Shown: positions 1-36,467 of the stretch, piece by piece
How positions within the stretch are numbered: the stretch's first letter is position 1
Layout of the letters: each line of letters starts with the position of its first letter
Assembly: GCA_016186915.1 (NCBI GenBank)
Contig: JACPKU010000006.1
Location: 313,619 to 350,085 of the forward strand
Source of the DNA: Candidatus Doudnabacteria bacterium
GTDB taxonomy: Bacteria > Patescibacteriota > Doudnabacteria > UBA920 > O2-02-FULL-48-8
Direction of reading: 5' to 3'
Length of the DNA: 36,467 bases
Notes under the pieces: generated by a model
What the model was told of the DNA's origin: nothing
What the model saw: the letters and a program-made list of their open reading frames with translations, nothing else
Databases searched by the model: none
Translations under genes and position numbers: made by a program

Positions 1-1100
1 AGACGCACGATTCGCCCCACCCTCTCTTTGTTGCCCGATCGCGTGTTCAGCACATAAGAGCCGGTTTGCAAAACACCGGTATAAACTCGAAAGAAAGCCA
101 GCTTGCCCACAAAAGGATCAGCCGCAATTTTGAAAGCCAGGGCCACAAACTTGTCCGAGTCGTTAGGCGTGATCTCCACTTCCTCACCGGTTTTAGGGCG
201 GGTCGCCTTCACCGGCGGCACGTCCAAAGGAGAAGGAAGGTAGCGAACCACCGCGTCGAGCAGGGACGTGGTAATAATGCCCCGTCCGTCGCCGCCGAGC
301 ACTGGGTAAAATTTTCCCGTCAATGTGGCTTTTCTTATGGCCCTGGCGATTTCAGCTTCTGTCAGCTCTGATCCGCTCAAATATTTTTCCAGCAAAGCAT
401 CATCGCTTTCGACCACCTTTTCCACCAACCTGTGGCGGTACTCCCGGGCTTTTGGGATCAGATCCGCTGGAATTTCTCCCTCAATTAATTTAGGGTCTTT
501 ATAATCTGTATAAGTATAGGTCTTCATCTTGACCAGATCCGCCACCCCTACAATGTCTTTTTCAAATCCCACAGGAATCTGGATGGGGAAAGCGTTGGGG
601 GAAAGGCGCTTGTGAATCGCATCAAGAGACATATAAAAATCACCGCCGGTTTGATTGATCTTATTTATAAAACACATCCGGGGCACGTGATATTTGTCCG
701 CTTGTCGCCAGACAGTTTCAGACTGCGGCTCCACCCCCATCTTGCCGTCAAACACCACCACCGCGCCGTCCAAAACGCGCAAAGAGCGCTCTACTTCCAC
801 GGTAAAATCCACGTGTCCTGGGGTATCGATGATGTTAATCCGATGCGTATCCTCGGCTTTCAGTCCGTTTTGCTGAGAAATTGACCAGAAAGCCGTGGTG
901 GCGGCCGAAGTGATGGTGATTCCTCTTTCGCGCTCCTGTTCCATCCAGTCCATGGCTGTGTCTCCTTCGTGGACTTCTCCGATCTTGTGGATCTTGCCTG
1001 TGTAAAACAAAATCGACTCAGTCGTGGTGGTTTTTCCCGCATCAATGTGAGCAATAATGCCGATATTTCTGATTCTATCTAAAGGATAATCTCGTGCCAT
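1..1100 (-). CDS. fusA: Elongation factor G, N-terminal 366 residues (cut by window edge)
   Basis: EF-G is the GTPase that drives ribosomal translocation. Starting at the ATG at 1100, the frame stays open to the window edge, so the C-terminal half lies outside. Visible are the P-loop AHIDAGKTT (G1), [11 protein letters not shown] (G2), DTPGHVDF (G3), [16 protein letters not shown], and later domain II text such as [15 protein letters not shown]. The G4 motif, NKMD in most EF-Gs, reads NKIN at residues 146-149, so the guanine-contacting Asp is Asn (see findings). It is the third gene of the rpsL-rpsG-fusA operon and is separated from rpsG by an AT-rich repeat. No SD is visible before the ATG. 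Identity is certain; only the G4 change is unusual. Confidence 0.97.
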
Positions 1101-1121
1101 AAAATAAAAAATAACCAATTA

Positions 1122-1212
1122 TTAATTTTCAATTTTCAATCAATTCTCAATAACTCAATTTTCAAACAGTTTGTGGTTTTGAAAATTGAAAATTAGAAAT
1201 TGAAAATTGAAA
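1122..1212. repeat. AT-rich inverted repeat between rpsG and fusA
   Basis: The gap between the two genes consists of repeated words of the type ttttcaattttcaat on one side and attgaaaattgaaaa on the other, able to fold into a long weak hairpin. Similar low-complexity words fill 2917-2955 and 32348-32464. It has no T-tract to make it an obvious terminator. I infer a dispersed intergenic repeat rather than a regulatory site. Confidence 0.7.
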
Positions 1213-1215
1213 AAA

Positions 1216-1701
1216 CTACCTTCTCTGAAACCTGGCGAAATGGGCGAACGCTTTGTTGGCCTCGGCCATTCGGTGCACGTCTTCCCGCTTCTTGATGGCC
1301 ACCCCTAATTTATTATGGGCCTCCATCAGTTCTTCTGCCAATCTTTCGGCCATTCTTTTGCCTTTCTTATTTGCCGCCGCTTCAATGATCCAGCGCATGG
1401 CCAAAGTGGTCTTTCTGGGCTCCATCACTTCGATCGGCACCTGATAGTTGGCGCCGCCGATCCTGCGTCCTTTAACTTCCAGAATAGGTGAGACGTTTTT
1501 TACCGCCTGCTCGAAAACCGCCTGCGGATCAGATTTTAATTTGTCCGCGATTATATCAAAAGCATCATAAACAATTCTTGCGGCCACGGTTTTTTTGCCG
1601 CGCTCCATGATGTAGTTTATAAATTTCGCAACTTTAATATTGTTGTATTTATAATCCGCGTTTACCTTGTGTCGTTTGTAACTTCTTGCTTTCCTAGGCA
1701 T
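1216..1701 (-). CDS. rpsG: 30S ribosomal protein uS7
   Basis: Primary 16S rRNA-binding protein that nucleates assembly of the 30S head. The 161-residue product begins [20 protein letters not shown] and contains the conserved stretches [26 protein letters not shown] and AMRWIIEAA, ending in [10 protein letters not shown]; length fits the family (about 156). It lies 12 bp downstream of rpsL and before fusA, the classical str operon order. No SD is seen before the ATG; translation may be coupled to rpsL. Confidence 0.98.
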
Positions 1702-1713
1702 AAATATTATTGA

Positions 1714-2127
1714 TTAAGTCCGCTTCGTTCCGTATTTAGATCTGCCTCTTTTTCGACCCTCAACCCCAGCGGCGTCCAGCTTGCCTCGCACAATGTGGTA
1801 TCGCACTCCGGCCAGGTCTTTTACCCTGCCGCCGCGAATCATAACCACGGAGTGTTCCTGGAGGTTGTGTCCAACACCCGGGATGTAGGCCGTGACTTCC
1901 ATGCCGTTGGAAAGCCTGACTCTGGCAATTTTACGCAACGCAGAGTTCGGTTTTCTGGGAGGAACCGTGGTTACTTTGATGCAAACCCCTCTTTTCAAAG
2001 GGCTTCCTTTGCTCACGTTGTAAGGCTTGTTTTTGAGCAAATTATAAACCCGGTCCAAAGCCGGCACCTTGGACTTATACTTGATTTTCTTTCTTCCCTT
2101 TTTTACTAGCTGATTGATTGTTGGCAT
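1714..2127 (-). CDS. rpsL: 30S ribosomal protein uS12
   Basis: Decoding-centre protein of the 30S subunit, 137 residues, first gene of the str operon. It starts [14 protein letters not shown] and has the signature stretches [17 protein letters not shown] and [15 protein letters not shown]. The decoding loop reads [11 protein letters not shown] instead of the common [11 protein letters not shown], so the position equivalent to M. tuberculosis Lys43 is Arg, a change linked to streptomycin resistance elsewhere (see findings). There is no SD; instead a small hairpin with a T-run ends just 3 nt before the ATG. Confidence 0.98.
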
Positions 2128-2129
2128 AT

Positions 2130-2149
2130 AAAAACGGCAACAAATGCCG
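2130..2149 (-). promoter_or_regulatory. Terminator-like hairpin in the rpsL leader
   Basis: On the minus strand CGGCA and TGCCG pair (5 bp) and are followed by TTTTT, directly ahead of the rpsL start codon. It may be an attenuator or a start-site structure for the str operon. The stem is short, so this is only suggestive. Confidence 0.35.
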
Positions 2150-2227
2150 CGTGCAACTTCTTGTCCGCCGAAGCCTCGTGCGAAAGCGGATAACGCAGTT
2201 ATTAACTTTACTTATTATATTGAGAAA

Positions 2228-2256
2228 AGTATAACAGTTCCCGCCTACCTTGTCAA
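2228..2256 (-). promoter_or_regulatory. str operon promoter
   Basis: The minus strand reads TTGACA (2251-2256), a 17-nt spacer and TATACT (2228-2233), a near-perfect sigma70-type promoter just beyond the stop of the M50 protease gene. The resulting leader is about 95 nt and includes a GC-rich palindrome (about 2160-2188) of the family also seen at 14560-14610. Confidence 0.8.
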
Positions 2257-2259
2257 AGC

Positions 2260-2916
2260 CTAAAAAATGCTTGGCGGCAGGTCAGTCCCAGTAAATAAGC
2301 GGAACAAGAGCAAGGCTGGAAGAAAAAAGATACCGAACAATGGTGTTGCGGCGAAGACCAATAAAAATAACAAGATAAACATAAGTCCATAGCGCTCGAG
2401 GGCTATAAAACGATGCATCCATTCGATATTAATGTAGCCTAGGATACTGCCTAAAATTTTTGACCCATCCAAGGGCGGAATTGGAATGAGGTTGAACATC
2501 ATTAAGATCAAATTTAGCCACACGGTTTTCAAAAGCAGGCTTTCAGCTGTGCCCGAGGTCCCAGGCAAGAACAATACTACCAGGCCTGCCACCAAGGCCA
2601 AAACCAAGTTCGTGGCTGGCCCGGCCAGTGAAACCAAGGCCGTATCCCGTCTGTAGTTGCGCAAATTATAAAAATTCACCGGCACGGGTTTGGCCGAGCC
2701 CAAAACAAACTGCCCTTGCGTTATAATCAACAAAAACGCTGGCAATAAAATCGAGCCATACAAATCTATGTGCGGGATGGGATTCAAAGTCAGCCTGCCG
2801 GCAAACCTGGCAGTCGGATCCCCTAGTTTCTCAGCGACTAAACCGTGCGCTACTTCGTGGAAGACCACAGAGAACAAAAGTATGGCCAAACCAATTATCA
2901 GCGATGCAATGTCCAT
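2260..2916 (-). CDS. Site-2-protease-type zinc metallopeptidase (M50)
   Basis: Integral membrane zinc protease of the M50 family, which cleaves substrates within the membrane. The zinc motif HEVAH lies at residues 20-24 inside the first hydrophobic segment, and the third ligand motif appears as NLIPIPPLDG near 141-150. About five to six hydrophobic segments are visible in 218 residues, typical of the minimal S2P-like proteins without a PDZ domain. It stands alone between the str promoter and the divergent rpmB. Substrate unknown. Confidence 0.9.
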   Translation of the reverse strand: MDIASLIIGLAILLFSVVFHEVAHGLVAEKLGDPTARFAGRLTLNPIPHIDLYGSILLPAFLLIITQGQFVLGSAKPVPVNFYNLRNYRRDTALVSLAGPATNLVLALVAGLVVLFLPGTSGTAESLLLKTVWLNLILMMFNLIPIPPLDGSKILGSILGYINIEWMHRFIALERYGLMFILLFLLVFAATPLFGIFFLPALLLFRLFTGTDLPPSIF

Positions 2917-2993
2917 TGAATTAGAATTTAGAAATTAGAATTTAGAATTTTGATCTTATTCCACATTCCACATTCCAAATCCAATCAATGGCT

Positions 2994-3022
2994 TTGACAC
3001 AAGGCTACTGATATGATAACAT
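2994..3022 (+). promoter_or_regulatory. Probable rpmB promoter
   Basis: TTGACA at 2994-2999, a 17-nt spacer, then TAACAT at 3017-3022, about 35 nt before the rpmB ATG. The -10 box is imperfect. Confidence 0.5.
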
Positions 3023-3056
3023 ATCAAGGCATATCAATTAAGCTTTTGAAAAAGTT

Positions 3057-3245
3057 ATGCGCAAATGTGAAATCTGCGGCAAGGGCTACCTCTCAAGTAT
3101 GAGACGCTCTCACTCCATGCGTGCGACCAAGGTCCGTCTCTACCCGAATCTGCAATGGCTCAAACTGGAACACGGCAAGAGAGTCAAAGCTTGTACTAAG
3201 TGTATGAAGACCCATGAGAAGAACTTAGCCAAAGTTACCGCCTAA
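3057..3245 (+). CDS. rpmB: 50S ribosomal protein bL28 (zinc-binding type)
   Basis: Small 50S protein near the exit-site side of the subunit; 62 residues. It begins MRKCEICGKGY and has a second pair CTKC near residue 46, so this is the CxxC/CxxC zinc-binding form. The basic core SHSMRATKVRLYPNLQ is typical. It is a single-gene plus-strand unit with its own promoter and terminator between minus-strand genes. No SD precedes the ATG. Confidence 0.95.
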   Translation: MRKCEICGKGYLSSMRRSHSMRATKVRLYPNLQWLKLEHGKRVKACTKCMKTHEKNLAKVTA

Positions 3246-3272
3246 ATCCTCCGCCCGGGGCGGAGGATTTTT
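3246..3272 (+). terminator. rpmB rho-independent terminator
   Basis: Self-complementary ATCCTCCGCCC / GGGCGGAGGAT followed by TTTTTA immediately after the rpmB stop. It overlaps the end of the convergent PIN gene and may serve both strands. Confidence 0.9.
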
Positions 3273-3714
3273 ATTTGATAAAATCTTTAAGCCACTTCGT
3301 CCAACCATCGCCACTCTCATCCTGATAAGTGTTCCAAAACTCTGCCGGGCGGACGATTTTAATCCCATTATATTTTTCTAGTTTCAGCAAGTGCTGGTCT
3401 GCGGTAATAATATAATCAGCGCCTGCCTCAATCGCTGCTTCCACAAATTTATTGTCTTCTTCGTCTTCTACGACGTTTAGACGCTCACTGCGATCCACGA
3501 CATTAACGCTGGCAAAAAAATAATTGAGCTTTTGCAAATAATTCTGGTCTGTAATTTTCTGGGGTGCAATAAACTGGTTTTCGCGCAGAGTTTTCCGATT
3601 CGCGAAAGCTTGGATGTGGCCGGCAATCACCGCGTCAATGATGCGGTTGCCATAGTTATACGCGTCTTCTGACCCGTCAATCAGAAGATTGGTGTCAATC
3701 ACAACTTTGAACAT
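3271..3714 (-). CDS. PIN-domain ribonuclease, probable toxin
   Basis: PIN domains are metal-dependent RNases, often VapC-type toxins. In 147 residues the acidic positions are visible: VIDTNLLID at the N terminus, then EDEEDNKFVEAA and ADYIITADQHLL towards the end. The partner upstream (30 bp away, same strand) is a small AbrB-type protein, as in toxin-antitoxin pairs. It matches the PIN group annotated as 'putative toxin component, PIN family'. Whether it is active as a toxin is inference. Confidence 0.85.
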   Translation of the reverse strand: MFKVVIDTNLLIDGSEDAYNYGNRIIDAVIAGHIQAFANRKTLRENQFIAPQKITDQNYLQKLNYFFASVNVVDRSERLNVVEDEEDNKFVEAAIEAGADYIITADQHLLKLEKYNGIKIVRPAEFWNTYQDESGDGWTKWLKDFIK

Positions 3715-3744
3715 GTGGTTTATCTATAACCTACAACCTATAAC

Positions 3745-3930
3745 CTATTTTCTTTTCTTAGTAATCGCATCTCGCAGCAAGATCCCTCGCGCCATCCTTT
3801 TGACCAAAAGTCTCTGCCCCTCTTTCCAGCCCAAAGAACGGATTAAAGAAGGACTGATGGCCACACTGTAAGAACTACTGCCAGAGCGGCTAAGCCTATG
3901 AATCGGCTTTTTTGGTTTCGTCTTGGCCAA
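3745..3930 (-). CDS. AbrB/SpoVT-type DNA-binding protein, probable antitoxin of the PIN toxin
   Basis: A 61-residue basic protein with an AbrB-like core: SYSVAISPSLIRSLGWKEGQ followed by RLLVKRMARGILLRDA. Such swapped-hairpin proteins serve as the DNA-binding antitoxin and autoregulate their operon. It is directly upstream of the PIN gene on the same strand. The first 15 residues (MAKTKPKKPIHRLSR) are a basic tail outside the core. Confidence 0.75.
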   Translation of the reverse strand: MAKTKPKKPIHRLSRSGSSSYSVAISPSLIRSLGWKEGQRLLVKRMARGILLRDAITKKRK

Positions 3931-3953
3931 AAGATTAAACTCCTATTAGAATC

Positions 3954-3990
3954 CCCCTCTCCTGACGAGGAGAGGGGCCAGGGGAGAGGT
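3954..3990. repeat. Palindromic cccctctcc repeat
   Basis: A perfect 10-bp stem, CCCCTCTCCT / AGGAGAGGGG, with a GACG loop (3954-3977), followed by another ggggagagg. Related units occur at 12117-12150, 15508-15556 and 27486-27568. There is no T-tract in either direction; I read it as a dispersed repeat. Confidence 0.75.
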
Positions 3991-4052
3991 TATCCATGAT
4001 TAGTTTTTTATATTTACCATTCTACCTCTATTTTATTTCCCTTACAATCCCT

Positions 4053-4310
4053 TTATCTGTATAAATTGCTATGAGTATCAACTATTATAAATTGAATTAG
4101 ATCAGCTTCAATTACTTCATAAAACGCACGGTAAACTCCGGTAATGTTTATGCTTCTATAACCTCTATATTTTCCTGAAAGAGCATGGTTATTCAGATTC
4201 GGATTAAAAGGATTTTTCATAAATAAAACAAGCCGTTCATCAATTTGTCTTTGAATGGCTCTTAATTTTTTGTACTGCTTTCGAAAATTCTTATGATAAA
4301 CTACGCGCAT
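4053..4310 (-). CDS. RelE/YafQ-type mRNA interferase toxin
   Basis: RelE-fold toxins cleave mRNA in the ribosomal A site. The 85-residue product has the usual start (VVYHKNFRKQYKKL), the central GKYRGYRSINITGVYRAFYEV strand pair and a final basic/aromatic tail, all at the normal family length. Its ATG overlaps the TAA of the upstream RelB-type gene by one base (TAATG), so the two are translationally coupled. Confidence 0.88.
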   Translation of the reverse strand: MRVVYHKNFRKQYKKLRAIQRQIDERLVLFMKNPFNPNLNNHALSGKYRGYRSINITGVYRAFYEVIEADLIQFIIVDTHSNLYR

Positions 4311-4585
4311 TATTGAGAATGCAGATAATCTAACATTTTTTTAGTACTGGTAAAAACGGGGGAAATATTTCTTCCCTTTCTAAAATCCTCGCTGGCTTTC
4401 TTCAGAAATTTTTCGACTTCTGGCCGGAGCTTTGGCTCAAGTGAAAGTTTAATCTCACGATTTCGGATAAAATCCTTCAAATACGCATTAATAACAGTGC
4501 TTAGGGGCAAGCCTAAGTTTTGCGCTATCTTTTGGGCATCTTTCTTAACCTCTTTATCGGTTTTTATAATGATCTGGGTCTTCAT
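4310..4585 (-). CDS. RelB/DinJ-type antitoxin
   Basis: Ribbon-helix-helix antitoxin, 91 residues: IIIKTDKEVKKDAQKIAQNLG then LPLSTVINAYLKDFI, the classical RelB/DinJ N-terminal pattern, with a C-terminal part for toxin binding. The start codon sits at the edge of an inverted repeat (GGGATGAAG) that can pair with the start of the leader minigene upstream (see 4583-4686), so its translation may depend on that leader. No SD is present. Confidence 0.87.
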   Translation of the reverse strand: MKTQIIIKTDKEVKKDAQKIAQNLGLPLSTVINAYLKDFIRNREIKLSLEPKLRPEVEKFLKKASEDFRKGRNISPVFTSTKKMLDYLHSQ

Positions 4586-4686
4586 CCCGTTTAGAAATTT
4601 AATTGCTAAGCTTGCTGTTAATTTGATATTTCCCGTTAGCCGGCGATTATTTAAAAAGCATCGTGGAAATTTCTAACGGGATTCAT
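4583..4686 (-). promoter_or_regulatory. MNPVRN inverted-repeat leader element, copy 1 (relBE)
   Basis: On the minus strand ATCCCGTTAGAAATTT (from 4684) and AAATTTCTAAACGGGAT (to 4584) are complementary apart from one bulge and enclose about 66 nt. The 5' arm starts at a likely transcription start and encodes an 11-residue peptide; the 3' arm takes in the first two bases of the relB ATG. Copies at 16812-16917 and 34682-34745 share the arms; copies 1 and 2 also share inner words (ATATnAAATnACAGCAA). Confidence 0.75.
4651..4686 (-). CDS. Putative leader minigene MNPVRNFHDAF
   Basis: Twelve codons from ATG (4686) to TAA. The ATG lies only about 6 nt downstream of the -10 box, so the transcript would be leaderless or nearly so, which fits the absence of an SD. 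The first six residues are the same as in the copy at 16897-16917. I infer a regulatory peptide whose translation opens the inverted repeat. Confidence 0.45.
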   Translation of the reverse strand: MNPVRNFHDAF

Positions 4687-4692
4687 AGCTAA

Positions 4693-4720
4693 AGTATATA
4701 CAACGGGTTTTATTTGTCAA
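4693..4720 (-). promoter_or_regulatory. relBE promoter
   Basis: TTGACA (4715-4720), 16-nt spacer, TATACT (4693-4698) on the minus strand. Confidence 0.75.
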
Positions 4721-4789
4721 GCACCAATTTCTATATATTCCAATTTATTCCTACTTATTTCATCTCGTCATACCTTCCTCACAATCCCT

Positions 4790-5176
4790 TTATTTAATCT
4801 TTTTTGAATGCCTTTTAAGCCAGTTTGCTATTTCTTTTAATTCTAATTTTTCATTGACAACTTTCATTATAAATTTTACCACTTCGGGATTCGGGAGCAA
4901 CAGCGTATAGTTATTTAGAAATAAAAACCTAGCGGCAGAGGCAAACCCGGTTCTTTTATTTCCATCTACGAACACATGATAATTTGCAAAAGCTTCCAAA
5001 TAAACTGCGGCCTTAACAAATACACTTACATACGGTTCTTTTCCACCAAATTCCATTTTGGGTTTTTCTATAATTGAAAGAAAAAGACCGGTGTCCCTAA
5101 TCCCGTGTAAGCCACCGGTCTCATCTATAATCTTCGAATGGAGAACTAAAATTTCTTCTCCTGTCAAATATTTCAT
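4790..5176 (-). CDS. Doc-type Fic toxin
   Basis: Doc proteins are Fic-fold kinases that phosphorylate EF-Tu. The 128-residue product carries the Fic motif HVFVDGNKRTG at 67-77 (consensus HxFxDGNKR) and the preceding helix EAFANYHVF, and has the usual death-on-curing length. It directly follows, without a gap, a small AbrB-type gene that probably neutralises it. The three toxin-antitoxin pairs lie head to tail in this 2-kb stretch. Confidence 0.9.
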   Translation of the reverse strand: MKYLTGEEILVLHSKIIDETGGLHGIRDTGLFLSIIEKPKMEFGGKEPYVSVFVKAAVYLEAFANYHVFVDGNKRTGFASAARFLFLNNYTLLLPNPEVVKFIMKVVNEKLELKEIANWLKRHSKKIK

Positions 5177-5410
5177 TTATTTCTTAGCCAAGGCTTCCAA
5201 TGCTGGCCTGTATTGTTCAATAAACTTTCCCGTCCAATCCAAGAGTTTCTTGTCAATTTTTTTATTGCTGGGTTCAATCAAAACAACTTGGTTTTTGCGG
5301 TCAATCTGAACACTCACATGGTCGCCAATTTTGAGGCCAAGCTCTTCCAAGGATTTTTTAGGGATGGTAACAGCGGCGCTGGAGCCGACTTTTAAAACTT
5401 TTTGAGTCAT
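5177..5410 (-). CDS. AbrB/MazE-type antitoxin of the Doc toxin
   Basis: A 77-residue protein with an AbrB-fold N terminus (LKVGSSAAVTIPKKSLEELG, LKIGDHVSVQID) and a C-terminal tail (KKLLDWTGKFIEQYRPALEA) resembling the toxin-binding tails of Phd/AbrB antitoxins. Its TAA is followed at once by the doc ATG. It has a good promoter of its own (5435-5463). Confidence 0.82.
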   Translation of the reverse strand: MTQKVLKVGSSAAVTIPKKSLEELGLKIGDHVSVQIDRKNQVVLIEPSNKKIDKKLLDWTGKFIEQYRPALEALAKK

Positions 5411-5434
5411 ATAAATTATTTATTGATTATAATA

Positions 5435-5463
5435 ATATTATAATACAAAAATTCTCTTGTCAA
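5435..5463 (-). promoter_or_regulatory. Promoter of the AbrB-doc pair
   Basis: TTGACA (5458-5463), 17-nt spacer, TAATAT (5435-5440) on the minus strand; a TATAAT with a 15-nt spacer overlaps it. Confidence 0.7.
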
Positions 5464-5516
5464 TCTATAACCTATCATTCTTATTATCCTTATTCTCCCT
5501 ATCATCCCTACTCCGC

Positions 5517-7025
5517 CTATTTCTTCCCAAGCTTTCTCACAATTCCCTTATTCGCGTCCACCTCAACAAAATCCCCGTCTTTGAAAACCTGAGTTGCAAA
5601 TCTGGTGCCAATAACACATGGTGTTCCTAATTCGCGCGAAACGATGGCGGCGTGAGATGTAATGCCGCCCTGTTCGGTTACAATCGCTGCTGCTTTCTTC
5701 ATAGCTGAAACGATATCTGGATCAGTCGCAATGCTGACTAAGATATCCCCTTTATTCATCTTCTTCATATCCTTGGCTCTGATAATTATCTTCACGATAC
5801 CTTTTGCCATTCCTGGCTGAGCCACTTGACCAGTCAATTCTTTTAGGTTTTTATTAAGTGTGGTATTGATTGTTTTTCGGATTTTTTCTTCAAATTTTCC
5901 TAAATAGACGTGTTCAGAATTTTTCTCATAGAAAGTAACGCAGTGTCTTAGTCTGTTTTTTAGCTCTCCTTGGTTGACTTTGTTTTGAAGTAAAGCTTTT
6001 TTAACTTCATCCATCAACATAAATTGCACTTGGTATCTTGTAAGCTTTAATCTATTTGCAATCTCTGTGAGTAAGGTTTTGTGCATTAAAAGTAAATCAA
6101 GCAATTGAGCGTGCCGTCTAACTAATTTGGTTAGGGCGAAGTCAGTTGCCACGTCAAATAATCGCCTATAAAGCGGGGAAACTTTTAGTTTTCTATAAAG
6201 TTTAATTCTTTTTATTTTCGCATTCCTTAACTGTTCCGCTTCTTTTTTTAATACCTTTCTCCCCTCAATGCCGGTTTTTGCCAAGTCACCCATTTCCTTC
6301 CAATAGTGTTGCCAGGAAAAAGGCTGGGTATTTCCAGCATAAATATATCCCAAATGTCCCCATTTCTTAGCGTGTTCAACAAGAACTTGCTTTAAGCTTT
6401 GAGGAATGGTTTTTAATTTAATAAACTTTCTGTATTGATCATAAATTATTAAAAACTCTTCCCGTTCGGATGCAACAATGGTTTTTTTATCAGGTGTGGT
6501 AAAAGCGATAAACGCTGATTCTGCATCCTGTTTGCTTTCGCAGATACCGTAAAGATATTGCTTTAACTTCTTAGTAAAATTATTATGGAACATGTCCACG
6601 CAAACCGGCAGCCACCCATAGGTATAGAGTTTTGTATGCACTTGGTCGTGTTTTAAATAAAGTTCCCAGAGTTGTTTGTTTGAATATTTGTCTAAAGGTA
6701 AAACGGCTGTTCTTTTGGCAAATTCAATAAGCTTATGTGACCAGTCAACAATCTTCTTGTTTAATTCAGTCCCAAATTTTGGGCGATCAATTAAGGCTTT
6801 TAATATTGATTCTGCTACCTCATATGAATCTTTTTCTCCATAGCAGAAACTCATCTCGAATTTATCGTAGGTGGCCAGAACTTTTCGATAATTCTTAATA
6901 AACCTATAGCTTGTATCATTGGTAAAACAAGAAAACGGAATTTGAAAAAAGAAAATATCCGAATCTGGAATATTTTCCGCCAACATCCAAGAATCTTTAT
7001 CGAATAAGTATTTGGGTCTTACCAT
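5517..7025 (-). CDS. Split phosphotransferase, middle plus histidine swivel domain (copy 1)
   Basis: The last ~95 residues of this 502-residue protein are the phosphohistidine swivel domain of the PEP-synthase/PPDK/rifampin-phosphotransferase group, with the active-site stretch GGITSHAAIVSRELG and the end DGDFVEVDANKGIVRKLG. The first ~390 residues are a mostly helical region I do not recognise; in size and position it matches the substrate-binding middle domain of rifampin phosphotransferase (ATP-grasp, middle, His order). There is no PEP-binding barrel. A paralogue lies at 7842-9302 and an ATP-grasp half at 9694-10659, so it probably works in trans with that half. Substrate unknown. Confidence 0.75.
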   Translation of the reverse strand: MVRPKYLFDKDSWMLAENIPDSDIFFFQIPFSCFTNDTSYRFIKNYRKVLATYDKFEMSFCYGEKDSYEVAESILKALIDRPKFGTELNKKIVDWSHKLIEFAKRTAVLPLDKYSNKQLWELYLKHDQVHTKLYTYGWLPVCVDMFHNNFTKKLKQYLYGICESKQDAESAFIAFTTPDKKTIVASEREEFLIIYDQYRKFIKLKTIPQSLKQVLVEHAKKWGHLGYIYAGNTQPFSWQHYWKEMGDLAKTGIEGRKVLKKEAEQLRNAKIKRIKLYRKLKVSPLYRRLFDVATDFALTKLVRRHAQLLDLLLMHKTLLTEIANRLKLTRYQVQFMLMDEVKKALLQNKVNQGELKNRLRHCVTFYEKNSEHVYLGKFEEKIRKTINTTLNKNLKELTGQVAQPGMAKGIVKIIIRAKDMKKMNKGDILVSIATDPDIVSAMKKAAAIVTEQGGITSHAAIVSRELGTPCVIGTRFATQVFKDGDFVEVDANKGIVRKLGKK

Positions 7026-7055
7026 ACAGGCTAATTATAATCAAAATGCGCCGTA

Positions 7056-7084
7056 TTGACAAAATGCCGAAAGAGGAGTACAAT
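7056..7084 (+). promoter_or_regulatory. Promoter of the histidine-phosphatase gene
   Basis: TTGACA (7056-7061), 17-nt spacer, TACAAT (7079-7084) on the plus strand. It gives a leader of about 135 nt that contains the repeat hairpin at 7114-7181. Confidence 0.75.
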
Positions 7085-7113
7085 ATATAGTTCTTTTACA
7101 ATGATGGCTCTAA

Positions 7114-7181
7114 TGTCATTCTGGGCGGAGCGAAGAATCTGATTTCTTGTGTTCGGATCCTCCACTCCGTTCAGGATGACA
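7114..7181 (+). repeat. TGTCATTCTG...CAGGATGACA hairpin repeat, copy 1
   Basis: Two ~28-nt arms (GTCATTCTGGGCGGAGCG and its near complement ending CAGGATGAC) can form a long RNA hairpin with G-U pairs. It lies in the 5' leader, ending 46 nt before the ATG. Related copies at 15197-15266, 16022-16074 and 16564-16617 also sit just upstream of small GC-rich genes. Confidence 0.8.
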
Positions 7182-7227
7182 ATTCACTGACTCACGACAA
7201 CATACGACAAGCCTGTAGGAGGGCTCA

Positions 7228-7770
7228 ATGAAAACGCTGCACTATCGGCGACACTCGCTGAAGGACGGGAACTACATCAGCGCCGAAGGACTTCGTCTGG
7301 CGTTCCGCGAAGGGGCCCTCTGCGGCGTGATTCACCACAAGGTCTTTCACGGGCCGCTGGTCCGTACCGCCCAGACGCTCCTCTCGTTCCTGCAGGGAAG
7401 GACCGGCAACTCGATGATCATGCCGATCATCGAGGAGATCGGCAATGACACGATCGTTGCGGCCATGGTCAACGACGCGTTCAAGGCCGCGGTGAAGGAA
7501 GGCCTTCCGAACATCGAGTGCCTCCGCAGAGCGCATGACAACGACAAGCTTGCCCAGTTTGCGGCCAGCGCGTTGCATGCCGTTGTGAAGATGTTTGATC
7601 GGATGAACGAGGGGGACATTGCTGTCGCTTTCGGCCACAGTCCGATCATCACCCCGCCCGAAGGGTGGGACAAGCTCGGTGAGCTGGATGGCCTGGTATT
7701 TGTCCAGGACGCAGCCCGCATCCGCGTCACCCAGGTCATCCGCGCCCAGCGCGACACCGTTCCGGCGTAG
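7228..7770 (+). CDS. Histidine phosphatase (phosphoglycerate-mutase-like) superfamily protein
   Basis: The product (180 residues) begins MKTLHYRRHSLKDG, which corresponds to the RHG motif of the family with Ser for Gly; FHGPLVRTAQTLLSFL matches the SxLxRAxQTA motif; and AVAFGHSPII supplies the second catalytic His. So the fold is well supported although the substrate is not. The gene is visibly GC-rich, has a strong SD (AGGAGGG 4 nt before ATG), its own promoter and terminator, and sits on the strand opposite to the two paralogous phosphotransferase genes it separates. This suggests a separately acquired cassette. Confidence 0.8.
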   Translation: MKTLHYRRHSLKDGNYISAEGLRLAFREGALCGVIHHKVFHGPLVRTAQTLLSFLQGRTGNSMIMPIIEEIGNDTIVAAMVNDAFKAAVKEGLPNIECLRRAHDNDKLAQFAASALHAVVKMFDRMNEGDIAVAFGHSPIITPPEGWDKLGELDGLVFVQDAARIRVTQVIRAQRDTVPA

Positions 7771-7787
7771 CGACGGGAGCAGTACAG

Positions 7788-7832
7788 AAAGGCGAGTGGA
7801 CGAATCCATCGTAGGGTTCCCACTCGCCTTTT
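7788..7832 (+). terminator. Terminator of the histidine-phosphatase gene
   Basis: AAAGGCGAGTGG pairs with CCACTCGCCTTTT across a 20-nt loop, followed by a T-rich stretch, 17 nt after the stop. It also faces the end of the convergent gene at 7842. Confidence 0.85.
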
Positions 7833-7841
7833 CTATTTGCC

Positions 7842-9302
7842 TTAAATTTTCCTCACAATGCCTTTATTCGCATCTACCTCGACCAAATCCCCATCTTTAA
7901 AAACTTTAGTTCCGACCTTAGTCCCAATTACGCATGGTTTTTTCATCTCACGGGCAACAATTGCGGCATGTGATGTGATTCCTCCAACATCAGTCACAAA
8001 ACCCAAGGCCTTGTACATGGCCGGTAATAAATCGGGAGTTGTGGAAACGCCAATCAAAATATCCCCACGTTTTACCTTATCTAAATCTCCTATCCCAAAA
8101 ACTAATTTTGCCGGGCCCCTGGCAATACCTAAGTATGCGGCCTGGCCGTGTATTTCACTGCCCTTAAACTGGATCTCGGGCATCATCATTTTCTTCAAAA
8201 AAGCCTTAGCCTTGCTTTTAGGGATAAATCTTGAAATACCGTTTTCTGTAATTTCCAGTAGCCAGCGCTGTCTTTTAGAAATCTCTTTTATCGCCAGTTT
8301 TTTACCTTTGAGTAAGTCCAATATCTCCTCACGGCGTGCGTATTGGAAAAATTTAACCGGAAGATGAAATCTTTTTCCCAATGCTTTGAAAATCTCATCA
8401 GAGGTATAATGAACTTTATGCCTTACATTCACTCTATAAGCTTTAAGAAACATAAAAGTTCGGGCCGTGGCGAAAAAATATTTATCTTTCCGTGATAGTC
8501 CTAATTGTTTTTCTAATTTATTTTGTTTCTTTACAAGAATTTTAAATTGATTTTTATGCTCTGTATGCATTTTGCTAAAACTCTTTCGAGACTTTGCTAA
8601 ATTTTTTAACCGTATTATAAAATCACTGCTTCGCCAAATAGGGCCTTGATATCCATAATTAAGCCAAAAATATTTATTAACATGATTTTTAAATTCTTGG
8701 CTCTTAACTATTTGTCTTAAACTTTTATATTTTCTGGCAATACCTAATAATTCCAACTGCTCTTGCCAATACAAGTCCGGTTGATTGTTGCTGATTAAAA
8801 GAGATAGATAATCCTGAACTTTTATGGGATCAACTTTATATTTTATTAAAATGCCGGTTAACCTCTGGTTCAAAATCGAATGCTCAAAATCACTAATTAC
8901 CGGGATCAACCCCAACATATTGAGTTCTATATAATCTTGCCAAATCGTTTTCAGATTTGAAATAATTTCTCTATTGCTGACTAAATTTAAATTTCTCTTA
9001 TTTAATTTGTTACAAATGATAAACAGCCTTTTGCCAAGCCTTTGATGTTCTTTGATTAGCTGTTTGACATCTAAATTTCCTTTTTCTATTCTATCTACAA
9101 CCAGTTTGCCTAACTTCTCCCAATTCTGAACTTCTACTCCCCAAAAACCGGCGTCCTTCTCCATTAACATCAAAGCTCCGGAAGAATATATACCGAGGTG
9201 TTTCTTAAACTCATTGGAAGTAAAACCGTTGGCGATTAGACTCCAGCTATAGTAATTCGTATTTGTCTCTTTTACGATCCATTTTACAGATTTTGGCCTC
9301 AT
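7842..9302 (-). CDS. Split phosphotransferase, middle plus histidine swivel domain (copy 2)
   Basis: Paralogue of the protein at 5517-7025 (486 residues). The C terminus has HGQAAYLGIARGPAKLVFG, the swivel active site GGITSHAAIVAREMK, PCVIGTKVGTKVFKDGD and the same last residues (VEVDANKGIVRKI). The N-terminal ~390 residues diverge more. Its ATG overlaps (ATGA) the stop of a remnant of an ATP-grasp half at 9303-9373, showing that it once followed such a gene directly. Total length with the ATP-grasp half (~321) would be about 810, near the ~870 of rifampin phosphotransferases. Confidence 0.75.
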   Translation of the reverse strand: MRPKSVKWIVKETNTNYYSWSLIANGFTSNEFKKHLGIYSSGALMLMEKDAGFWGVEVQNWEKLGKLVVDRIEKGNLDVKQLIKEHQRLGKRLFIICNKLNKRNLNLVSNREIISNLKTIWQDYIELNMLGLIPVISDFEHSILNQRLTGILIKYKVDPIKVQDYLSLLISNNQPDLYWQEQLELLGIARKYKSLRQIVKSQEFKNHVNKYFWLNYGYQGPIWRSSDFIIRLKNLAKSRKSFSKMHTEHKNQFKILVKKQNKLEKQLGLSRKDKYFFATARTFMFLKAYRVNVRHKVHYTSDEIFKALGKRFHLPVKFFQYARREEILDLLKGKKLAIKEISKRQRWLLEITENGISRFIPKSKAKAFLKKMMMPEIQFKGSEIHGQAAYLGIARGPAKLVFGIGDLDKVKRGDILIGVSTTPDLLPAMYKALGFVTDVGGITSHAAIVAREMKKPCVIGTKVGTKVFKDGDLVEVDANKGIVRKI

Positions 9303-9373
9303 AAAGTCGTGATTGGTCTTGGTTGGATAATAATAAATTTGCCCTTTACATAAGCTCCTTCGATGTCTTGGGT
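9303..9373 (-). pseudogene. Remnant of a second ATP-grasp half
   Basis: One minus-strand frame reads QDIEGAYVKGKFIIIQPRPI then TTL and stop (TGA at 9301-9303), nearly identical in pattern to the end of the ATP-grasp gene at 9694 (QDIEWAYSKGKFYITQSRPI, TTL). Nothing else of the domain is left; the text begins right after the stop of the gene at 9374. A tandem duplication followed by deletion explains it. Confidence 0.75.
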
Positions 9374-9658
9374 TTATTTTCTTGCGACATAAACAAAGGG
9401 TAAAAAATATGCTTGCAGCATTTCTGATCGACTCTCATCGCAGACTATTTCCCGTAAGCGCGTTAGTTCTTTAAGGCGCAACCGAAATCGGGGGTCAGCA
9501 ATGGTCAGATCCAAAAGTTCCAGCAGGCGAGCTTGGGCTTGCTGTTTCATCTCTGAATTTTTTGCTGAGATAAATCTATTATATTCAGCTCCAATATTAG
9601 CTAACTGTTGAATCAGTGACATTTTCTGCCACCTTTTAATAAAATCTTTCTTTAACAT
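9374..9658 (-). CDS. Conserved hypothetical protein, helical
   Basis: With the ATG at 9658 the product is 94 residues (MLKKDFIKRWQKMSLIQQLA...). The core from MSLIQQLANIGAEYNR through LLELLDLTIADPRFRLRLKE to LTRLREIVCDE resembles a small helical hypothetical protein common in CPR genomes; I recognise the pattern but no function. It lies between the intact ATP-grasp half and the remnant of the second one. Confidence 0.6.
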   Translation of the reverse strand: MLKKDFIKRWQKMSLIQQLANIGAEYNRFISAKNSEMKQQAQARLLELLDLTIADPRFRLRLKELTRLREIVCDESRSEMLQAYFLPFVYVARK

Positions 9659-9693
9659 TTTATCATAACTTACTACTGTCTTACTATACAGTA

Positions 9694-10659
9694 TTACAGT
9701 GTGGTTATGGGACGTGATTGAGTAATGTAAAATTTCCCTTTGGAATAAGCCCATTCGATGTCTTGGGGTTTTTTGTAGTGCTTTTCAATGTTGATGCAAA
9801 TTTTTGCAATTTCAATAATTTGCCTGCCAGTGAGTTTCTGCTTATTCCCTGTCATTCGCTCATTCGCGCGAATGAGTCCGCCGCCTTTCCCCAATCGAAG
9901 GGAAAAAGCTTGTTCTGACACATTGATATCCAAAATCGCCAAATCGTTTTTATGCACCACGTAAGTATCTGGGGTGATTTGGCCGGATACAATCGCCTCG
10001 CCCAAGCCAAACCCGGCTTCAATTACCATTTGATTGCGGTCTTTGGTGACGGGATGCACGGTAAAACAAATACCGGAAATTTCTGACTGCACCATAGTTT
10101 GTACCACCACGGCCACGGATACAAATTTCTTGTGCAGTTTTTTTTCAAATCTATAAAAAATCGCGCGCGGCGTAAACAGCGACCCCCAGCACTTCTGAAC
10201 ATTCTTCAACACATCTTTTTCCGTGGTGTTAAGATAAGTTTCCAACTGTCCGGCCCAAGCGTCAGATGAAGAATCTTCGGCGGTTGCTGACGACCGGACA
10301 GCTACAAACTTGACTTTTCCGCCGGAGGCGGACCCGCCTTTGGCGGAAATACTCCTAAAGTATTTTAAGATGTCGTTGGCAATATCTCGCGGCATCTTGG
10401 CTTTTTCGATTAAGGCACGAATTTTTTCCGAAGCCTGTTCCACTGAATTGATATCCTTGTGATTCACCTTATGCAAAGCCGCGTCTATTTCCACACCCAA
10501 ATCAGTTTCTTTCAGAAACTCGTCAAAAGCGCTCGCAAGCACCACAAAACCCGGCGGCACAGGAATTTTGACATTCGTCATTTCCCCCAAAGACGCCCCT
10601 TTTCCTCCAGCTTCAAAAACCGACTTCTTATTTAACTGCTTAAACGTCTTAATATTCAT
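9694..10659 (-). CDS. Split phosphotransferase, ATP-grasp (PEP/pyruvate-binding) half
   Basis: N-terminal nucleotide-binding domain of the PEP synthase/PPDK family as a free 321-residue protein. Visible: GGKGASLGEM (20-27), PVPPGFVV, VRSSATAED (121-129), GQLETYLN, and FTVHPVTKD and FGLGEAIVSG. It ends YITQSRPITTL, exactly where the linker to the swivel domain would start. The start MNIKTFKQ at 10659 matches the family N terminus; longer starts would read through the operator at 10684-10711. Residues 106-115 (AKGGSASGGK) are encoded by a GC-rich palindromic repeat and look inserted. It probably charges the swivel domains of the two paralogues. Confidence 0.82.
   Translation of the reverse strand: MNIKTFKQLNKKSVFEAGGKGASLGEMTNVKIPVPPGFVVLASAFDEFLKETDLGVEIDAALHKVNHKDINSVEQASEKIRALIEKAKMPRDIANDILKYFRSISAKGGSASGGKVKFVAVRSSATAEDSSSDAWAGQLETYLNTTEKDVLKNVQKCWGSLFTPRAIFYRFEKKLHKKFVSVAVVVQTMVQSEISGICFTVHPVTKDRNQMVIEAGFGLGEAIVSGQITPDTYVVHKNDLAILDINVSEQAFSLRLGKGGGLIRANERMTGNKQKLTGRQIIEIAKICINIEKHYKKPQDIEWAYSKGKFYITQSRPITTL
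10318..10347. repeat. In-frame palindromic repeat (SAKGGS...SGGK type) in the ATP-grasp gene
   Basis: The stretch starts tccgccggaggcgga and ends cgcctttggcgga. It is bounded by TTTTCCGCC/GGCGGAAA ends and encodes SAKGGSASGG. The same ends and peptide recur in tatD (27361-27428). Confidence 0.75.
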
Positions 10660-10683
10660 GCCCGATAACCCCATCTTCCCTTC

Positions 10684-10711
10684 GGTGTCCAATTCCATAG
10701 AATTGGACACC
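10684..10711. promoter_or_regulatory. Palindromic operator 1
   Basis: GGTGTCCAATTC and GAATTGGACACC (12-bp arms) around CATA, between the ArsR-type gene and the ATP-grasp gene. It matches operator 2 at 11012-11037 over TGTCCAATTC. I infer a binding site for the regulator encoded between the two sites. Confidence 0.65.
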
Positions 10712-10720
10712 TCTAAAAAA

Positions 10721-10999
10721 TTAGAAAACAATCTTAAAAATTCTTGCTACAGCGCCGGATAACTTCGGATTAATGCTGTAGTATACTCGGTCCTGCCGAC
10801 CCTGAAATTCTATCAAATCTAAATTCGCAAGGATACTTAAATTCCTGGAAGTGTTTTTTAGACTAATCCCCAATTCATCAGCAAGAGCCGAGACTGACAT
10901 TTGTTTCGTCCTGCTTAAAATCTGTAATATCTTAAGCCGGTTCGGATTACCCAGTCCCCGAAAAACGGTAGCCCACTGTCTTAAACTTTTATTAGACAT
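10721..10999 (-). CDS. ArsR-family winged-helix regulator
   Basis: A 92-residue winged-helix protein: FRGLGNPNRLKILQILSR, MSVSALADELGISLKNTSRN (recognition helix region), LSILANLDLIEFQGRQDRVY (wing). ArsR proteins are dimeric repressors that usually bind perfect palindromes at their own promoter. No cysteine pair of the arsenic/metal type is visible, so the signal is unlikely to be a metal bound in the usual CxC site. The gene is bracketed by two matching palindromes, and the ATP-grasp gene follows in the same direction. Confidence 0.85.
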   Translation of the reverse strand: MSNKSLRQWATVFRGLGNPNRLKILQILSRTKQMSVSALADELGISLKNTSRNLSILANLDLIEFQGRQDRVYYSINPKLSGAVARIFKIVF

Positions 11000-11011
11000 A
11001 AATATACCCTA

Positions 11012-11037
11012 GTGTCCAATTCGCGCGAATTGGACAC
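11012..11037. promoter_or_regulatory. Palindromic operator 2 upstream of arsR-type gene
   Basis: A perfect 26-bp palindrome with half-site GTGTCCAATTCGC, located 13 bp before the regulator's start codon and just downstream of its -10 box, a position suited to autorepression. Its centre contains TTCGCGCGAA, a 10-mer that recurs in the window. Confidence 0.7.
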
Positions 11038-11048
11038 CGAACAAGAAC

Positions 11049-11078
11049 TTTATAATTTTTTGAAAATACAAAGTTCAA
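11049..11078 (-). promoter_or_regulatory. Promoter of the arsR-type gene
   Basis: TTGAAC (11073-11078), 18-nt spacer, TATAAA (11049-11054) on the minus strand. Confidence 0.55.
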
Positions 11079-11088
11079 GCTTGATTCC

Positions 11089-12024
11089 TTATGACTCCAG
11101 TATAGCAGATTTATAAGGATTTTGTAATGCGTCCGATTCGTTAACCTGTGTCAGCCCCCAGATAGCTCCAAGCAGAATAACGCCACCAACGATTTGGCCG
11201 ATTTCCAGACTGGCATCCAGAAAAATCCAGTTAACGACCACTGCGGCAAACGGGAAAGCTAGTTCCCCAAGCGTGGCAATGCTGGCTTTAGTAGTCTGCA
11301 GTCCTTGATAGTAAATGAATAGTGAAATAAACCCGGCAATCACGGCAATAATGAATACAAACAGCCAATCTTTACCAGAAGCCGAGGCCACTTCACCCAG
11401 CCTGCCATAATAAATCTGCAGCAGGAATAAAAATACAAGTGCGGCTAAAAATCTTACTGCTGTTACTGCTTGAAAGCTTATTTTTCTCAAAACCAATCTG
11501 CCAAACACAGTAGATCCTCCCCATAACACTGCAGCAAGCAAAGCAAACATTACTCCCAAACCTCCTCCAGTAAAATTCAGCCCCGAAATTTTGAATTCAG
11601 GAAAGGTGATTAGGTATGCGCCGAAAATAGCTATCAGGGCGTAAAGCCAAAACTTCTTACTCAAACGCTCTTTGAGAAATATTGCCGCAAGCAAGATTGC
11701 TATAAATGGCTGCACTTTCTGCAATAAAATCGCCACTGAAGGATTTACATAGCGAAAACTTTGGGTAAAGAACACGGTGGCCAAAGCTGACCCGCCGGCT
11801 GCAATAAACACAACTGCCAACCACTCTTTCCAAGACAAATTTTTAAGTTCACCCAAATATCGAAACAAGAACACCAGCACCAACACCGCAATTAAGACAT
11901 GCTCCATGAACACGATCGTGGTGGAAGATAGATCAACTGTCAAAAACTTGCGAAACGGCGCGTCGATCGCCCAGAGCATGGCTGCAATCACTATAAGCCA
12001 TGGGCCTAATTTGTATTTCTCCAT
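11089..12024 (-). CDS. EamA/DMT-family transporter, probable riboflavin importer
   Basis: Ten hydrophobic segments in two EamA repeats (roughly residues 8-140 and 155-295) make this a drug/metabolite-transporter-superfamily permease. The start MEKYKLGPW at 12024 is chosen because it follows GAAGG and the riboswitch; longer starts would run into the riboswitch. An FMN riboswitch directly upstream, and riboflavin kinase and FAD synthase genes beyond it, point to flavin transport; the protein sequence alone gives only the family. 311 residues, normal for the family. Confidence 0.82.
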   Translation of the reverse strand: MEKYKLGPWLIVIAAMLWAIDAPFRKFLTVDLSSTTIVFMEHVLIAVLVLVFLFRYLGELKNLSWKEWLAVVFIAAGGSALATVFFTQSFRYVNPSVAILLQKVQPFIAILLAAIFLKERLSKKFWLYALIAIFGAYLITFPEFKISGLNFTGGGLGVMFALLAAVLWGGSTVFGRLVLRKISFQAVTAVRFLAALVFLFLLQIYYGRLGEVASASGKDWLFVFIIAVIAGFISLFIYYQGLQTTKASIATLGELAFPFAAVVVNWIFLDASLEIGQIVGGVILLGAIWGLTQVNESDALQNPYKSAILES

Positions 12025-12033
12025 AAAAAATAC

Positions 12034-12208
12034 ACCTTCTTTCATCCCGACTATACGGTCGGCCCTGGAATTACACCAGATCATGCCACTGACTAGGTGG
12101 CTCGTGGGCTAAACCCTCTCTCGGCCTTCGGCCACTCTCTCCCAAGGAGAGAGAGATAAAAAGAAAGGGTCATTACCACCGATTGCCGAATCACACGGCA
12201 CCCTGAAA
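12034..12208 (-). ncRNA. FMN riboswitch (RFN element)
   Basis: On the minus strand the conserved RFN blocks appear in order: TCAGGGTGCCGTGTGATTCG, then AATCGGTGGTAATGACC, TTAGCCCACGAGCC, GATCTGGTGTAATTCCAGG, GCCGACCGTATAGTC and GGGATGAAAGAAGG. These correspond to the RFN consensus (CAGGGTGAAATTCC, CGGCGGTAAT, AGCCCGCGAGCC, GATCCGGTGAGATTCCGG, GCCGACGGT, GTCCGGATGGAAGAAGG). A palindromic hairpin (CTCTCTCC..., about 12117-12150) is inserted in the variable arm before AGCCC. The SD (GAAGG) of the transporter gene lies in the last conserved strand, so FMN binding likely blocks translation. Confidence 0.9.
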
Positions 12209-12212
12209 ATGT

Positions 12213-12653
12213 TTAATTACTTGGATTATAACTGGAGAAAAACTGTCTGGCAAACAGCTCATCCTGTTTCATCTGCTCGATCAATTCGTCCGCAGAATCA
12301 AATTTTTCGTTCTCTCGAATCTTTTTGATGAGTTCCACCCCTAACTCTTTCCCGTAAATGTCATATGTAAAATCCAGGATATACACTTCTACTTTTCTCT
12401 CCTGCTCATCAAAAGTCTTCGCGCTACCGATAAAGATTAAGGCAGGCAAATATTTTTGTTCCGGCATGATCGCTTTCCTCGGCCACAACTTGCGGACAAA
12501 CAATGGCGGCAGACCATTTTCTATGTGCGTGACTAAGCCTACATAAACACCTTCTTCGGCGTGGGTTTCCGCATCCAAATTCGCGGTCGGGAATCCTAAC
12601 TGCTTGCCTCGTCCCAAATGTTTTTTCACTTTACCGGAGATTATTGTTGCCAT
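12213..12653 (-). CDS. Riboflavin kinase (flavokinase domain alone)
   Basis: Phosphorylates riboflavin to FMN. With the start MATIISGKVKKHLGRGKQLG the product is 146 residues and equals the C-terminal kinase domain of RibF: GRGKQLGFPTANLD (14-27), AEEGVYVGLV, and the C-terminal EVYILDFTYDIYGKEL. The adenylyltransferase half is not fused; a separate nucleotidyltransferase lies just upstream (12721-13191). A longer start would add residues encoded by a palindromic repeat (MLPERSEAESKAI) and is less likely. Confidence 0.9.
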   Translation of the reverse strand: MATIISGKVKKHLGRGKQLGFPTANLDAETHAEEGVYVGLVTHIENGLPPLFVRKLWPRKAIMPEQKYLPALIFIGSAKTFDEQERKVEVYILDFTYDIYGKELGVELIKKIRENEKFDSADELIEQMKQDELFARQFFSSYNPSN

Positions 12654-12656
12654 AAT

Positions 12657-12720
12657 AGCCTTCGACTCCGCTTCGCTTCGCTCAGGCAACAAAAAGTTGA
12701 TGTCTGAGCTTGTCGAAGAC
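12657..12720. repeat. Inverted repeat ccttcgactccgcttcg / gagcttgtcgaag
   Basis: The gap between the two flavin genes holds CTTCGACTCCGCTTCGC... and a near-complementary GTCTGAGCTTGTCGAAGAC. A related palindrome (ccttcgacaagctcaggc) lies at 16721-16739 inside an attenuator. Confidence 0.65.
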
Positions 12721-13191
12721 TCAACTTTGTTTTAATTTACTACTCTTAAAAATTTTGGGCTTAAATGCCTTCAGCCTGACTACCTTGGCGATCTTTTTTA
12801 ATTCTTTCAGATCCACATACGGTTTCTGATCATAACCGAGCGCGATAAGGTCTGGTGTTTCTTTCCTGATGTGCGGCCACGGATTTTGCTGGCCCCCTAA
12901 CACGACTCTGTCTACGAACTGAAGCCGTTTCAAATTATTCATGCGAACTTCTTCTGATTGCTGCGATTTATAACCCTTAACTTTCTTTACATTCACGTCC
13001 CTGGCTACAGACACCACTAAAAAATTCCCCCCGCCTTCGCCAAGGCTTCGGCGGGCAGGCAGCTTTTTTGCTTGCCTTAAAAAACTAATATGCCCCGGAT
13101 GCAGCAAATCAAACACCCCGAACACCATAACCCGTGTACCAGAAGCTAATCGCTTCGGTACAGGGCTTCGCTTTCGCTTCGCTTTTTTCAT
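12721..13191 (-). CDS. Cytidylyltransferase-fold FAD synthase, archaeal RibL-like
   Basis: HxGH nucleotidyltransferase of 156 residues: VFGVFDLLHPGHISFLRQ (HPGH at 31-34), LVVSVARD, RVVLGGQQNPW and DLIALGYDQKPYVDL. The IALGYDQ stretch is typical of the archaeal FAD synthases (RibL) rather than glycerol-3-phosphate cytidylyltransferases. It would convert FMN to FAD, completing the pathway with the kinase next door. Residues 44-55 (LPARRSLGEGGG) are encoded by a palindromic repeat (13030-13060), and removing them gives the normal loop between the first helix and the next strand. The function is inferred from motif and context. Confidence 0.8.
   Translation of the reverse strand: MKKAKRKRSPVPKRLASGTRVMVFGVFDLLHPGHISFLRQAKKLPARRSLGEGGGNFLVVSVARDVNVKKVKGYKSQQSEEVRMNNLKRLQFVDRVVLGGQQNPWPHIRKETPDLIALGYDQKPYVDLKELKKIAKVVRLKAFKPKIFKSSKLKQS
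13030..13060. repeat. In-frame palindromic repeat (LPARRSLGEGG type)
   Basis: Begins cccgccttcgccaaggcttc and ends ggcgggcaggc; ends pair as a hairpin. The same unit lies in the tRNA-Leu remnant at 19388-19421 and, degenerate, at 14560-14610 and 2160-2188. Confidence 0.75.
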
Positions 13192-13202
13192 AATGTCTAT
13201 AT

Positions 13203-13276
13203 TGGTCGGGGTATCCGGAATCGGACCGGAACTACACCCACCCCATGGGCGCGTACTACCACTATACTATACCCCG
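13203..13276 (-). tRNA. tRNA-Pro (GGG)
   Basis: The minus strand folds as a complete cloverleaf: acceptor CGGGGTA/TACCCCG, D-arm GTA/TAC, anticodon stem CGCCC/GGGTG with loop ATGGGGT (anticodon GGG, reading CCC/CCU), T-arm TCCGG/CCGGA with loop TCCGATT, and encoded ACCA end. TATAAT at about 14 nt upstream is a plausible -10 box. Confidence 0.95.
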
Positions 13277-13312
13277 ATAATGGCCTAAGTATTATAAAAA
13301 ATTTTTCAGAAT

Positions 13313-13347
13313 AAAAAAAGAGGCCCGAAGCGCTGTGCACTTCGGGC
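13313..13347 (-). terminator. Terminator of small-gene unit D
   Basis: Minus strand: GCCCGAAG ... CTTCGGGC stem, then C-C-T-C and TTTTTTT. It closely resembles the terminator at 15746-15775 (shared CGAAGCGCTGTGC). Confidence 0.9.
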
Positions 13348-13402
13348 TTGTGAACGGCTGTGCCATCTGGACATACGCCAGCATGGCAGACTCGTTCGGG
13401 GG

Positions 13403-13537
13403 CTAGTCGCCGCCCCAGTCATACCCGCAAACCTTCGCAAGCCTGACTTCTTCTTCTTCGCGGCGCTGCTGCTCCTGATCGGGTTGCGGCGGAGGCGACT
13501 CCTCCTTCTCCTTCGGCTCTCGGACTTCGTCTGGCAT
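13403..13537 (-). CDS. Small hypothetical protein D5 (44 aa), charged
   Basis: ATG at 13537 with SD AAGGAG five nt upstream; TAG at 13403. The product starts MPDEVREPKEKEESPPPQPD, has a run of Glu/Arg/Gln and ends VCGYDWGGD. Last gene before the terminator of unit D. I recognise no family; GC-rich and disorder-like in its first half. Confidence 0.6.
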   Translation of the reverse strand: MPDEVREPKEKEESPPPQPDQEQQRREEEEVRLAKVCGYDWGGD

Positions 13538-13560
13538 TGCTGCTCCTTGTCTTGAGGCTC

Positions 13561-13629
13561 TTAGGGCCTCGGCTCTTCTCGCGGCGGAGGCACGGAATCC
13601 TCCGGCCCGCGAATCACATCGCGTGGCAT
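13561..13629 (-). CDS. Very small ORF D4 (22 aa)
   Basis: MPRDVIRGPEDSVPPPREEP plus RP, from ATG at 13629 with TAAGGAG 5-6 nt upstream to TAA. Only the SD, placement in the unit and the Pro/Glu/Arg composition shared with D5 support it. It could be spurious. Confidence 0.4.
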   Translation of the reverse strand: MPRDVIRGPEDSVPPPREEPRP

Positions 13630-13638
13630 GGTCGCTCC

Positions 13639-13827
13639 TTACTCGCGGCCGAAACCGCGGCGGTGGTGCGGCTGCAGCTCCCGCGGCATCGCGATCGAAT
13701 CGCGGTGGGTGAGATGCCCGTTACTTCCGGGCAGAGACGGCTCCGGGCTCCAGTCGATCTGGAGCGGCCGCGGCGGCTCGACTTTGTTCGGATCGAGCCA
13801 TGGGCAGAACCACTCGGTAAGCGGCAT
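13639..13827 (-). CDS. Small hypothetical protein D3 (62 aa)
   Basis: Begins MPLTEWFCPWLDPNKVEPPR; the ATG at 13827 is preferred over one two codons upstream because AGGAG then lies six nt before it. Starts with a short aromatic stretch and is otherwise polar, with LQIDWSPEPSLPGSNGH. No family recognised. Located between D2 and D4 with only about 10 nt on either side, consistent with one operon. Confidence 0.55.
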   Translation of the reverse strand: MPLTEWFCPWLDPNKVEPPRPLQIDWSPEPSLPGSNGHLTHRDSIAMPRELQPHHRRGFGRE

Positions 13828-13836
13828 GATCATCTC

Positions 13837-14028
13837 CTATCCGACCGGATCCGGTCGGTCCGGGTCTTCCGGGTCGAAGTAGGGGCGACGCGGAGCGTCG
13901 CCGAAAACTCGTTCGTGGTTGCGAGCCGCGCGCACAACCTTCCAGTCACGTGGTCGTCGAATCGCAGGCTCGTCGATCTTCGCTTCTCCCGTCTGCTGGT
14001 CGCCGATGGCGGGGATCTCTGGCGTCAC
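13837..14028 (-). CDS. Small hypothetical protein D2 (63 aa)
   Basis: GTG start at 14028 preceded by GAGAGGAGGG; product reads TPEIPAIGDQQTGEAKIDEP then AIRRPRDWKVVRAARNHERV and ends FDPEDPDRPDPVG. No known domain. The strong SD fixes the start although the frame is open further upstream. GC-rich, like the rest of the unit. Confidence 0.55.
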   Translation of the reverse strand: MTPEIPAIGDQQTGEAKIDEPAIRRPRDWKVVRAARNHERVFGDAPRRPYFDPEDPDRPDPVG

Positions 14029-14152
14029 CGATTCCCTCCTCTCGCTGCGAGACGTAGTGGACCGGAATTTCAGGTGGGCAGGTTTTACACGTTTGTAATT
14101 TGTGTTGATCTGTCCCACCTCCTTGAAAAAAGCCAGCGAGTTTGAAACACAT
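13946..14152 (-). CDS. Uncertain ORF D1 (68 aa) with a CxxC
   Basis: Frame from ATG 14152: MCFKLAGFFQGGGTDQHKLQ, then TCKTCPPEIPVHYVSQREEG, then text that overlaps D2 in another frame. The middle part looks like half a zinc ribbon. An AAGGAGG lies inside (about 14117-14123) with no normal start codon after it, so the true start or a frameshift is unresolved. Confidence 0.3.
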   Translation of the reverse strand: MCFKLAGFFQGGGTDQHKLQTCKTCPPEIPVHYVSQREEGIGDARDPRHRRPADGRSEDRRACDSTTT

Positions 14153-14266
14153 CACCTTTCACCTTCTCCTTCTGAAATCCTCCATGTAATTGTTACGGTC
14201 CCCTCAAACCTACGCCCCAGAAAATCAATATATTGCTTTTCTAAGGCTTAGGCTTGATTTGAGTAC

Positions 14267-14290
14267 CAATCCCGACGTTTCAGTCGGGAT
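14267..14290. repeat. Hairpin repeat AATCCCGAC...GTCGGGATT
   Basis: Perfect 9-bp inverted repeat (loop GTTTCA) in the 5' leader of unit D, in the place where the other units carry the GTCAT hairpin. Confidence 0.6.
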
Positions 14291-14320
14291 TCCGACTTCG
14301 ACACAGTCGAACGTCAGAAC

Positions 14321-14499
14321 AAAAATCCGGCTCTTTTGGCCGGTTCATCGCTTTTCCTATTTAAACTTGCATGTTTAATGCTTCATTCTCTTAAGCGCTG
14401 AACCGGCTGCACTTGGGTTGGGACAAAATTAACCTTATCCAAGGCCTTGGTGGCAATGGAATTAGTGCGGGTAATTTGGTTCAGCTGTCGGTAATTCAT
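14321..14499 (-). promoter_or_regulatory. Attenuator D (four-segment leader RNA)
   Basis: Minus-strand segments: 1 = GCTGAACC (14485-14478), 2 = GCCGGTTCAGC (14407-14397), 3 = TGAACCGGC (14347-14339), 4 = GCCGGATTTTTG (14331-14320). 1:2 pairs over 8 bp, 2:3 over 9 bp, 3:4 over 5 GC pairs followed by the T-tract. Segments 1 and 2 lie inside the 38-codon leader ORF. Pairing 2:3 excludes the terminator 3:4. Confidence 0.7.
14383..14499 (-). CDS. Leader peptide of unit D (38 aa)
   Basis: ATG at 14499 to TGA at 14383; starts MNYRQLNQITRTNSIATKAL and ends VNFVPTQVQPVQRLRE. It contains attenuator segments 1 and 2. Unlike the leaders of A-C there is no clear run of one amino acid; Val and Gln are frequent just before segment 2. 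No SD. Confidence 0.45.
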   Translation of the reverse strand: MNYRQLNQITRTNSIATKALDKVNFVPTQVQPVQRLRE

Positions 14500-14519
14500 A
14501 ATTATTGCTATCCATTGAC

Positions 14520-14548
14520 AGTTTAAGCCAAAATAAAAATGCCGTCAA
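14520..14548 (-). promoter_or_regulatory. Promoter of unit D
   Basis: TTGACG (14543-14548), 17-nt spacer, TAAACT (14520-14525). Same design as the promoters of units A-C. Confidence 0.75.
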
Positions 14549-14559
14549 GGGCACATCCG

Positions 14560-14612
14560 CCTTCGCATAAAGCTTCCACCTGCGCTAAAGCTTCGGCGGA
14601 CAGGTCGGCGGA
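14560..14612. repeat. Compound GC-rich palindrome
   Basis: Text of the type atccgccttcgc ... cttcggcggacagg ... ggcggat, a degenerate nested copy of the palindrome at 13030-13060. It lies between the terminator of unit C and the promoter of unit D. Confidence 0.6.
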
Positions 14613-14642
14613 TTGTCACATTTGTGTTTAAACATTGTGGAC

Positions 14643-14674
14643 AAAAAAGGAGGGTCGAGCTGTGCTCGACCCTC
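14643..14674 (-). terminator. Terminator of small-gene unit C
   Basis: Minus strand GAGGGTCGAGC / GCTCGACCCTC (11 bp, loop ACA) followed by C and TTTTTT. Confidence 0.95.
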
Positions 14675-14691
14675 GAAATGGAGAGTCTCGA

Positions 14692-14868
14692 TTAGCCATC
14701 CTCTATAGACCTCAGTCGCGCTCGCGCGCGATGAAGCGGATTGACGACCAACCGATTCCACTCGGACGAAGTCCGTCCGTTCGGGGTAACTGCCTCGAGC
14801 CTTTCGATGAGTTCCTTAAGCTCATCGGCAGTTTTCGCCTGCTCCACCAATTGGGGGTATGCTTCCAT
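14692..14868 (-). CDS. Small hypothetical protein C2 (58 aa)
   Basis: ATG at 14868 preceded by GTAGGGGG; TAA at 14692. Product MEAYPQLVEQAKTADELKEL then IERLEAVTPNGRTSSEWNRL, ending RARARLRSIEDG. Mostly helical with a heptad-like start. The SD overlaps the stop region of C1 (9 nt apart), so the two are one operon. No family recognised. Confidence 0.7.
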   Translation of the reverse strand: MEAYPQLVEQAKTADELKELIERLEAVTPNGRTSSEWNRLVVNPLHRARARLRSIEDG

Positions 14869-14877
14869 GGCTACCCC

Positions 14878-15144
14878 CTACACTCCGTGGCCGTAGCCAG
14901 CCTCAACGAGATCGGACCCGCGATGCTCGAACTGAACCGCTGGCTGCGCCGGCGCCGGCTTCTTGCTGCGGCAGAGCTCGGCTTCGGCAACAGCCAGTTT
15001 CTGGACCACTTGGTGAAGCGCGTCACCGCAGTCCACGATTTGCCGAACGCTGCCGCCATTGCGGACATGACCCACAAGAGTCGTGGCAAGCCCCGCGATC
15101 TCGCGCTTCGTCTGTTCCACCTCTTCCCGAAGCCTCGTTTCCAT
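14878..15144 (-). CDS. Small hypothetical protein C1 (88 aa), coiled-coil-like
   Basis: ATG at 15144 preceded by GAGGAGGAA; begins METRLREEVEQTKREIAGLA, continues with an amphipathic helix (DALHQVVQKLAVAEAELCRS) and ends VEAGYGHGV. Likely a helical bundle or coiled coil. It is the first gene after the Leu-type attenuator and the GTCAT hairpin. Function unknown. Confidence 0.7.
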   Translation of the reverse strand: METRLREEVEQTKREIAGLATTLVGHVRNGGSVRQIVDCGDALHQVVQKLAVAEAELCRSKKPAPAQPAVQFEHRGSDLVEAGYGHGV

Positions 15145-15196
15145 GGGTTCCTCCTCAATGTTTGTTCTGCGGACTCCTTCCGCTGTCTTGCTTTAC

Positions 15197-15266
15197 TGTC
15201 ATTCTGAGCGAAGCGAAGAATCTAATTTTTCTTTTATTCAGATCCTTCACTCCGTTCAGGATGACA
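15197..15266 (-). repeat. TGTCATTCTG...CAGGATGACA hairpin repeat, copy 2
   Basis: Arms GTCATTCTGAGCGAAGCGAA and its partner ending GTTCAGGATGAC; lies in the 5' leader of C1, 53 nt upstream of its ATG. Confidence 0.8.
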
Positions 15267-15289
15267 ATGTTATATATTCGCAATTCGCA

Positions 15290-15322
15290 GCATTCGGATG
15301 TCTATTCGTAGATTCGAATCGC
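15290..15322. repeat. gcattcggatg...attcgtagatt repeat, copy 1
   Basis: GCATTCGGATGTCTATTCGT then AGATTCGAATCGC; the same wording recurs at 29080-29114. Function unknown. Confidence 0.6.
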
Positions 15323-15341
15323 ATGTTGCGAAGCAACAAAC

Positions 15342-15480
15342 AAAAATACCGGCCTTTTGCGAGCCGGTTGCTGTTACGTGATCCGTGTTATGTGATACGC
15401 GATCTATAACCAAAACCGACTCTTTGAGGCAAGAGCAACAACAAGCCCAAAATAATTAAAAGTCGGATTTGATTAGCCAT
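15342..15480 (-). promoter_or_regulatory. Attenuator C (Leu-type leader RNA)
   Basis: Minus-strand segments: 1 = CCGACT (15466-15461), 2 = GAGTCGGTT (15422-15414), 3 = AACCGGCTC (15369-15361), 4 = GGCCGGT then ATTTTTG (15353-15341). 1:2 pairs 6 bp, 2:3 pairs 9 bp, 3:4 pairs 6 bp plus G-U and T-tract. The Leu codon run lies between segments 1 and 2. The 2-3 loop holds repeated TCACGTA-like words shared with attenuator B. Confidence 0.8.
15388..15480 (-). CDS. Leucine-rich leader peptide (30 aa)
   Basis: MANQIRLLIILGLLLLLPQR followed by VGFGYRSRIT and TAA. Eight of residues 7-17 are Leu, using CTT, TTA, TTG and CTC. It resembles the Leu runs of enterobacterial leu leader peptides. The ATG (15480) is about 87 nt from the predicted transcription start, because a palindromic repeat lies between. 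No SD is seen. Confidence 0.6.
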   Translation of the reverse strand: MANQIRLLIILGLLLLLPQRVGFGYRSRIT

Positions 15481-15507
15481 GTGTTTAGTCTGGCCCTTCA
15501 GCTTTAT

Positions 15508-15556
15508 TCTCCCCCGCTTGCGGGGGAGATGTCCCGCTAAACGGGGCAGAGAGGGC
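15508..15556. repeat. ctcccccgc/gcgggggag palindromic repeat
   Basis: Stem TCTCCCCCGC-TTGC-GGGGGAGA type (ctcccccgcttgcgggggag) plus cccgctaaacggg, between promoter C and the Leu leader ORF. It appears inserted, since unit B has the same promoter context without it. Confidence 0.65.
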
Positions 15557-15573
15557 TTTCACTGATTGAAATC

Positions 15574-15602
15574 AGGTTATCAAAGAGTTTGCTTATTGTC
15601 AA
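15574..15602 (-). promoter_or_regulatory. Promoter of unit C
   Basis: TTGACA (15597-15602), 17-nt spacer, TAACCT (15574-15579); the following TGATTTCAA matches the text after promoter B. Confidence 0.75.
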
Positions 15603-15745
15603 GCGCGGTTTCAAGATCAATCCGCTTTCAGTACGAACAAGTCTACTCTATCTCACATATCCTTATAATATCGCTGCTACGTCTAAATTGTGCGATCGCA
15701 CAATTTAGACGTATGACTCTTTCTATTTTTTATACTGTGGGCAAA

Positions 15746-15775
15746 GAAAAGGCCGAAGCGCTGTGCGCTTCGGCC
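15746..15775 (-). terminator. Terminator of small-gene unit B
   Basis: Minus strand GGCCGAAGCG / CGCTTCGGCC (10 bp) followed by TTTTCTTT. Confidence 0.92.
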
Positions 15776-15794
15776 GGCTTGGGAAACCTTGAGA

Positions 15795-15989
15795 TCAACT
15801 GCTCTGTCTTCCCGACAGCTGATCCATAGCGCCCATCAAGTCTTGCATCCGATCACTGTTGGATGCCTTCTGCGCAAACAGGTGAGCCGGAACCGGTCCG
15901 ACCGTGTGCTGATCGATCTCTCTTTGCAGCCGCACATTCTCGCGGCTCAACTGCACGAGTTCCTCACTCAGCTTATGGACTTCGTTCAT
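15795..15989 (-). CDS. Small hypothetical protein B1 (64 aa), coiled coil
   Basis: ATG at 15989 behind AAAGGGGG; the product MNEVHKLSEELVQLSRENVR then LQREIDQHTVG shows a Leu heptad pattern over the first 35 residues, followed by a polar tail ending LSGRQSS. It has a single Ile although the leader ahead is Ile-rich. No family recognised. Single gene of unit B. Confidence 0.7.
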   Translation of the reverse strand: MNEVHKLSEELVQLSRENVRLQREIDQHTVGPVPAHLFAQKASNSDRMQDLMGAMDQLSGRQSS

Positions 15990-16021
15990 GATTCCCCCTT
16001 TATAATCGCAGGATGACCCCT

Positions 16022-16074
16022 TGTCATCCTGAACGCAGTATCCAATAATTTTAGACACAATGCTCAAGATGACA
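16022..16074 (-). repeat. GTCAT hairpin repeat, copy 3
   Basis: GTCATCTTGAGC and GTTCAGGATGAC arms, 33 nt upstream of the B1 start; a short extra GTCATCC lies beside it. Confidence 0.7.
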
Positions 16075-16080
16075 TTAAAC

Positions 16081-16202
16081 AAAAAACCGGCCTTAAGCCG
16101 GCTTGTGCTACGTGATCTGTGTTACGTGATACGTGACAAAGGCCGACTTTACGGACGGATCATAATGCTAATAATAGAGATAATATTATGTGATCGGTTC
16201 AT
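16081..16202 (-). promoter_or_regulatory. Attenuator B (Ile-type leader RNA)
   Basis: Minus-strand segments: 1 = CCGAT (16197-16193), 2 = AGTCGGC (16148-16142), 3 = GCCGGCT (16102-16096), 4 = GGCCGGTTTTTT (16092-16081). 1:2 pairs 5 bp, 2:3 pairs 7 bp, 3:4 forms a stem with U-tract. The leader stop codon is immediately before segment 2. The 2-3 loop carries TCACGTATCACGTAACAC and ATCACGTA. Confidence 0.8.
16149..16202 (-). CDS. Isoleucine-rich leader peptide (17 aa)
   Basis: MNRSHNIISIISIMIRP and TAA; six Ile codons (ATT/ATC) in ten positions. The ATG (16202) is about 11 nt from the end of the -10 box, so the mRNA is nearly leaderless, matching the lack of an SD. Confidence 0.6.
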   Translation of the reverse strand: MNRSHNIISIISIMIRP

Positions 16203-16212
16203 ACTTGAAACC

Positions 16213-16241
16213 AGTTTATCACTGGATTTAGTTTAAGTCAA
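16213..16241 (-). promoter_or_regulatory. Promoter of unit B
   Basis: TTGACT (16236-16241), 17-nt spacer, TAAACT (16213-16218). Confidence 0.78.
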
Positions 16242-16265
16242 GGCATGCTCTATGATATTGCGGAC

Positions 16266-16302
16266 AAAAAAAGATGGCCACAGCAGCAGAGCTGTTGCGG
16301 CC
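16266..16302 (-). terminator. Terminator of small-gene unit A
   Basis: Minus strand GGCCGCAACAGC / GCTGCTGTGGCC (one mismatch, loop TCT), then ATC and TTTTTTT. Confidence 0.9.
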
Positions 16303-16305
16303 TAG

Positions 16306-16536
16306 TTACGCCACGGCCGTGGTCTTCGTCCTTGTTTCCCACGGCTCCCAACACGACGGGGGAATTGTCTTGCTGTCAGATGGCCAAGTGGCGTTGCACT
16401 TCTTGCAGCGCATCAGTTTGCCGCCCTGCTCGCGGATTACGGCCCGGCGCGCGTCAATCGATCCATGCCCTCGCCACATGCCGAAGGTCACTTCTTGGCT
16501 CAAGTCACCAAGCGCTTCACTTGCATCTCCGTTCAC
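16306..16536 (-). CDS. Small hypothetical protein A1 (76 aa) with CxxC
   Basis: GTG start at 16536 behind AAGGAGGTG; TAA at 16306. It begins MNGDASEALGDLSQEVTFGM, with a central MRCKKCNATWPSDSK and later PPSCWEPWETRTK, a possible rubredoxin-like zinc site with three Cys. Four Trp and no Tyr. It is the single gene of unit A under the aromatic-type leader. No family recognised. Confidence 0.7.
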   Translation of the reverse strand: MNGDASEALGDLSQEVTFGMWRGHGSIDARRAVIREQGGKLMRCKKCNATWPSDSKTIPPSCWEPWETRTKTTAVA

Positions 16537-16563
16537 GGTCCACCTCCTTAAAGTTTTCAGGAC

Positions 16564-16617
16564 TGTCACCCTGAGCACAAGGCCCGATTAATCTTAGACA
16601 CTCCGCTCAAGATGACA
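16564..16617 (-). repeat. GTCAT hairpin repeat, copy 4
   Basis: GTCATCTTGAGCGGAG and CTCAGGGTGAC arms in the 5' leader of A1, 28 nt from its start. Confidence 0.7.
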
Positions 16618-16675
16618 TAACCTCTCGACTCGTCGCCCTTCGGGCGAACTTCGCTCGAGATAATTTTGCGTAAGC

Positions 16676-16814
16676 AAAATTAAAATCCGACCATGCCGGT
16701 CGGTTAGTTTTGTTTGTCTGCCTTCGACAAGCTCAGGCATCAATACAGCAAAACTTACCGACCTCTGTATCGGAAAAAATAAAACCAAAACTGATTAGTA
16801 ATAGATGAATTCAC
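16676..16814 (-). promoter_or_regulatory. Attenuator A (aromatic-type leader RNA)
   Basis: Minus-strand segments: 1 = CCGAT (16773-16769), 2 = GGTCGGT (16763-16757), 3 = ACCGACC (16704-16698), 4 = GGTCGG then ATTTTAATTTT (16692-16676). 1:2 and 3:4 are short stems; 2:3 pairs 7 bp, with a further AGT/ACT beyond one mismatch. A palindromic repeat (ccttcgacaagctcaggc) sits in the 2-3 loop. Confidence 0.75.
16755..16814 (-). CDS. Aromatic-rich leader peptide (19 aa)
   Basis: GTG start: MNSSITNQFWFYFFRYRGR and TAA. Six aromatic codons in a row (TTT TGG TTT TAT TTT TTC), then Arg and another Tyr. The run sits just ahead of segment 1. Its GTG is inside the 3' arm of the MNPVRN element, so translation may depend on that element. 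Confidence 0.6.
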   Translation of the reverse strand: MNSSITNQFWFYFFRYRGR

Positions 16815-16917
16815 CCCGTTAGAAATACTGTAATATGGCAAATTGTTTGCTGTCATTTAATATAAATTCGTTTAAGAACTCCGTAAAATTTGATTATTAA
16901 TTTCTAACGGGGTTCAT
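16812..16917 (-). promoter_or_regulatory. MNPVRN inverted-repeat leader element, copy 2
   Basis: Arms ACCCCGTTAGAAAT (16913-16900) and ATTTCTAACGGGGT (16826-16813) pair over 14 bp; the 3' arm covers the first two bases of the GTG of the aromatic leader. Confidence 0.75.
16897..16917 (-). CDS. Putative leader minigene MNPVRN
   Basis: ATG AAC CCC GTT AGA AAT TAA, starting about 12 nt after the -10 box; same six residues as the relBE leader minigene. Confidence 0.4.
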   Translation of the reverse strand: MNPVRN

Positions 16918-16929
16918 GCTGATAAACGC

Positions 16930-16958
16930 AGTATATACTTAAACTGCCCGGCCGTCAA
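16930..16958 (-). promoter_or_regulatory. Promoter of unit A
   Basis: TTGACG (16953-16958), 17-nt spacer, TATACT (16930-16935), directly after the parB stop. Confidence 0.8.
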
Positions 16959-16959
16959 C

Positions 16960-17799
16960 TTATTCCAACTTCGACATCCTGTCTAACAAACCATTCAGCT
17001 CTTCTTCTGAATAAAATTCAATCATTATCCGCCCGCTGCCGCCCTTTTTCGAAACCCGCACCTTGGTGCCCAGCTTCCCCCGCAGTTCCGCTTCTAAGGC
17101 CAAAACTTCGGGATCCTGCACAGTTCTCGGCGCCCTCACTGCTTTTTCTCTGTGAGTTAATTCCCGCACCCGATCTTCTGCCTGGCGAACAGTTAAATCC
17201 TGGGCAATTATCTCTTCCATTAAAGCCAGCTGTTTTTCCATCCCCGGCATGGCCAAGATGGCGCGAGCGTGCCCCTCGCTGATTTTTCCTTCTGCCACGG
17301 CACGTTGGATTTTCAGAGGTAAATGCAAAAGTCGCAAAAGATTGGTTACGGTGGTCCGCGCCTTGCCCACTTTCTTGGCCACCTCTTCTTGAGTTAAGTG
17401 ATACTTATCAATCAGTTGCTGATAAGCCAGAGCTTCTTCCACCGGATCGAGATTGTGGCGCTGAATGTTTTCTATCAAGGCCAGCTCCAGTTTCTTCTGC
17501 TCTTCCAGCGAGTCGCGGATTATCACCGGCACTTTGGTAAGGCCTGCCAGTTTCGAAGCACGCAATCTTCTCTCTCCGACTATCAGTTGATACCCGCCAG
17601 CACCATCTGGGATAACTATCAGTGGTTGCAAAATTCCATGCTCGCGGATCGAGTCAGCCAGTTCATTCAAGGTTTCTGGGTCGAACTCTTTGCGCGGCTG
17701 CCAGGGGTTGGGCTGGATCTGATCAATCGGAACTTCAGTAAAGTGAATAACTGGCAGATCAGGAGGTGGTGGTATTATTTTTGGTTCATCGTCATTCAT
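16960..17799 (-). CDS. parB: Chromosome-partitioning protein ParB
   Basis: DNA-binding CTPase that loads at parS and segregates the origin. The 279-residue protein has the CTP/arginine box GERRLRAS (75-82), ENIQRHNLDPVEEA (110-123), the helix-turn-helix LTQEEVAKKVGKARTTVTNL, GHARAI, and a C-terminal dimerisation tail with EEELNGLLDRMSKLE. No parA is adjacent: the upstream neighbour is a cassette of small genes. No match to the classical parS palindrome was seen in the window. Confidence 0.96.
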   Translation of the reverse strand: MNDDEPKIIPPPPDLPVIHFTEVPIDQIQPNPWQPRKEFDPETLNELADSIREHGILQPLIVIPDGAGGYQLIVGERRLRASKLAGLTKVPVIIRDSLEEQKKLELALIENIQRHNLDPVEEALAYQQLIDKYHLTQEEVAKKVGKARTTVTNLLRLLHLPLKIQRAVAEGKISEGHARAILAMPGMEKQLALMEEIIAQDLTVRQAEDRVRELTHREKAVRAPRTVQDPEVLALEAELRGKLGTKVRVSKKGGSGRIMIEFYSEEELNGLLDRMSKLE

Positions 17800-17852
17800 G
17801 GATCGGTTTCTTACAATCTAACAAAAGCTTATCAAAATAAAATAACTTAGAC

Positions 17853-17887
17853 AAAAAAAGATCCGAGCGCCGTTAAGGGGCTCGGAT
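17853..17887 (-). terminator. Terminator of small-gene unit E
   Basis: Minus strand ATCCGAGC / GCTCGGAT followed by C and TTTTTTT; the stop codon of the last gene lies in the loop. Confidence 0.88.
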
Positions 17888-18046
17888 GGGTGGGGCTAGC
17901 GGTACTGGCCGCGGTTCAAACTCCCCACAAGCGGGGCAGGGGTTCGCCGGTCCGCCTTTCGTAAAGCAAACCGTATAGTGGTGGCCACATGAGCCGCAGG
18001 CGACTTCCTCCTCAGCCGGAGCCACGGCGAGCTGAGGTTTCCTCAT
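17873..18046 (-). CDS. Small zinc-ribbon protein E3 (57 aa)
   Basis: ATG at 18046 behind GAGGTGGAC. MRKPQLAVAPAEEEVACGSC ... NPCPACGEFEPRP has a clear CxxC-x(n)-CxxC zinc ribbon (CGSC, CPAC) with His-His after the first pair and a Pro-rich tail. Likely an RNA/DNA- or protein-binding finger. It overlaps the end of E2. Confidence 0.75.
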   Translation of the reverse strand: MRKPQLAVAPAEEEVACGSCGHHYTVCFTKGGPANPCPACGEFEPRPVPLAPPIRAP

Positions 18047-18203
18047 TGTCCACCTCTGCTTCCTTGCCCTCAGCGCCGATCCCGCGCAGTCGTTGAAGGC
18101 GTGGGGTTCCCTCAGGCTCAGTTCCTTCACTTGCCTTGCTGCGGCCCATATCCTGCGGGCCAACCCGGAAATCCTTCGCAAACGAATTGTCCACACTCAT
18201 CAT
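18012..18203 (-). CDS. Small hypothetical protein E2 (63 aa)
   Basis: Two adjacent ATGs (18203, 18200) behind AGGAGGAGGAT. MMSVDNSFAKDFRVGPQDMG followed by a charged, disorder-like tail. It overlaps E3 by 35 nt in another frame. No family recognised. Confidence 0.6.
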   Translation of the reverse strand: MMSVDNSFAKDFRVGPQDMGRSKASEGTEPEGTPRLQRLRGIGAEGKEAEVDNEETSARRGSG

Positions 18204-18216
18204 ATCCTCCTCCTGG

Positions 18217-18909
18217 TCAGTCAAGTAGGCGCTTGAGCTCAGGGTCCAGAGCCCAACCGCCCAAGTAACAGTCTTCCCTGCCTTGCCGCGCAAAGAGCAG
18301 TGGGTCAGTCACGATTTCCTCCACGAACAACTGAACACCGCGCAGAGCCACTGCTTTGTTTACCGCGGCCTTCAAGTCCAGTGGCATCCCTTGAGGCCAC
18401 AATCCCTCACCCCCAGGATAACTTGGCAATTCCAGAGTGATCCAGTAGGCCGCCGCCTGGGCGAAATTCTCGGAGCCTTCTCCTGCCCAGTAGTAATCAA
18501 GGACGGCGAGGGAGACCATCAACGCCAGACTGACGACGAAGATCAGAACGCCCCAGACGCTTGCCCATTTGAGCAGCCAGTAGATGGTGGGCAGAGCGTC
18601 GTAGCCAAGCATAGTATTTGCGATCAGTCTGGACACCCAAGCAATCCCGAACGCAGCACTTGCCATCGCGGCCAACATCCCGCTGAAAAAGGTGAGGGGT
18701 CCCAGGACACGAAAATACATGGTTGGGATGAACCAGAGCCTGCCCCAGACGCCGGCTTGGCTCCGAAGCTTGCTAACCACCGCCTGCTTGTAGCGCTTGA
18801 CTTTGGACGGGTCAAGCGTGTTGATCCCGGTTCGCTTCAGCCTCTCAGCCAATGAGGCGGTTGAAAAGATCCTGGACGATTCCAGGACTGCGGTTGTCAA
18901 CAGAAGCAT
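18217..18909 (-). CDS. Membrane protein of unknown function E1 (230 aa)
   Basis: ATG at 18909 with AAGGAGG 6 nt upstream; the frame continues further 5' but through the tRNA region, so this start is right. Begins MLLLTTAVLESSRIFSTASL, two strong transmembrane segments (VLGPLTFFSGMLAAMASAAF; WGVLIFVVSLALMVSLAVLD), then a ~100-residue soluble domain (ELPSYPGGEGLWPQGMPLDL...). No recognised family. First gene of unit E. Confidence 0.7.
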   Translation of the reverse strand: MLLLTTAVLESSRIFSTASLAERLKRTGINTLDPSKVKRYKQAVVSKLRSQAGVWGRLWFIPTMYFRVLGPLTFFSGMLAAMASAAFGIAWVSRLIANTMLGYDALPTIYWLLKWASVWGVLIFVVSLALMVSLAVLDYYWAGEGSENFAQAAAYWITLELPSYPGGEGLWPQGMPLDLKAAVNKAVALRGVQLFVEEIVTDPLLFARQGREDCYLGGWALDPELKRLLD

Positions 18910-18967
18910 GTGATCCTCCTTGTCATTGAGCACGAGGTTTCCGCCTCCCGATCCGCTATCTTGCCAT

Positions 18968-18995
18968 AGTATAACACTTATAAGCTGCTTTCCAA
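18968..18995 (-). promoter_or_regulatory. Promoter of unit E
   Basis: TTGGAA (18990-18995), 16-nt spacer, TATACT (18968-18973). The leader is short and has no attenuator. Confidence 0.65.
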
Positions 18996-19084
18996 AAACC
19001 CAAAAATACGCTAATATATTAAGCGTAATTAATGCCGCGGTGGCGCTTGCCTTTCGCCTGGCAGATTTACCCCGCATAGTTGGT

Positions 19085-19141
19085 GCCGCCGTGGTGGAAC
19101 CCCGCACCAAGGCGAAGCCTGGTACGGGGCAAGTTGGCAGA
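19085..19141 (+). pseudogene. tRNA-Leu 5' fragment interrupted by a palindrome
   Basis: GCCGCCGTGGTGGAA, then a 34-nt palindrome (ccccgcaccaagg...ggtacgggg), then TTGGCAGA: the acceptor and D-arm of a tRNA-Leu split in the D-loop. The rest of a matching molecule is at 19301-19365. Another short piece (ctggcagatttaccccgca) lies at about 19059-19077. Confidence 0.7.
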
Positions 19142-19181
19142 TTTACCCCGCACCGTAACGTACTCTTTGTTTTCATATGGT

Positions 19182-19268
19182 GCCGCGGTGGCGGAACTGG
19201 CAGACGCACACGACTCAAAATCGTGCGGGAGCAATCCCATGAGAGTTCGATTCTCTCCCGCGGCACCA
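19182..19268 (+). tRNA. tRNA-Leu (CAA)
   Basis: Complete 87-nt class II tRNA: acceptor GCCGCGG/CCGCGGC, D-arm with GGCGGAACTGGCAGA, anticodon loop CTCAAAA (anticodon CAA) on a CACGA/TCGTG stem, long variable arm GGGAGCAATCCC, T-loop TTCGATT, and encoded ACCA. Confidence 0.95.
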
Positions 19269-19300
19269 TATGCATGTAAATTGATCGTTACTGGTGCGGG

Positions 19301-19365
19301 GCACGCACGACTCAAAATCGTGTGGCTTTACAGCCATGTCGGTTCGACTCCGACCGGCGGCACCA
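19301..19365 (+). pseudogene. tRNA-Leu 3' fragment
   Basis: Anticodon arm CACGACTCAAAATCGTG, variable arm TGGCTTTACAGCCA, T-arm GTCGGTTCGACTCCGAC and acceptor CGGCGGCACCA, without 5' acceptor strand or D-arm. Its acceptor complements the fragment at 19085 (GCCGCCG). Confidence 0.75.
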
Positions 19366-19376
19366 CTTGTGCGGGG

Positions 19377-19452
19377 CGCACACGGCTCCCGCCTTCGTCC
19401 TCCGGACTTCGGCGGGCAGGCAAAATCGTACGGGAGCAATCCCATGGCACCA
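19377..19452 (+). pseudogene. tRNA-Leu remnant with palindrome in the anticodon loop
   Basis: GCGCACACGGCTC, then the 34-nt cccgccttcg...ggcgggcaggc palindrome, then AAAATCGTACGGGAGCAATCCCATGGCACCA in pieces; the T-arm is missing. Confidence 0.7.
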
Positions 19453-19476
19453 AAAAAACGACTTAGGTCGTTTTTT
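19452..19476. terminator. Bidirectional terminator after the tRNA-Leu cluster
   Basis: AAAAAACGAC-TTAG-GTCGTTTTTT, T-tracts on both strands; between the tRNA cluster (+) and the PAP2 gene (-). Confidence 0.88.
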
Positions 19477-19486
19477 ATTATGCGGC

Positions 19487-19984
19487 TTAAACTGTGAAGT
19501 TTTTTTTGAAAAGGGCTTTCAAGCCCCAAACAACCAAAGCGGCAATCACAACGCTTCCAATAATATCTGAAATATAATGCACCCCCACAAACACCCGTGC
19601 TATCGAGCCAATCGTGGCTAAAACAATCAGTGGCCAAAACCATCTAGTCCTATAAAAAGCCAAGGCAATCGCAAACAAAATCACGGCGTGCCCTGATGGA
19701 AAAGAAAAACCTTGGTCTTTTATAAGCAATTGATTTACATCCATAACTTCAAAAGGCCTGGCCCGTTCTATACCTCTTTTCAACAGCTCCACTATGACCC
19801 GCCCCGCCAAGGCGGAGCCAAGAGCCAACAAAACCTTGGTCCGCAAATTTTTATACAACCACAGAGCCAAGACCAGAGCCAACATCATCCAGACTAGATG
19901 TTCGGCGAAAAAAACTCCCAAGTAGTCTAACACTTGGCTCTGTCCCGCCAAGCTATTTATAAATTTGAATAATACTTGATCCAT
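19487..19984 (-). CDS. PAP2-family membrane phosphatase
   Basis: Integral membrane phosphatase of 165 residues with all three catalytic motifs: KRGIERARP (69-77), FPSGHA (95-100) and ARVFVGVHYISD (129-140). Five to six transmembrane segments. Proteins of this size often dephosphorylate undecaprenyl pyrophosphate (BcrC-like) or phosphatidylglycerol phosphate; which one cannot be told. It follows glyA in the same direction with a 110-nt gap that holds a T8 run but no convincing strong hairpin. Confidence 0.9.
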   Translation of the reverse strand: MDQVLFKFINSLAGQSQVLDYLGVFFAEHLVWMMLALVLALWLYKNLRTKVLLALGSALAGRVIVELLKRGIERARPFEVMDVNQLLIKDQGFSFPSGHAVILFAIALAFYRTRWFWPLIVLATIGSIARVFVGVHYISDIIGSVVIAALVVWGLKALFKKNFTV

Positions 19985-20094
19985 AAAATTCCTATTAACT
20001 CCTAACGAGGATGCTGGAAAAAAAAGAATCTCGGAGGCCGACCGTTTTGTGTCTAACGAAATTTGATGCCGTCTTTTTTCACAGTATCCGAACG

Positions 20095-21330
20095 CTATAA
20101 CCCCGGTGCTTTAAAATTTTTAGTAAACCTTTTAACCTCCTGTTTAACCTTAGCTGCAATCGAAGGGTCAGTAATCACGGCTGCGATCCAGGCCGCGATT
20201 TTGCTCATCTCTTTCTCTTTCATGCCTCGAGAAGTTACTGCTGGCGTGCCCAATCTTACTCCGGACGGATCCCAGGGTTTTCTAGGATCTTTAGGGATTG
20301 GGCTTTGGCTCGACACGATTCCGGCGGACTCTAACAACTTTCTCGCTTCCAACCCTGAAATATTTTTATTAGTCAAATCGACTATCATTAAATGATTATC
20401 AGTGCCGTCAGAAATAATCTTGAAACCAAAATCCTGCAATGACTGGGCCAAAATTTTGGCATTCTTCACCACCTGCTCGGCATATTTACGAAACGAACTG
20501 GTTGACGCCTCTTTCATTGTGACGGCAATCGCGGCAATAGCATTTTCGTGCGGGCCTCCCTGCATTCCGGGAAACACAGACTTGTCGATTGCCGTGGCGT
20601 ATTTGTCTTTGCACATTATTATTGCCGCCCGCGGTCCCCTCAAGGTTTTATGGACGGTCGTCGTCACCACGTCAAAGAAAGGAAACGGAGAAAGATGCGC
20701 TGCGCCCGCAATCAACCCGGCGATGTGGGAAATATCCGCCATCGCAATAGCCTTGACCTTGTCCGCAATCTCTCGAAATTTTTTAAAATCAACTTCTCGC
20801 GAATAAGCAGTGTAGCCGCACAGGATTAATTTAGGATTTATCTTGTCAGCCAGCTTCAAAATCTCCATATAGTCCAGCCTGCCGGTTTTTTCCGACACGC
20901 CATAATGAACAAATTTATAATTCTTTCCGGAAAAGTTGACAGGCGAGCCGTGAGTTAAATGCCCGCCGCTTGCCAAATCCATAGACATAATCGTATCACC
21001 CGGTTCTAATAAGGCGTTGTAAACTTCTAAATTTGCCGGACTGCCGGAATAAGGCTGCACATTCACATGCCAGTCGAGAGGCAAGCCAAAAGTTTTCCGC
21101 ACTCTTTCTTTCGCCAGTTCTTCCAATTCATCAATTACTTCACAGCCCCCATAATACCTTTTTCTAGGATAATTCTCGGCGTATTTGTTAGTTAAAATCG
21201 AACCAAGCGCTTCCATTACTTCACGTGACGCAAAATTCTCCGAAGCAATCAAGTTGATAGTTTCGGCTTGCCTTTTGCGCTCGCGCTGGATGAGGTCGTA
21301 TATTTCTTTGTCTTGAGATTTTAGACTCAT
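20095..21330 (-). CDS. glyA: Serine hydroxymethyltransferase
   Basis: PLP enzyme interconverting serine and glycine while charging tetrahydrofolate. Full-length (411 residues): NLIASENFASREV, YYGGCEVID, GGHLTHG, and the PLP lysine in TTTVHKTLRGPR (Lys228), then FPGMQGGPHEN. One nt separates it from the MFS gene upstream, so the operon probably runs nudix-tsaC-MFS-glyA. Confidence 0.97.
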   Translation of the reverse strand: MSLKSQDKEIYDLIQRERKRQAETINLIASENFASREVMEALGSILTNKYAENYPRKRYYGGCEVIDELEELAKERVRKTFGLPLDWHVNVQPYSGSPANLEVYNALLEPGDTIMSMDLASGGHLTHGSPVNFSGKNYKFVHYGVSEKTGRLDYMEILKLADKINPKLILCGYTAYSREVDFKKFREIADKVKAIAMADISHIAGLIAGAAHLSPFPFFDVVTTTVHKTLRGPRAAIIMCKDKYATAIDKSVFPGMQGGPHENAIAAIAVTMKEASTSSFRKYAEQVVKNAKILAQSLQDFGFKIISDGTDNHLMIVDLTNKNISGLEARKLLESAGIVSSQSPIPKDPRKPWDPSGVRLGTPAVTSRGMKEKEMSKIAAWIAAVITDPSIAAKVKQEVKRFTKNFKAPGL

Positions 21331-21331
21331 A

Positions 21332-22492
21332 TTATTTCTTTAACAGCCCATAAAATAAGGTTAGTGCGCCGGCCATGACAAATACCAGATGTATGCTAAG
21401 GCCGAAAGATAAAATAGCAATGGCCAGAAGCGCCGTAATTATTTTTCCTATTGATAAACTAAACTCATAAAATACGTTATAGGCAATGGCGTAATCCGCC
21501 TTTTTCGCCCCCGCGATTTCGAATGTCAAAGAATTCAGCGGCACATTGGTGATGCCCTTGCCCAATCTGGTGAAAACCTCAAAGGTCAAAACCGAACCCA
21601 CACTTCTCGCCAAAAACCTAAAAATCCAAGTCAGCGCATAAAACCAGGAAGTCAGCTGGAGCAAATCTCGTTTGCTCATATAATCGCTAAGTCTGCCTAT
21701 ATACAACATTAGCATGGCGGCCAAAGCGCTGGCAACCGTAATCACGGTTCCCACCCCCAACACGTCAGGAATAGTAAGGAACACAAAAACCGGCCAAAGA
21801 CTCATCAACATCAAGTCCTCGCTATACCCCCAATAGGCAAAAAAGTTCTGGACATGTTTTTTGAACACGGTCCAAAAATTTTTGAAACGGAACCTGTGCT
21901 GCATATATATGTCCTGAGAAAAAAACAGCGGCCAGGAGGAAAACAACATGATGGCAGCGGAGGAGCTGAACAGCGCCAAAAACCCAAACTGATAGGAAAT
22001 AAATCCGCCCAAGAATGGACCGACGATGGAAACTATCTGGATTAGAGAAAACAACATGCCAACCTCTCGCCCCCCTTGGACCTTGGTGGAGTTCAGTGCC
22101 ATGTCTGCATTGATCGCCGGCCAGAAAAAAGATTTTTGGAGGGCAAAGAAAAAGGGTGCGACAAAAAAGAAACTTTCGTAGTTTTGGACGTGGTATAAAG
22201 CAATCCAATAAATAATGTAGAAAATGTTGGAGATAAGGATCGCGTGCTTGTAGCCAATTTTACTAATCATCTTCGCGCCACCGAACACGAAAACTGAATA
22301 CGCCGCATAGACGATCGCGTAAAAAATCATAATGTCTATAAGGCTGTAACCAAGCTGATACAAAAAAATCGGCTCAAAAATATAAGCCATGGTAAGAGCC
22401 AAGCTAAAAAGTATCGATTGCCAGTAAATCTCTCTTACCTCCTGGCCTACTCGGAACGAGAAATAATGTATATGTCTTGGCAGAATAAGCAT
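21332..22492 (-). CDS. MFS transporter
   Basis: 386 residues with about twelve hydrophobic segments in two halves and a charged central loop (FKKHVQNFFAYWG region). Typical major-facilitator patterns such as a Gly-rich helix 5 (VGPFLGGFISYQFG) and GRLSDYMSKRD between helices are present. The substrate cannot be assigned. Start ATG overlaps the last base of tsaC. Confidence 0.85.
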   Translation of the reverse strand: MLILPRHIHYFSFRVGQEVREIYWQSILFSLALTMAYIFEPIFLYQLGYSLIDIMIFYAIVYAAYSVFVFGGAKMISKIGYKHAILISNIFYIIYWIALYHVQNYESFFFVAPFFFALQKSFFWPAINADMALNSTKVQGGREVGMLFSLIQIVSIVGPFLGGFISYQFGFLALFSSSAAIMLFSSWPLFFSQDIYMQHRFRFKNFWTVFKKHVQNFFAYWGYSEDLMLMSLWPVFVFLTIPDVLGVGTVITVASALAAMLMLYIGRLSDYMSKRDLLQLTSWFYALTWIFRFLARSVGSVLTFEVFTRLGKGITNVPLNSLTFEIAGAKKADYAIAYNVFYEFSLSIGKIITALLAIAILSFGLSIHLVFVMAGALTLFYGLLKK

Positions 22493-23112
22493 TAGATTGT
22501 GTTTTGGATTTGTTTTTTGGTTATGGGACCCGCCCTTATTATTCTAACACGATCAGTATCCACTGCTACCACTGTAGACGGCTTACATTTTGCTAACCTA
22601 CCGCCGTCCAAATAATAATCAGGCTTGAATTTTGAGTTGGCAAACTGCTTTTTAACTGCTGAAATCGAATAATTATCGGGTTTGCCGGAGAGGTTGGCGG
22701 AAGTGGTGCTGATGGGTTTGCCAAATCTCCTAACCAGTTCCAAGGCGAGCTCGTGTTTGGGCAAACGAATACCTAAGGTGCCTGTTCCAGCAGACAACAT
22801 CTGCCAGGATTTACCAATGGCTTTCAGTGGCAAAACAATCGTCAAAGGACCCGGCCAAAATTTCTTTATCAATTTTTTTGCATACTTATTTACGCTTACG
22901 ATTATACTTAAATACTTTACAGTATTTAAGTATTTTCCTGGGGCGATAATATGAATGGGTTTTTTAAAATTGCGGCCCTTGAGGCGATAAAGTTTTTTGA
23001 CCGCGGCCAAGTTTGTGGCATCCACGGCCAAACCATAAGCCGTGTCAGTGGGGTAAACCACCGCCCCGCCTTGTCTTAAGATTTTAACCGCTTGGGTTAT
23101 TTGGTTTTTCAC
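22492..23112 (-). CDS. tsaC: L-threonylcarbamoyladenylate synthase (TsaC/YrdC)
   Basis: First enzyme of t6A tRNA modification at ANN-decoding tRNAs. 206 residues with GGAVVYPTDTAYGLAVDA, KGRNFKKPIHII, KFWPGPLTIVL, LGIRLPKH, PISTTSANLSG and STVVAVD, all YrdC/Sua5 signatures. Residues encoded at 22907-22936 (KYLNTVKYLSII region) derive from an AT-rich palindrome and look unusual for the family. It overlaps the nudix gene upstream by 29 bp. Confidence 0.95.
   Translation of the reverse strand: MKNQITQAVKILRQGGAVVYPTDTAYGLAVDATNLAAVKKLYRLKGRNFKKPIHIIAPGKYLNTVKYLSIIVSVNKYAKKLIKKFWPGPLTIVLPLKAIGKSWQMLSAGTGTLGIRLPKHELALELVRRFGKPISTTSANLSGKPDNYSISAVKKQFANSKFKPDYYLDGGRLAKCKPSTVVAVDTDRVRIIRAGPITKKQIQNTI
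22907..22936. repeat. AT-rich palindrome inside tsaC
   Basis: ATACTTAAATACT and AGTATTTAAGTAT (13-bp arms) around TTAC, read through in frame. Confidence 0.7.
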
Positions 23113-23587
23113 TGATTGTGTGCGTTAAAATTTCCAAAGGGTAATGCTTCCCGGCAAAATAATCTTTCACTGCTTGTTTAATGTCTAAATCACGCAGGGT
23201 CGTCTTATCCATGGCGTAAATTTCCTCTGGCGTAAACCACTTGGTTTCTGCTGAATCTGAAGCTAACTCTGACTGGCTTTCAGAAATCTTACCAATAAAA
23301 AGCAACTTAATAGCATGCGGGTGAAGCCCGTCCCGAATTATGTCTTTTCTATGTAAAGAATAGATGCCGAGCAAGGCGGTGGGTTCAAAATCATAACCAG
23401 ATTCTTCCTTGGCCTCGCGTTTTACTGCTTCGATCGGATTTTCACCGACATCAATCCAGCCAGCGGGATGGCTCCATTTGCCTTGATCAGGAGTTGGTTC
23501 CGCTTCCTTCATTAATAAAATCTTACCATCTTTTTCTAAGATTGCGCCAACCACCCCGAAGGTTTGACTAAATACTCGTTTCGGCAT
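23084..23587 (-). CDS. NUDIX hydrolase
   Basis: 167 residues; the Nudix box spans residues 43-65 (G-x5-E-x7-REAKEESG), flanked by KILLMKEAEPTPDQGKWSHP on one side and a typical outer sheet after it. Such enzymes clean up nucleoside diphosphate derivatives; the substrate is open. First gene of the run leading into tsaC. Confidence 0.92.
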   Translation of the reverse strand: MPKRVFSQTFGVVGAILEKDGKILLMKEAEPTPDQGKWSHPAGWIDVGENPIEAVKREAKEESGYDFEPTALLGIYSLHRKDIIRDGLHPHAIKLLFIGKISESQSELASDSAETKWFTPEEIYAMDKTTLRDLDIKQAVKDYFAGKHYPLEILTHTISEKPNNPSG

Positions 23588-23599
23588 AAATTATCTTAC

Positions 23600-23623
23600 T
23601 TATAATACGTTAACGTATTATAA
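23600..23623. promoter_or_regulatory. 24-bp perfect palindrome between leuS and the nudix gene
   Basis: Half-site TTATAATACGTT, perfectly repeated as its complement, 3 bp after the leuS stop and 12 bp before the nudix start. It may be an operator, or a hairpin with A/T ends acting as a weak terminator. Confidence 0.5.
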
Positions 23624-23626
23624 CTT

Positions 23627-26554
23627 TTACTTCACCACAAAATTAATCAGTTTATCCTGCACAAAAATTTCCTTAATAATTTCTTTGTCCGTTAAATACT
23701 TTTTGACATTTTCGTCTGCCAGGGCCTTTTGTTTAACGTCTTCCTGCGAGCTTCCGGCATCCATTTCCAAAGTCGCCCGGACCCTGCCGGAGATTTGCAC
23801 TACGAAGATCACCTTCGTATCTTGGGCGAACTTTTCATCATATTTGGGCCAAGCTTCTTTATGTATTGATCCCTCATGGCCCAAGCCGTGCCAAAGTTCT
23901 TCTGTGATGTGCGGAGCCAAAGGAGCTAAAAGTTTCAGAAAATCCTCCCAGCTTAACTTACTAATGTTGGTTTTTTGACGCTCGAAGGCGTTAAGTAAAA
24001 TCATCAAGGCGCTAATTGCCGTGTTAAAGCGATAGTTCTCAATATCACTGGTCACCTTTTTGATCGTTTTATTTAAAACTTGCAGCACTTCCTGGCTGCT
24101 TTCCTCGACTTGATGCTCCACTAAAACTTGTCCCAAGTTCCAAGTTTTATCCAAAAATCTTTTCACCCCCATAATTCCTTTATCGTTCCAGCTCACGGTA
24201 TCCGCATGGGGGCCTAAAAACATTTCGTACATCCGCAGCACATCTGCGCCGAATTTTTCTACAATCTCGTCAGGGTTGACTACATTGCCCCGGCTCTTAC
24301 TCATTTTCTCGCCGTCGGCAGCCAAGACAATGCCGTGCGGCACGCGCTTCATATAAGGTTCTTGCGCGGTGACGACTTTTTGGTCATACAAAAACAAATT
24401 CCAGAAACGGGAATACAGCAAATGCAGCGTGGTATGTTCCATGCCGCCAAAATACACATCCACTGGCGTCCAGCGCTTGAGTAATTTTTTACTGGCTAAT
24501 TCCTTGCCGTTTTGTGGATCCGTATATCTTAACCAATACCAAGAACTGCCTGCCCACTGCGGCATGGTGTTGGTTTCTCTTTTCGCCGGCCCTTCACATT
24601 CAGGGCATTTCACATTCACCCATTCTTTAATCGCGGCCAAAGGGGACTCCCCTGTGCCGGTGGGTTCATACCTTTCTACTTCTGGCAAGGTCACGGGCAA
24701 ATCTTTTTCAGGCACTGCCACCACGCCGCAGTTTTCGCAATGAATAATTGGGATTGGCTCACCCCAATATCGCTGGCGTGAAAACACCCAATCGCGGAGT
24801 TTATATTGCACTTTAGGGACCCCAAACTCTTTTGCCATCTTCGGAATCGCTTCTTCCGAGGTCATACCATTATACTCGCCAGAGTCAACCAATTTTCCGT
24901 TTCCTACAAAAGGCAATTCTCCACCTTTGACGACTTCTCTAATCGGCAAATTGTATTTTTTCGCAAACTCGAAATCGCGCTCGTCATGCGCCGGCACGGC
25001 CATGATCGCACCGGTCCCGTAGCCCATGAGCGCATAATCAGCCACCCAAACCGGAATTTCTTCTTTGGTTGCAGGATTGATCGCTTTGACACCTTTCAGC
25101 TCTACACCCGTCTTTTCTCTGTTAACTGCTGTTCGAGTTATCTCGTCTTTTTTCTTAACCTCTTCTAAATACTTCGCGATGTCAGAAAAATTCTCGGAAA
25201 TAGACATCCGGCTTTGCACCAAAGGATGCTCTGGGGCTATGACCATATAAGTAGCGCCAAAAATCGTATCCGGTCGGGTTGTAAAAATTTTCATATACGG
25301 CAAGAGTGTCTCAAGAATTGCAGGCTCTTCTTTTCCTTGAAAGTGTGGCTTGAGCGCCTGAACAGTTTGCGGATAGGAATCTAGATTTTTACCCAAAACC
25401 TTACCATCTTCCATTGGAACCACTGTATCAGAAGAATCTACCAAAATTTTAAAATAATCGGAGTTTTGCCGAATTTTTTTATAATCGAATCCTCGACGTA
25501 CTGCTTCACTAACCGTTGGTCGAGCTTTTTTATCCAAAAATTTACCCGTTGTGGGGGTCGACACCAAGACCACGCCATGAACCTTATGACCTCTTTCTAA
25601 AAGCCTCAATGCTACAATCCCTCCAAATGAATGGCTAACGACAACCGTACTTTCATCTAATTTACAATTTTTTTCTACAAAATCAGTTTGCTCCAAGTCA
25701 TTCGGTTCACCTGGATTGGGCATTTCCGGTATCTCAACCTCGAAACCTCGATCTTCCAATTCCTTCTTTAACCAAGGATAAGAGTTATCTTTGGGCTTAC
25801 TTGCACGACCGTGCAAAATCACATACCGCTTGACCCTAGGATTTGCTATGGGAAATTCTATCTCCGCTCCCTCGCTCCTACCGATCCAGTTCTCCTGCTG
25901 GAGTTTAACTGCTTCCGGCCACTCGGTTAGGTCTTTTAAACCAGCAAGAAGTTTTTCAGCGTACGCCGTGATTTTCAGATACCACTGGCGCATTTCTTTT
26001 TTCTCAACTTTCGTACCACAACGCTCACAGCAACCGTCTATTACTTCTTCATTGGCCAGACCGGTTTTATCCTTGGGACACCAATTAATCAGCCCTGTTG
26101 CTTCATATGCCAAGCCGGCTTTGAAAAACTGCAGGAATATCCACTGGGTCCATTTGTAATACTCTGGATCTGTGGTGTTGATCTCCCTGCTCCAATCAAA
26201 ACTCATGCCCCAGCTTTGCAGCTGCTTTTTCGCATTCTCGATATTTTTTACCGTGGAAATTTTCGGATGCACGCCTTTTTTCAAGGCAAAGTTTTCAGCA
26301 GGCAAGCCAAAAGCATCCCAGCCAATTGGGTATAACACTTCATGCTCCTGCATTCGATAAAAACGCGAATACACATCACCGGCTGTGTAGGGCCGCAGAT
26401 GTCCCATATGCAAACCTTCCCCGGAAGGATAAGGAAATTCAATCAGGACATACTTTTTGTCCTTCTTACTTGTATCCGAAGCTTTATAAACTTCGTCTTT
26501 TTCCCATTTGTCCTGCCATTTTTTCTCTATTGCTTTGTGGTCGTATTTGGTCAT
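23627..26554 (-). CDS. leuS: Leucyl-tRNA synthetase with an inserted RBBP9-like hydrolase domain
   Basis: Class I synthetase charging tRNA-Leu. 975 residues: PYPSGEGLHMGHLRPYT (HMGH), zinc knuckle CPKDKTGL...CCERCG, NWIGRSEGAEIEF, IFTTRPDTIFGATYMV (editing domain), WAGSSWYWLRY and KMSKSRGN. Between EGAEIEF and the TTRPDT strand there are ~180 extra residues (237-418, DNA 25301-25846) forming a full alpha/beta hydrolase: VILHGRASKP, nucleophile Ser309 in SHSFGG, Asp376 in DSSDTVVP, His404 in LKPHFQGKEEP. Normal LeuRS has only a short link there. tatD lies upstream. Confidence 0.96.
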   Translation of the reverse strand: MTKYDHKAIEKKWQDKWEKDEVYKASDTSKKDKKYVLIEFPYPSGEGLHMGHLRPYTAGDVYSRFYRMQEHEVLYPIGWDAFGLPAENFALKKGVHPKISTVKNIENAKKQLQSWGMSFDWSREINTTDPEYYKWTQWIFLQFFKAGLAYEATGLINWCPKDKTGLANEEVIDGCCERCGTKVEKKEMRQWYLKITAYAEKLLAGLKDLTEWPEAVKLQQENWIGRSEGAEIEFPIANPRVKRYVILHGRASKPKDNSYPWLKKELEDRGFEVEIPEMPNPGEPNDLEQTDFVEKNCKLDESTVVVSHSFGGIVALRLLERGHKVHGVVLVSTPTTGKFLDKKARPTVSEAVRRGFDYKKIRQNSDYFKILVDSSDTVVPMEDGKVLGKNLDSYPQTVQALKPHFQGKEEPAILETLLPYMKIFTTRPDTIFGATYMVIAPEHPLVQSRMSISENFSDIAKYLEEVKKKDEITRTAVNREKTGVELKGVKAINPATKEEIPVWVADYALMGYGTGAIMAVPAHDERDFEFAKKYNLPIREVVKGGELPFVGNGKLVDSGEYNGMTSEEAIPKMAKEFGVPKVQYKLRDWVFSRQRYWGEPIPIIHCENCGVVAVPEKDLPVTLPEVERYEPTGTGESPLAAIKEWVNVKCPECEGPAKRETNTMPQWAGSSWYWLRYTDPQNGKELASKKLLKRWTPVDVYFGGMEHTTLHLLYSRFWNLFLYDQKVVTAQEPYMKRVPHGIVLAADGEKMSKSRGNVVNPDEIVEKFGADVLRMYEMFLGPHADTVSWNDKGIMGVKRFLDKTWNLGQVLVEHQVEESSQEVLQVLNKTIKKVTSDIENYRFNTAISALMILLNAFERQKTNISKLSWEDFLKLLAPLAPHITEELWHGLGHEGSIHKEAWPKYDEKFAQDTKVIFVVQISGRVRATLEMDAGSSQEDVKQKALADENVKKYLTDKEIIKEIFVQDKLINFVVK

Positions 26555-26582
26555 TTCATTTTATAAGATGAATGTTTCCATG

Positions 26583-27473
26583 TTACTGCTTTATTTTAAA
26601 CAACTTGCAGGCATTATTAAAGGCGGTTTCGGCCGCTTCAACGGTATCCATATTCCTGATCTCGGCAATCTTTTGGGCAATATACCGCACATAACTCGGT
26701 TCATTGCGTTTGCCGCGGAAGGGCGGCGGGGTCAGATATGGCGCATCGGTCTCGGTCAATATCCTGTCAAAGGGCATCTTTGACACTACTTCGGCTAGTC
26801 TTCCTGTCTTATCAAAAGTCAGTATACCATTGAACGCAATGTAGCATCCCAGGTCTAGAAATTTCTTGGCCGTTTCCCAAGTATCGGTAAAAGAATGGAT
26901 CACTCCAAGCTGGCCTGCATATTCAGCTTTTAAAATTTCCAAAACATCCTCATATGCATCGCGGCAATGAACAATCAATGACAACTGATGTTTTTTCGCA
27001 AAACTGATCTGTGCCACAAAAGCCTGTTTTTGTTTACTGATTACATGTTCCTTGCTACTTGTTTCTGGAATTCTAAAATAATCCAAGCCGGTCTCGCCGA
27101 TTGCCACTACTTTCTCACTAATCAGCCCCTCATAGTCTTTTTCTTCAAACTTTTCTTGACGGGACTTAAAGTGACTTTCTTCCTCATCCACCATTTGTTG
27201 CCAAGTATGGATGGGATGCAAGCCGATGGCCGCATAGACACCTTCGGGATATTTGACAGCCAACTCTACCGCAGCTTTCGAAGTGTCGACTTGGGTGCCG
27301 ACATTAATCATCCAAGTCTGATTATCTAAAGCACGCTTAATCGTCGCCTCGCGGTCATTCTTTCCGCCGGAGGGTTTTGCGCCAGCCGGAGGCTGGTCAG
27401 CCTCCGGCTGAGATCCGCCTTTGGCGGAAAACGCGCTAAAATTGACATGGGTATGGGTATCAAAAAATCTCAT
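26583..27473 (-). CDS. tatD: TatD-family metal-dependent DNase
   Basis: TIM-barrel hydrolase: FFDTHTHVNF (His7/His9), AIGLHPIHTW, IGETGLDYFR, LIVHCRDAYED, GVIHSFTDT and TETDAPYLTPPP. 296 residues against about 260 usually; the excess is a segment after residue 15 (SAKGGSQPEADQPPAGAKPS, GGK) encoded by a palindromic repeat at 27361-27428. Without it the text reads like a normal TatD N terminus. Follows metG in the same direction. Confidence 0.94.
   Translation of the reverse strand: MRFFDTHTHVNFSAFSAKGGSQPEADQPPAGAKPSGGKNDREATIKRALDNQTWMINVGTQVDTSKAAVELAVKYPEGVYAAIGLHPIHTWQQMVDEEESHFKSRQEKFEEKDYEGLISEKVVAIGETGLDYFRIPETSSKEHVISKQKQAFVAQISFAKKHQLSLIVHCRDAYEDVLEILKAEYAGQLGVIHSFTDTWETAKKFLDLGCYIAFNGILTFDKTGRLAEVVSKMPFDRILTETDAPYLTPPPFRGKRNEPSYVRYIAQKIAEIRNMDTVEAAETAFNNACKLFKIKQ
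27361..27428. repeat. In-frame palindromic repeat in tatD
   Basis: Ends ttccgccggagg and cgcctttggcgga as in the ATP-grasp gene (10318-10347), enclosing a second palindrome (gccagccggaggctgg / cagcctccggctg). Confidence 0.75.
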
Positions 27474-27485
27474 AGCAGTATTACT

Positions 27486-27568
27486 CCTCCCCTTAATATA
27501 AGGGGAGGCTGGGAGGGGTTATAAACTCTTGAGTTCTAACTCCCCCTAACCCCCTCTTATTCTAAGAG
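27486..27568. repeat. Palindromic ctcccctt/ccccctctta repeat pair
   Basis: CTCCCCTTAATATAAGGGGAG (stem of about 9 bp) and CCCCCTCTTATTCTAAGAGG, both perfect hairpins, between metG and tatD. A T-tract (TTTATT) follows only on the plus strand, where no gene ends. Confidence 0.7.
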
Positions 27569-27573
27569 GGGGT

Positions 27574-29013
27574 TTATTCAATCTTCGGAAACAGCGGCTG
27601 CGCTGGTTTCATAATTTTCTCCTGCTCCAAAGCCGTCTTAATCTTATTCGCAGTTTCTGGCATCACAGGGGAAAGTTTAAGCGCTATATCATACAGCAAC
27701 GCGCCAAGGCTTAATAACAGTTCTTTAACTTTCTTAGGCTCGGTCTTAACAAGCTCCCAAGGTTTAGATTTATCAATCAACTGGTTCGCCCAAGCAATCG
27801 CCTCCCAAATTTTCACCAGACCTTCGCTAAAATTAAGACTATGGAACGCTTCAGAGACTTCTGATAAATCTTTCGGGGATACCCGCGCATCTCCTAAATC
27901 GCCGTCCAAATATTTCTCCATCATGTTGGTTACGCGTGAAAATAAATTTCCCAAACCATTGGCCAGATCCGCGTTGTATCGCTCTTTCAATTTCTCTTCG
28001 CTAACATCGCCATCTTGGCCGAACGGCACTTCCCGGAGCAAAAAATACCTGACTGCGTCAGATCCATATTGGTGGGCCAAAGCCACTGGATCCATCACGT
28101 TGCCCAATGACTTACTCATCTTCTGCCCATTGACAGTAAAAAACCCGTGGGCATAAACCGCCCGGGGGAGCTGCTCACCAATCGCCAGAAGCAAAGCAGG
28201 CCAGATTATACAATGAAATTTGATGATATCTTTACCGATAATATGAAAATCAGCCGGCCAATATTTATCAAATTTTTTCCGGTCGCTTTCATAACCAATG
28301 GCCGAGCAGTAATTGAACAACTCATCCAGCCACACATAAATGGTCTGCTCCTTATCCCACGGCAGAGGCATAGCAAATTTGGCAGTGCGTCTTGAAACGG
28401 CGATGTCCTCCAAGCCTTGGTTGATAAAAGACAAAACTTCGTTCTTTCGGGCAAGAGGAAAAATCCGAAATTCATCAGTCTCGATTTTTTCTTTGAGAAT
28501 AGACGCAAATTCCGAAAGCTTGAAAAACCAATTTCTCTCTTTTATCCACTCGGGCTTGCGGTTGTGCAGAGGGCACACTCCATTTACTAACTCGCTCTCC
28601 TTTTTAAAAGATTCGCATCCCACACAATACCAGCCTTCGTAATCACCCTCATAAAGTTTGCCAGAATCTTTCAGTTTAGTGAAAAATAAATTCACTGCCC
28701 TGATATGACGCTCTTCAGTGGTCCTTATGAAGTCATCTGGAGCGATGGTTAGTTCGTCCCATGCCAAAGAAAATTTAGCGGCGTATTCATCTACAAATTC
28801 TTGGATGTTCAGCCCGGCCTTTTCCGCACTTTCGGCAACCTTGCTACCGTGTTCAGCCGTGCCAGTCAAAAAATAAACATCTTCTCCCAACTGTCTATGC
28901 AAACGCGCCAATACATCAGCCGCAAGCGTGGTATAACCAGTACCAATATGCGGCTTGTCATTGACGTAGTAGATTGGCGTGGTTATATAAAATTTATTTC
29001 TTTCCAAATTCAT
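27574..29013 (-). CDS. metG: Methionyl-tRNA synthetase
   Basis: 479 residues: FYITTPIYYVNDKPHIGTGY (HIGT variant of HIGH), WYCVGCESF ... NGVCPLHNRKP as the zinc/knuckle region with Cys partly replaced, NWFFKLSEF, FHIIGKDIIKFHCIIWPA and GQKMSKSLGN. It ends after the anticodon-binding helices and lacks the C-terminal EMAP/tRNA-binding domain present in longer forms. Confidence 0.96.
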   Translation of the reverse strand: MNLERNKFYITTPIYYVNDKPHIGTGYTTLAADVLARLHRQLGEDVYFLTGTAEHGSKVAESAEKAGLNIQEFVDEYAAKFSLAWDELTIAPDDFIRTTEERHIRAVNLFFTKLKDSGKLYEGDYEGWYCVGCESFKKESELVNGVCPLHNRKPEWIKERNWFFKLSEFASILKEKIETDEFRIFPLARKNEVLSFINQGLEDIAVSRRTAKFAMPLPWDKEQTIYVWLDELFNYCSAIGYESDRKKFDKYWPADFHIIGKDIIKFHCIIWPALLLAIGEQLPRAVYAHGFFTVNGQKMSKSLGNVMDPVALAHQYGSDAVRYFLLREVPFGQDGDVSEEKLKERYNADLANGLGNLFSRVTNMMEKYLDGDLGDARVSPKDLSEVSEAFHSLNFSEGLVKIWEAIAWANQLIDKSKPWELVKTEPKKVKELLLSLGALLYDIALKLSPVMPETANKIKTALEQEKIMKPAQPLFPKIE

Positions 29014-29079
29014 AATAGACGGCGATCCGAATGACCCGAACTCGCATCCGAATTATCCGAATCTTGGATTTTATTCGTG

Positions 29080-29114
29080 GCATTCGGATGTATTCGTAGA
29101 TTAGGATCGCGATT
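29080..29114. repeat. gcattcggatg...attcgtagatt repeat, copy 2
   Basis: GCATTCGGATGTATTCGTAG then ATTAGGATCGC, closely matching 15290-15322; sits in the 155-nt gap between metG and the AI-2E-type gene. Confidence 0.6.
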
Positions 29115-29168
29115 ACTAAAAACGCCTTTATAGGCGCAGTAATTATACCACAAAATTCTATTTTTCGC

Positions 29169-30212
29169 TTATTGTCCCTGCTGATTCTTTTCCTCTCCTG
29201 TTTCGTTCCCTTCCATAATATCGGTGACAAAAACCGAGGCCCCTGCCAGGATAGGAACCGCAAGTACTGCACCCAAAATCCCTCCGAGACTGCCGCCTAT
29301 CAGAATTCCCAAAATTACAAGCACTGGATTTAGGCCCACGCTCTTGCTCATCACCACTGGCACGATTATATGATTCTCAAGTTGTTGTATCAAAACATAT
29401 AATACCAGAACCGCCAGCGCCAAAGGCGGGTTCTGCAGGAAGGCAAAAAACACGGCCGGGATCAACGAAACGAAAGGCCCGATATAGGGGATGATTTCCA
29501 AAACCCCAGCAATCAGCGCCAGAACCAAAGCAAACTTCACTTTCAGAAGAGTTAATCCCAAAAAAGTCAGGCCAAAAATAATTAAAGACAAGATTGCTTG
29601 TCCCAAAACCCACCAACCGATTTTTTTCTGGATCTTGTTGGTCAGGCGAATTGCATACGCCTGATGCTTGTAAGGCGTTAAGTTCTTAATAAAATTTTTC
29701 ATCCCGTTCTCTTCCACCGTCAGATAGAAAGAAATTACCAGCACCGTAATCACCGAAAGAAAGCCTGTCACCACTCCACGCGTAGTTTCAAATAAGGCTC
29801 CAGAAATAGTTCCGGCGAACCCTTTGATGTTTTCTTCTATCTGCTGACCCACCCCAAAATTATCCAAAGCTGCCCGGAAGCTGCCCAGACGATGGCTGAT
29901 GGATCCATAATAATCGCTCTGCGCAATCTGGCTAAACTGCTGGGTGATCGGCGGAATCAACAAGGACACAATCAGCGTTAAGAGTCCAAACACTAAAACA
30001 TAAACCACCAACACACTTAACCCTCGGGGTATATGTTTTTTCCTCAGATAATCAGCCAAGGGATCAATCGCGGATGAAATAATAATGGAGATTAACAAAA
30101 TCAGGACAATCTCCTTGATCGCAAACAAAAACCAGACCAAAAGCAAGATAAACAGGACCTTTAGCACGGTTATGGTAGAAATATTGACGGTGTGGTGAGG
30201 GTTGTCGCTCAT
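29169..30212 (-). CDS. AI-2E-family (PerM-like) membrane transporter
   Basis: 347 residues with about eight transmembrane segments; KEIVLILLISIIISSAIDPL and the Pro-rich PRGLSVLVVYVLVF near the start, GVLEIIPYIGPFVSLIPAVF and IQQLENHIIVPVVMSKSVGL later, all typical of the PerM/TqsA family. Members have been linked to AI-2 export or Na+/H+ exchange; here only the family is certain. Confidence 0.9.
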   Translation of the reverse strand: MSDNPHHTVNISTITVLKVLFILLLVWFLFAIKEIVLILLISIIISSAIDPLADYLRKKHIPRGLSVLVVYVLVFGLLTLIVSLLIPPITQQFSQIAQSDYYGSISHRLGSFRAALDNFGVGQQIEENIKGFAGTISGALFETTRGVVTGFLSVITVLVISFYLTVEENGMKNFIKNLTPYKHQAYAIRLTNKIQKKIGWWVLGQAILSLIIFGLTFLGLTLLKVKFALVLALIAGVLEIIPYIGPFVSLIPAVFFAFLQNPPLALAVLVLYVLIQQLENHIIVPVVMSKSVGLNPVLVILGILIGGSLGGILGAVLAVPILAGASVFVTDIMEGNETGEEKNQQGQ

Positions 30213-30227
30213 AGGTTAATTATACCA

Positions 30228-31070
30228 CTAACCTCTTAGTTTCTTAAGCAGGTTGATATTTTGGGGATCGTCTTTAGGGTGGTCTTTGGGGGTTTCCAAG
30301 ACCCAATCAAGCTTGGACAACGCTTTGTGATTAACCATAGCCTTAAAACCACTGATCCCAATTTTGCCCTTGCCTATGTGTTCGTGCCGGTCCAGATGTC
30401 CACCCGGCTCACCTTTGGAATCGTTGGCATGAACCATTACCAATTTTTTCAGCCCGATAGTTTTGTCAAATTGCTTCAACACCTGGTTTGCTGATTTTTT
30501 TTCTCTAACATCGTAACCCGTGGCAAAGGCGTGACAGGTGTCAAAACAAACTCCAACATCATACTTCGATACTTGCTTACTATACAGTATGGAAGCGAGT
30601 TCGTTAAAAGTATCACCAACCAATTTACCAGCGCCAGCCGAGTTTTCCAACAACAATTGAGTCTTGCCTCTGTACCCGTCCATAATTTTGGCAAGGGCTG
30701 AAACCACTCGCTTAATTCCTTCTTTTTCACTCAACTCCCCGAAACTTCCTAAGTGAGTCATCACGGCCCTACATCCCAGTTTACTTCCGCGCTCCAGCTC
30801 TTCGCGAATTACTGATACTGAACCAAAATAAATGTTGTTTTTTGTAGAAGCTAAATTGATAAAGTAAGGCGTGTGAATGTAAAAAGTATCTTGTCTGTGC
30901 TTTTTCATTTCGGCTTGAAACTTTTTCACCAGCTCGGGCGTGATTGGCTTTACCGGGCCGCCGTGCGGCGAACGGGAAAAAATCTGGAACACTTCAGCGC
31001 CCACCTTAGCAGCATTACCAGGCGCGTTTTCTATCCCTCCGGCAATGGATACGTGCGTGCCTACTCTCAT
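30228..31070 (-). CDS. nfo: Endonuclease IV (AP endonuclease)
   Basis: Class II AP endonuclease with three zinc sites, acting in base-excision repair. 280 residues: VGTHVSIAGGI, FQIFSRSPHG, IHTPYFINLAS, LLLENSAGAGK, GVCFDTCHAFATGYD, MVHANDSKGEPGGHLDRHEH and WVLETPKD, covering the metal ligands. Overlaps the M16 gene upstream by 4 nt (ATGA). Confidence 0.96.
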   Translation of the reverse strand: MRVGTHVSIAGGIENAPGNAAKVGAEVFQIFSRSPHGGPVKPITPELVKKFQAEMKKHRQDTFYIHTPYFINLASTKNNIYFGSVSVIREELERGSKLGCRAVMTHLGSFGELSEKEGIKRVVSALAKIMDGYRGKTQLLLENSAGAGKLVGDTFNELASILYSKQVSKYDVGVCFDTCHAFATGYDVREKKSANQVLKQFDKTIGLKKLVMVHANDSKGEPGGHLDRHEHIGKGKIGISGFKAMVNHKALSKLDWVLETPKDHPKDDPQNINLLKKLRG

Positions 31071-32347
31071 ATTTTCATTTTTCTTTCAAATACTGTCTTG
31101 TCCGAAAATGGCCCGATTATGGCAACATTCATTCGATCATTCCGGATCAATTCGCGAGACACCTTTAATACATCAGTCAAACTTACCTTATCCAATTCGG
31201 CAAACATGGCTTCTAAACTTTTGATCTTGCCCACAAACGCCTCCTGGCCCAGATGCCAGTCCAGTTTTTCATGGCTGTTTTCCAGACTCAACGCCATGCG
31301 TCCTTTGATCTGCTCCTTGGCTTTTTTGAGTTCTGCCGCTGTAATCCCTTTTTCCCGCACCTTGCGTAATTCCTGCAAAATCATTTCCAAAGCTTTCGGG
31401 GCACTGGCGATTTTCAACCCGCTTCTCACCAAAAAAGTCCCAGTGTCCAGATAATTTTCAATTGAGGTAGAAACGTAGTAAGCCAAACCTTTGCGCTCCC
31501 GGATCTGGATAAACAAACGGGCGCTTAAACCCCCGCCCAAAATTGCCGACAAGATTCTCAGCGCGCTGTTGCTTTTATGCTTGTACGAATAACCCTTAAA
31601 TCCCACGATCATGTGCGCCTGTTCAGTCGGCTTCGTTTGTAACGCCAACCGCGGTTTGGTCTGGTTCTCACTAATCGGTTGATACTTCTCCACGCGCTTG
31701 TCTTTCTCCTTTCCCCAAGTTTTAGCGATAAACTTCTCCACCTCTTTCTGATCGAAATTGCCGGCCAGCGCAATTATCATATTGCTAGGCTGATACCACT
31801 TGCTGCGATAATCAATCACGTCTTGTCTTTTTAAGGTTCTGATCACGTCTGCGGTTCCAGCAATGTCGCGACCCAGAGCAGTCTGCGGCCAAAGCGTTTG
31901 TTCAAACAGCGACTCCACGTGGATCTGCGGCGTATCTTTATACATGTTGATCTCCTCAATGATCACGCCCTTTTCCCGCTCCAGCTCTTTTTCATCAAAC
32001 AACGGATTTTTTATAAGCTCGGTCAGCACGTCGAAAATTACCGGGAGGTGCTGTTTGGCTGCCTGGATGTAATATTGAGTATGCTCTTTGCCGGTATTGG
32101 CGTTGAACTCGCCGCCTATCGAATCCACGGTTTCAGAGAGTTTTTTGGTCGTGGGATATTTTTTTGTGCCTTTAAAATGCACATGCTCCAAATAATGAGA
32201 AATGCCGTTTACTCTCGGTTCTTCGTATCTGCTTCCCGCCTTTACGAAAATCGACATCGTCACCGATGCCGAAGTATCAATCGGAACAGTAAGCAGCGTC
32301 AGCTTATTTTTGTAAATTTTTTTATTATATCTGGCTCTGTCGGACAT
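31067..32347 (-). CDS. M16-family zinc peptidase (insulinase-like)
   Basis: 426 residues. Inverted zinc motif HYLEH at 51-55, with the downstream Glu in EKGVIIEEINMYKDTP; the second half has the non-catalytic repeat (GGGLSARLFIQIRERKGLAY). Resembles the bacterial PqqL/mitochondrial-processing-peptidase-like proteins. Translationally coupled to nfo downstream. Confidence 0.93.
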   Translation of the reverse strand: MSDRARYNKKIYKNKLTLLTVPIDTSASVTMSIFVKAGSRYEEPRVNGISHYLEHVHFKGTKKYPTTKKLSETVDSIGGEFNANTGKEHTQYYIQAAKQHLPVIFDVLTELIKNPLFDEKELEREKGVIIEEINMYKDTPQIHVESLFEQTLWPQTALGRDIAGTADVIRTLKRQDVIDYRSKWYQPSNMIIALAGNFDQKEVEKFIAKTWGKEKDKRVEKYQPISENQTKPRLALQTKPTEQAHMIVGFKGYSYKHKSNSALRILSAILGGGLSARLFIQIRERKGLAYYVSTSIENYLDTGTFLVRSGLKIASAPKALEMILQELRKVREKGITAAELKKAKEQIKGRMALSLENSHEKLDWHLGQEAFVGKIKSLEAMFAELDKVSLTDVLKVSRELIRNDRMNVAIIGPFSDKTVFERKMKI

Positions 32348-32464
32348 ATTGAGAAAGTCAAAATTCAGAAATCAGAATGCAAAATGAAAAAGTAAAATTT
32401 AAAGAGAATTCAATGCTTTTTGCATTTTTAATTACATTTTGATTTTTGATATTTAATTTTTACA
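32348..32464. repeat. AT-rich repeat spacer
   Basis: Low-complexity words (aaaattcagaaatcag, tgctttttgcattttt) with inverted character between glyS and the M16 gene; similar to 1122-1212 and 2917-2955. Nothing else is seen in it. Confidence 0.55.
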
Positions 32465-33892
32465 TTAACAATCAAGCTTATCCTCAAAATAATTTACAAG
32501 CTCATTAATCTTCACCCTGTCCTGCTTCATCGTGTCGCGGTCGCGGACAGTCACTGATTGGTCTTTGGCCGTATCAAAATCCACGGTGACGCAATAGGGC
32601 GTGCCGATTTCATCTTGTCTTCGATAGCGCTTGCCGATTGACTGGGTTTCGTCGTATTCAATGTTGAAATCTTTGCGAAGTTCAGAAGCAATGTTTTGCG
32701 CCACCGAAGTTAGTTCTTCTTTCTTCGACAGCGGCAACACCGCGATCTTGATCGGCGCCAGTTCTTTGGGTAGGCGTAAAACAACTTCCTGTTCTTTGAC
32801 CGATTCAGTGGTCGTGGTCCGGCCGCCCTTGATTTCTTCGTAGGCTGACAAAAGAACCGCAAGCACCGTTCGATCGACACCTAATGAAGGCTCGATAACG
32901 TGAGGTATATATTTCTCACCTGTCACCGGATCAGTATAACTTAAATCCTTGGCGGATAGCTTTTGGTGTTGAGTCAAGTCGTAGTCAGTGCGATAAGCCA
33001 AACCATAAAGTTCTTTTTGTCCGAAAGGGTATTCAAACTCTATATCTACAGTCCGTTTACTATAAAATGCCCGCTCGTCATCGGAAATTTCAGTATACTT
33101 CACACGTTTTTCATCAATACCCACAGCTTTTATCCATCGCTTCATCTCGTCAAGCCAGTGTTCAAAATATTTTTTCCAATCTTTGGCATTTATGAAGTAT
33201 TCAATCTCCATCTGTTCAAATTCGCGAGTGCGGAAAATAAAATTACCAGGGGTAATTTCGTTTCTAAAAGCTTTTCCAATTTGAGCGACACCAAAAGGAA
33301 TTTTCTTGCGTGTCGTTTCAAAAATTTGTGGAAAATCGATAAACATTGCTTGGGCGGTTTCCGGGCGCAAGTAGACGGTGTTTTCATCGTTCTCGACTGG
33401 ACCAAGAAAAGTTTTAAACATTAAATTGAATTGTTTTGGTTCAGTAAACTCTTTACCACCGCAAACACTGCAACCTTTTTCTATAAGTATTTTTTTTCGT
33501 TTTTCTAGTGTCGTCGAACGATGTTCTTCTATTGTTCCTTTAGTGACGCCCCTTATCCAGTGATCTTCTCCCAGCAAATCGGTTTCTCTATATCTAGTAT
33601 GACACTTTTTACATTCAATCATTGGGTCATTGAAATTATCCATATGCCCGGAAGCCAACCAAACTTTCGGATTCATAATAATCGCGCCATCAATTCCCAC
33701 CATATCATCCCGTTCTTGCACAAACATCTTCCACCACAACTTCTTAATGTTATTTTTTAGCTCCACGCCCAACGGCCCATAGTCGTAAGAATTAGCCAAG
33801 CCGCCATAAATTTCTGAGCCTGGAAAAATAAAGCCGCGCCTTTTGGCGAGGGAGACTATCTTTTCCATTAAGTCTAACTGTTGTTTGGCCAT
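32465..33892 (-). CDS. glyS: Glycyl-tRNA synthetase (alpha2 type)
   Basis: Class II synthetase, 475 residues, of the single-chain eukaryote/archaea/Gram-positive type: KRRGFIFPGSEIYGGLANSY, YDYGPLGVELKNNI, zinc knuckle CKKCHTRYRE...CSVCGG, YLRPETAQAMF, FRNEITPGNFIFRTREFEQM, GLAYRTDYDL, HVIEPSLGVDRT and a C-terminal anticodon-binding domain. A single gene with gaps on both sides. Confidence 0.97.
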   Translation of the reverse strand: MAKQQLDLMEKIVSLAKRRGFIFPGSEIYGGLANSYDYGPLGVELKNNIKKLWWKMFVQERDDMVGIDGAIIMNPKVWLASGHMDNFNDPMIECKKCHTRYRETDLLGEDHWIRGVTKGTIEEHRSTTLEKRKKILIEKGCSVCGGKEFTEPKQFNLMFKTFLGPVENDENTVYLRPETAQAMFIDFPQIFETTRKKIPFGVAQIGKAFRNEITPGNFIFRTREFEQMEIEYFINAKDWKKYFEHWLDEMKRWIKAVGIDEKRVKYTEISDDERAFYSKRTVDIEFEYPFGQKELYGLAYRTDYDLTQHQKLSAKDLSYTDPVTGEKYIPHVIEPSLGVDRTVLAVLLSAYEEIKGGRTTTTESVKEQEVVLRLPKELAPIKIAVLPLSKKEELTSVAQNIASELRKDFNIEYDETQSIGKRYRRQDEIGTPYCVTVDFDTAKDQSVTVRDRDTMKQDRVKINELVNYFEDKLDC

Positions 33893-33958
33893 AATTATGC
33901 TGATATTCTAGCACATTTTTAGTATTTGAGCACGTCTCCACGAGGCGATGCCCGAGCG

Positions 33959-34648
33959 TTATTTCCGGCCAAAAGTTTTCCTTATCTTCCCTGGCAAAGT
34001 TAAAGCAAACCAGAGAATGTACAGAAAAGTCAAAACCAGAAATGCGATGATCATAGTAGGTGCAATAACAAACACTCCCTCCCCGAAAATCGTAGTCAGA
34101 ATGATGTAGGGCAAAATTCCCAACAGGTTAAAAACCGTAAACTTCCAAAACTTCATGGGAGACGCGCCGGCAATGTAGTTAATGACATCAAAAGAGGTGA
34201 TAGGGTTAAGTTTAAGAAACAAAACAGCCAGGCTTCCGTTTTTCTCCACATATTGCTCCCACCGATCCAGGTGCCTTTTTTGAACAAACTTTTGCAGTAA
34301 AGGGTAACCCCATTTTCGTCCGATCCAAAAACTCACACTCGCTCCGATTAGGTTCCCGATCACAGAATAAAAAATCGCATTGCCCACTCCCAAAACCGCC
34401 CCCCCGATTGGATAAATTACGTAGCCCGGAATAAACGCGATCAAAACTTCTAAAATGATGGTGGCAGTGTAAACTAAGTTACCCATTGGTCCAACCTCGG
34501 AAAGATAAACCGCAAACTCGTCTGTGTTGTTTAGGAGAAGATCAAAAATCGCGGTGCCCTGATACAATGACCAGCCACCCCACAATAAAAAGCCAACCAG
34601 AATTATGGCCAAAACTATATCTAAAATTTTTGTCTGACGTTCGGTCAT
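33959..34648 (-). CDS. DedA/TVP38-type (VTT domain) membrane protein
   Basis: 229 residues from MTERQTKILD (34648); a longer start six codons earlier is possible. Typical VTT-domain features: EVLIAFIPGYVIYPIGGAVL, GNLIGASVSFWIGRKWGYPL, and FLKLNPITSFDVINYIAGAS. About six membrane segments. The family includes lipid scramblase-like proteins and undecaprenyl-phosphate transporters. Confidence 0.9.
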   Translation of the reverse strand: MTERQTKILDIVLAIILVGFLLWGGWSLYQGTAIFDLLLNNTDEFAVYLSEVGPMGNLVYTATIILEVLIAFIPGYVIYPIGGAVLGVGNAIFYSVIGNLIGASVSFWIGRKWGYPLLQKFVQKRHLDRWEQYVEKNGSLAVLFLKLNPITSFDVINYIAGASPMKFWKFTVFNLLGILPYIILTTIFGEGVFVIAPTMIIAFLVLTFLYILWFALTLPGKIRKTFGRK

Positions 34649-34681
34649 ATAGATTAATTGTATCACGATTTGGGGAATTTA

Positions 34682-34745
34682 TCCCGTTAGAAATCCGAAG
34701 TCACAACTTCGGCGGATGTCCAAGGGCATCCTATTTCTAACGGGA
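34682..34745. repeat. MNPVRN-type inverted repeat, copy 3 (degenerate)
   Basis: TCCCGTTAGAAAT and ATTTCTAACGGGA enclose 38 nt that contain two more hairpins (CCGAAG/CTTCGG; GGATG/CATCC). No promoter or ATG precedes the 5' arm on the minus strand (TTTATCCCG), so the minigene is lost. Confidence 0.7.
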
Positions 34746-34746
34746 T

Positions 34747-34773
34747 AAAAAAATGCTGATCCATCGGATCAGC
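34747..34773 (-). terminator. Terminator of the 47-aa gene
   Basis: Minus strand GCTGATCC / GGATCAGC (loop GAT) followed by ATTTTTTTA; it includes the stop codon. Confidence 0.9.
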
Positions 34774-34912
34774 GCAAACGCCGGGCCGGCCTTGCCTGTC
34801 TTCTGCTCCTGATTGCCTTGCGCAGGGTCGCCTTGTTCATACTACGGACGATCTTCCGGCAGTCAGGACAGCTAAATCGCAAACGGCCGCCGTGAGAATG
34901 TGGTTGCTTCAT
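34769..34912 (-). CDS. Small basic CxxC protein (47 aa)
   Basis: ATG at 34912 behind AGGAGGG; MKQPHSHGGRLRFSCPDCRK then an Arg-rich helix (ATLRKAIRSRRQARPARRLR). Half a zinc ribbon plus a basic tail suggests nucleic-acid binding. Same design (strong SD, own terminator, GC-rich) as units A-E. Confidence 0.7.
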   Translation of the reverse strand: MKQPHSHGGRLRFSCPDCRKIVRSMNKATLRKAIRSRRQARPARRLR

Positions 34913-34962
34913 CTACCCTCCTGCTTGCACTATTAATAACACATCCGGAGGCTGTTTGCAAC

Positions 34963-36102
34963 CTATTTTTTAGCCTTGTACTTTTGAGCCAATTGGAAAA
35001 AACTGCCATTCTCGATTGTCTCACGGATTCGCTTCATTAAATCCAAATAGAAACGCAGATTATGCATCGTGGCCAGTCTGATGCCCAATGGCTCTTCAGA
35101 CGCGAACAAATGACGAAGATACGCCTTGGTGTAATTCCTGCACCCGTAGCATGGGCAGGCGTTGTCTAGTGTTTCAAAATCTTCCTTGAATTGTTCTTGA
35201 AAAATATTTACTGTCCGATAGCCCTCCCCGTCTTGCGGTTTGAGATTAACGTATAACTTGCCATGCCTGGCTTCCCGGGTCGGAATGACGCAGTCAAAAC
35301 TGTCTATGCCGCGCGCCACTGATTGCACGATTTGTTCAGGTGTCCCCACTCCGAGCAGATGCTTGGGTTTGTCTTCTTCCAAAAAGGGTTGAGTATTTTC
35401 TATGGCTTTAAACATTTCTTCTGACGGCTCCCCCACCGCCACCCCGCCAATGCAGTATCCGGCAAACCCGAGCTCTCTAATCTGCTCCGCGCTCTGTCTG
35501 CGCAAATCTTTATAAGTTGAGCCTTGGGTAATGCCCCAAAGCTGCTGAGTGTCAAAGGGCATCTTTGACATTAACTTTTTATGCTCCGCCAAGGCGCGAT
35601 TGGCCCACTCCGTGGTTCGCGCCACCGACTGTCTGGCTTGTTCTTCAATAGCTGGATAGCCGGGAAACTGATCCAACACCAACGCAATATCTGAGCCGAG
35701 ATTAGCTTGAATTTGGACAGATAGCTCTGGAGTGAGCACATGAATCGAACCATCAAGGTCAGAATGAAATTGCACGCCCTTATCCGTGGTCTTCACCATT
35801 TTGCCAAGCGAAAAAACTTGAAAACCGCCGGAGTCAGTAAAAATCACGCCCTTCCAATTCATAAATATATGAAGACCGCCGGCTTTAGCAATCAGCGCAT
35901 CTCCCGGCCTCTGCCAAAGATGGTAGGTGTTAGCCAAAATCATCTCCGCTCCCCAGAACTTCAGCTCCTCCGTGGTGACGGCCTTCACCGCCCCTTTGGT
36001 GCCAATCGGCAAAAACACGGGCGTGTGCACCTCTCCGTGCGCTGTTTGTAAAACTCCAGTGCGGGCTTTGGTCTTTTCGTCTCTCTTAATTATTCTAAAC
36101 AT
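34963..36102 (-). CDS. tgt: tRNA-guanine transglycosylase (Tgt)
   Basis: Exchanges G34 for preQ1 in GUN-decoding tRNAs. 379 residues: DSGGFQVFSLG (Asp90), GITQGSTYKDLR, GYCIGGVAVGE, HLLGVGTPEQI, SFDCVIPTREARHG (nucleophile Asp270) and zinc site CPCYGC (316-321) with His331. The FDEC-type stretch reads LDQFPGYP here. No other queuosine gene is in the window, so preQ1 would have to be salvaged. Confidence 0.96.
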   Translation of the reverse strand: MFRIIKRDEKTKARTGVLQTAHGEVHTPVFLPIGTKGAVKAVTTEELKFWGAEMILANTYHLWQRPGDALIAKAGGLHIFMNWKGVIFTDSGGFQVFSLGKMVKTTDKGVQFHSDLDGSIHVLTPELSVQIQANLGSDIALVLDQFPGYPAIEEQARQSVARTTEWANRALAEHKKLMSKMPFDTQQLWGITQGSTYKDLRRQSAEQIRELGFAGYCIGGVAVGEPSEEMFKAIENTQPFLEEDKPKHLLGVGTPEQIVQSVARGIDSFDCVIPTREARHGKLYVNLKPQDGEGYRTVNIFQEQFKEDFETLDNACPCYGCRNYTKAYLRHLFASEEPLGIRLATMHNLRFYLDLMKRIRETIENGSFFQLAQKYKAKK

Positions 36103-36224
36103 AAATATATCTTACTATAAATTCTACCATTCGCGCGAATTAGCGTGGGGTTGAAAGATGGGGCGTAGGATTGTCCATCAATCTTTAAAAAATCAAGTCA
36201 AGCCAGGTAGTGAAAATTTGATAC

Positions 36225-36248
36225 TTGTTCGCAAAGCGAACAATTTTT
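36225..36248. terminator. Hairpin TTGTTCGC-AAA-GCGAACAA with T5
   Basis: 8-bp stem and T-run on the plus strand, just before the promoter of the next gene. No plus-strand gene ends here; it may insulate the following unit. Confidence 0.5.
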
Positions 36249-36275
36249 GACATTTATCCAAATTTCTCATAGGCT
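36247..36275 (+). promoter_or_regulatory. Promoter of the last gene
   Basis: TTGACA (36247-36252), 17-nt spacer, TAGGCT (36270-36275). Confidence 0.55.
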
Positions 36276-36295
36276 GACAAAAAGGAGGAACCCTC

Positions 36296-36467
36296 ATGGA
36301 TCATGTACAGATCCTAAGCTTTCAGCCGTGCGCTCACTGCCGGCAGATTTACTACCTCTTCATCCTTTTTCGCCAAGGGCGAGAAGAGGTCATTCAAGGC
36401 TGTGCGGTTTCTAACAAGCAAGACGCCTTTGGCCTGCTTAATTCTCTGCGGATCAGCTTCCTCGGCC
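36296..36467 (+). CDS. Small hypothetical protein with CxxC (5' part, runs off the window)
   Basis: ATG at 36296 with AAAGGAGG 7 nt upstream. MDHVQILSFQPCAHCRQIYY LFILFRQGREEV continues open to the edge (57 codons). A CAHC pair and a following Cys suggest a zinc or redox site. It belongs to the class of small strong-SD genes in this window, here on the plus strand. Confidence 0.65.
   Translation, partial: MDHVQILSFQPCAHCRQIYYLFILFRQGREEVIQGCAVSNKQDAFGLLNSLRISFLG

Follow-up and report, generated by a model that had tools for sequence, protein, structure and literature searches.

A probable MITE of Patescibacteria and other bacteria, often found at start codons, with upstream reading frames that lead to the gene in a subset of copies

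Judged by its sequence, the leader of a relB-like antitoxin gene in Candidatus Doudnabacteria bacterium consists of a copy of a small mobile element of the non-autonomous kind (MITE): the element is short, multi-copy and without a transposase gene, it has terminal inverted repeats and a target duplication of fixed length, and element-free sites are present in relatives. No autonomous parent with these ends was seen in the loci around copies. The explanation that very probably accounts best for all the observations is that this MITE has inserted at start codons and rebuilt them, and that a subset of its copies has upstream frames coupled to the gene. The relB copy was found in a 36,467-nt window (the whole stretch of DNA analysed; assembly GCA_016186915.1, contig JACPKU010000006.1, positions 313,619–350,085), and all features of the relB arrangement are on the minus strand (Table 1).

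Table 1. Coordinates of the relB arrangement and of the other element copies in the window.
Feature	Position in window	Strand	Remarks
-35 hexamer TTGACA	4715..4720	-	native relB promoter, outside the element; the same promoter precedes an element-free relB homologue in genome G011
-10 hexamer TATACT	4693..4698	-	16-nt spacer to -35
Promoter-side target duplication TGAA	4682..4685	-	with A4686, original start codon context ATGAA
Upstream ORF ('minigene') MNPVRNFHDAF + stop	4651..4686	-	duplicated start codon reading into the element
Mobile element at relB	4585..4681	-	95 bp CCCG...CGGG plus terminal T/A pair
Left terminal inverted repeat TCCCGTTAGAAAT	4669..4681	-	
Right terminal inverted repeat ATTTCTAAACGGGA	4585..4598	-	ends in the A of the relB ATG
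Gene-side target duplication TGAA	4581..4584	-	
relB-like antitoxin gene, 91 aa	4310..4585	-	weak Pfam RelB and DUF6364 matches, both below curated cut-off
YafQ/ParE-type (RelE superfamily) toxin gene, 85 aa	4053..4310	-	partner of the antitoxin
Second window copy	16814..16912	.	C...G ends, TTCA duplicated on both sides, non-coding
Third window copy	34682..34745	.	T...A ends, 62 bp between CCCG and CGGG, non-coding

The sequence-only reading had described a promoter, TTGACA-16-TATACT, followed after 6 nt by ATG AAT CCC GTT AGA AAT, and this order is indeed present on the minus strand. The promoter matches at 11 of 12 positions, TTAGCT lies between the -10 hexamer and the upstream ATG (4686–4684), and the sequence ATGAATCCCGTTAGAAAT which begins there pairs with AAATTTCTAAACGGGATG, the end of which is the relB start codon (ATG at 4585–4583, minus strand). 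The left arm contains the 12-mer CCCGTTAGAAAT (4680–4669, minus strand) and the right arm ATTTCTAAACGGG (4598–4586, minus strand) has one A more than the perfect complement, so the proposed complementarity is real but takes the form of a stem with a one-base bulge on the gene side. The minigene had been read as the six codons MNPVRN; the actual frame has 11 codons and a UAA stop at 4653–4651, 65 nt before the relB AUG. The spacing of the promoter suggests that the minigene may be leaderless. At window positions 4632–4643, inside the relB copy, there is also a partial extra arm (CCCGTTAGCCGG, plus strand), perhaps the remnant of an earlier element.

The arm 12-mer matches five times in the window, compared to 0.18 matches expected, and the 728-kb genome contains 24 exact arms and none of the reversed control, nearly all of them in close inverted pairs. 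Each element has 13-bp terminal inverted repeats (YCCCGTTAGAAAT/ATTTCTAACGGGR) and is usually about 60–120 bp long; in the source genome the distance from CCCG to CGGG ranges from 38 to 117 bp, and there is no transposase gene in the element. For comparison across the family we used 239 distinct copies, in which the inverted repeat is sharply bounded at 13 bp, as terminal repeats predict. The terminal Y/R pair covaries, with a T-A or C-G pair formed by the first and last base in 221 of the 239. An exact 4-bp direct duplication flanks 162 of the 239 copies, including 102/143 at start codons and 60/96 elsewhere, where the shuffled mean is 10.2 and the maximum 19; duplications of any other length are seen in seven or fewer of the non-start copies. 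The target sites are TRAA-like, and many non-start copies are in TAAA or TTTA. From these signatures we infer that copies have transposed. In genome G002 the copies L169, L033, L021 and L219 sit at the start codons of different genes and have almost the same interior, which suggests a recent spread from start codon to start codon.

Relatives have sites that lack the element. The rplI gene is without it in nine of 12 family genomes, usually with a TATAAT-like box a few nucleotides before the ATG, and hpf is without it in five of 12. At the relB homologue of G011 the sequence TTGACA-16-TATACT-TTAGCT is kept and the element is absent, although with 57% identity and a leader 6 nt longer we regard this as supporting evidence rather than as an exact empty site. 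Among the relB homologues found, only that of the source genome (G000) has the element. Tandem copies are present at rplI (G000) and at trpS (G002), and look like second insertions into a rebuilt start codon. The interiors of hpf copies from different genera are no more alike than interiors at other genes, which disfavours vertical inheritance of these copies and makes repeated insertion at least as likely. We note that at rplI of G002 (L293) there is one TGA within the aligned rplI region, and the -10 box of the relatives is lost upstream of the element.

To describe where copies lie we scanned GTDB contigs, taking copies regardless of context and counting a start codon if its frame is at least 50 aa or runs off the contig. 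A start codon coincides exactly with the end of the element in 65 of the 122 copies, and the proportion is 51/74 in Patescibacteria but 5/34 elsewhere (P 1.2e-7; 14 copies of unassigned bacteria excluded). A census of exact arms in five Doudnabacteria genomes gives 58 of 75 at start codons, plus two tandem copies. With gene starts taken from a crude ORF caller, TGAA is used by 46 copies for 182 sites at start codons and by 16 copies for 1157 other non-coding sites, corresponding to a ratio of 18 (copies to sites) or an odds ratio of 24 (Fisher test, P 3e-29). A start-codon position is commoner for copies with T...A ends (ATG rebuilt) than for those with C...G ends (GTG rebuilt). The genes hit in the source genome are unrelated and include, by inspection of the sequence, those for an ABC permease, YjbQ, L36, HPF, L9, NAD kinase, TrpS and relB, with Pfam checks covering HPF, L9 and relB. 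Wherever interiors can be aligned the orientation relative to the gene is the same (117/117 pairs). Non-start copies oriented by a TRRA duplication agree in 20 pairs and disagree in four, all involving L246; several agreeing pairs are related, which leaves modest independent support for orientation. The simplest interpretation is a direction of insertion set by the target, with orientation thereby fixed at ATGAA.

We propose that the element would insert in a fixed orientation into 4-bp TRAA-type targets, duplicating them. Entry at A|TGAA would give ATGAA-[TCCCG...CGGGA]-TGAA, in which the duplicated TGAA and the terminal A (or G) of the element would rebuild an ATG (or GTG) at the right end; the old ATG would stay on the promoter side and a leader of roughly 100 nt would be added to the gene. 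From the old ATG, ribosomes would read MNPVRN... into the element, and in a subset of copies this upstream frame would end at the right-arm UAA, 4 nt before the rebuilt AUG, such that terminating ribosomes could restart on the gene. No designed regulator is needed for the leaderless minigene, for MNPVRN or for a start codon where the stem ends, all of which insertion into ATGAA would explain. MNPVRN is not a conserved peptide, since it follows from ATGAA plus the repeat and both ORF length and later sequence vary. A search for copies with a promoter and ATG on one side and a start codon on the other, suggested as a check of the regulatory proposal, is mostly positive, but the main cause appears to be insertion, not design.

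Several observations bear on whether the upstream frame is used. Boxes resembling -10 hexamers peak 6–9 nt before the upstream ATG of start-codon copies. Across the family the upstream ORF is between 6 and 48 codons long, and the peptides differ beyond MNPVRN. Of 121 start-codon copies with an upstream start codon, 58 have the right-arm UAA in frame with it, above one third, and 33 of these 58 are fully open, compared to 10.2 (sd 2.8, maximum 17) in dinucleotide shuffles of the interiors, in a test that arose in exploration rather than being planned beforehand. Where the UAA is out of frame 11/63 copies are open (9.8 expected), in two controls without an upstream start codon 4/24 and 2/9 (3.6 and 1.6 expected), and among non-start in-frame copies 6/20 (5.8 expected). 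One control, the non-start out-of-frame copies, is above the null, with 18/40 open and 11.3 expected, and shuffling can therefore underestimate the null to some extent. The excess persists when each cluster of similar interiors has a single representative (21.7–30 open, against 6–8.7). Frames 1 and 2 are unusable as an upstream-ORF control because the repeat itself holds stops in both.

In five further copies the upstream ORF overlaps the gene start as AUGA, and in five it continues in frame into the gene, the in-frame fusions including L100, L113, L147 and L269. The complete UAA-CGGG-AUG arrangement is found in only 33 of the 121 copies with an upstream start codon, and the ABC permease copy L011 is an example of UAA coupling; interrupted and out-of-frame versions are common, so coupling cannot be required in general. 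The statistical case for a role of upstream translation in a subset of copies is nonetheless good, and suggests that in some hosts ribosomes are fed to the gene through the open frame, presumably by reinitiation. An upstream ORF that reaches the gene start and is kept by selection is thus a property of a subset of the family (33/58 against 10.2) and is absent from the relB copy, where strict coupling is unsupported and unlikely because of the early stop. The idea that expression depends on translation of the minigene is partly supported, for some members of the family but not for the relB copy from which it came.

The relB copy folds at -23.3 kcal/mol with a z of -1.4, which is not unusual for its composition, and an extended helix across the interior is disfavoured, with pairing beyond 13 bp close to the shuffled level. 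An Rfam search gave no RNA family match at the element. Copies of the Kazan lineage have interiors that share blocks, and one of them folds better than all shuffles. Separately, in the Kazan-lineage start-codon copies L059–L063 and L142 the left arm is preceded by YYTG and the right arm followed by ATGG, with no direct duplication; these flanks could form G-U pairs over the AUG in the RNA. The interiors of the same six copies are unusually conserved at both ends.

What moves the element was sought in genomes and around copies. IS1380/piggyBac-type elements make 4-bp target duplications and have ends beginning with CCC, both of which the element shares, although the resemblance of the ends is only a lead. 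IS1380-type transposases (PF13701, DDE_Tnp_1_4) are absent from all ten copy-rich Patescibacteria genomes, and IS1380 is not supported as the mobiliser. Neither is RAYT/REP: the Y1 (REP-associated tyrosine) transposase (Y1_Tnp) is absent from eight of the ten, including the source genome. In the sequence stretches around copies, no autonomous element or transposase lies between distant arms, only ordinary genes. Identity with integron attC sites is rejected, since the arms come in the reverse order (GTTAG... first).

Two alternative explanations concern how start-codon copies come to predominate. The copies could be those of a plain selfish MITE with no role for translation, which persist at start codons since an insertion anywhere else in these very compact genomes harms promoters or genes. 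We consider this possible but doubtful: the start-codon bias is strong only in Patescibacteria and favours the ATG-rebuilding ends, as such survival would have it, but use of TGAA at start codons exceeds that of the remaining non-coding TGAA sites 18- to 24-fold, and selection on translation is needed if frames are to stay open just in those copies that have the UAA in frame. The transposase itself might instead recognise start-codon or promoter-proximal DNA, such as DNA opened at the transcription starts of leaderless genes. This fits the orientation fixed relative to both gene and target, the tandem insertions into a rebuilt start codon and the -10 enrichment just upstream of start-codon copies; it is nevertheless unlikely given the many non-start copies in TAAA or TTTA sites, the weak bias outside Patescibacteria and the absences of Y1_Tnp and IS1380-type transposases described above. 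As between targeting and selection, a bias limited to Patescibacteria and an excess of T...A ends, which restore ATG, speak for selection; the constant orientation and the recurrent insertion at hpf, rplI and trpS would fit targeting. A stronger proposal, which we think possible but doubtful, is that the element specifically targets start codons with a terminal repeat built to survive there, and constitutes a widespread translation-dependent leader in Patescibacteria. The three frames of the right arm would then give UAA-CGGG-AUG, an AUGA overlap or an in-frame fusion, the last base would restore the start codon with orientation fixed, and ribosomes entering at the old start would translate the host gene.

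Two other explanations dispense with insertion as the main cause. In a dedicated regulatory leader, as originally proposed, the stem would hide the relB start and translation of the leaderless minigene would open it. All the parts (promoter, ATG, stem, start codon) exist, open upstream frames that stop just short of the gene are in excess across the family, and the -10 boxes have the appropriate position. But non-genic copies in many phyla have these arms too, together with 4-bp duplications, pairing in the stem is confined to the arms and the relB copy folds like shuffled sequence; moreover the relB ORF stops well short of the gene, ORF length varies widely in the family, and no relB homologue found outside G000 has the element. 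None of the tests that we ran supports hiding of the relB start, and we regard such a leader as quite improbable. Less credible still is a conserved structured RNA, riboswitch-like or protein-binding, common to many genes, although the same arms precede rplI, hpf, rpmJ, trpS and others and the shared blocks and the one well-folding copy of the Kazan lineage point in that direction. The lack of an Rfam match, interiors at the same gene in different genera that are no more alike than those at different genes, the target duplications and the non-genic copies together make it very improbable. Insertion of a MITE at start codons, with coupling in a subset, is the explanation that we retain.

The element can be compared with several known systems. 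Prokaryotic MITEs are short and non-coding, with inverted-repeat ends, a target duplication and many copies, and are presumed to be moved in trans (PMC10969869). The element resembles them in all of these sequence features but differs from MITEs in general in that about two thirds of the sampled Patescibacteria copies are exactly at start codons, in one orientation and rebuilding the start. The text of that review contains neither 'start codon' nor 'Patescibacteria' (PMC10969869); we found no description of a MITE with the start codon as its regular site in the open-licence literature, nor of the element or its arm sequence in literature on MITEs or on leaderless genes in Patescibacteria. The Correia repeat enclosed elements (CREE) of Neisseria are inverted-repeat elements of about 100 bp that lie upstream of genes, are co-transcribed with them, have TA as their usual target, and exert their effects through promoters, IHF and RNase III; one copy, in a footnote, supplies the A of an ATG initiation codon (PMC2649163). 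Size, the presence of inverted repeats and location upstream of genes are similar, but insertion at the start codon is here the rule and not a single case, and with 4-bp TRAA-type targets and different ends the element is not a Correia element.

Rickettsia palindromic elements are small palindromes of a reduced genome; they insert within genes without breaking the frame and are translated as part of the protein (PMC10969869). Like them, the element would be a small palindromic mobile element read by ribosomes, but the usual outcome is a separate upstream ORF; copies are mostly at start codons or non-coding and share no conserved peptide beyond MNPVRN, and so do not belong with the Rickettsia elements. 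Termination-reinitiation coupling is usually between native genes of an operon (PMC6728339). The stop a few nucleotides before the next start (UAACGGGAUG), or overlapping it (AUGA in five copies), resembles such junctions as described there, but would here have been created by insertion of a mobile element rather than between operon genes.

The element accounts for short ORFs of the MNPVRN type beside gene starts in these genomes, and shows one way in which bacteria with small genomes can tolerate a mobile element, by insertion at a start codon that restores that codon. If coupling is true, ribosome supply has been changed for dozens of unrelated genes, including those for ribosomal proteins, HPF and tRNA synthetases. 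In these bacteria, which are difficult to culture, the element also offers a natural experiment on leaderless initiation and reinitiation.

The distribution is patchy, with the exact arm pair at the searched spacing in 17 of 379 Patescibacteria genomes; paired arms are also on contigs of Deltaproteobacteria, Omnitrophota, Planctomycetota, Stahlbacteria/WOR-3, Nitrospirae, KSB1 and Elusimicrobia. Three copies (L318–L320) are on two IMG/VR viral contigs, which are possible vehicles, with no further clue to viral carriage. Several of the copies L197, L212, L246, L250 and L252 of genome G267 are in near-identical short flanks (AATCTCTAAAC / GTAAACAAT), and L246 has an interior inverted relative to the other G267 copies with those flanks. 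The copy at L072:1916–2102 ends exactly at the 5' end of a tRNA-Leu gene, with its two final G serving as bases 1 and 2 of the predicted tRNA. In the window itself, a Fic/Doc-type gene behind a MazE/AbrB-type antitoxin gene (4790–5410, minus strand) is directly upstream of the relB toxin-antitoxin pair, and an FMN riboswitch (Rfam RF00050, 86 bits) is located at 12030–12214 on the minus strand.

Follow-up and report, generated by a model that had tools for sequence, protein, structure and literature searches.

What does a short, isoleucine-rich open reading frame (ORF) do between a promoter and an intrinsic terminator, 5' of the gene for a small protein, in a bacterium whose genome measures 728 kb? 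We analyzed this locus, here called unit B, in a 36,467-nt stretch of DNA from Candidatus Doudnabacteria bacterium (the window). With a probability that we put at about 0.8, based on sequence comparison and modelled RNA folds, unit B is a ribosome-mediated transcription attenuator that senses starvation for Ile or for branched-chain amino acids. As far as can be judged short of experiment, it passes the structural tests for a classical attenuator; termination in vivo and Ile as the signal are inferred.

Read from the sequence, unit B is a complete small transcription unit on the minus strand (16241-15751; Table 1), consisting in order of the promoter, the leader, segment 2, a repeat spacer, an intrinsic terminator, a 64-aa gene introduced by GGGGG and ATG, and a terminator of its own. 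The promoter scores 9/12 and carries a TG before its -10 box, and 10 nt without a Shine-Dalgarno (SD) sequence separate that box from the ATG at 16202. Codons 7-15 of the leader read ATT ATC TCT ATT ATT AGC ATT ATG ATC, six Ile codons within nine to ten; at least six Ile codons in ten were found in only 6 of 4,994 short ATG-initiated ORFs from 21 stretches of the same genome. The stop codon, TAA at 16151-16149, shares two bases with segment 2 (AAGTCGGC), which is complementary to the 5' arm of the terminator. This terminator, AAGCCGGCTTAAGGCCGGTTT-TTTGTTT (16104-16084), comprises a 9-bp stem and a U-tract (together 16104-16081) and lies 5' of the first structural gene. The loop between segments 2 and 3 contains a ATCACGTAACAC-type repeat that occurs in many copies elsewhere, including inside coding sequence, and was rejected as a functional part. 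A preliminary description of this DNA had reported a nearly leaderless, Ile-rich leader with its stop codon at segment 2 and a downstream 64-residue protein with one Ile. These points were confirmed: the stop codon and segment 2 in fact overlap, the protein contains exactly one Ile, and the near-leaderless character combines the observed spacing with a predicted transcription start.

Table 1 Features of unit B and its neighbors, with positions in the window.
Feature	Position	Strand	Details
parB	16960..17799	-	conserved neighbor upstream of the island
Unit C leader, (M)NSSITNQFWFYFFRYRGR, stop	16755..16814	-	GTG start; aromatic class; terminator 16703-16687
76-aa CxxC protein	16306..16536	-	under unit C control
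Unit B promoter	16213..16241	-	TTGACT (-35, 16241-16236), 17-nt spacer, TAAACT (-10, 16218-16213); start predicted near 16206
Unit B leader peptide ORF, MNRSHNIISIISIMIRP, stop	16149..16202	-	no SD; 5' UTR about 4 nt if start is 16206
Unit B control codons	16158..16184	-	six Ile (I7, I8, I10, I11, I13, I15) in nine codons
Unit B segment 2, AAGTCGGC	16143..16150	-	overlaps stop codon; 5' strand of antiterminator
ATCACGTAACAC-type repeat	16107..16136	-	forms the loop joining segments 2 and 3; frequent in the genome and present in unit A too
Unit B segment 3, AAGCCGGCT	16096..16104	-	partner of segment 2 (antiterminator) or segment 4 (terminator)
Unit B segment 4, GGCCGGTTT, and terminator U-tract	16081..16092	-	
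Regulated gene, 64-aa predicted helical-hairpin protein	15795..15989	-	SD GGGGG at 15998-15994
Terminator closing unit B cassette	15751..15775	-	
Unit A leader, MANQIRLLIILGLLLLLPQRVGFGYRSRIT, stop	15388..15480	-	Leu/Ile-rich; terminator 15368-15348
Unit A genes	15144-14878, 14868-14692	-	first with GYGHGV tail
Unit D leader, MNYRQLNQITRTNSIATKALDKVNFVPTQVQPVQRLRE, stop	14383..14499	-	VGS class; terminator 14343-14327

When the alternative structures of unit B were folded, the antiterminator region had an energy of -19.4 kcal/mol versus -12.1 kcal/mol for the terminator. For unit B and the rest of a set of 30 units, we then folded the RNA left free by a ribosome placed at each leader codon. 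In unit B, a modelled ribosome anywhere on I7-I13 left the antiterminator free; with the ribosome at I11 or I13 the antiterminator formed, and with the ribosome at the stop codon the terminator formed. The predicted switch falls between codons 14 and 15, and five of the six Ile codons therefore lie within antitermination range. Folding revealed no clear 1:2 pause/protector hairpin in unit B, a feature that is usual in attenuators but not essential. The untranslated transcript of unit B is therefore predicted to read through, which would make prompt, near-leaderless initiation a part of the mechanism; this fits the absence of an SD sequence from all 29 family leaders tested and their median distance of 10 nt from the -10 box. 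The predicted behavior of the lysC, dapA and cysS units of the family and of two aromatic units (G002a and G003a) does fit a 1:2 hairpin. A T-box gave no Rfam match, either at the gathering score or at E values up to 2, and the Rfam amino-acid leader families yielded only chance microRNA-type and serC-like scores below the cut-off.

In the mechanism that we propose, RNA polymerase would start about 4 nt 5' of the leader ATG, and a ribosome would initiate on the leader without an SD sequence. With Ile-tRNA plentiful, the ribosome would reach the stop codon and cover segment 2, segments 3 and 4 would pair, and transcription would terminate near 16084. With Ile-tRNA in short supply, the ribosome would halt on the Ile run and leave segment 2 free to pair with segment 3, and transcription would continue into the 64-aa gene. 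Unit B would belong to an array of cassettes that is conserved next to parB in the Doudnabacteria family, with different codons read by each leader (aromatic, Ile/Leu, Lys or Cys, plus one class to which no amino acid is assigned).

Comparison of the leader among relatives, the check attached to the preliminary description, spoke in its favor, with the Ile codons kept in orthologues from two other genera (G006, MNNRFVSIILGIIIRPAVGP...; G012, MNNRSILSILGIIIRA...). Their cores are IILGIIIRP and ILGIIIR, within the codons ...ATT ATT TTG GGA ATT ATT ATC CGT CCA and ATT TTG AGC ATT TTG GGC ATT ATT ATC CGA, and the Ile codons stand at matching distances from segment 2. The identity of Ile as the signal is less than proven because Ile also forms part of the hydrophobic stretch of the peptide. 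The signal of unit B may be Ile only, or it may be the branched-chain amino acids as a group; the leaders of unit A and of unit G003c are Leu/Ile mixtures.

Unit B belongs to a set of units spread through the family, which includes aromatic, Lys and Cys versions and lay beyond the view of the preliminary description. We found about 30 attenuator-like units in 11 Doudnabacteria-family genomes, nearly all of them in an island of small genes directly downstream of parB. They were collected first by inspecting the sequence that follows parB in related genomes and then by running a scanner on 20-kb stretches, with G005 and G007 added. In the genome that hosts unit B, four units succeed one another in the order C (aromatic), B (Ile), A (Leu/Ile) and D; several small SD-led ORFs lie after unit D, down to 13403. 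Away from parB, the scanner gave only a few spurious matches in about 1.2 Mb from the same family, and it is this near-emptiness that indicates a concentration of units in the island; a few units are located at metabolic genes elsewhere. A profile of the aromatic leaders, which contained the member sequences themselves, had one strong match in each of eight family genomes, always beside parB, and nothing nearly as strong appeared when genomes outside the family were searched. In other families of the same order, the region around parB contained no clear units, except for one candidate in L091. In 25 of 29 family leaders, versus 2.6% of random ATGs, the start codon is preceded at 4-24 nt by a promoter scoring 9/12 or better, a statistic that is partly circular because a promoter filter was used in gathering some of the units; among the leaders first found by terminator pattern or by eye alone, 10 of 12 have a promoter. 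The two alternative frames are open in only 1/29 and 7/29 leaders.

Two further features of the leaders were seen. The VGS-class leaders (14499-14383 in the window and eight relatives) keep the in-frame pattern (x)TT AA(x) (x)TT G(x)C and the residues VGS, and several contain short CCAA...TTGG inverted repeats recognized by eye; no single control amino acid or clear control codon was evident in this class. An inverted-repeat element of about 95-115 nt with arms CCGTTAGAAAT and ATTTCTAACGG (16911-16817 on the minus strand of the window; near 16400-16290 in L076) coincides with the point where the leader begins (start codon in ATGAA) in two different units, each from a different genome. It is flanked on each side by a short TGAA repeat, has many paired copies in the genome of the window, and is followed on its 3' side by a restart of the leader at GTG or ATG.

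Across the family, the modelled ribosome at the stop codon led to the terminator in 30 of 30 units, and waiting at the control codons it led to the antiterminator. In those units that terminate by default when untranslated, the antitermination window fell on few residues. These are KK for dapA, SKK for aspartokinase, VCC for the cysS operon and, in three leaders of the aromatic class, YWF. The identities of the aspartokinase, dapA, dapB and cysS genes were confirmed. The Lys-Lys leaders, which precede an unknown 217-aa ORF, dapA-dapB, and aspartokinase (L084 9522-6249, L081 7060-8634), are likely lysine attenuators; the Cys-Cys leader, followed by a 76-aa Cys-containing ORF and then cysS (L083 9737-11628), is likely a Cys attenuator of cysteinyl-tRNA synthetase. 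Because the lysine and cysS units act as positive controls, codon reading is the best account of the whole family. Aromatic residues occupy 36 of 54 window positions versus 9 of 106 positions elsewhere in the same leaders, and I, L or V occupy 25 of 36 versus 27 of 107; the p-values of these enrichments bear on position within the leader and not on class identity, since the classes were assigned from the residues that were later counted.

Leaders such as TnaC and Erm act through arrest by the nascent peptide. Applied here, the leader's own sequence would stall the ribosome, perhaps together with a drug or metabolite, instead of missing Ile-tRNA. Conservation of the peptides beyond single-codon runs (e.g., IILGIIIRP, NSFWFYF and LNIVL..DVGS), and the R-P-stop endings or R-X-R motifs of some leaders, would suit such an arrest, but the placement of KK leaders at genes for Lys biosynthesis and of a CC leader within the cysS operon points to codon reading, the control codons lie at the reach predicted from the RNA structures, and residues vary widely within a class. 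We consider arrest unlikely, and codon reading by an attenuator remains our interpretation.

The three segments of each unit share complementarity (e.g., GGTCGG, CCGACC and GGTCGG). Over 30 units with 12 different segment-3 hexamers, segments 2 and 3 pair at 5.8 of 6 positions and segments 3 and 4 at 5.7 of 6, versus 3.6 and 3.4 with shuffled partners. This three-way covariation, with the open frame kept, the retention of Ile positions in three genera and the clustering of units beside parB are difficult to reconcile with a constitutive leader, a leaky terminator and an Ile-rich ORF arising by chance, in which nothing is regulated. That repeats have invaded the leaders and that the 64-aa gene is without relatives would be as expected for such a unit, which we nevertheless judge quite improbable. 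It is more doubtful still, and very improbable, that the ORF encodes a functional hydrophobic peptide resembling a type I toxin, with the terminator as a mere transcript end, as the Ile/Leu stretches of units A and B might suggest, since peptides of other kinds, polar (KK, CC) or aromatic, share this scaffold, the stop codon falls within segment 2 or close to it, an alternative antiterminator exists, and an SD-led gene follows each terminator.

Among known systems, ilvL of Escherichia coli is a leader-peptide attenuator of a branched-chain amino acid operon. The upstream ORF of Corynebacterium ilvBNC is likewise a branched-chain leader-peptide attenuator (PMC10272879, PMC11857589). Unit B shares with both a short ORF rich in Ile, Leu or Val codons, competing antiterminator and terminator structures, and a stop codon near the antiterminator strand; it differs in having no clear 1:2 hairpin and in controlling an orphan small protein, whereas ilvL and the ilvBNC leader control biosynthesis genes. 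Its host group also differs: a search for ilvC, which encodes a key enzyme of branched-chain amino acid biosynthesis, was negative in all 13 genomes of the family and order, with a control search positive in 14 of 14, so that a role of the Ile attenuators in making Ile is unlikely. Actinobacterial trp, leuS and trpS attenuators, which also precede aminoacyl-tRNA synthetase genes, have complementary G/C triplets in three segments that come close to the GGTCGG-CCGACC-GGTCGG arrangement found here (PMC1262725). They are single units at metabolic genes in another lineage, in contrast to the arrays before small proteins described here. In Bacillus subtilis, a starvation-sensing leader lies upstream of rtpA (anti-TRAP), which encodes a small zinc-binding protein, and the system also uses a T-box. 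The aromatic units here similarly precede CxxC proteins, but no trace of a T-box was seen.

The 64-aa protein controlled by unit B was modelled as a two-helix hairpin with a mean pLDDT of 91 in a single-sequence prediction. No homologues were identified among the 60 relatives searched, and no family beyond chance was identified in Pfam, NCBIfam or PHROGs. Attenuators usually, though not obligatorily, precede a gene in the pathway, or for the synthetase, of the sensed amino acid. The target of unit B is not such an Ile gene, and the lysC, dapA-dapB and cysS units provide this feature within the family. The preliminary description had also hinted that the target avoids Ile; the single Ile stood, but it says little about this target in particular, as low contents of Ile and other hydrophobic residues characterize every island protein. 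Specific depletion of the sensed amino acid from the target was rejected, the whole island being low in I, F, Y and N. Aromatic-class targets contain F, W and Y at levels no lower than other island targets, and the Ile content of Ile-class targets is slightly lower (2.5% versus 3.6% and 4.7%). The 64-aa protein is most likely a starvation-response protein.

Island genes in general are short, SD-led and hydrophobic-poor, and are rich in R, P, E, Q and C, the last by three- to six-fold. Their recurrent protein types are CxxC proteins after aromatic leaders, zinc-knuckle-like proteins with CxxCxxxGHNRRxC, arginine-rich probable hairpins, and proteins ending in GYGHGV; none received a family name from Pfam, NCBIfam or PHROGs. 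Small CCHC zinc-knuckle-like proteins of the CxxCxxxGHNRRxC type follow VGS-class leaders (L080, L081 and L076) and have weak Pfam zinc-knuckle or zinc-finger matches. GYGHGV-stop has a single occurrence per genome in five members of the family, each time within the island, and was seen in 1 of 103 genomes outside the family. The ending is common to otherwise different island proteins (14878-14895 in the window, at the end of an 88-aa gene; L075, L077, L078 and L082), with GYPCGTGWGV and CGYDWGGD as related endings, and to judge from these sequences it may serve as a tail for processing, modification or recognition. Elsewhere in the window, an FMN riboswitch (12030-12214) lies upstream of an EamA-type transporter gene (12084-11089), which is likely a flavin-related transporter.

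The switches of the island most likely serve to cope with amino-acid shortage. We give even odds to the broader proposal that the island next to parB is devoted to the starvation response of auxotrophs, in which tandem attenuators, each for a different amino acid, release fast-evolving families of small proteins when that amino acid is no longer supplied by the host or environment. The proteins released would be CxxC and zinc-knuckle proteins, arginine-rich helical hairpins and GYGHGV-ending proteins, and attenuation, instead of feeding back on biosynthesis, would report on supply in an auxotrophic cell that is perhaps an episymbiont. The mechanism itself is already known; what looks new is the lineage, the placement of units in tandem next to parB, their near-leaderless character and their orphan targets. 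The literature searched contained no description of leader-peptide attenuation from Patescibacteria, Parcubacteria or the candidate phyla radiation, and within that literature these units would be the first leader-peptide attenuators described in the candidate phyla radiation. They would also represent a different use of attenuation, in which apparent auxotrophs sense amino-acid supply and the targets are small proteins. Through the readthrough expected on starvation for Ile, aromatic amino acids, Lys or Cys, the attenuators would provide a direct handle on small genes that have neither homologues nor annotation.

Follow-up and report, generated by a model that had tools for sequence, protein, structure and literature searches.

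Introduction

The trp, pheA, ilv and leu leaders of Proteobacteria are regulated by ribosome-mediated transcription attenuation. Such leaders combine a short open reading frame (ORF) carrying regulatory codons with mutually exclusive 1:2, 2:3 and 3:4 helices, a U-tailed terminator and a stop codon near or within segment 2. Outside Proteobacteria, amino-acid-specific leader-peptide attenuators have been predicted in Actinobacteria by comparative genomics (PMC1262725). According to a review (PMC11665869), the pathways that the phylum Patescibacteria lacks include amino-acid biosynthesis, and in the open-access full-text literature searched (subscription journals and preprints were outside its scope) we found no report of a leader-peptide attenuator in this group.

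Here we analyse a window of DNA, 36,467 nt in its entirety, from a Patescibacteria genome (G000; 728 kb, 97% complete) that carries a candidate attenuator behind parB. The unit shares all the features of the Proteobacteria leaders named above, and the mechanism itself is classical. What differs from those leaders is the mixed Phe, Trp and Tyr run, the close spacing of promoter and ATG in relatives, which would make the leader nearly leaderless, the arrangement of units for different amino acids in tandem arrays, and an output of small unknown proteins in genomes without chorismate synthase. The Patescibacteria units also differ in having no Rfam match.

Results

Architecture of the aromatic unit

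The features of the aromatic unit (unit A) and of its neighbors are collected in Table 1. The leader consists of the codons GTG AAT TCA TCT ATT ACT AAT CAG TTT TGG TTT TAT TTT TTC CGA TAC AGA GGT CGG TAA, and the RNA can form three competing helices: 1:2 (CCGAU/GUCGG), 2:3 (GGUCGGUAAGUUUUG with CAAAACUAACCGACC) and 3:4 (CCGACC/GGUCGG). The terminator with its U tract stands before the first structural gene of the unit, at a distance of about 140 nt from the controlled GTG ORF. The antiterminator pairing was left unharmed by a dispersed repeat, GCCTGAGCTTGTCGAAGGC, that landed in its loop. Searches with Rfam families (Trp_leader, Phe_leader and others, T-box included) gave no match at gathering score in the region, and only implausible weak ones below it.

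An earlier note, made from the sequence alone, had proposed the reading frame, the run TTT TGG TTT TAT TTT TTC, the terminator and a controlled CxxC protein of 76 residues with four Trp; all of these held, on the minus strand. The one fact that did not hold was the start codon, which is a GTG at 16814 and not an ATG; an in-frame ATG is also present upstream, at 16856. No weight attaches to the four Trp residues that the note had pointed to in the CxxC protein, because downstream proteins vary greatly.

An aromatic run in one genome alone is not improbable and is unconvincing. A loose scan (four aromatics in six residues including Trp, in a short ORF with a terminator-like hairpin beyond) gave eight matches in the whole 728-kb genome. 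Conservation decides, and unit A is lifted above chance because the aromatic leader is conserved in relatives.

Table 1. Positions of unit A, its sister units and adjoining features within the window.
Feature	Position	Strand	Remarks
parB	17799-16960	-	ParB_N, HTH_ParB and ParB_C domains; unit A directly behind
Ancestral promoter TTGACG-N17-TATACT	16930-16958	-	Directly behind parB
MITE-like element	16813-16913	.	About 100 nt; 14-nt perfect inverted ends (16813-16826/16900-16913) flanked by TGAA direct repeats; further copies at L052:135, L053:11152, L056:10451, L171:4901, L189:8285, L232 and L238
Candidate substitute promoter ATGACA-N18-TACAGT	16827-16856	-	Inside the element, 12 nt before GTG; 9/12 matches, on consensus alone
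Leader ORF	16814-16755	-	GTG start, (V/M)NSSITNQFWFYFFRYRGR, TAA stop; counterparts in nine other family genomes
Regulatory codons TTT TGG TTT TAT TTT TTC	16773-16790	-	Supported by conservation and folding switch
Segment 1 (CCGAT)	16769-16773	-	1:2 hairpin, -5.4 kcal/mol
Segment 2 (GGTCGGTAAGTTTTG)	16749-16763	-	Overlaps the stop codon
Dispersed genomic repeat (GCCTGAGCTTGTCGAAGGC)	16719-16743	-	In the antiterminator loop; seven other genomic places
Segment 3 (CAAAACTAACCGACC)	16698-16712	-	Supported by folding and duplex analyses
Segment 3:4 terminator, CCGACCGGCATGGTCGG + ATTTTAATTT	16677-16703	-	Hairpin 16703-16687, then AT-rich tail
Controlled ORF, 76 aa	16306-16536	-	GTG start, CKKC, four Trp; AAGGAGG Shine-Dalgarno at 16549-16543
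Unit B	16084-16241	-	Promoter, Ile-rich leader MNRSHNIISIISIMIRP (16202-16149), terminator 16104-16084
Unit B gene, 64 aa	15795-15989	-	MNEVHKLSEELV...
Unit C	15348-15602	-	Promoter, Leu-rich leader MANQIRLLIILGLLLLLPQRVGFGYRSRIT (15480-15388), terminator 15368-15348
Unit C small genes	14692-15144	-	88 aa ending GYGHGV; 58 aa
Unit D	14327-14536	-	Leader MNYRQLNQITRTNSIATKALDKVNFVPTQVQPVQRLRE (14499-14383), terminator 14343-14327; sensed amino acid unclear

Conservation of the aromatic leader in the family

A DNA search with the whole leader region returned no orthologue, and synteny succeeded: we searched the intergenic regions behind parB in the family of the window's genome (f1, 14 genomes). 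Three genomes (G009, G010 and G013) yielded no parB, which left 11, and in 10 of these an aromatic (class A) leader stands in an array behind parB; in G008 parB was found without a class A unit. The leaders read NSSITNQFWFYFFRYRGR (G000), MNLSTSSQSFWFYFFRARGR (G001), MSKAHVNTNSFWFYFTG (G005), MQSISRNFWFYFYRHAVGDFVMR (G006), MKIHSANSFWFYFYTDALAG (G007), MKYQGKQNSFWFYFGH (G012), MQSIRPNFYFWFSHPEVVG (G004), MNLVANRTSQYWFSHQMVVG (G011), MNLSLTQSSYWFTTGHRW (G002) and MKLAHIQSAYWFTTGHRW (G003). Phe, Trp and Tyr are all present in each of the ten. The order of the run is FWFYF in six genomes, FYFWF in one (G004) and YWF in three; among the FWFYF genomes third codon bases vary (TTT/TTC, TAT/TAC), and the flanks and the N-terminal part drift. 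In most of these ten genomes no other unit lies between parB and the aromatic leader. In G011 it is preceded by a lysC unit, in G004 by a promoter and terminator without an aromatic leader, plus a small ORF.

In the ten leaders, 35 of the 40 codons in the four positions ahead of the folding switch described below encode F, W or Y, compared with 18 of the remaining 140 (Fisher p = 9e-19); this p-value is optimistic, as the genomes are related and the switch was chosen as the reference point. A short leader ORF with clustered aromatic codons is conserved across orthologues. The alignment of orthologous leaders that the earlier note had asked for, expecting aromatic codons to be kept and other residues to drift, was thereby run and passed. 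Orthologous leaders without aromatic enrichment, which would have refuted the idea, were not what we found, F/W/Y being enriched in ten leaders.

A predicted folding switch at the aromatic codons

For each unit the RNA hidden by a ribosome was removed and the terminator probability computed, using a footprint of the A-site codon plus 14 nt, which is usual but assumed. With the ribosome on any codon of F W F Y F F, the window's unit had a terminator probability of 0.00-0.02, and from the next codon through the stop it was 0.91. The other nine class A units gave values from near 0 to 0.18 on Trp and 0.87-1.0 at the stop. The flip from antiterminator to terminator lies within, at or just past the run in all ten units. 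The remaining units also flip, mostly fully; in units B and C of the window the flip falls where the Ile or Leu run ends, or close to it. The Lys leader of G011 switched only partially at its Lys codons, and in unit C of G001 no terminator satisfying our criteria was found. When the spacers were shuffled with dinucleotides preserved, the terminator persisted (mean 0.73-0.96), and 1-24 of 200 shuffles per unit were as low as the natural spacer (combined p = 3e-7, class A).

The model therefore predicts that the antiterminator excludes the terminator with a ribosome on the run, and that the terminator forms with a ribosome at the stop. In the absence of a ribosome the window's leader prefers the antiterminator (terminator probability 0.00), unlike the classical trp leader. 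The claim of the earlier note that a stalled ribosome frees segment 2 for segment 3 and so removes the terminator is supported, as a folding prediction without expression data. The role it gave to segment 1 held only in part: the 1:2 hairpin exists, yet the model works without segment 1, as a terminating ribosome can act alone, covering segment 2 directly at the stop codon that overlaps it.

Co-evolution of segments 2 and 3

The letters of segments 2 and 3 change jointly between genomes (GGUCGG/CCGACC, GGCCGG/CCGGCC, GGUUGG/CCAGCC), and the upper stems have diverged too. As MAFFT misaligned segment 2 on raw leaders, we relied on folding and duplex permutation to test the pairing. Over 27 units the duplex between a unit's own segments had a mean energy of -18.4 kcal/mol, against -12.5 for partners swapped between genomes; none of 100000 permutations reached the own pairing, and 16 of 100000 did so for class A alone. 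Column-by-column covariation in the six-pair core was weak: 2:3 was not above shuffles, and 3:4 was reached by 18 of 500. The composite alignment for these core-column tests was hand-assembled from predicted partners and is therefore biased towards structure. The evidence for co-evolution of the alternative partners therefore rests on the full helix, for which it is shown; the core alone remains weak.

Tandem units and their small proteins

The window contains at least four such units, one aromatic, one for Ile, one for Leu and one whose sensed amino acid could not be assigned; leaders of this last class (class D) are about 23-38 aa long and were matched to no amino acid. Other members of the family carry further kinds. 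A unit of G012 has two adjacent Cys codons in its leader, and in G011 a KK leader stands directly before aspartokinase (AA_kinase E = 5e-45; L186:1360). An array unit of G012 precedes the gene for a protein of 351 aa that weakly matches DapB_N (L181:9300). Attenuators may possibly control aspartate-family biosynthesis genes in G011 and G012, the G012 match being weak.

The genes of the units are small ORFs with Shine-Dalgarno sequences, and those tested gave no Pfam match above cut-off. For the 76-aa protein no homologue was detectable in 145 relatives; a weak link (E = 0.024, only array proteins searched) connects it to a CxxC family of G005, G011, G012 and G007. Apart from this four-genome family and a C-terminal GYGHGV tail there is little similarity among the unit proteins. 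The tail is common to otherwise dissimilar small proteins in the window (14878-15144), G003, G005, G006 and G012, and its five occurrences in the family all (5/5) lie in arrays behind parB. Chorismate synthase is absent from 14/14 genomes of the family and TrpA is present in only one, and most units therefore cannot serve de novo aromatic synthesis.

Aromatic leaders outside the family

A structured pattern scan (aromatic codons, spacer, CCGRCC...GGYCGG) across 379 genomes of the phylum matched G001, G006 and G007 as well as two genomes of other families, G300 and G263. The true spread is wider than these matches, because the strict pattern missed even some family members. A scan outside the family for TTYTGGTTYTAYTTY only was useless, because the coding background was high. 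The leaders of G300 and G263, which represent two other families of the phylum, contain NYFWFYF and show the same folding switch.

In G300 the leader MDIRKNYFWFYFINTREAGRI is followed by a CxxC small ORF, prephenate dehydratase (PDT, E = 8e-43), prephenate dehydrogenase (PDH_N, E = 3e-20) and a class I/II aminotransferase (E = 7e-41). This resembles the E. coli pheA leader, in which a Phe-rich leader stands before prephenate dehydratase, with the differences that the G300 and family leaders add Trp and Tyr and that most family units have no biosynthetic gene. The Actinobacteria attenuators (PMC1262725) were found at amino-acid metabolism genes, which here is the case only in G300, G011 and possibly G012. 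The G300 cluster, with Phe/Tyr genes behind an aromatic leader in a distant family, lends independent support to the identity of the sensed amino acids, co-transcription being inferred: it is not established, and the biosynthetic genes of G300 may have their own promoter. In G263 an Ile leader and a Leu leader stand ahead of the aromatic leader MNLIMRNYFWFYFFAGLGRVI, a three-member set that matches that of the window; its Ile leader switches at the run, and its Leu leader showed no switch in the folding model.

An inserted element before the window's leader

In relatives, a promoter of the same kind as the ancestral promoter of the window lies 6-13 nt ahead of the leader ATG. In the window the MITE-like element is inserted between promoter and old ATG on one side and the leader on the other, and the ancestral ATG was thereby split off. 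The leader now starts with GTG and has no Shine-Dalgarno sequence. With the element between promoter and leader and with this GTG start, translation start and function are less certain for the window's leader.

The elements (CCGTTAGAAAT ... ATTTCTAACGG; variable interior; about 80-115 nt) form a family with about eight copies in the window's genome. Start-codon-like triplets are abutted by 20 of the 26 distinct copies examined, and direct ATGAA repeats often flank the copies, recreating the start. Copies abut the starts of genes which, from their translations, we take to be rpmJ, rplI, a hibernation-factor gene, tpiA and murC, with copies before rpmJ in two families; because of this the element seems able to precede working genes. 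In G118 and G131 one element copy encloses a tRNA-like sequence.

Other features of the window

Three further observations concern the window outside the array. A leucyl-tRNA synthetase (23627-26554) carries, ahead of its editing domain, a serine-hydrolase-like insertion (residues 245-393; alpha/beta hydrolase, PF06821, with a score just above cut-off). Immediately ahead of the gene for an EamA-family transporter (11089-12084), a candidate riboflavin importer, lies an FMN riboswitch (12030-12214). The stretch 5517-10731 encodes one protein with a PPDK_N domain and, separately, two that have the PEP-utiliser mobile domain; from these domains we infer parts resembling phosphoenolpyruvate synthase, split over separate genes.

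Discussion

A ribosome-mediated transcription attenuator sensing charged Phe, Trp and Tyr tRNA is the likely reading of unit A, on computation only and without expression data. Computation shows the conservation of the run, the predicted folding switch, the co-evolution of segments 2 and 3 and the Ile and Leu sister units. According to this reading, RNA polymerase would start behind parB and a ribosome would translate the short leader. A shortage of charged Phe-, Trp- or Tyr-tRNA would halt this ribosome on the aromatic run, the front edge of the ribosome leaving segment 2 free to pair with segment 3; the 3:4 terminator would be prevented and the downstream small-protein genes transcribed. With aromatic amino acids in good supply, the ribosome would reach the stop codon overlapping segment 2, the terminator would form and transcription would end. 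Leader translation and the response to tRNA charging are inferred.

Chance, in the form of a T-rich stretch before an ordinary parB terminator, would fit the eight places found by the loose aromatic-run scan, but is all but excluded: orthologues already contradict it, the leader being conserved across genera and in two other families, the segments co-evolve, and promoters lie behind parB. Direct sensing of the amino acid or the tRNA, by a riboswitch, a T-box or a protein-bound attenuator, would also involve a terminator with alternative pairing, which is common to all these classes. However, no Rfam family matches the region at gathering score, a conserved unpaired aptamer is absent and the regulatory codons track the switch point, leaving almost no room for this explanation. 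Nascent-chain arrest, in which the FWFYF peptide itself would stall the ribosome on a free ligand as in TnaC, rather than through a shortage of charged tRNA, could be argued from the identical FWFYF order in six genomes of the family, G300 and G263. We consider it very unlikely, as the order is altered to FYFWF in G004 and shortened to YWF in three genomes and the N-terminal part drifts, which fails the criterion of a conserved peptide of fixed order, and as units with Ile and Leu runs have the same RNA architecture.

A different objection is that the attenuators of the family work and the window's copy is a dead relic, inactivated by the element and the dispersed repeat. In its favor, the element splits the promoter from the leader, the start is GTG, a Shine-Dalgarno sequence is missing and the repeat is inserted within the antiterminator loop. 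Against it, the frame, the aromatic run, the position of the stop codon and every pairing segment have remained intact, and the window's own 2:3 duplex is among the strongest (-23.2 kcal/mol, rank 1). A promoter-like site also lies in the element 12 nt before the GTG, and essential genes, rpmJ among them, have copies of the element before their start codons. We consider inactivation of the window's copy unlikely.

What the small proteins do is inferred. Because the family lacks chorismate synthase, they might serve a starvation or uptake response, which is a guess. A bolder reading is that, in Patescibacteria unable to make aromatics, tandem attenuators with different amino-acid specificities (aromatic, Ile, Leu and others) together form a multi-channel supply gauge, which would switch on fast-evolving small proteins, some of them GYGHGV-tailed, for acquisition from or attachment to a host; on balance we lean slightly against it. 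A laboratory strain would suffice for testing the attenuator switch, with no need to cultivate the source organism. Gene regulation in ultrasmall, mostly host-dependent bacteria without amino-acid pathways is largely unknown; the arrays described here indicate which amino acids are probably monitored, and they suggest small proteins as the output.
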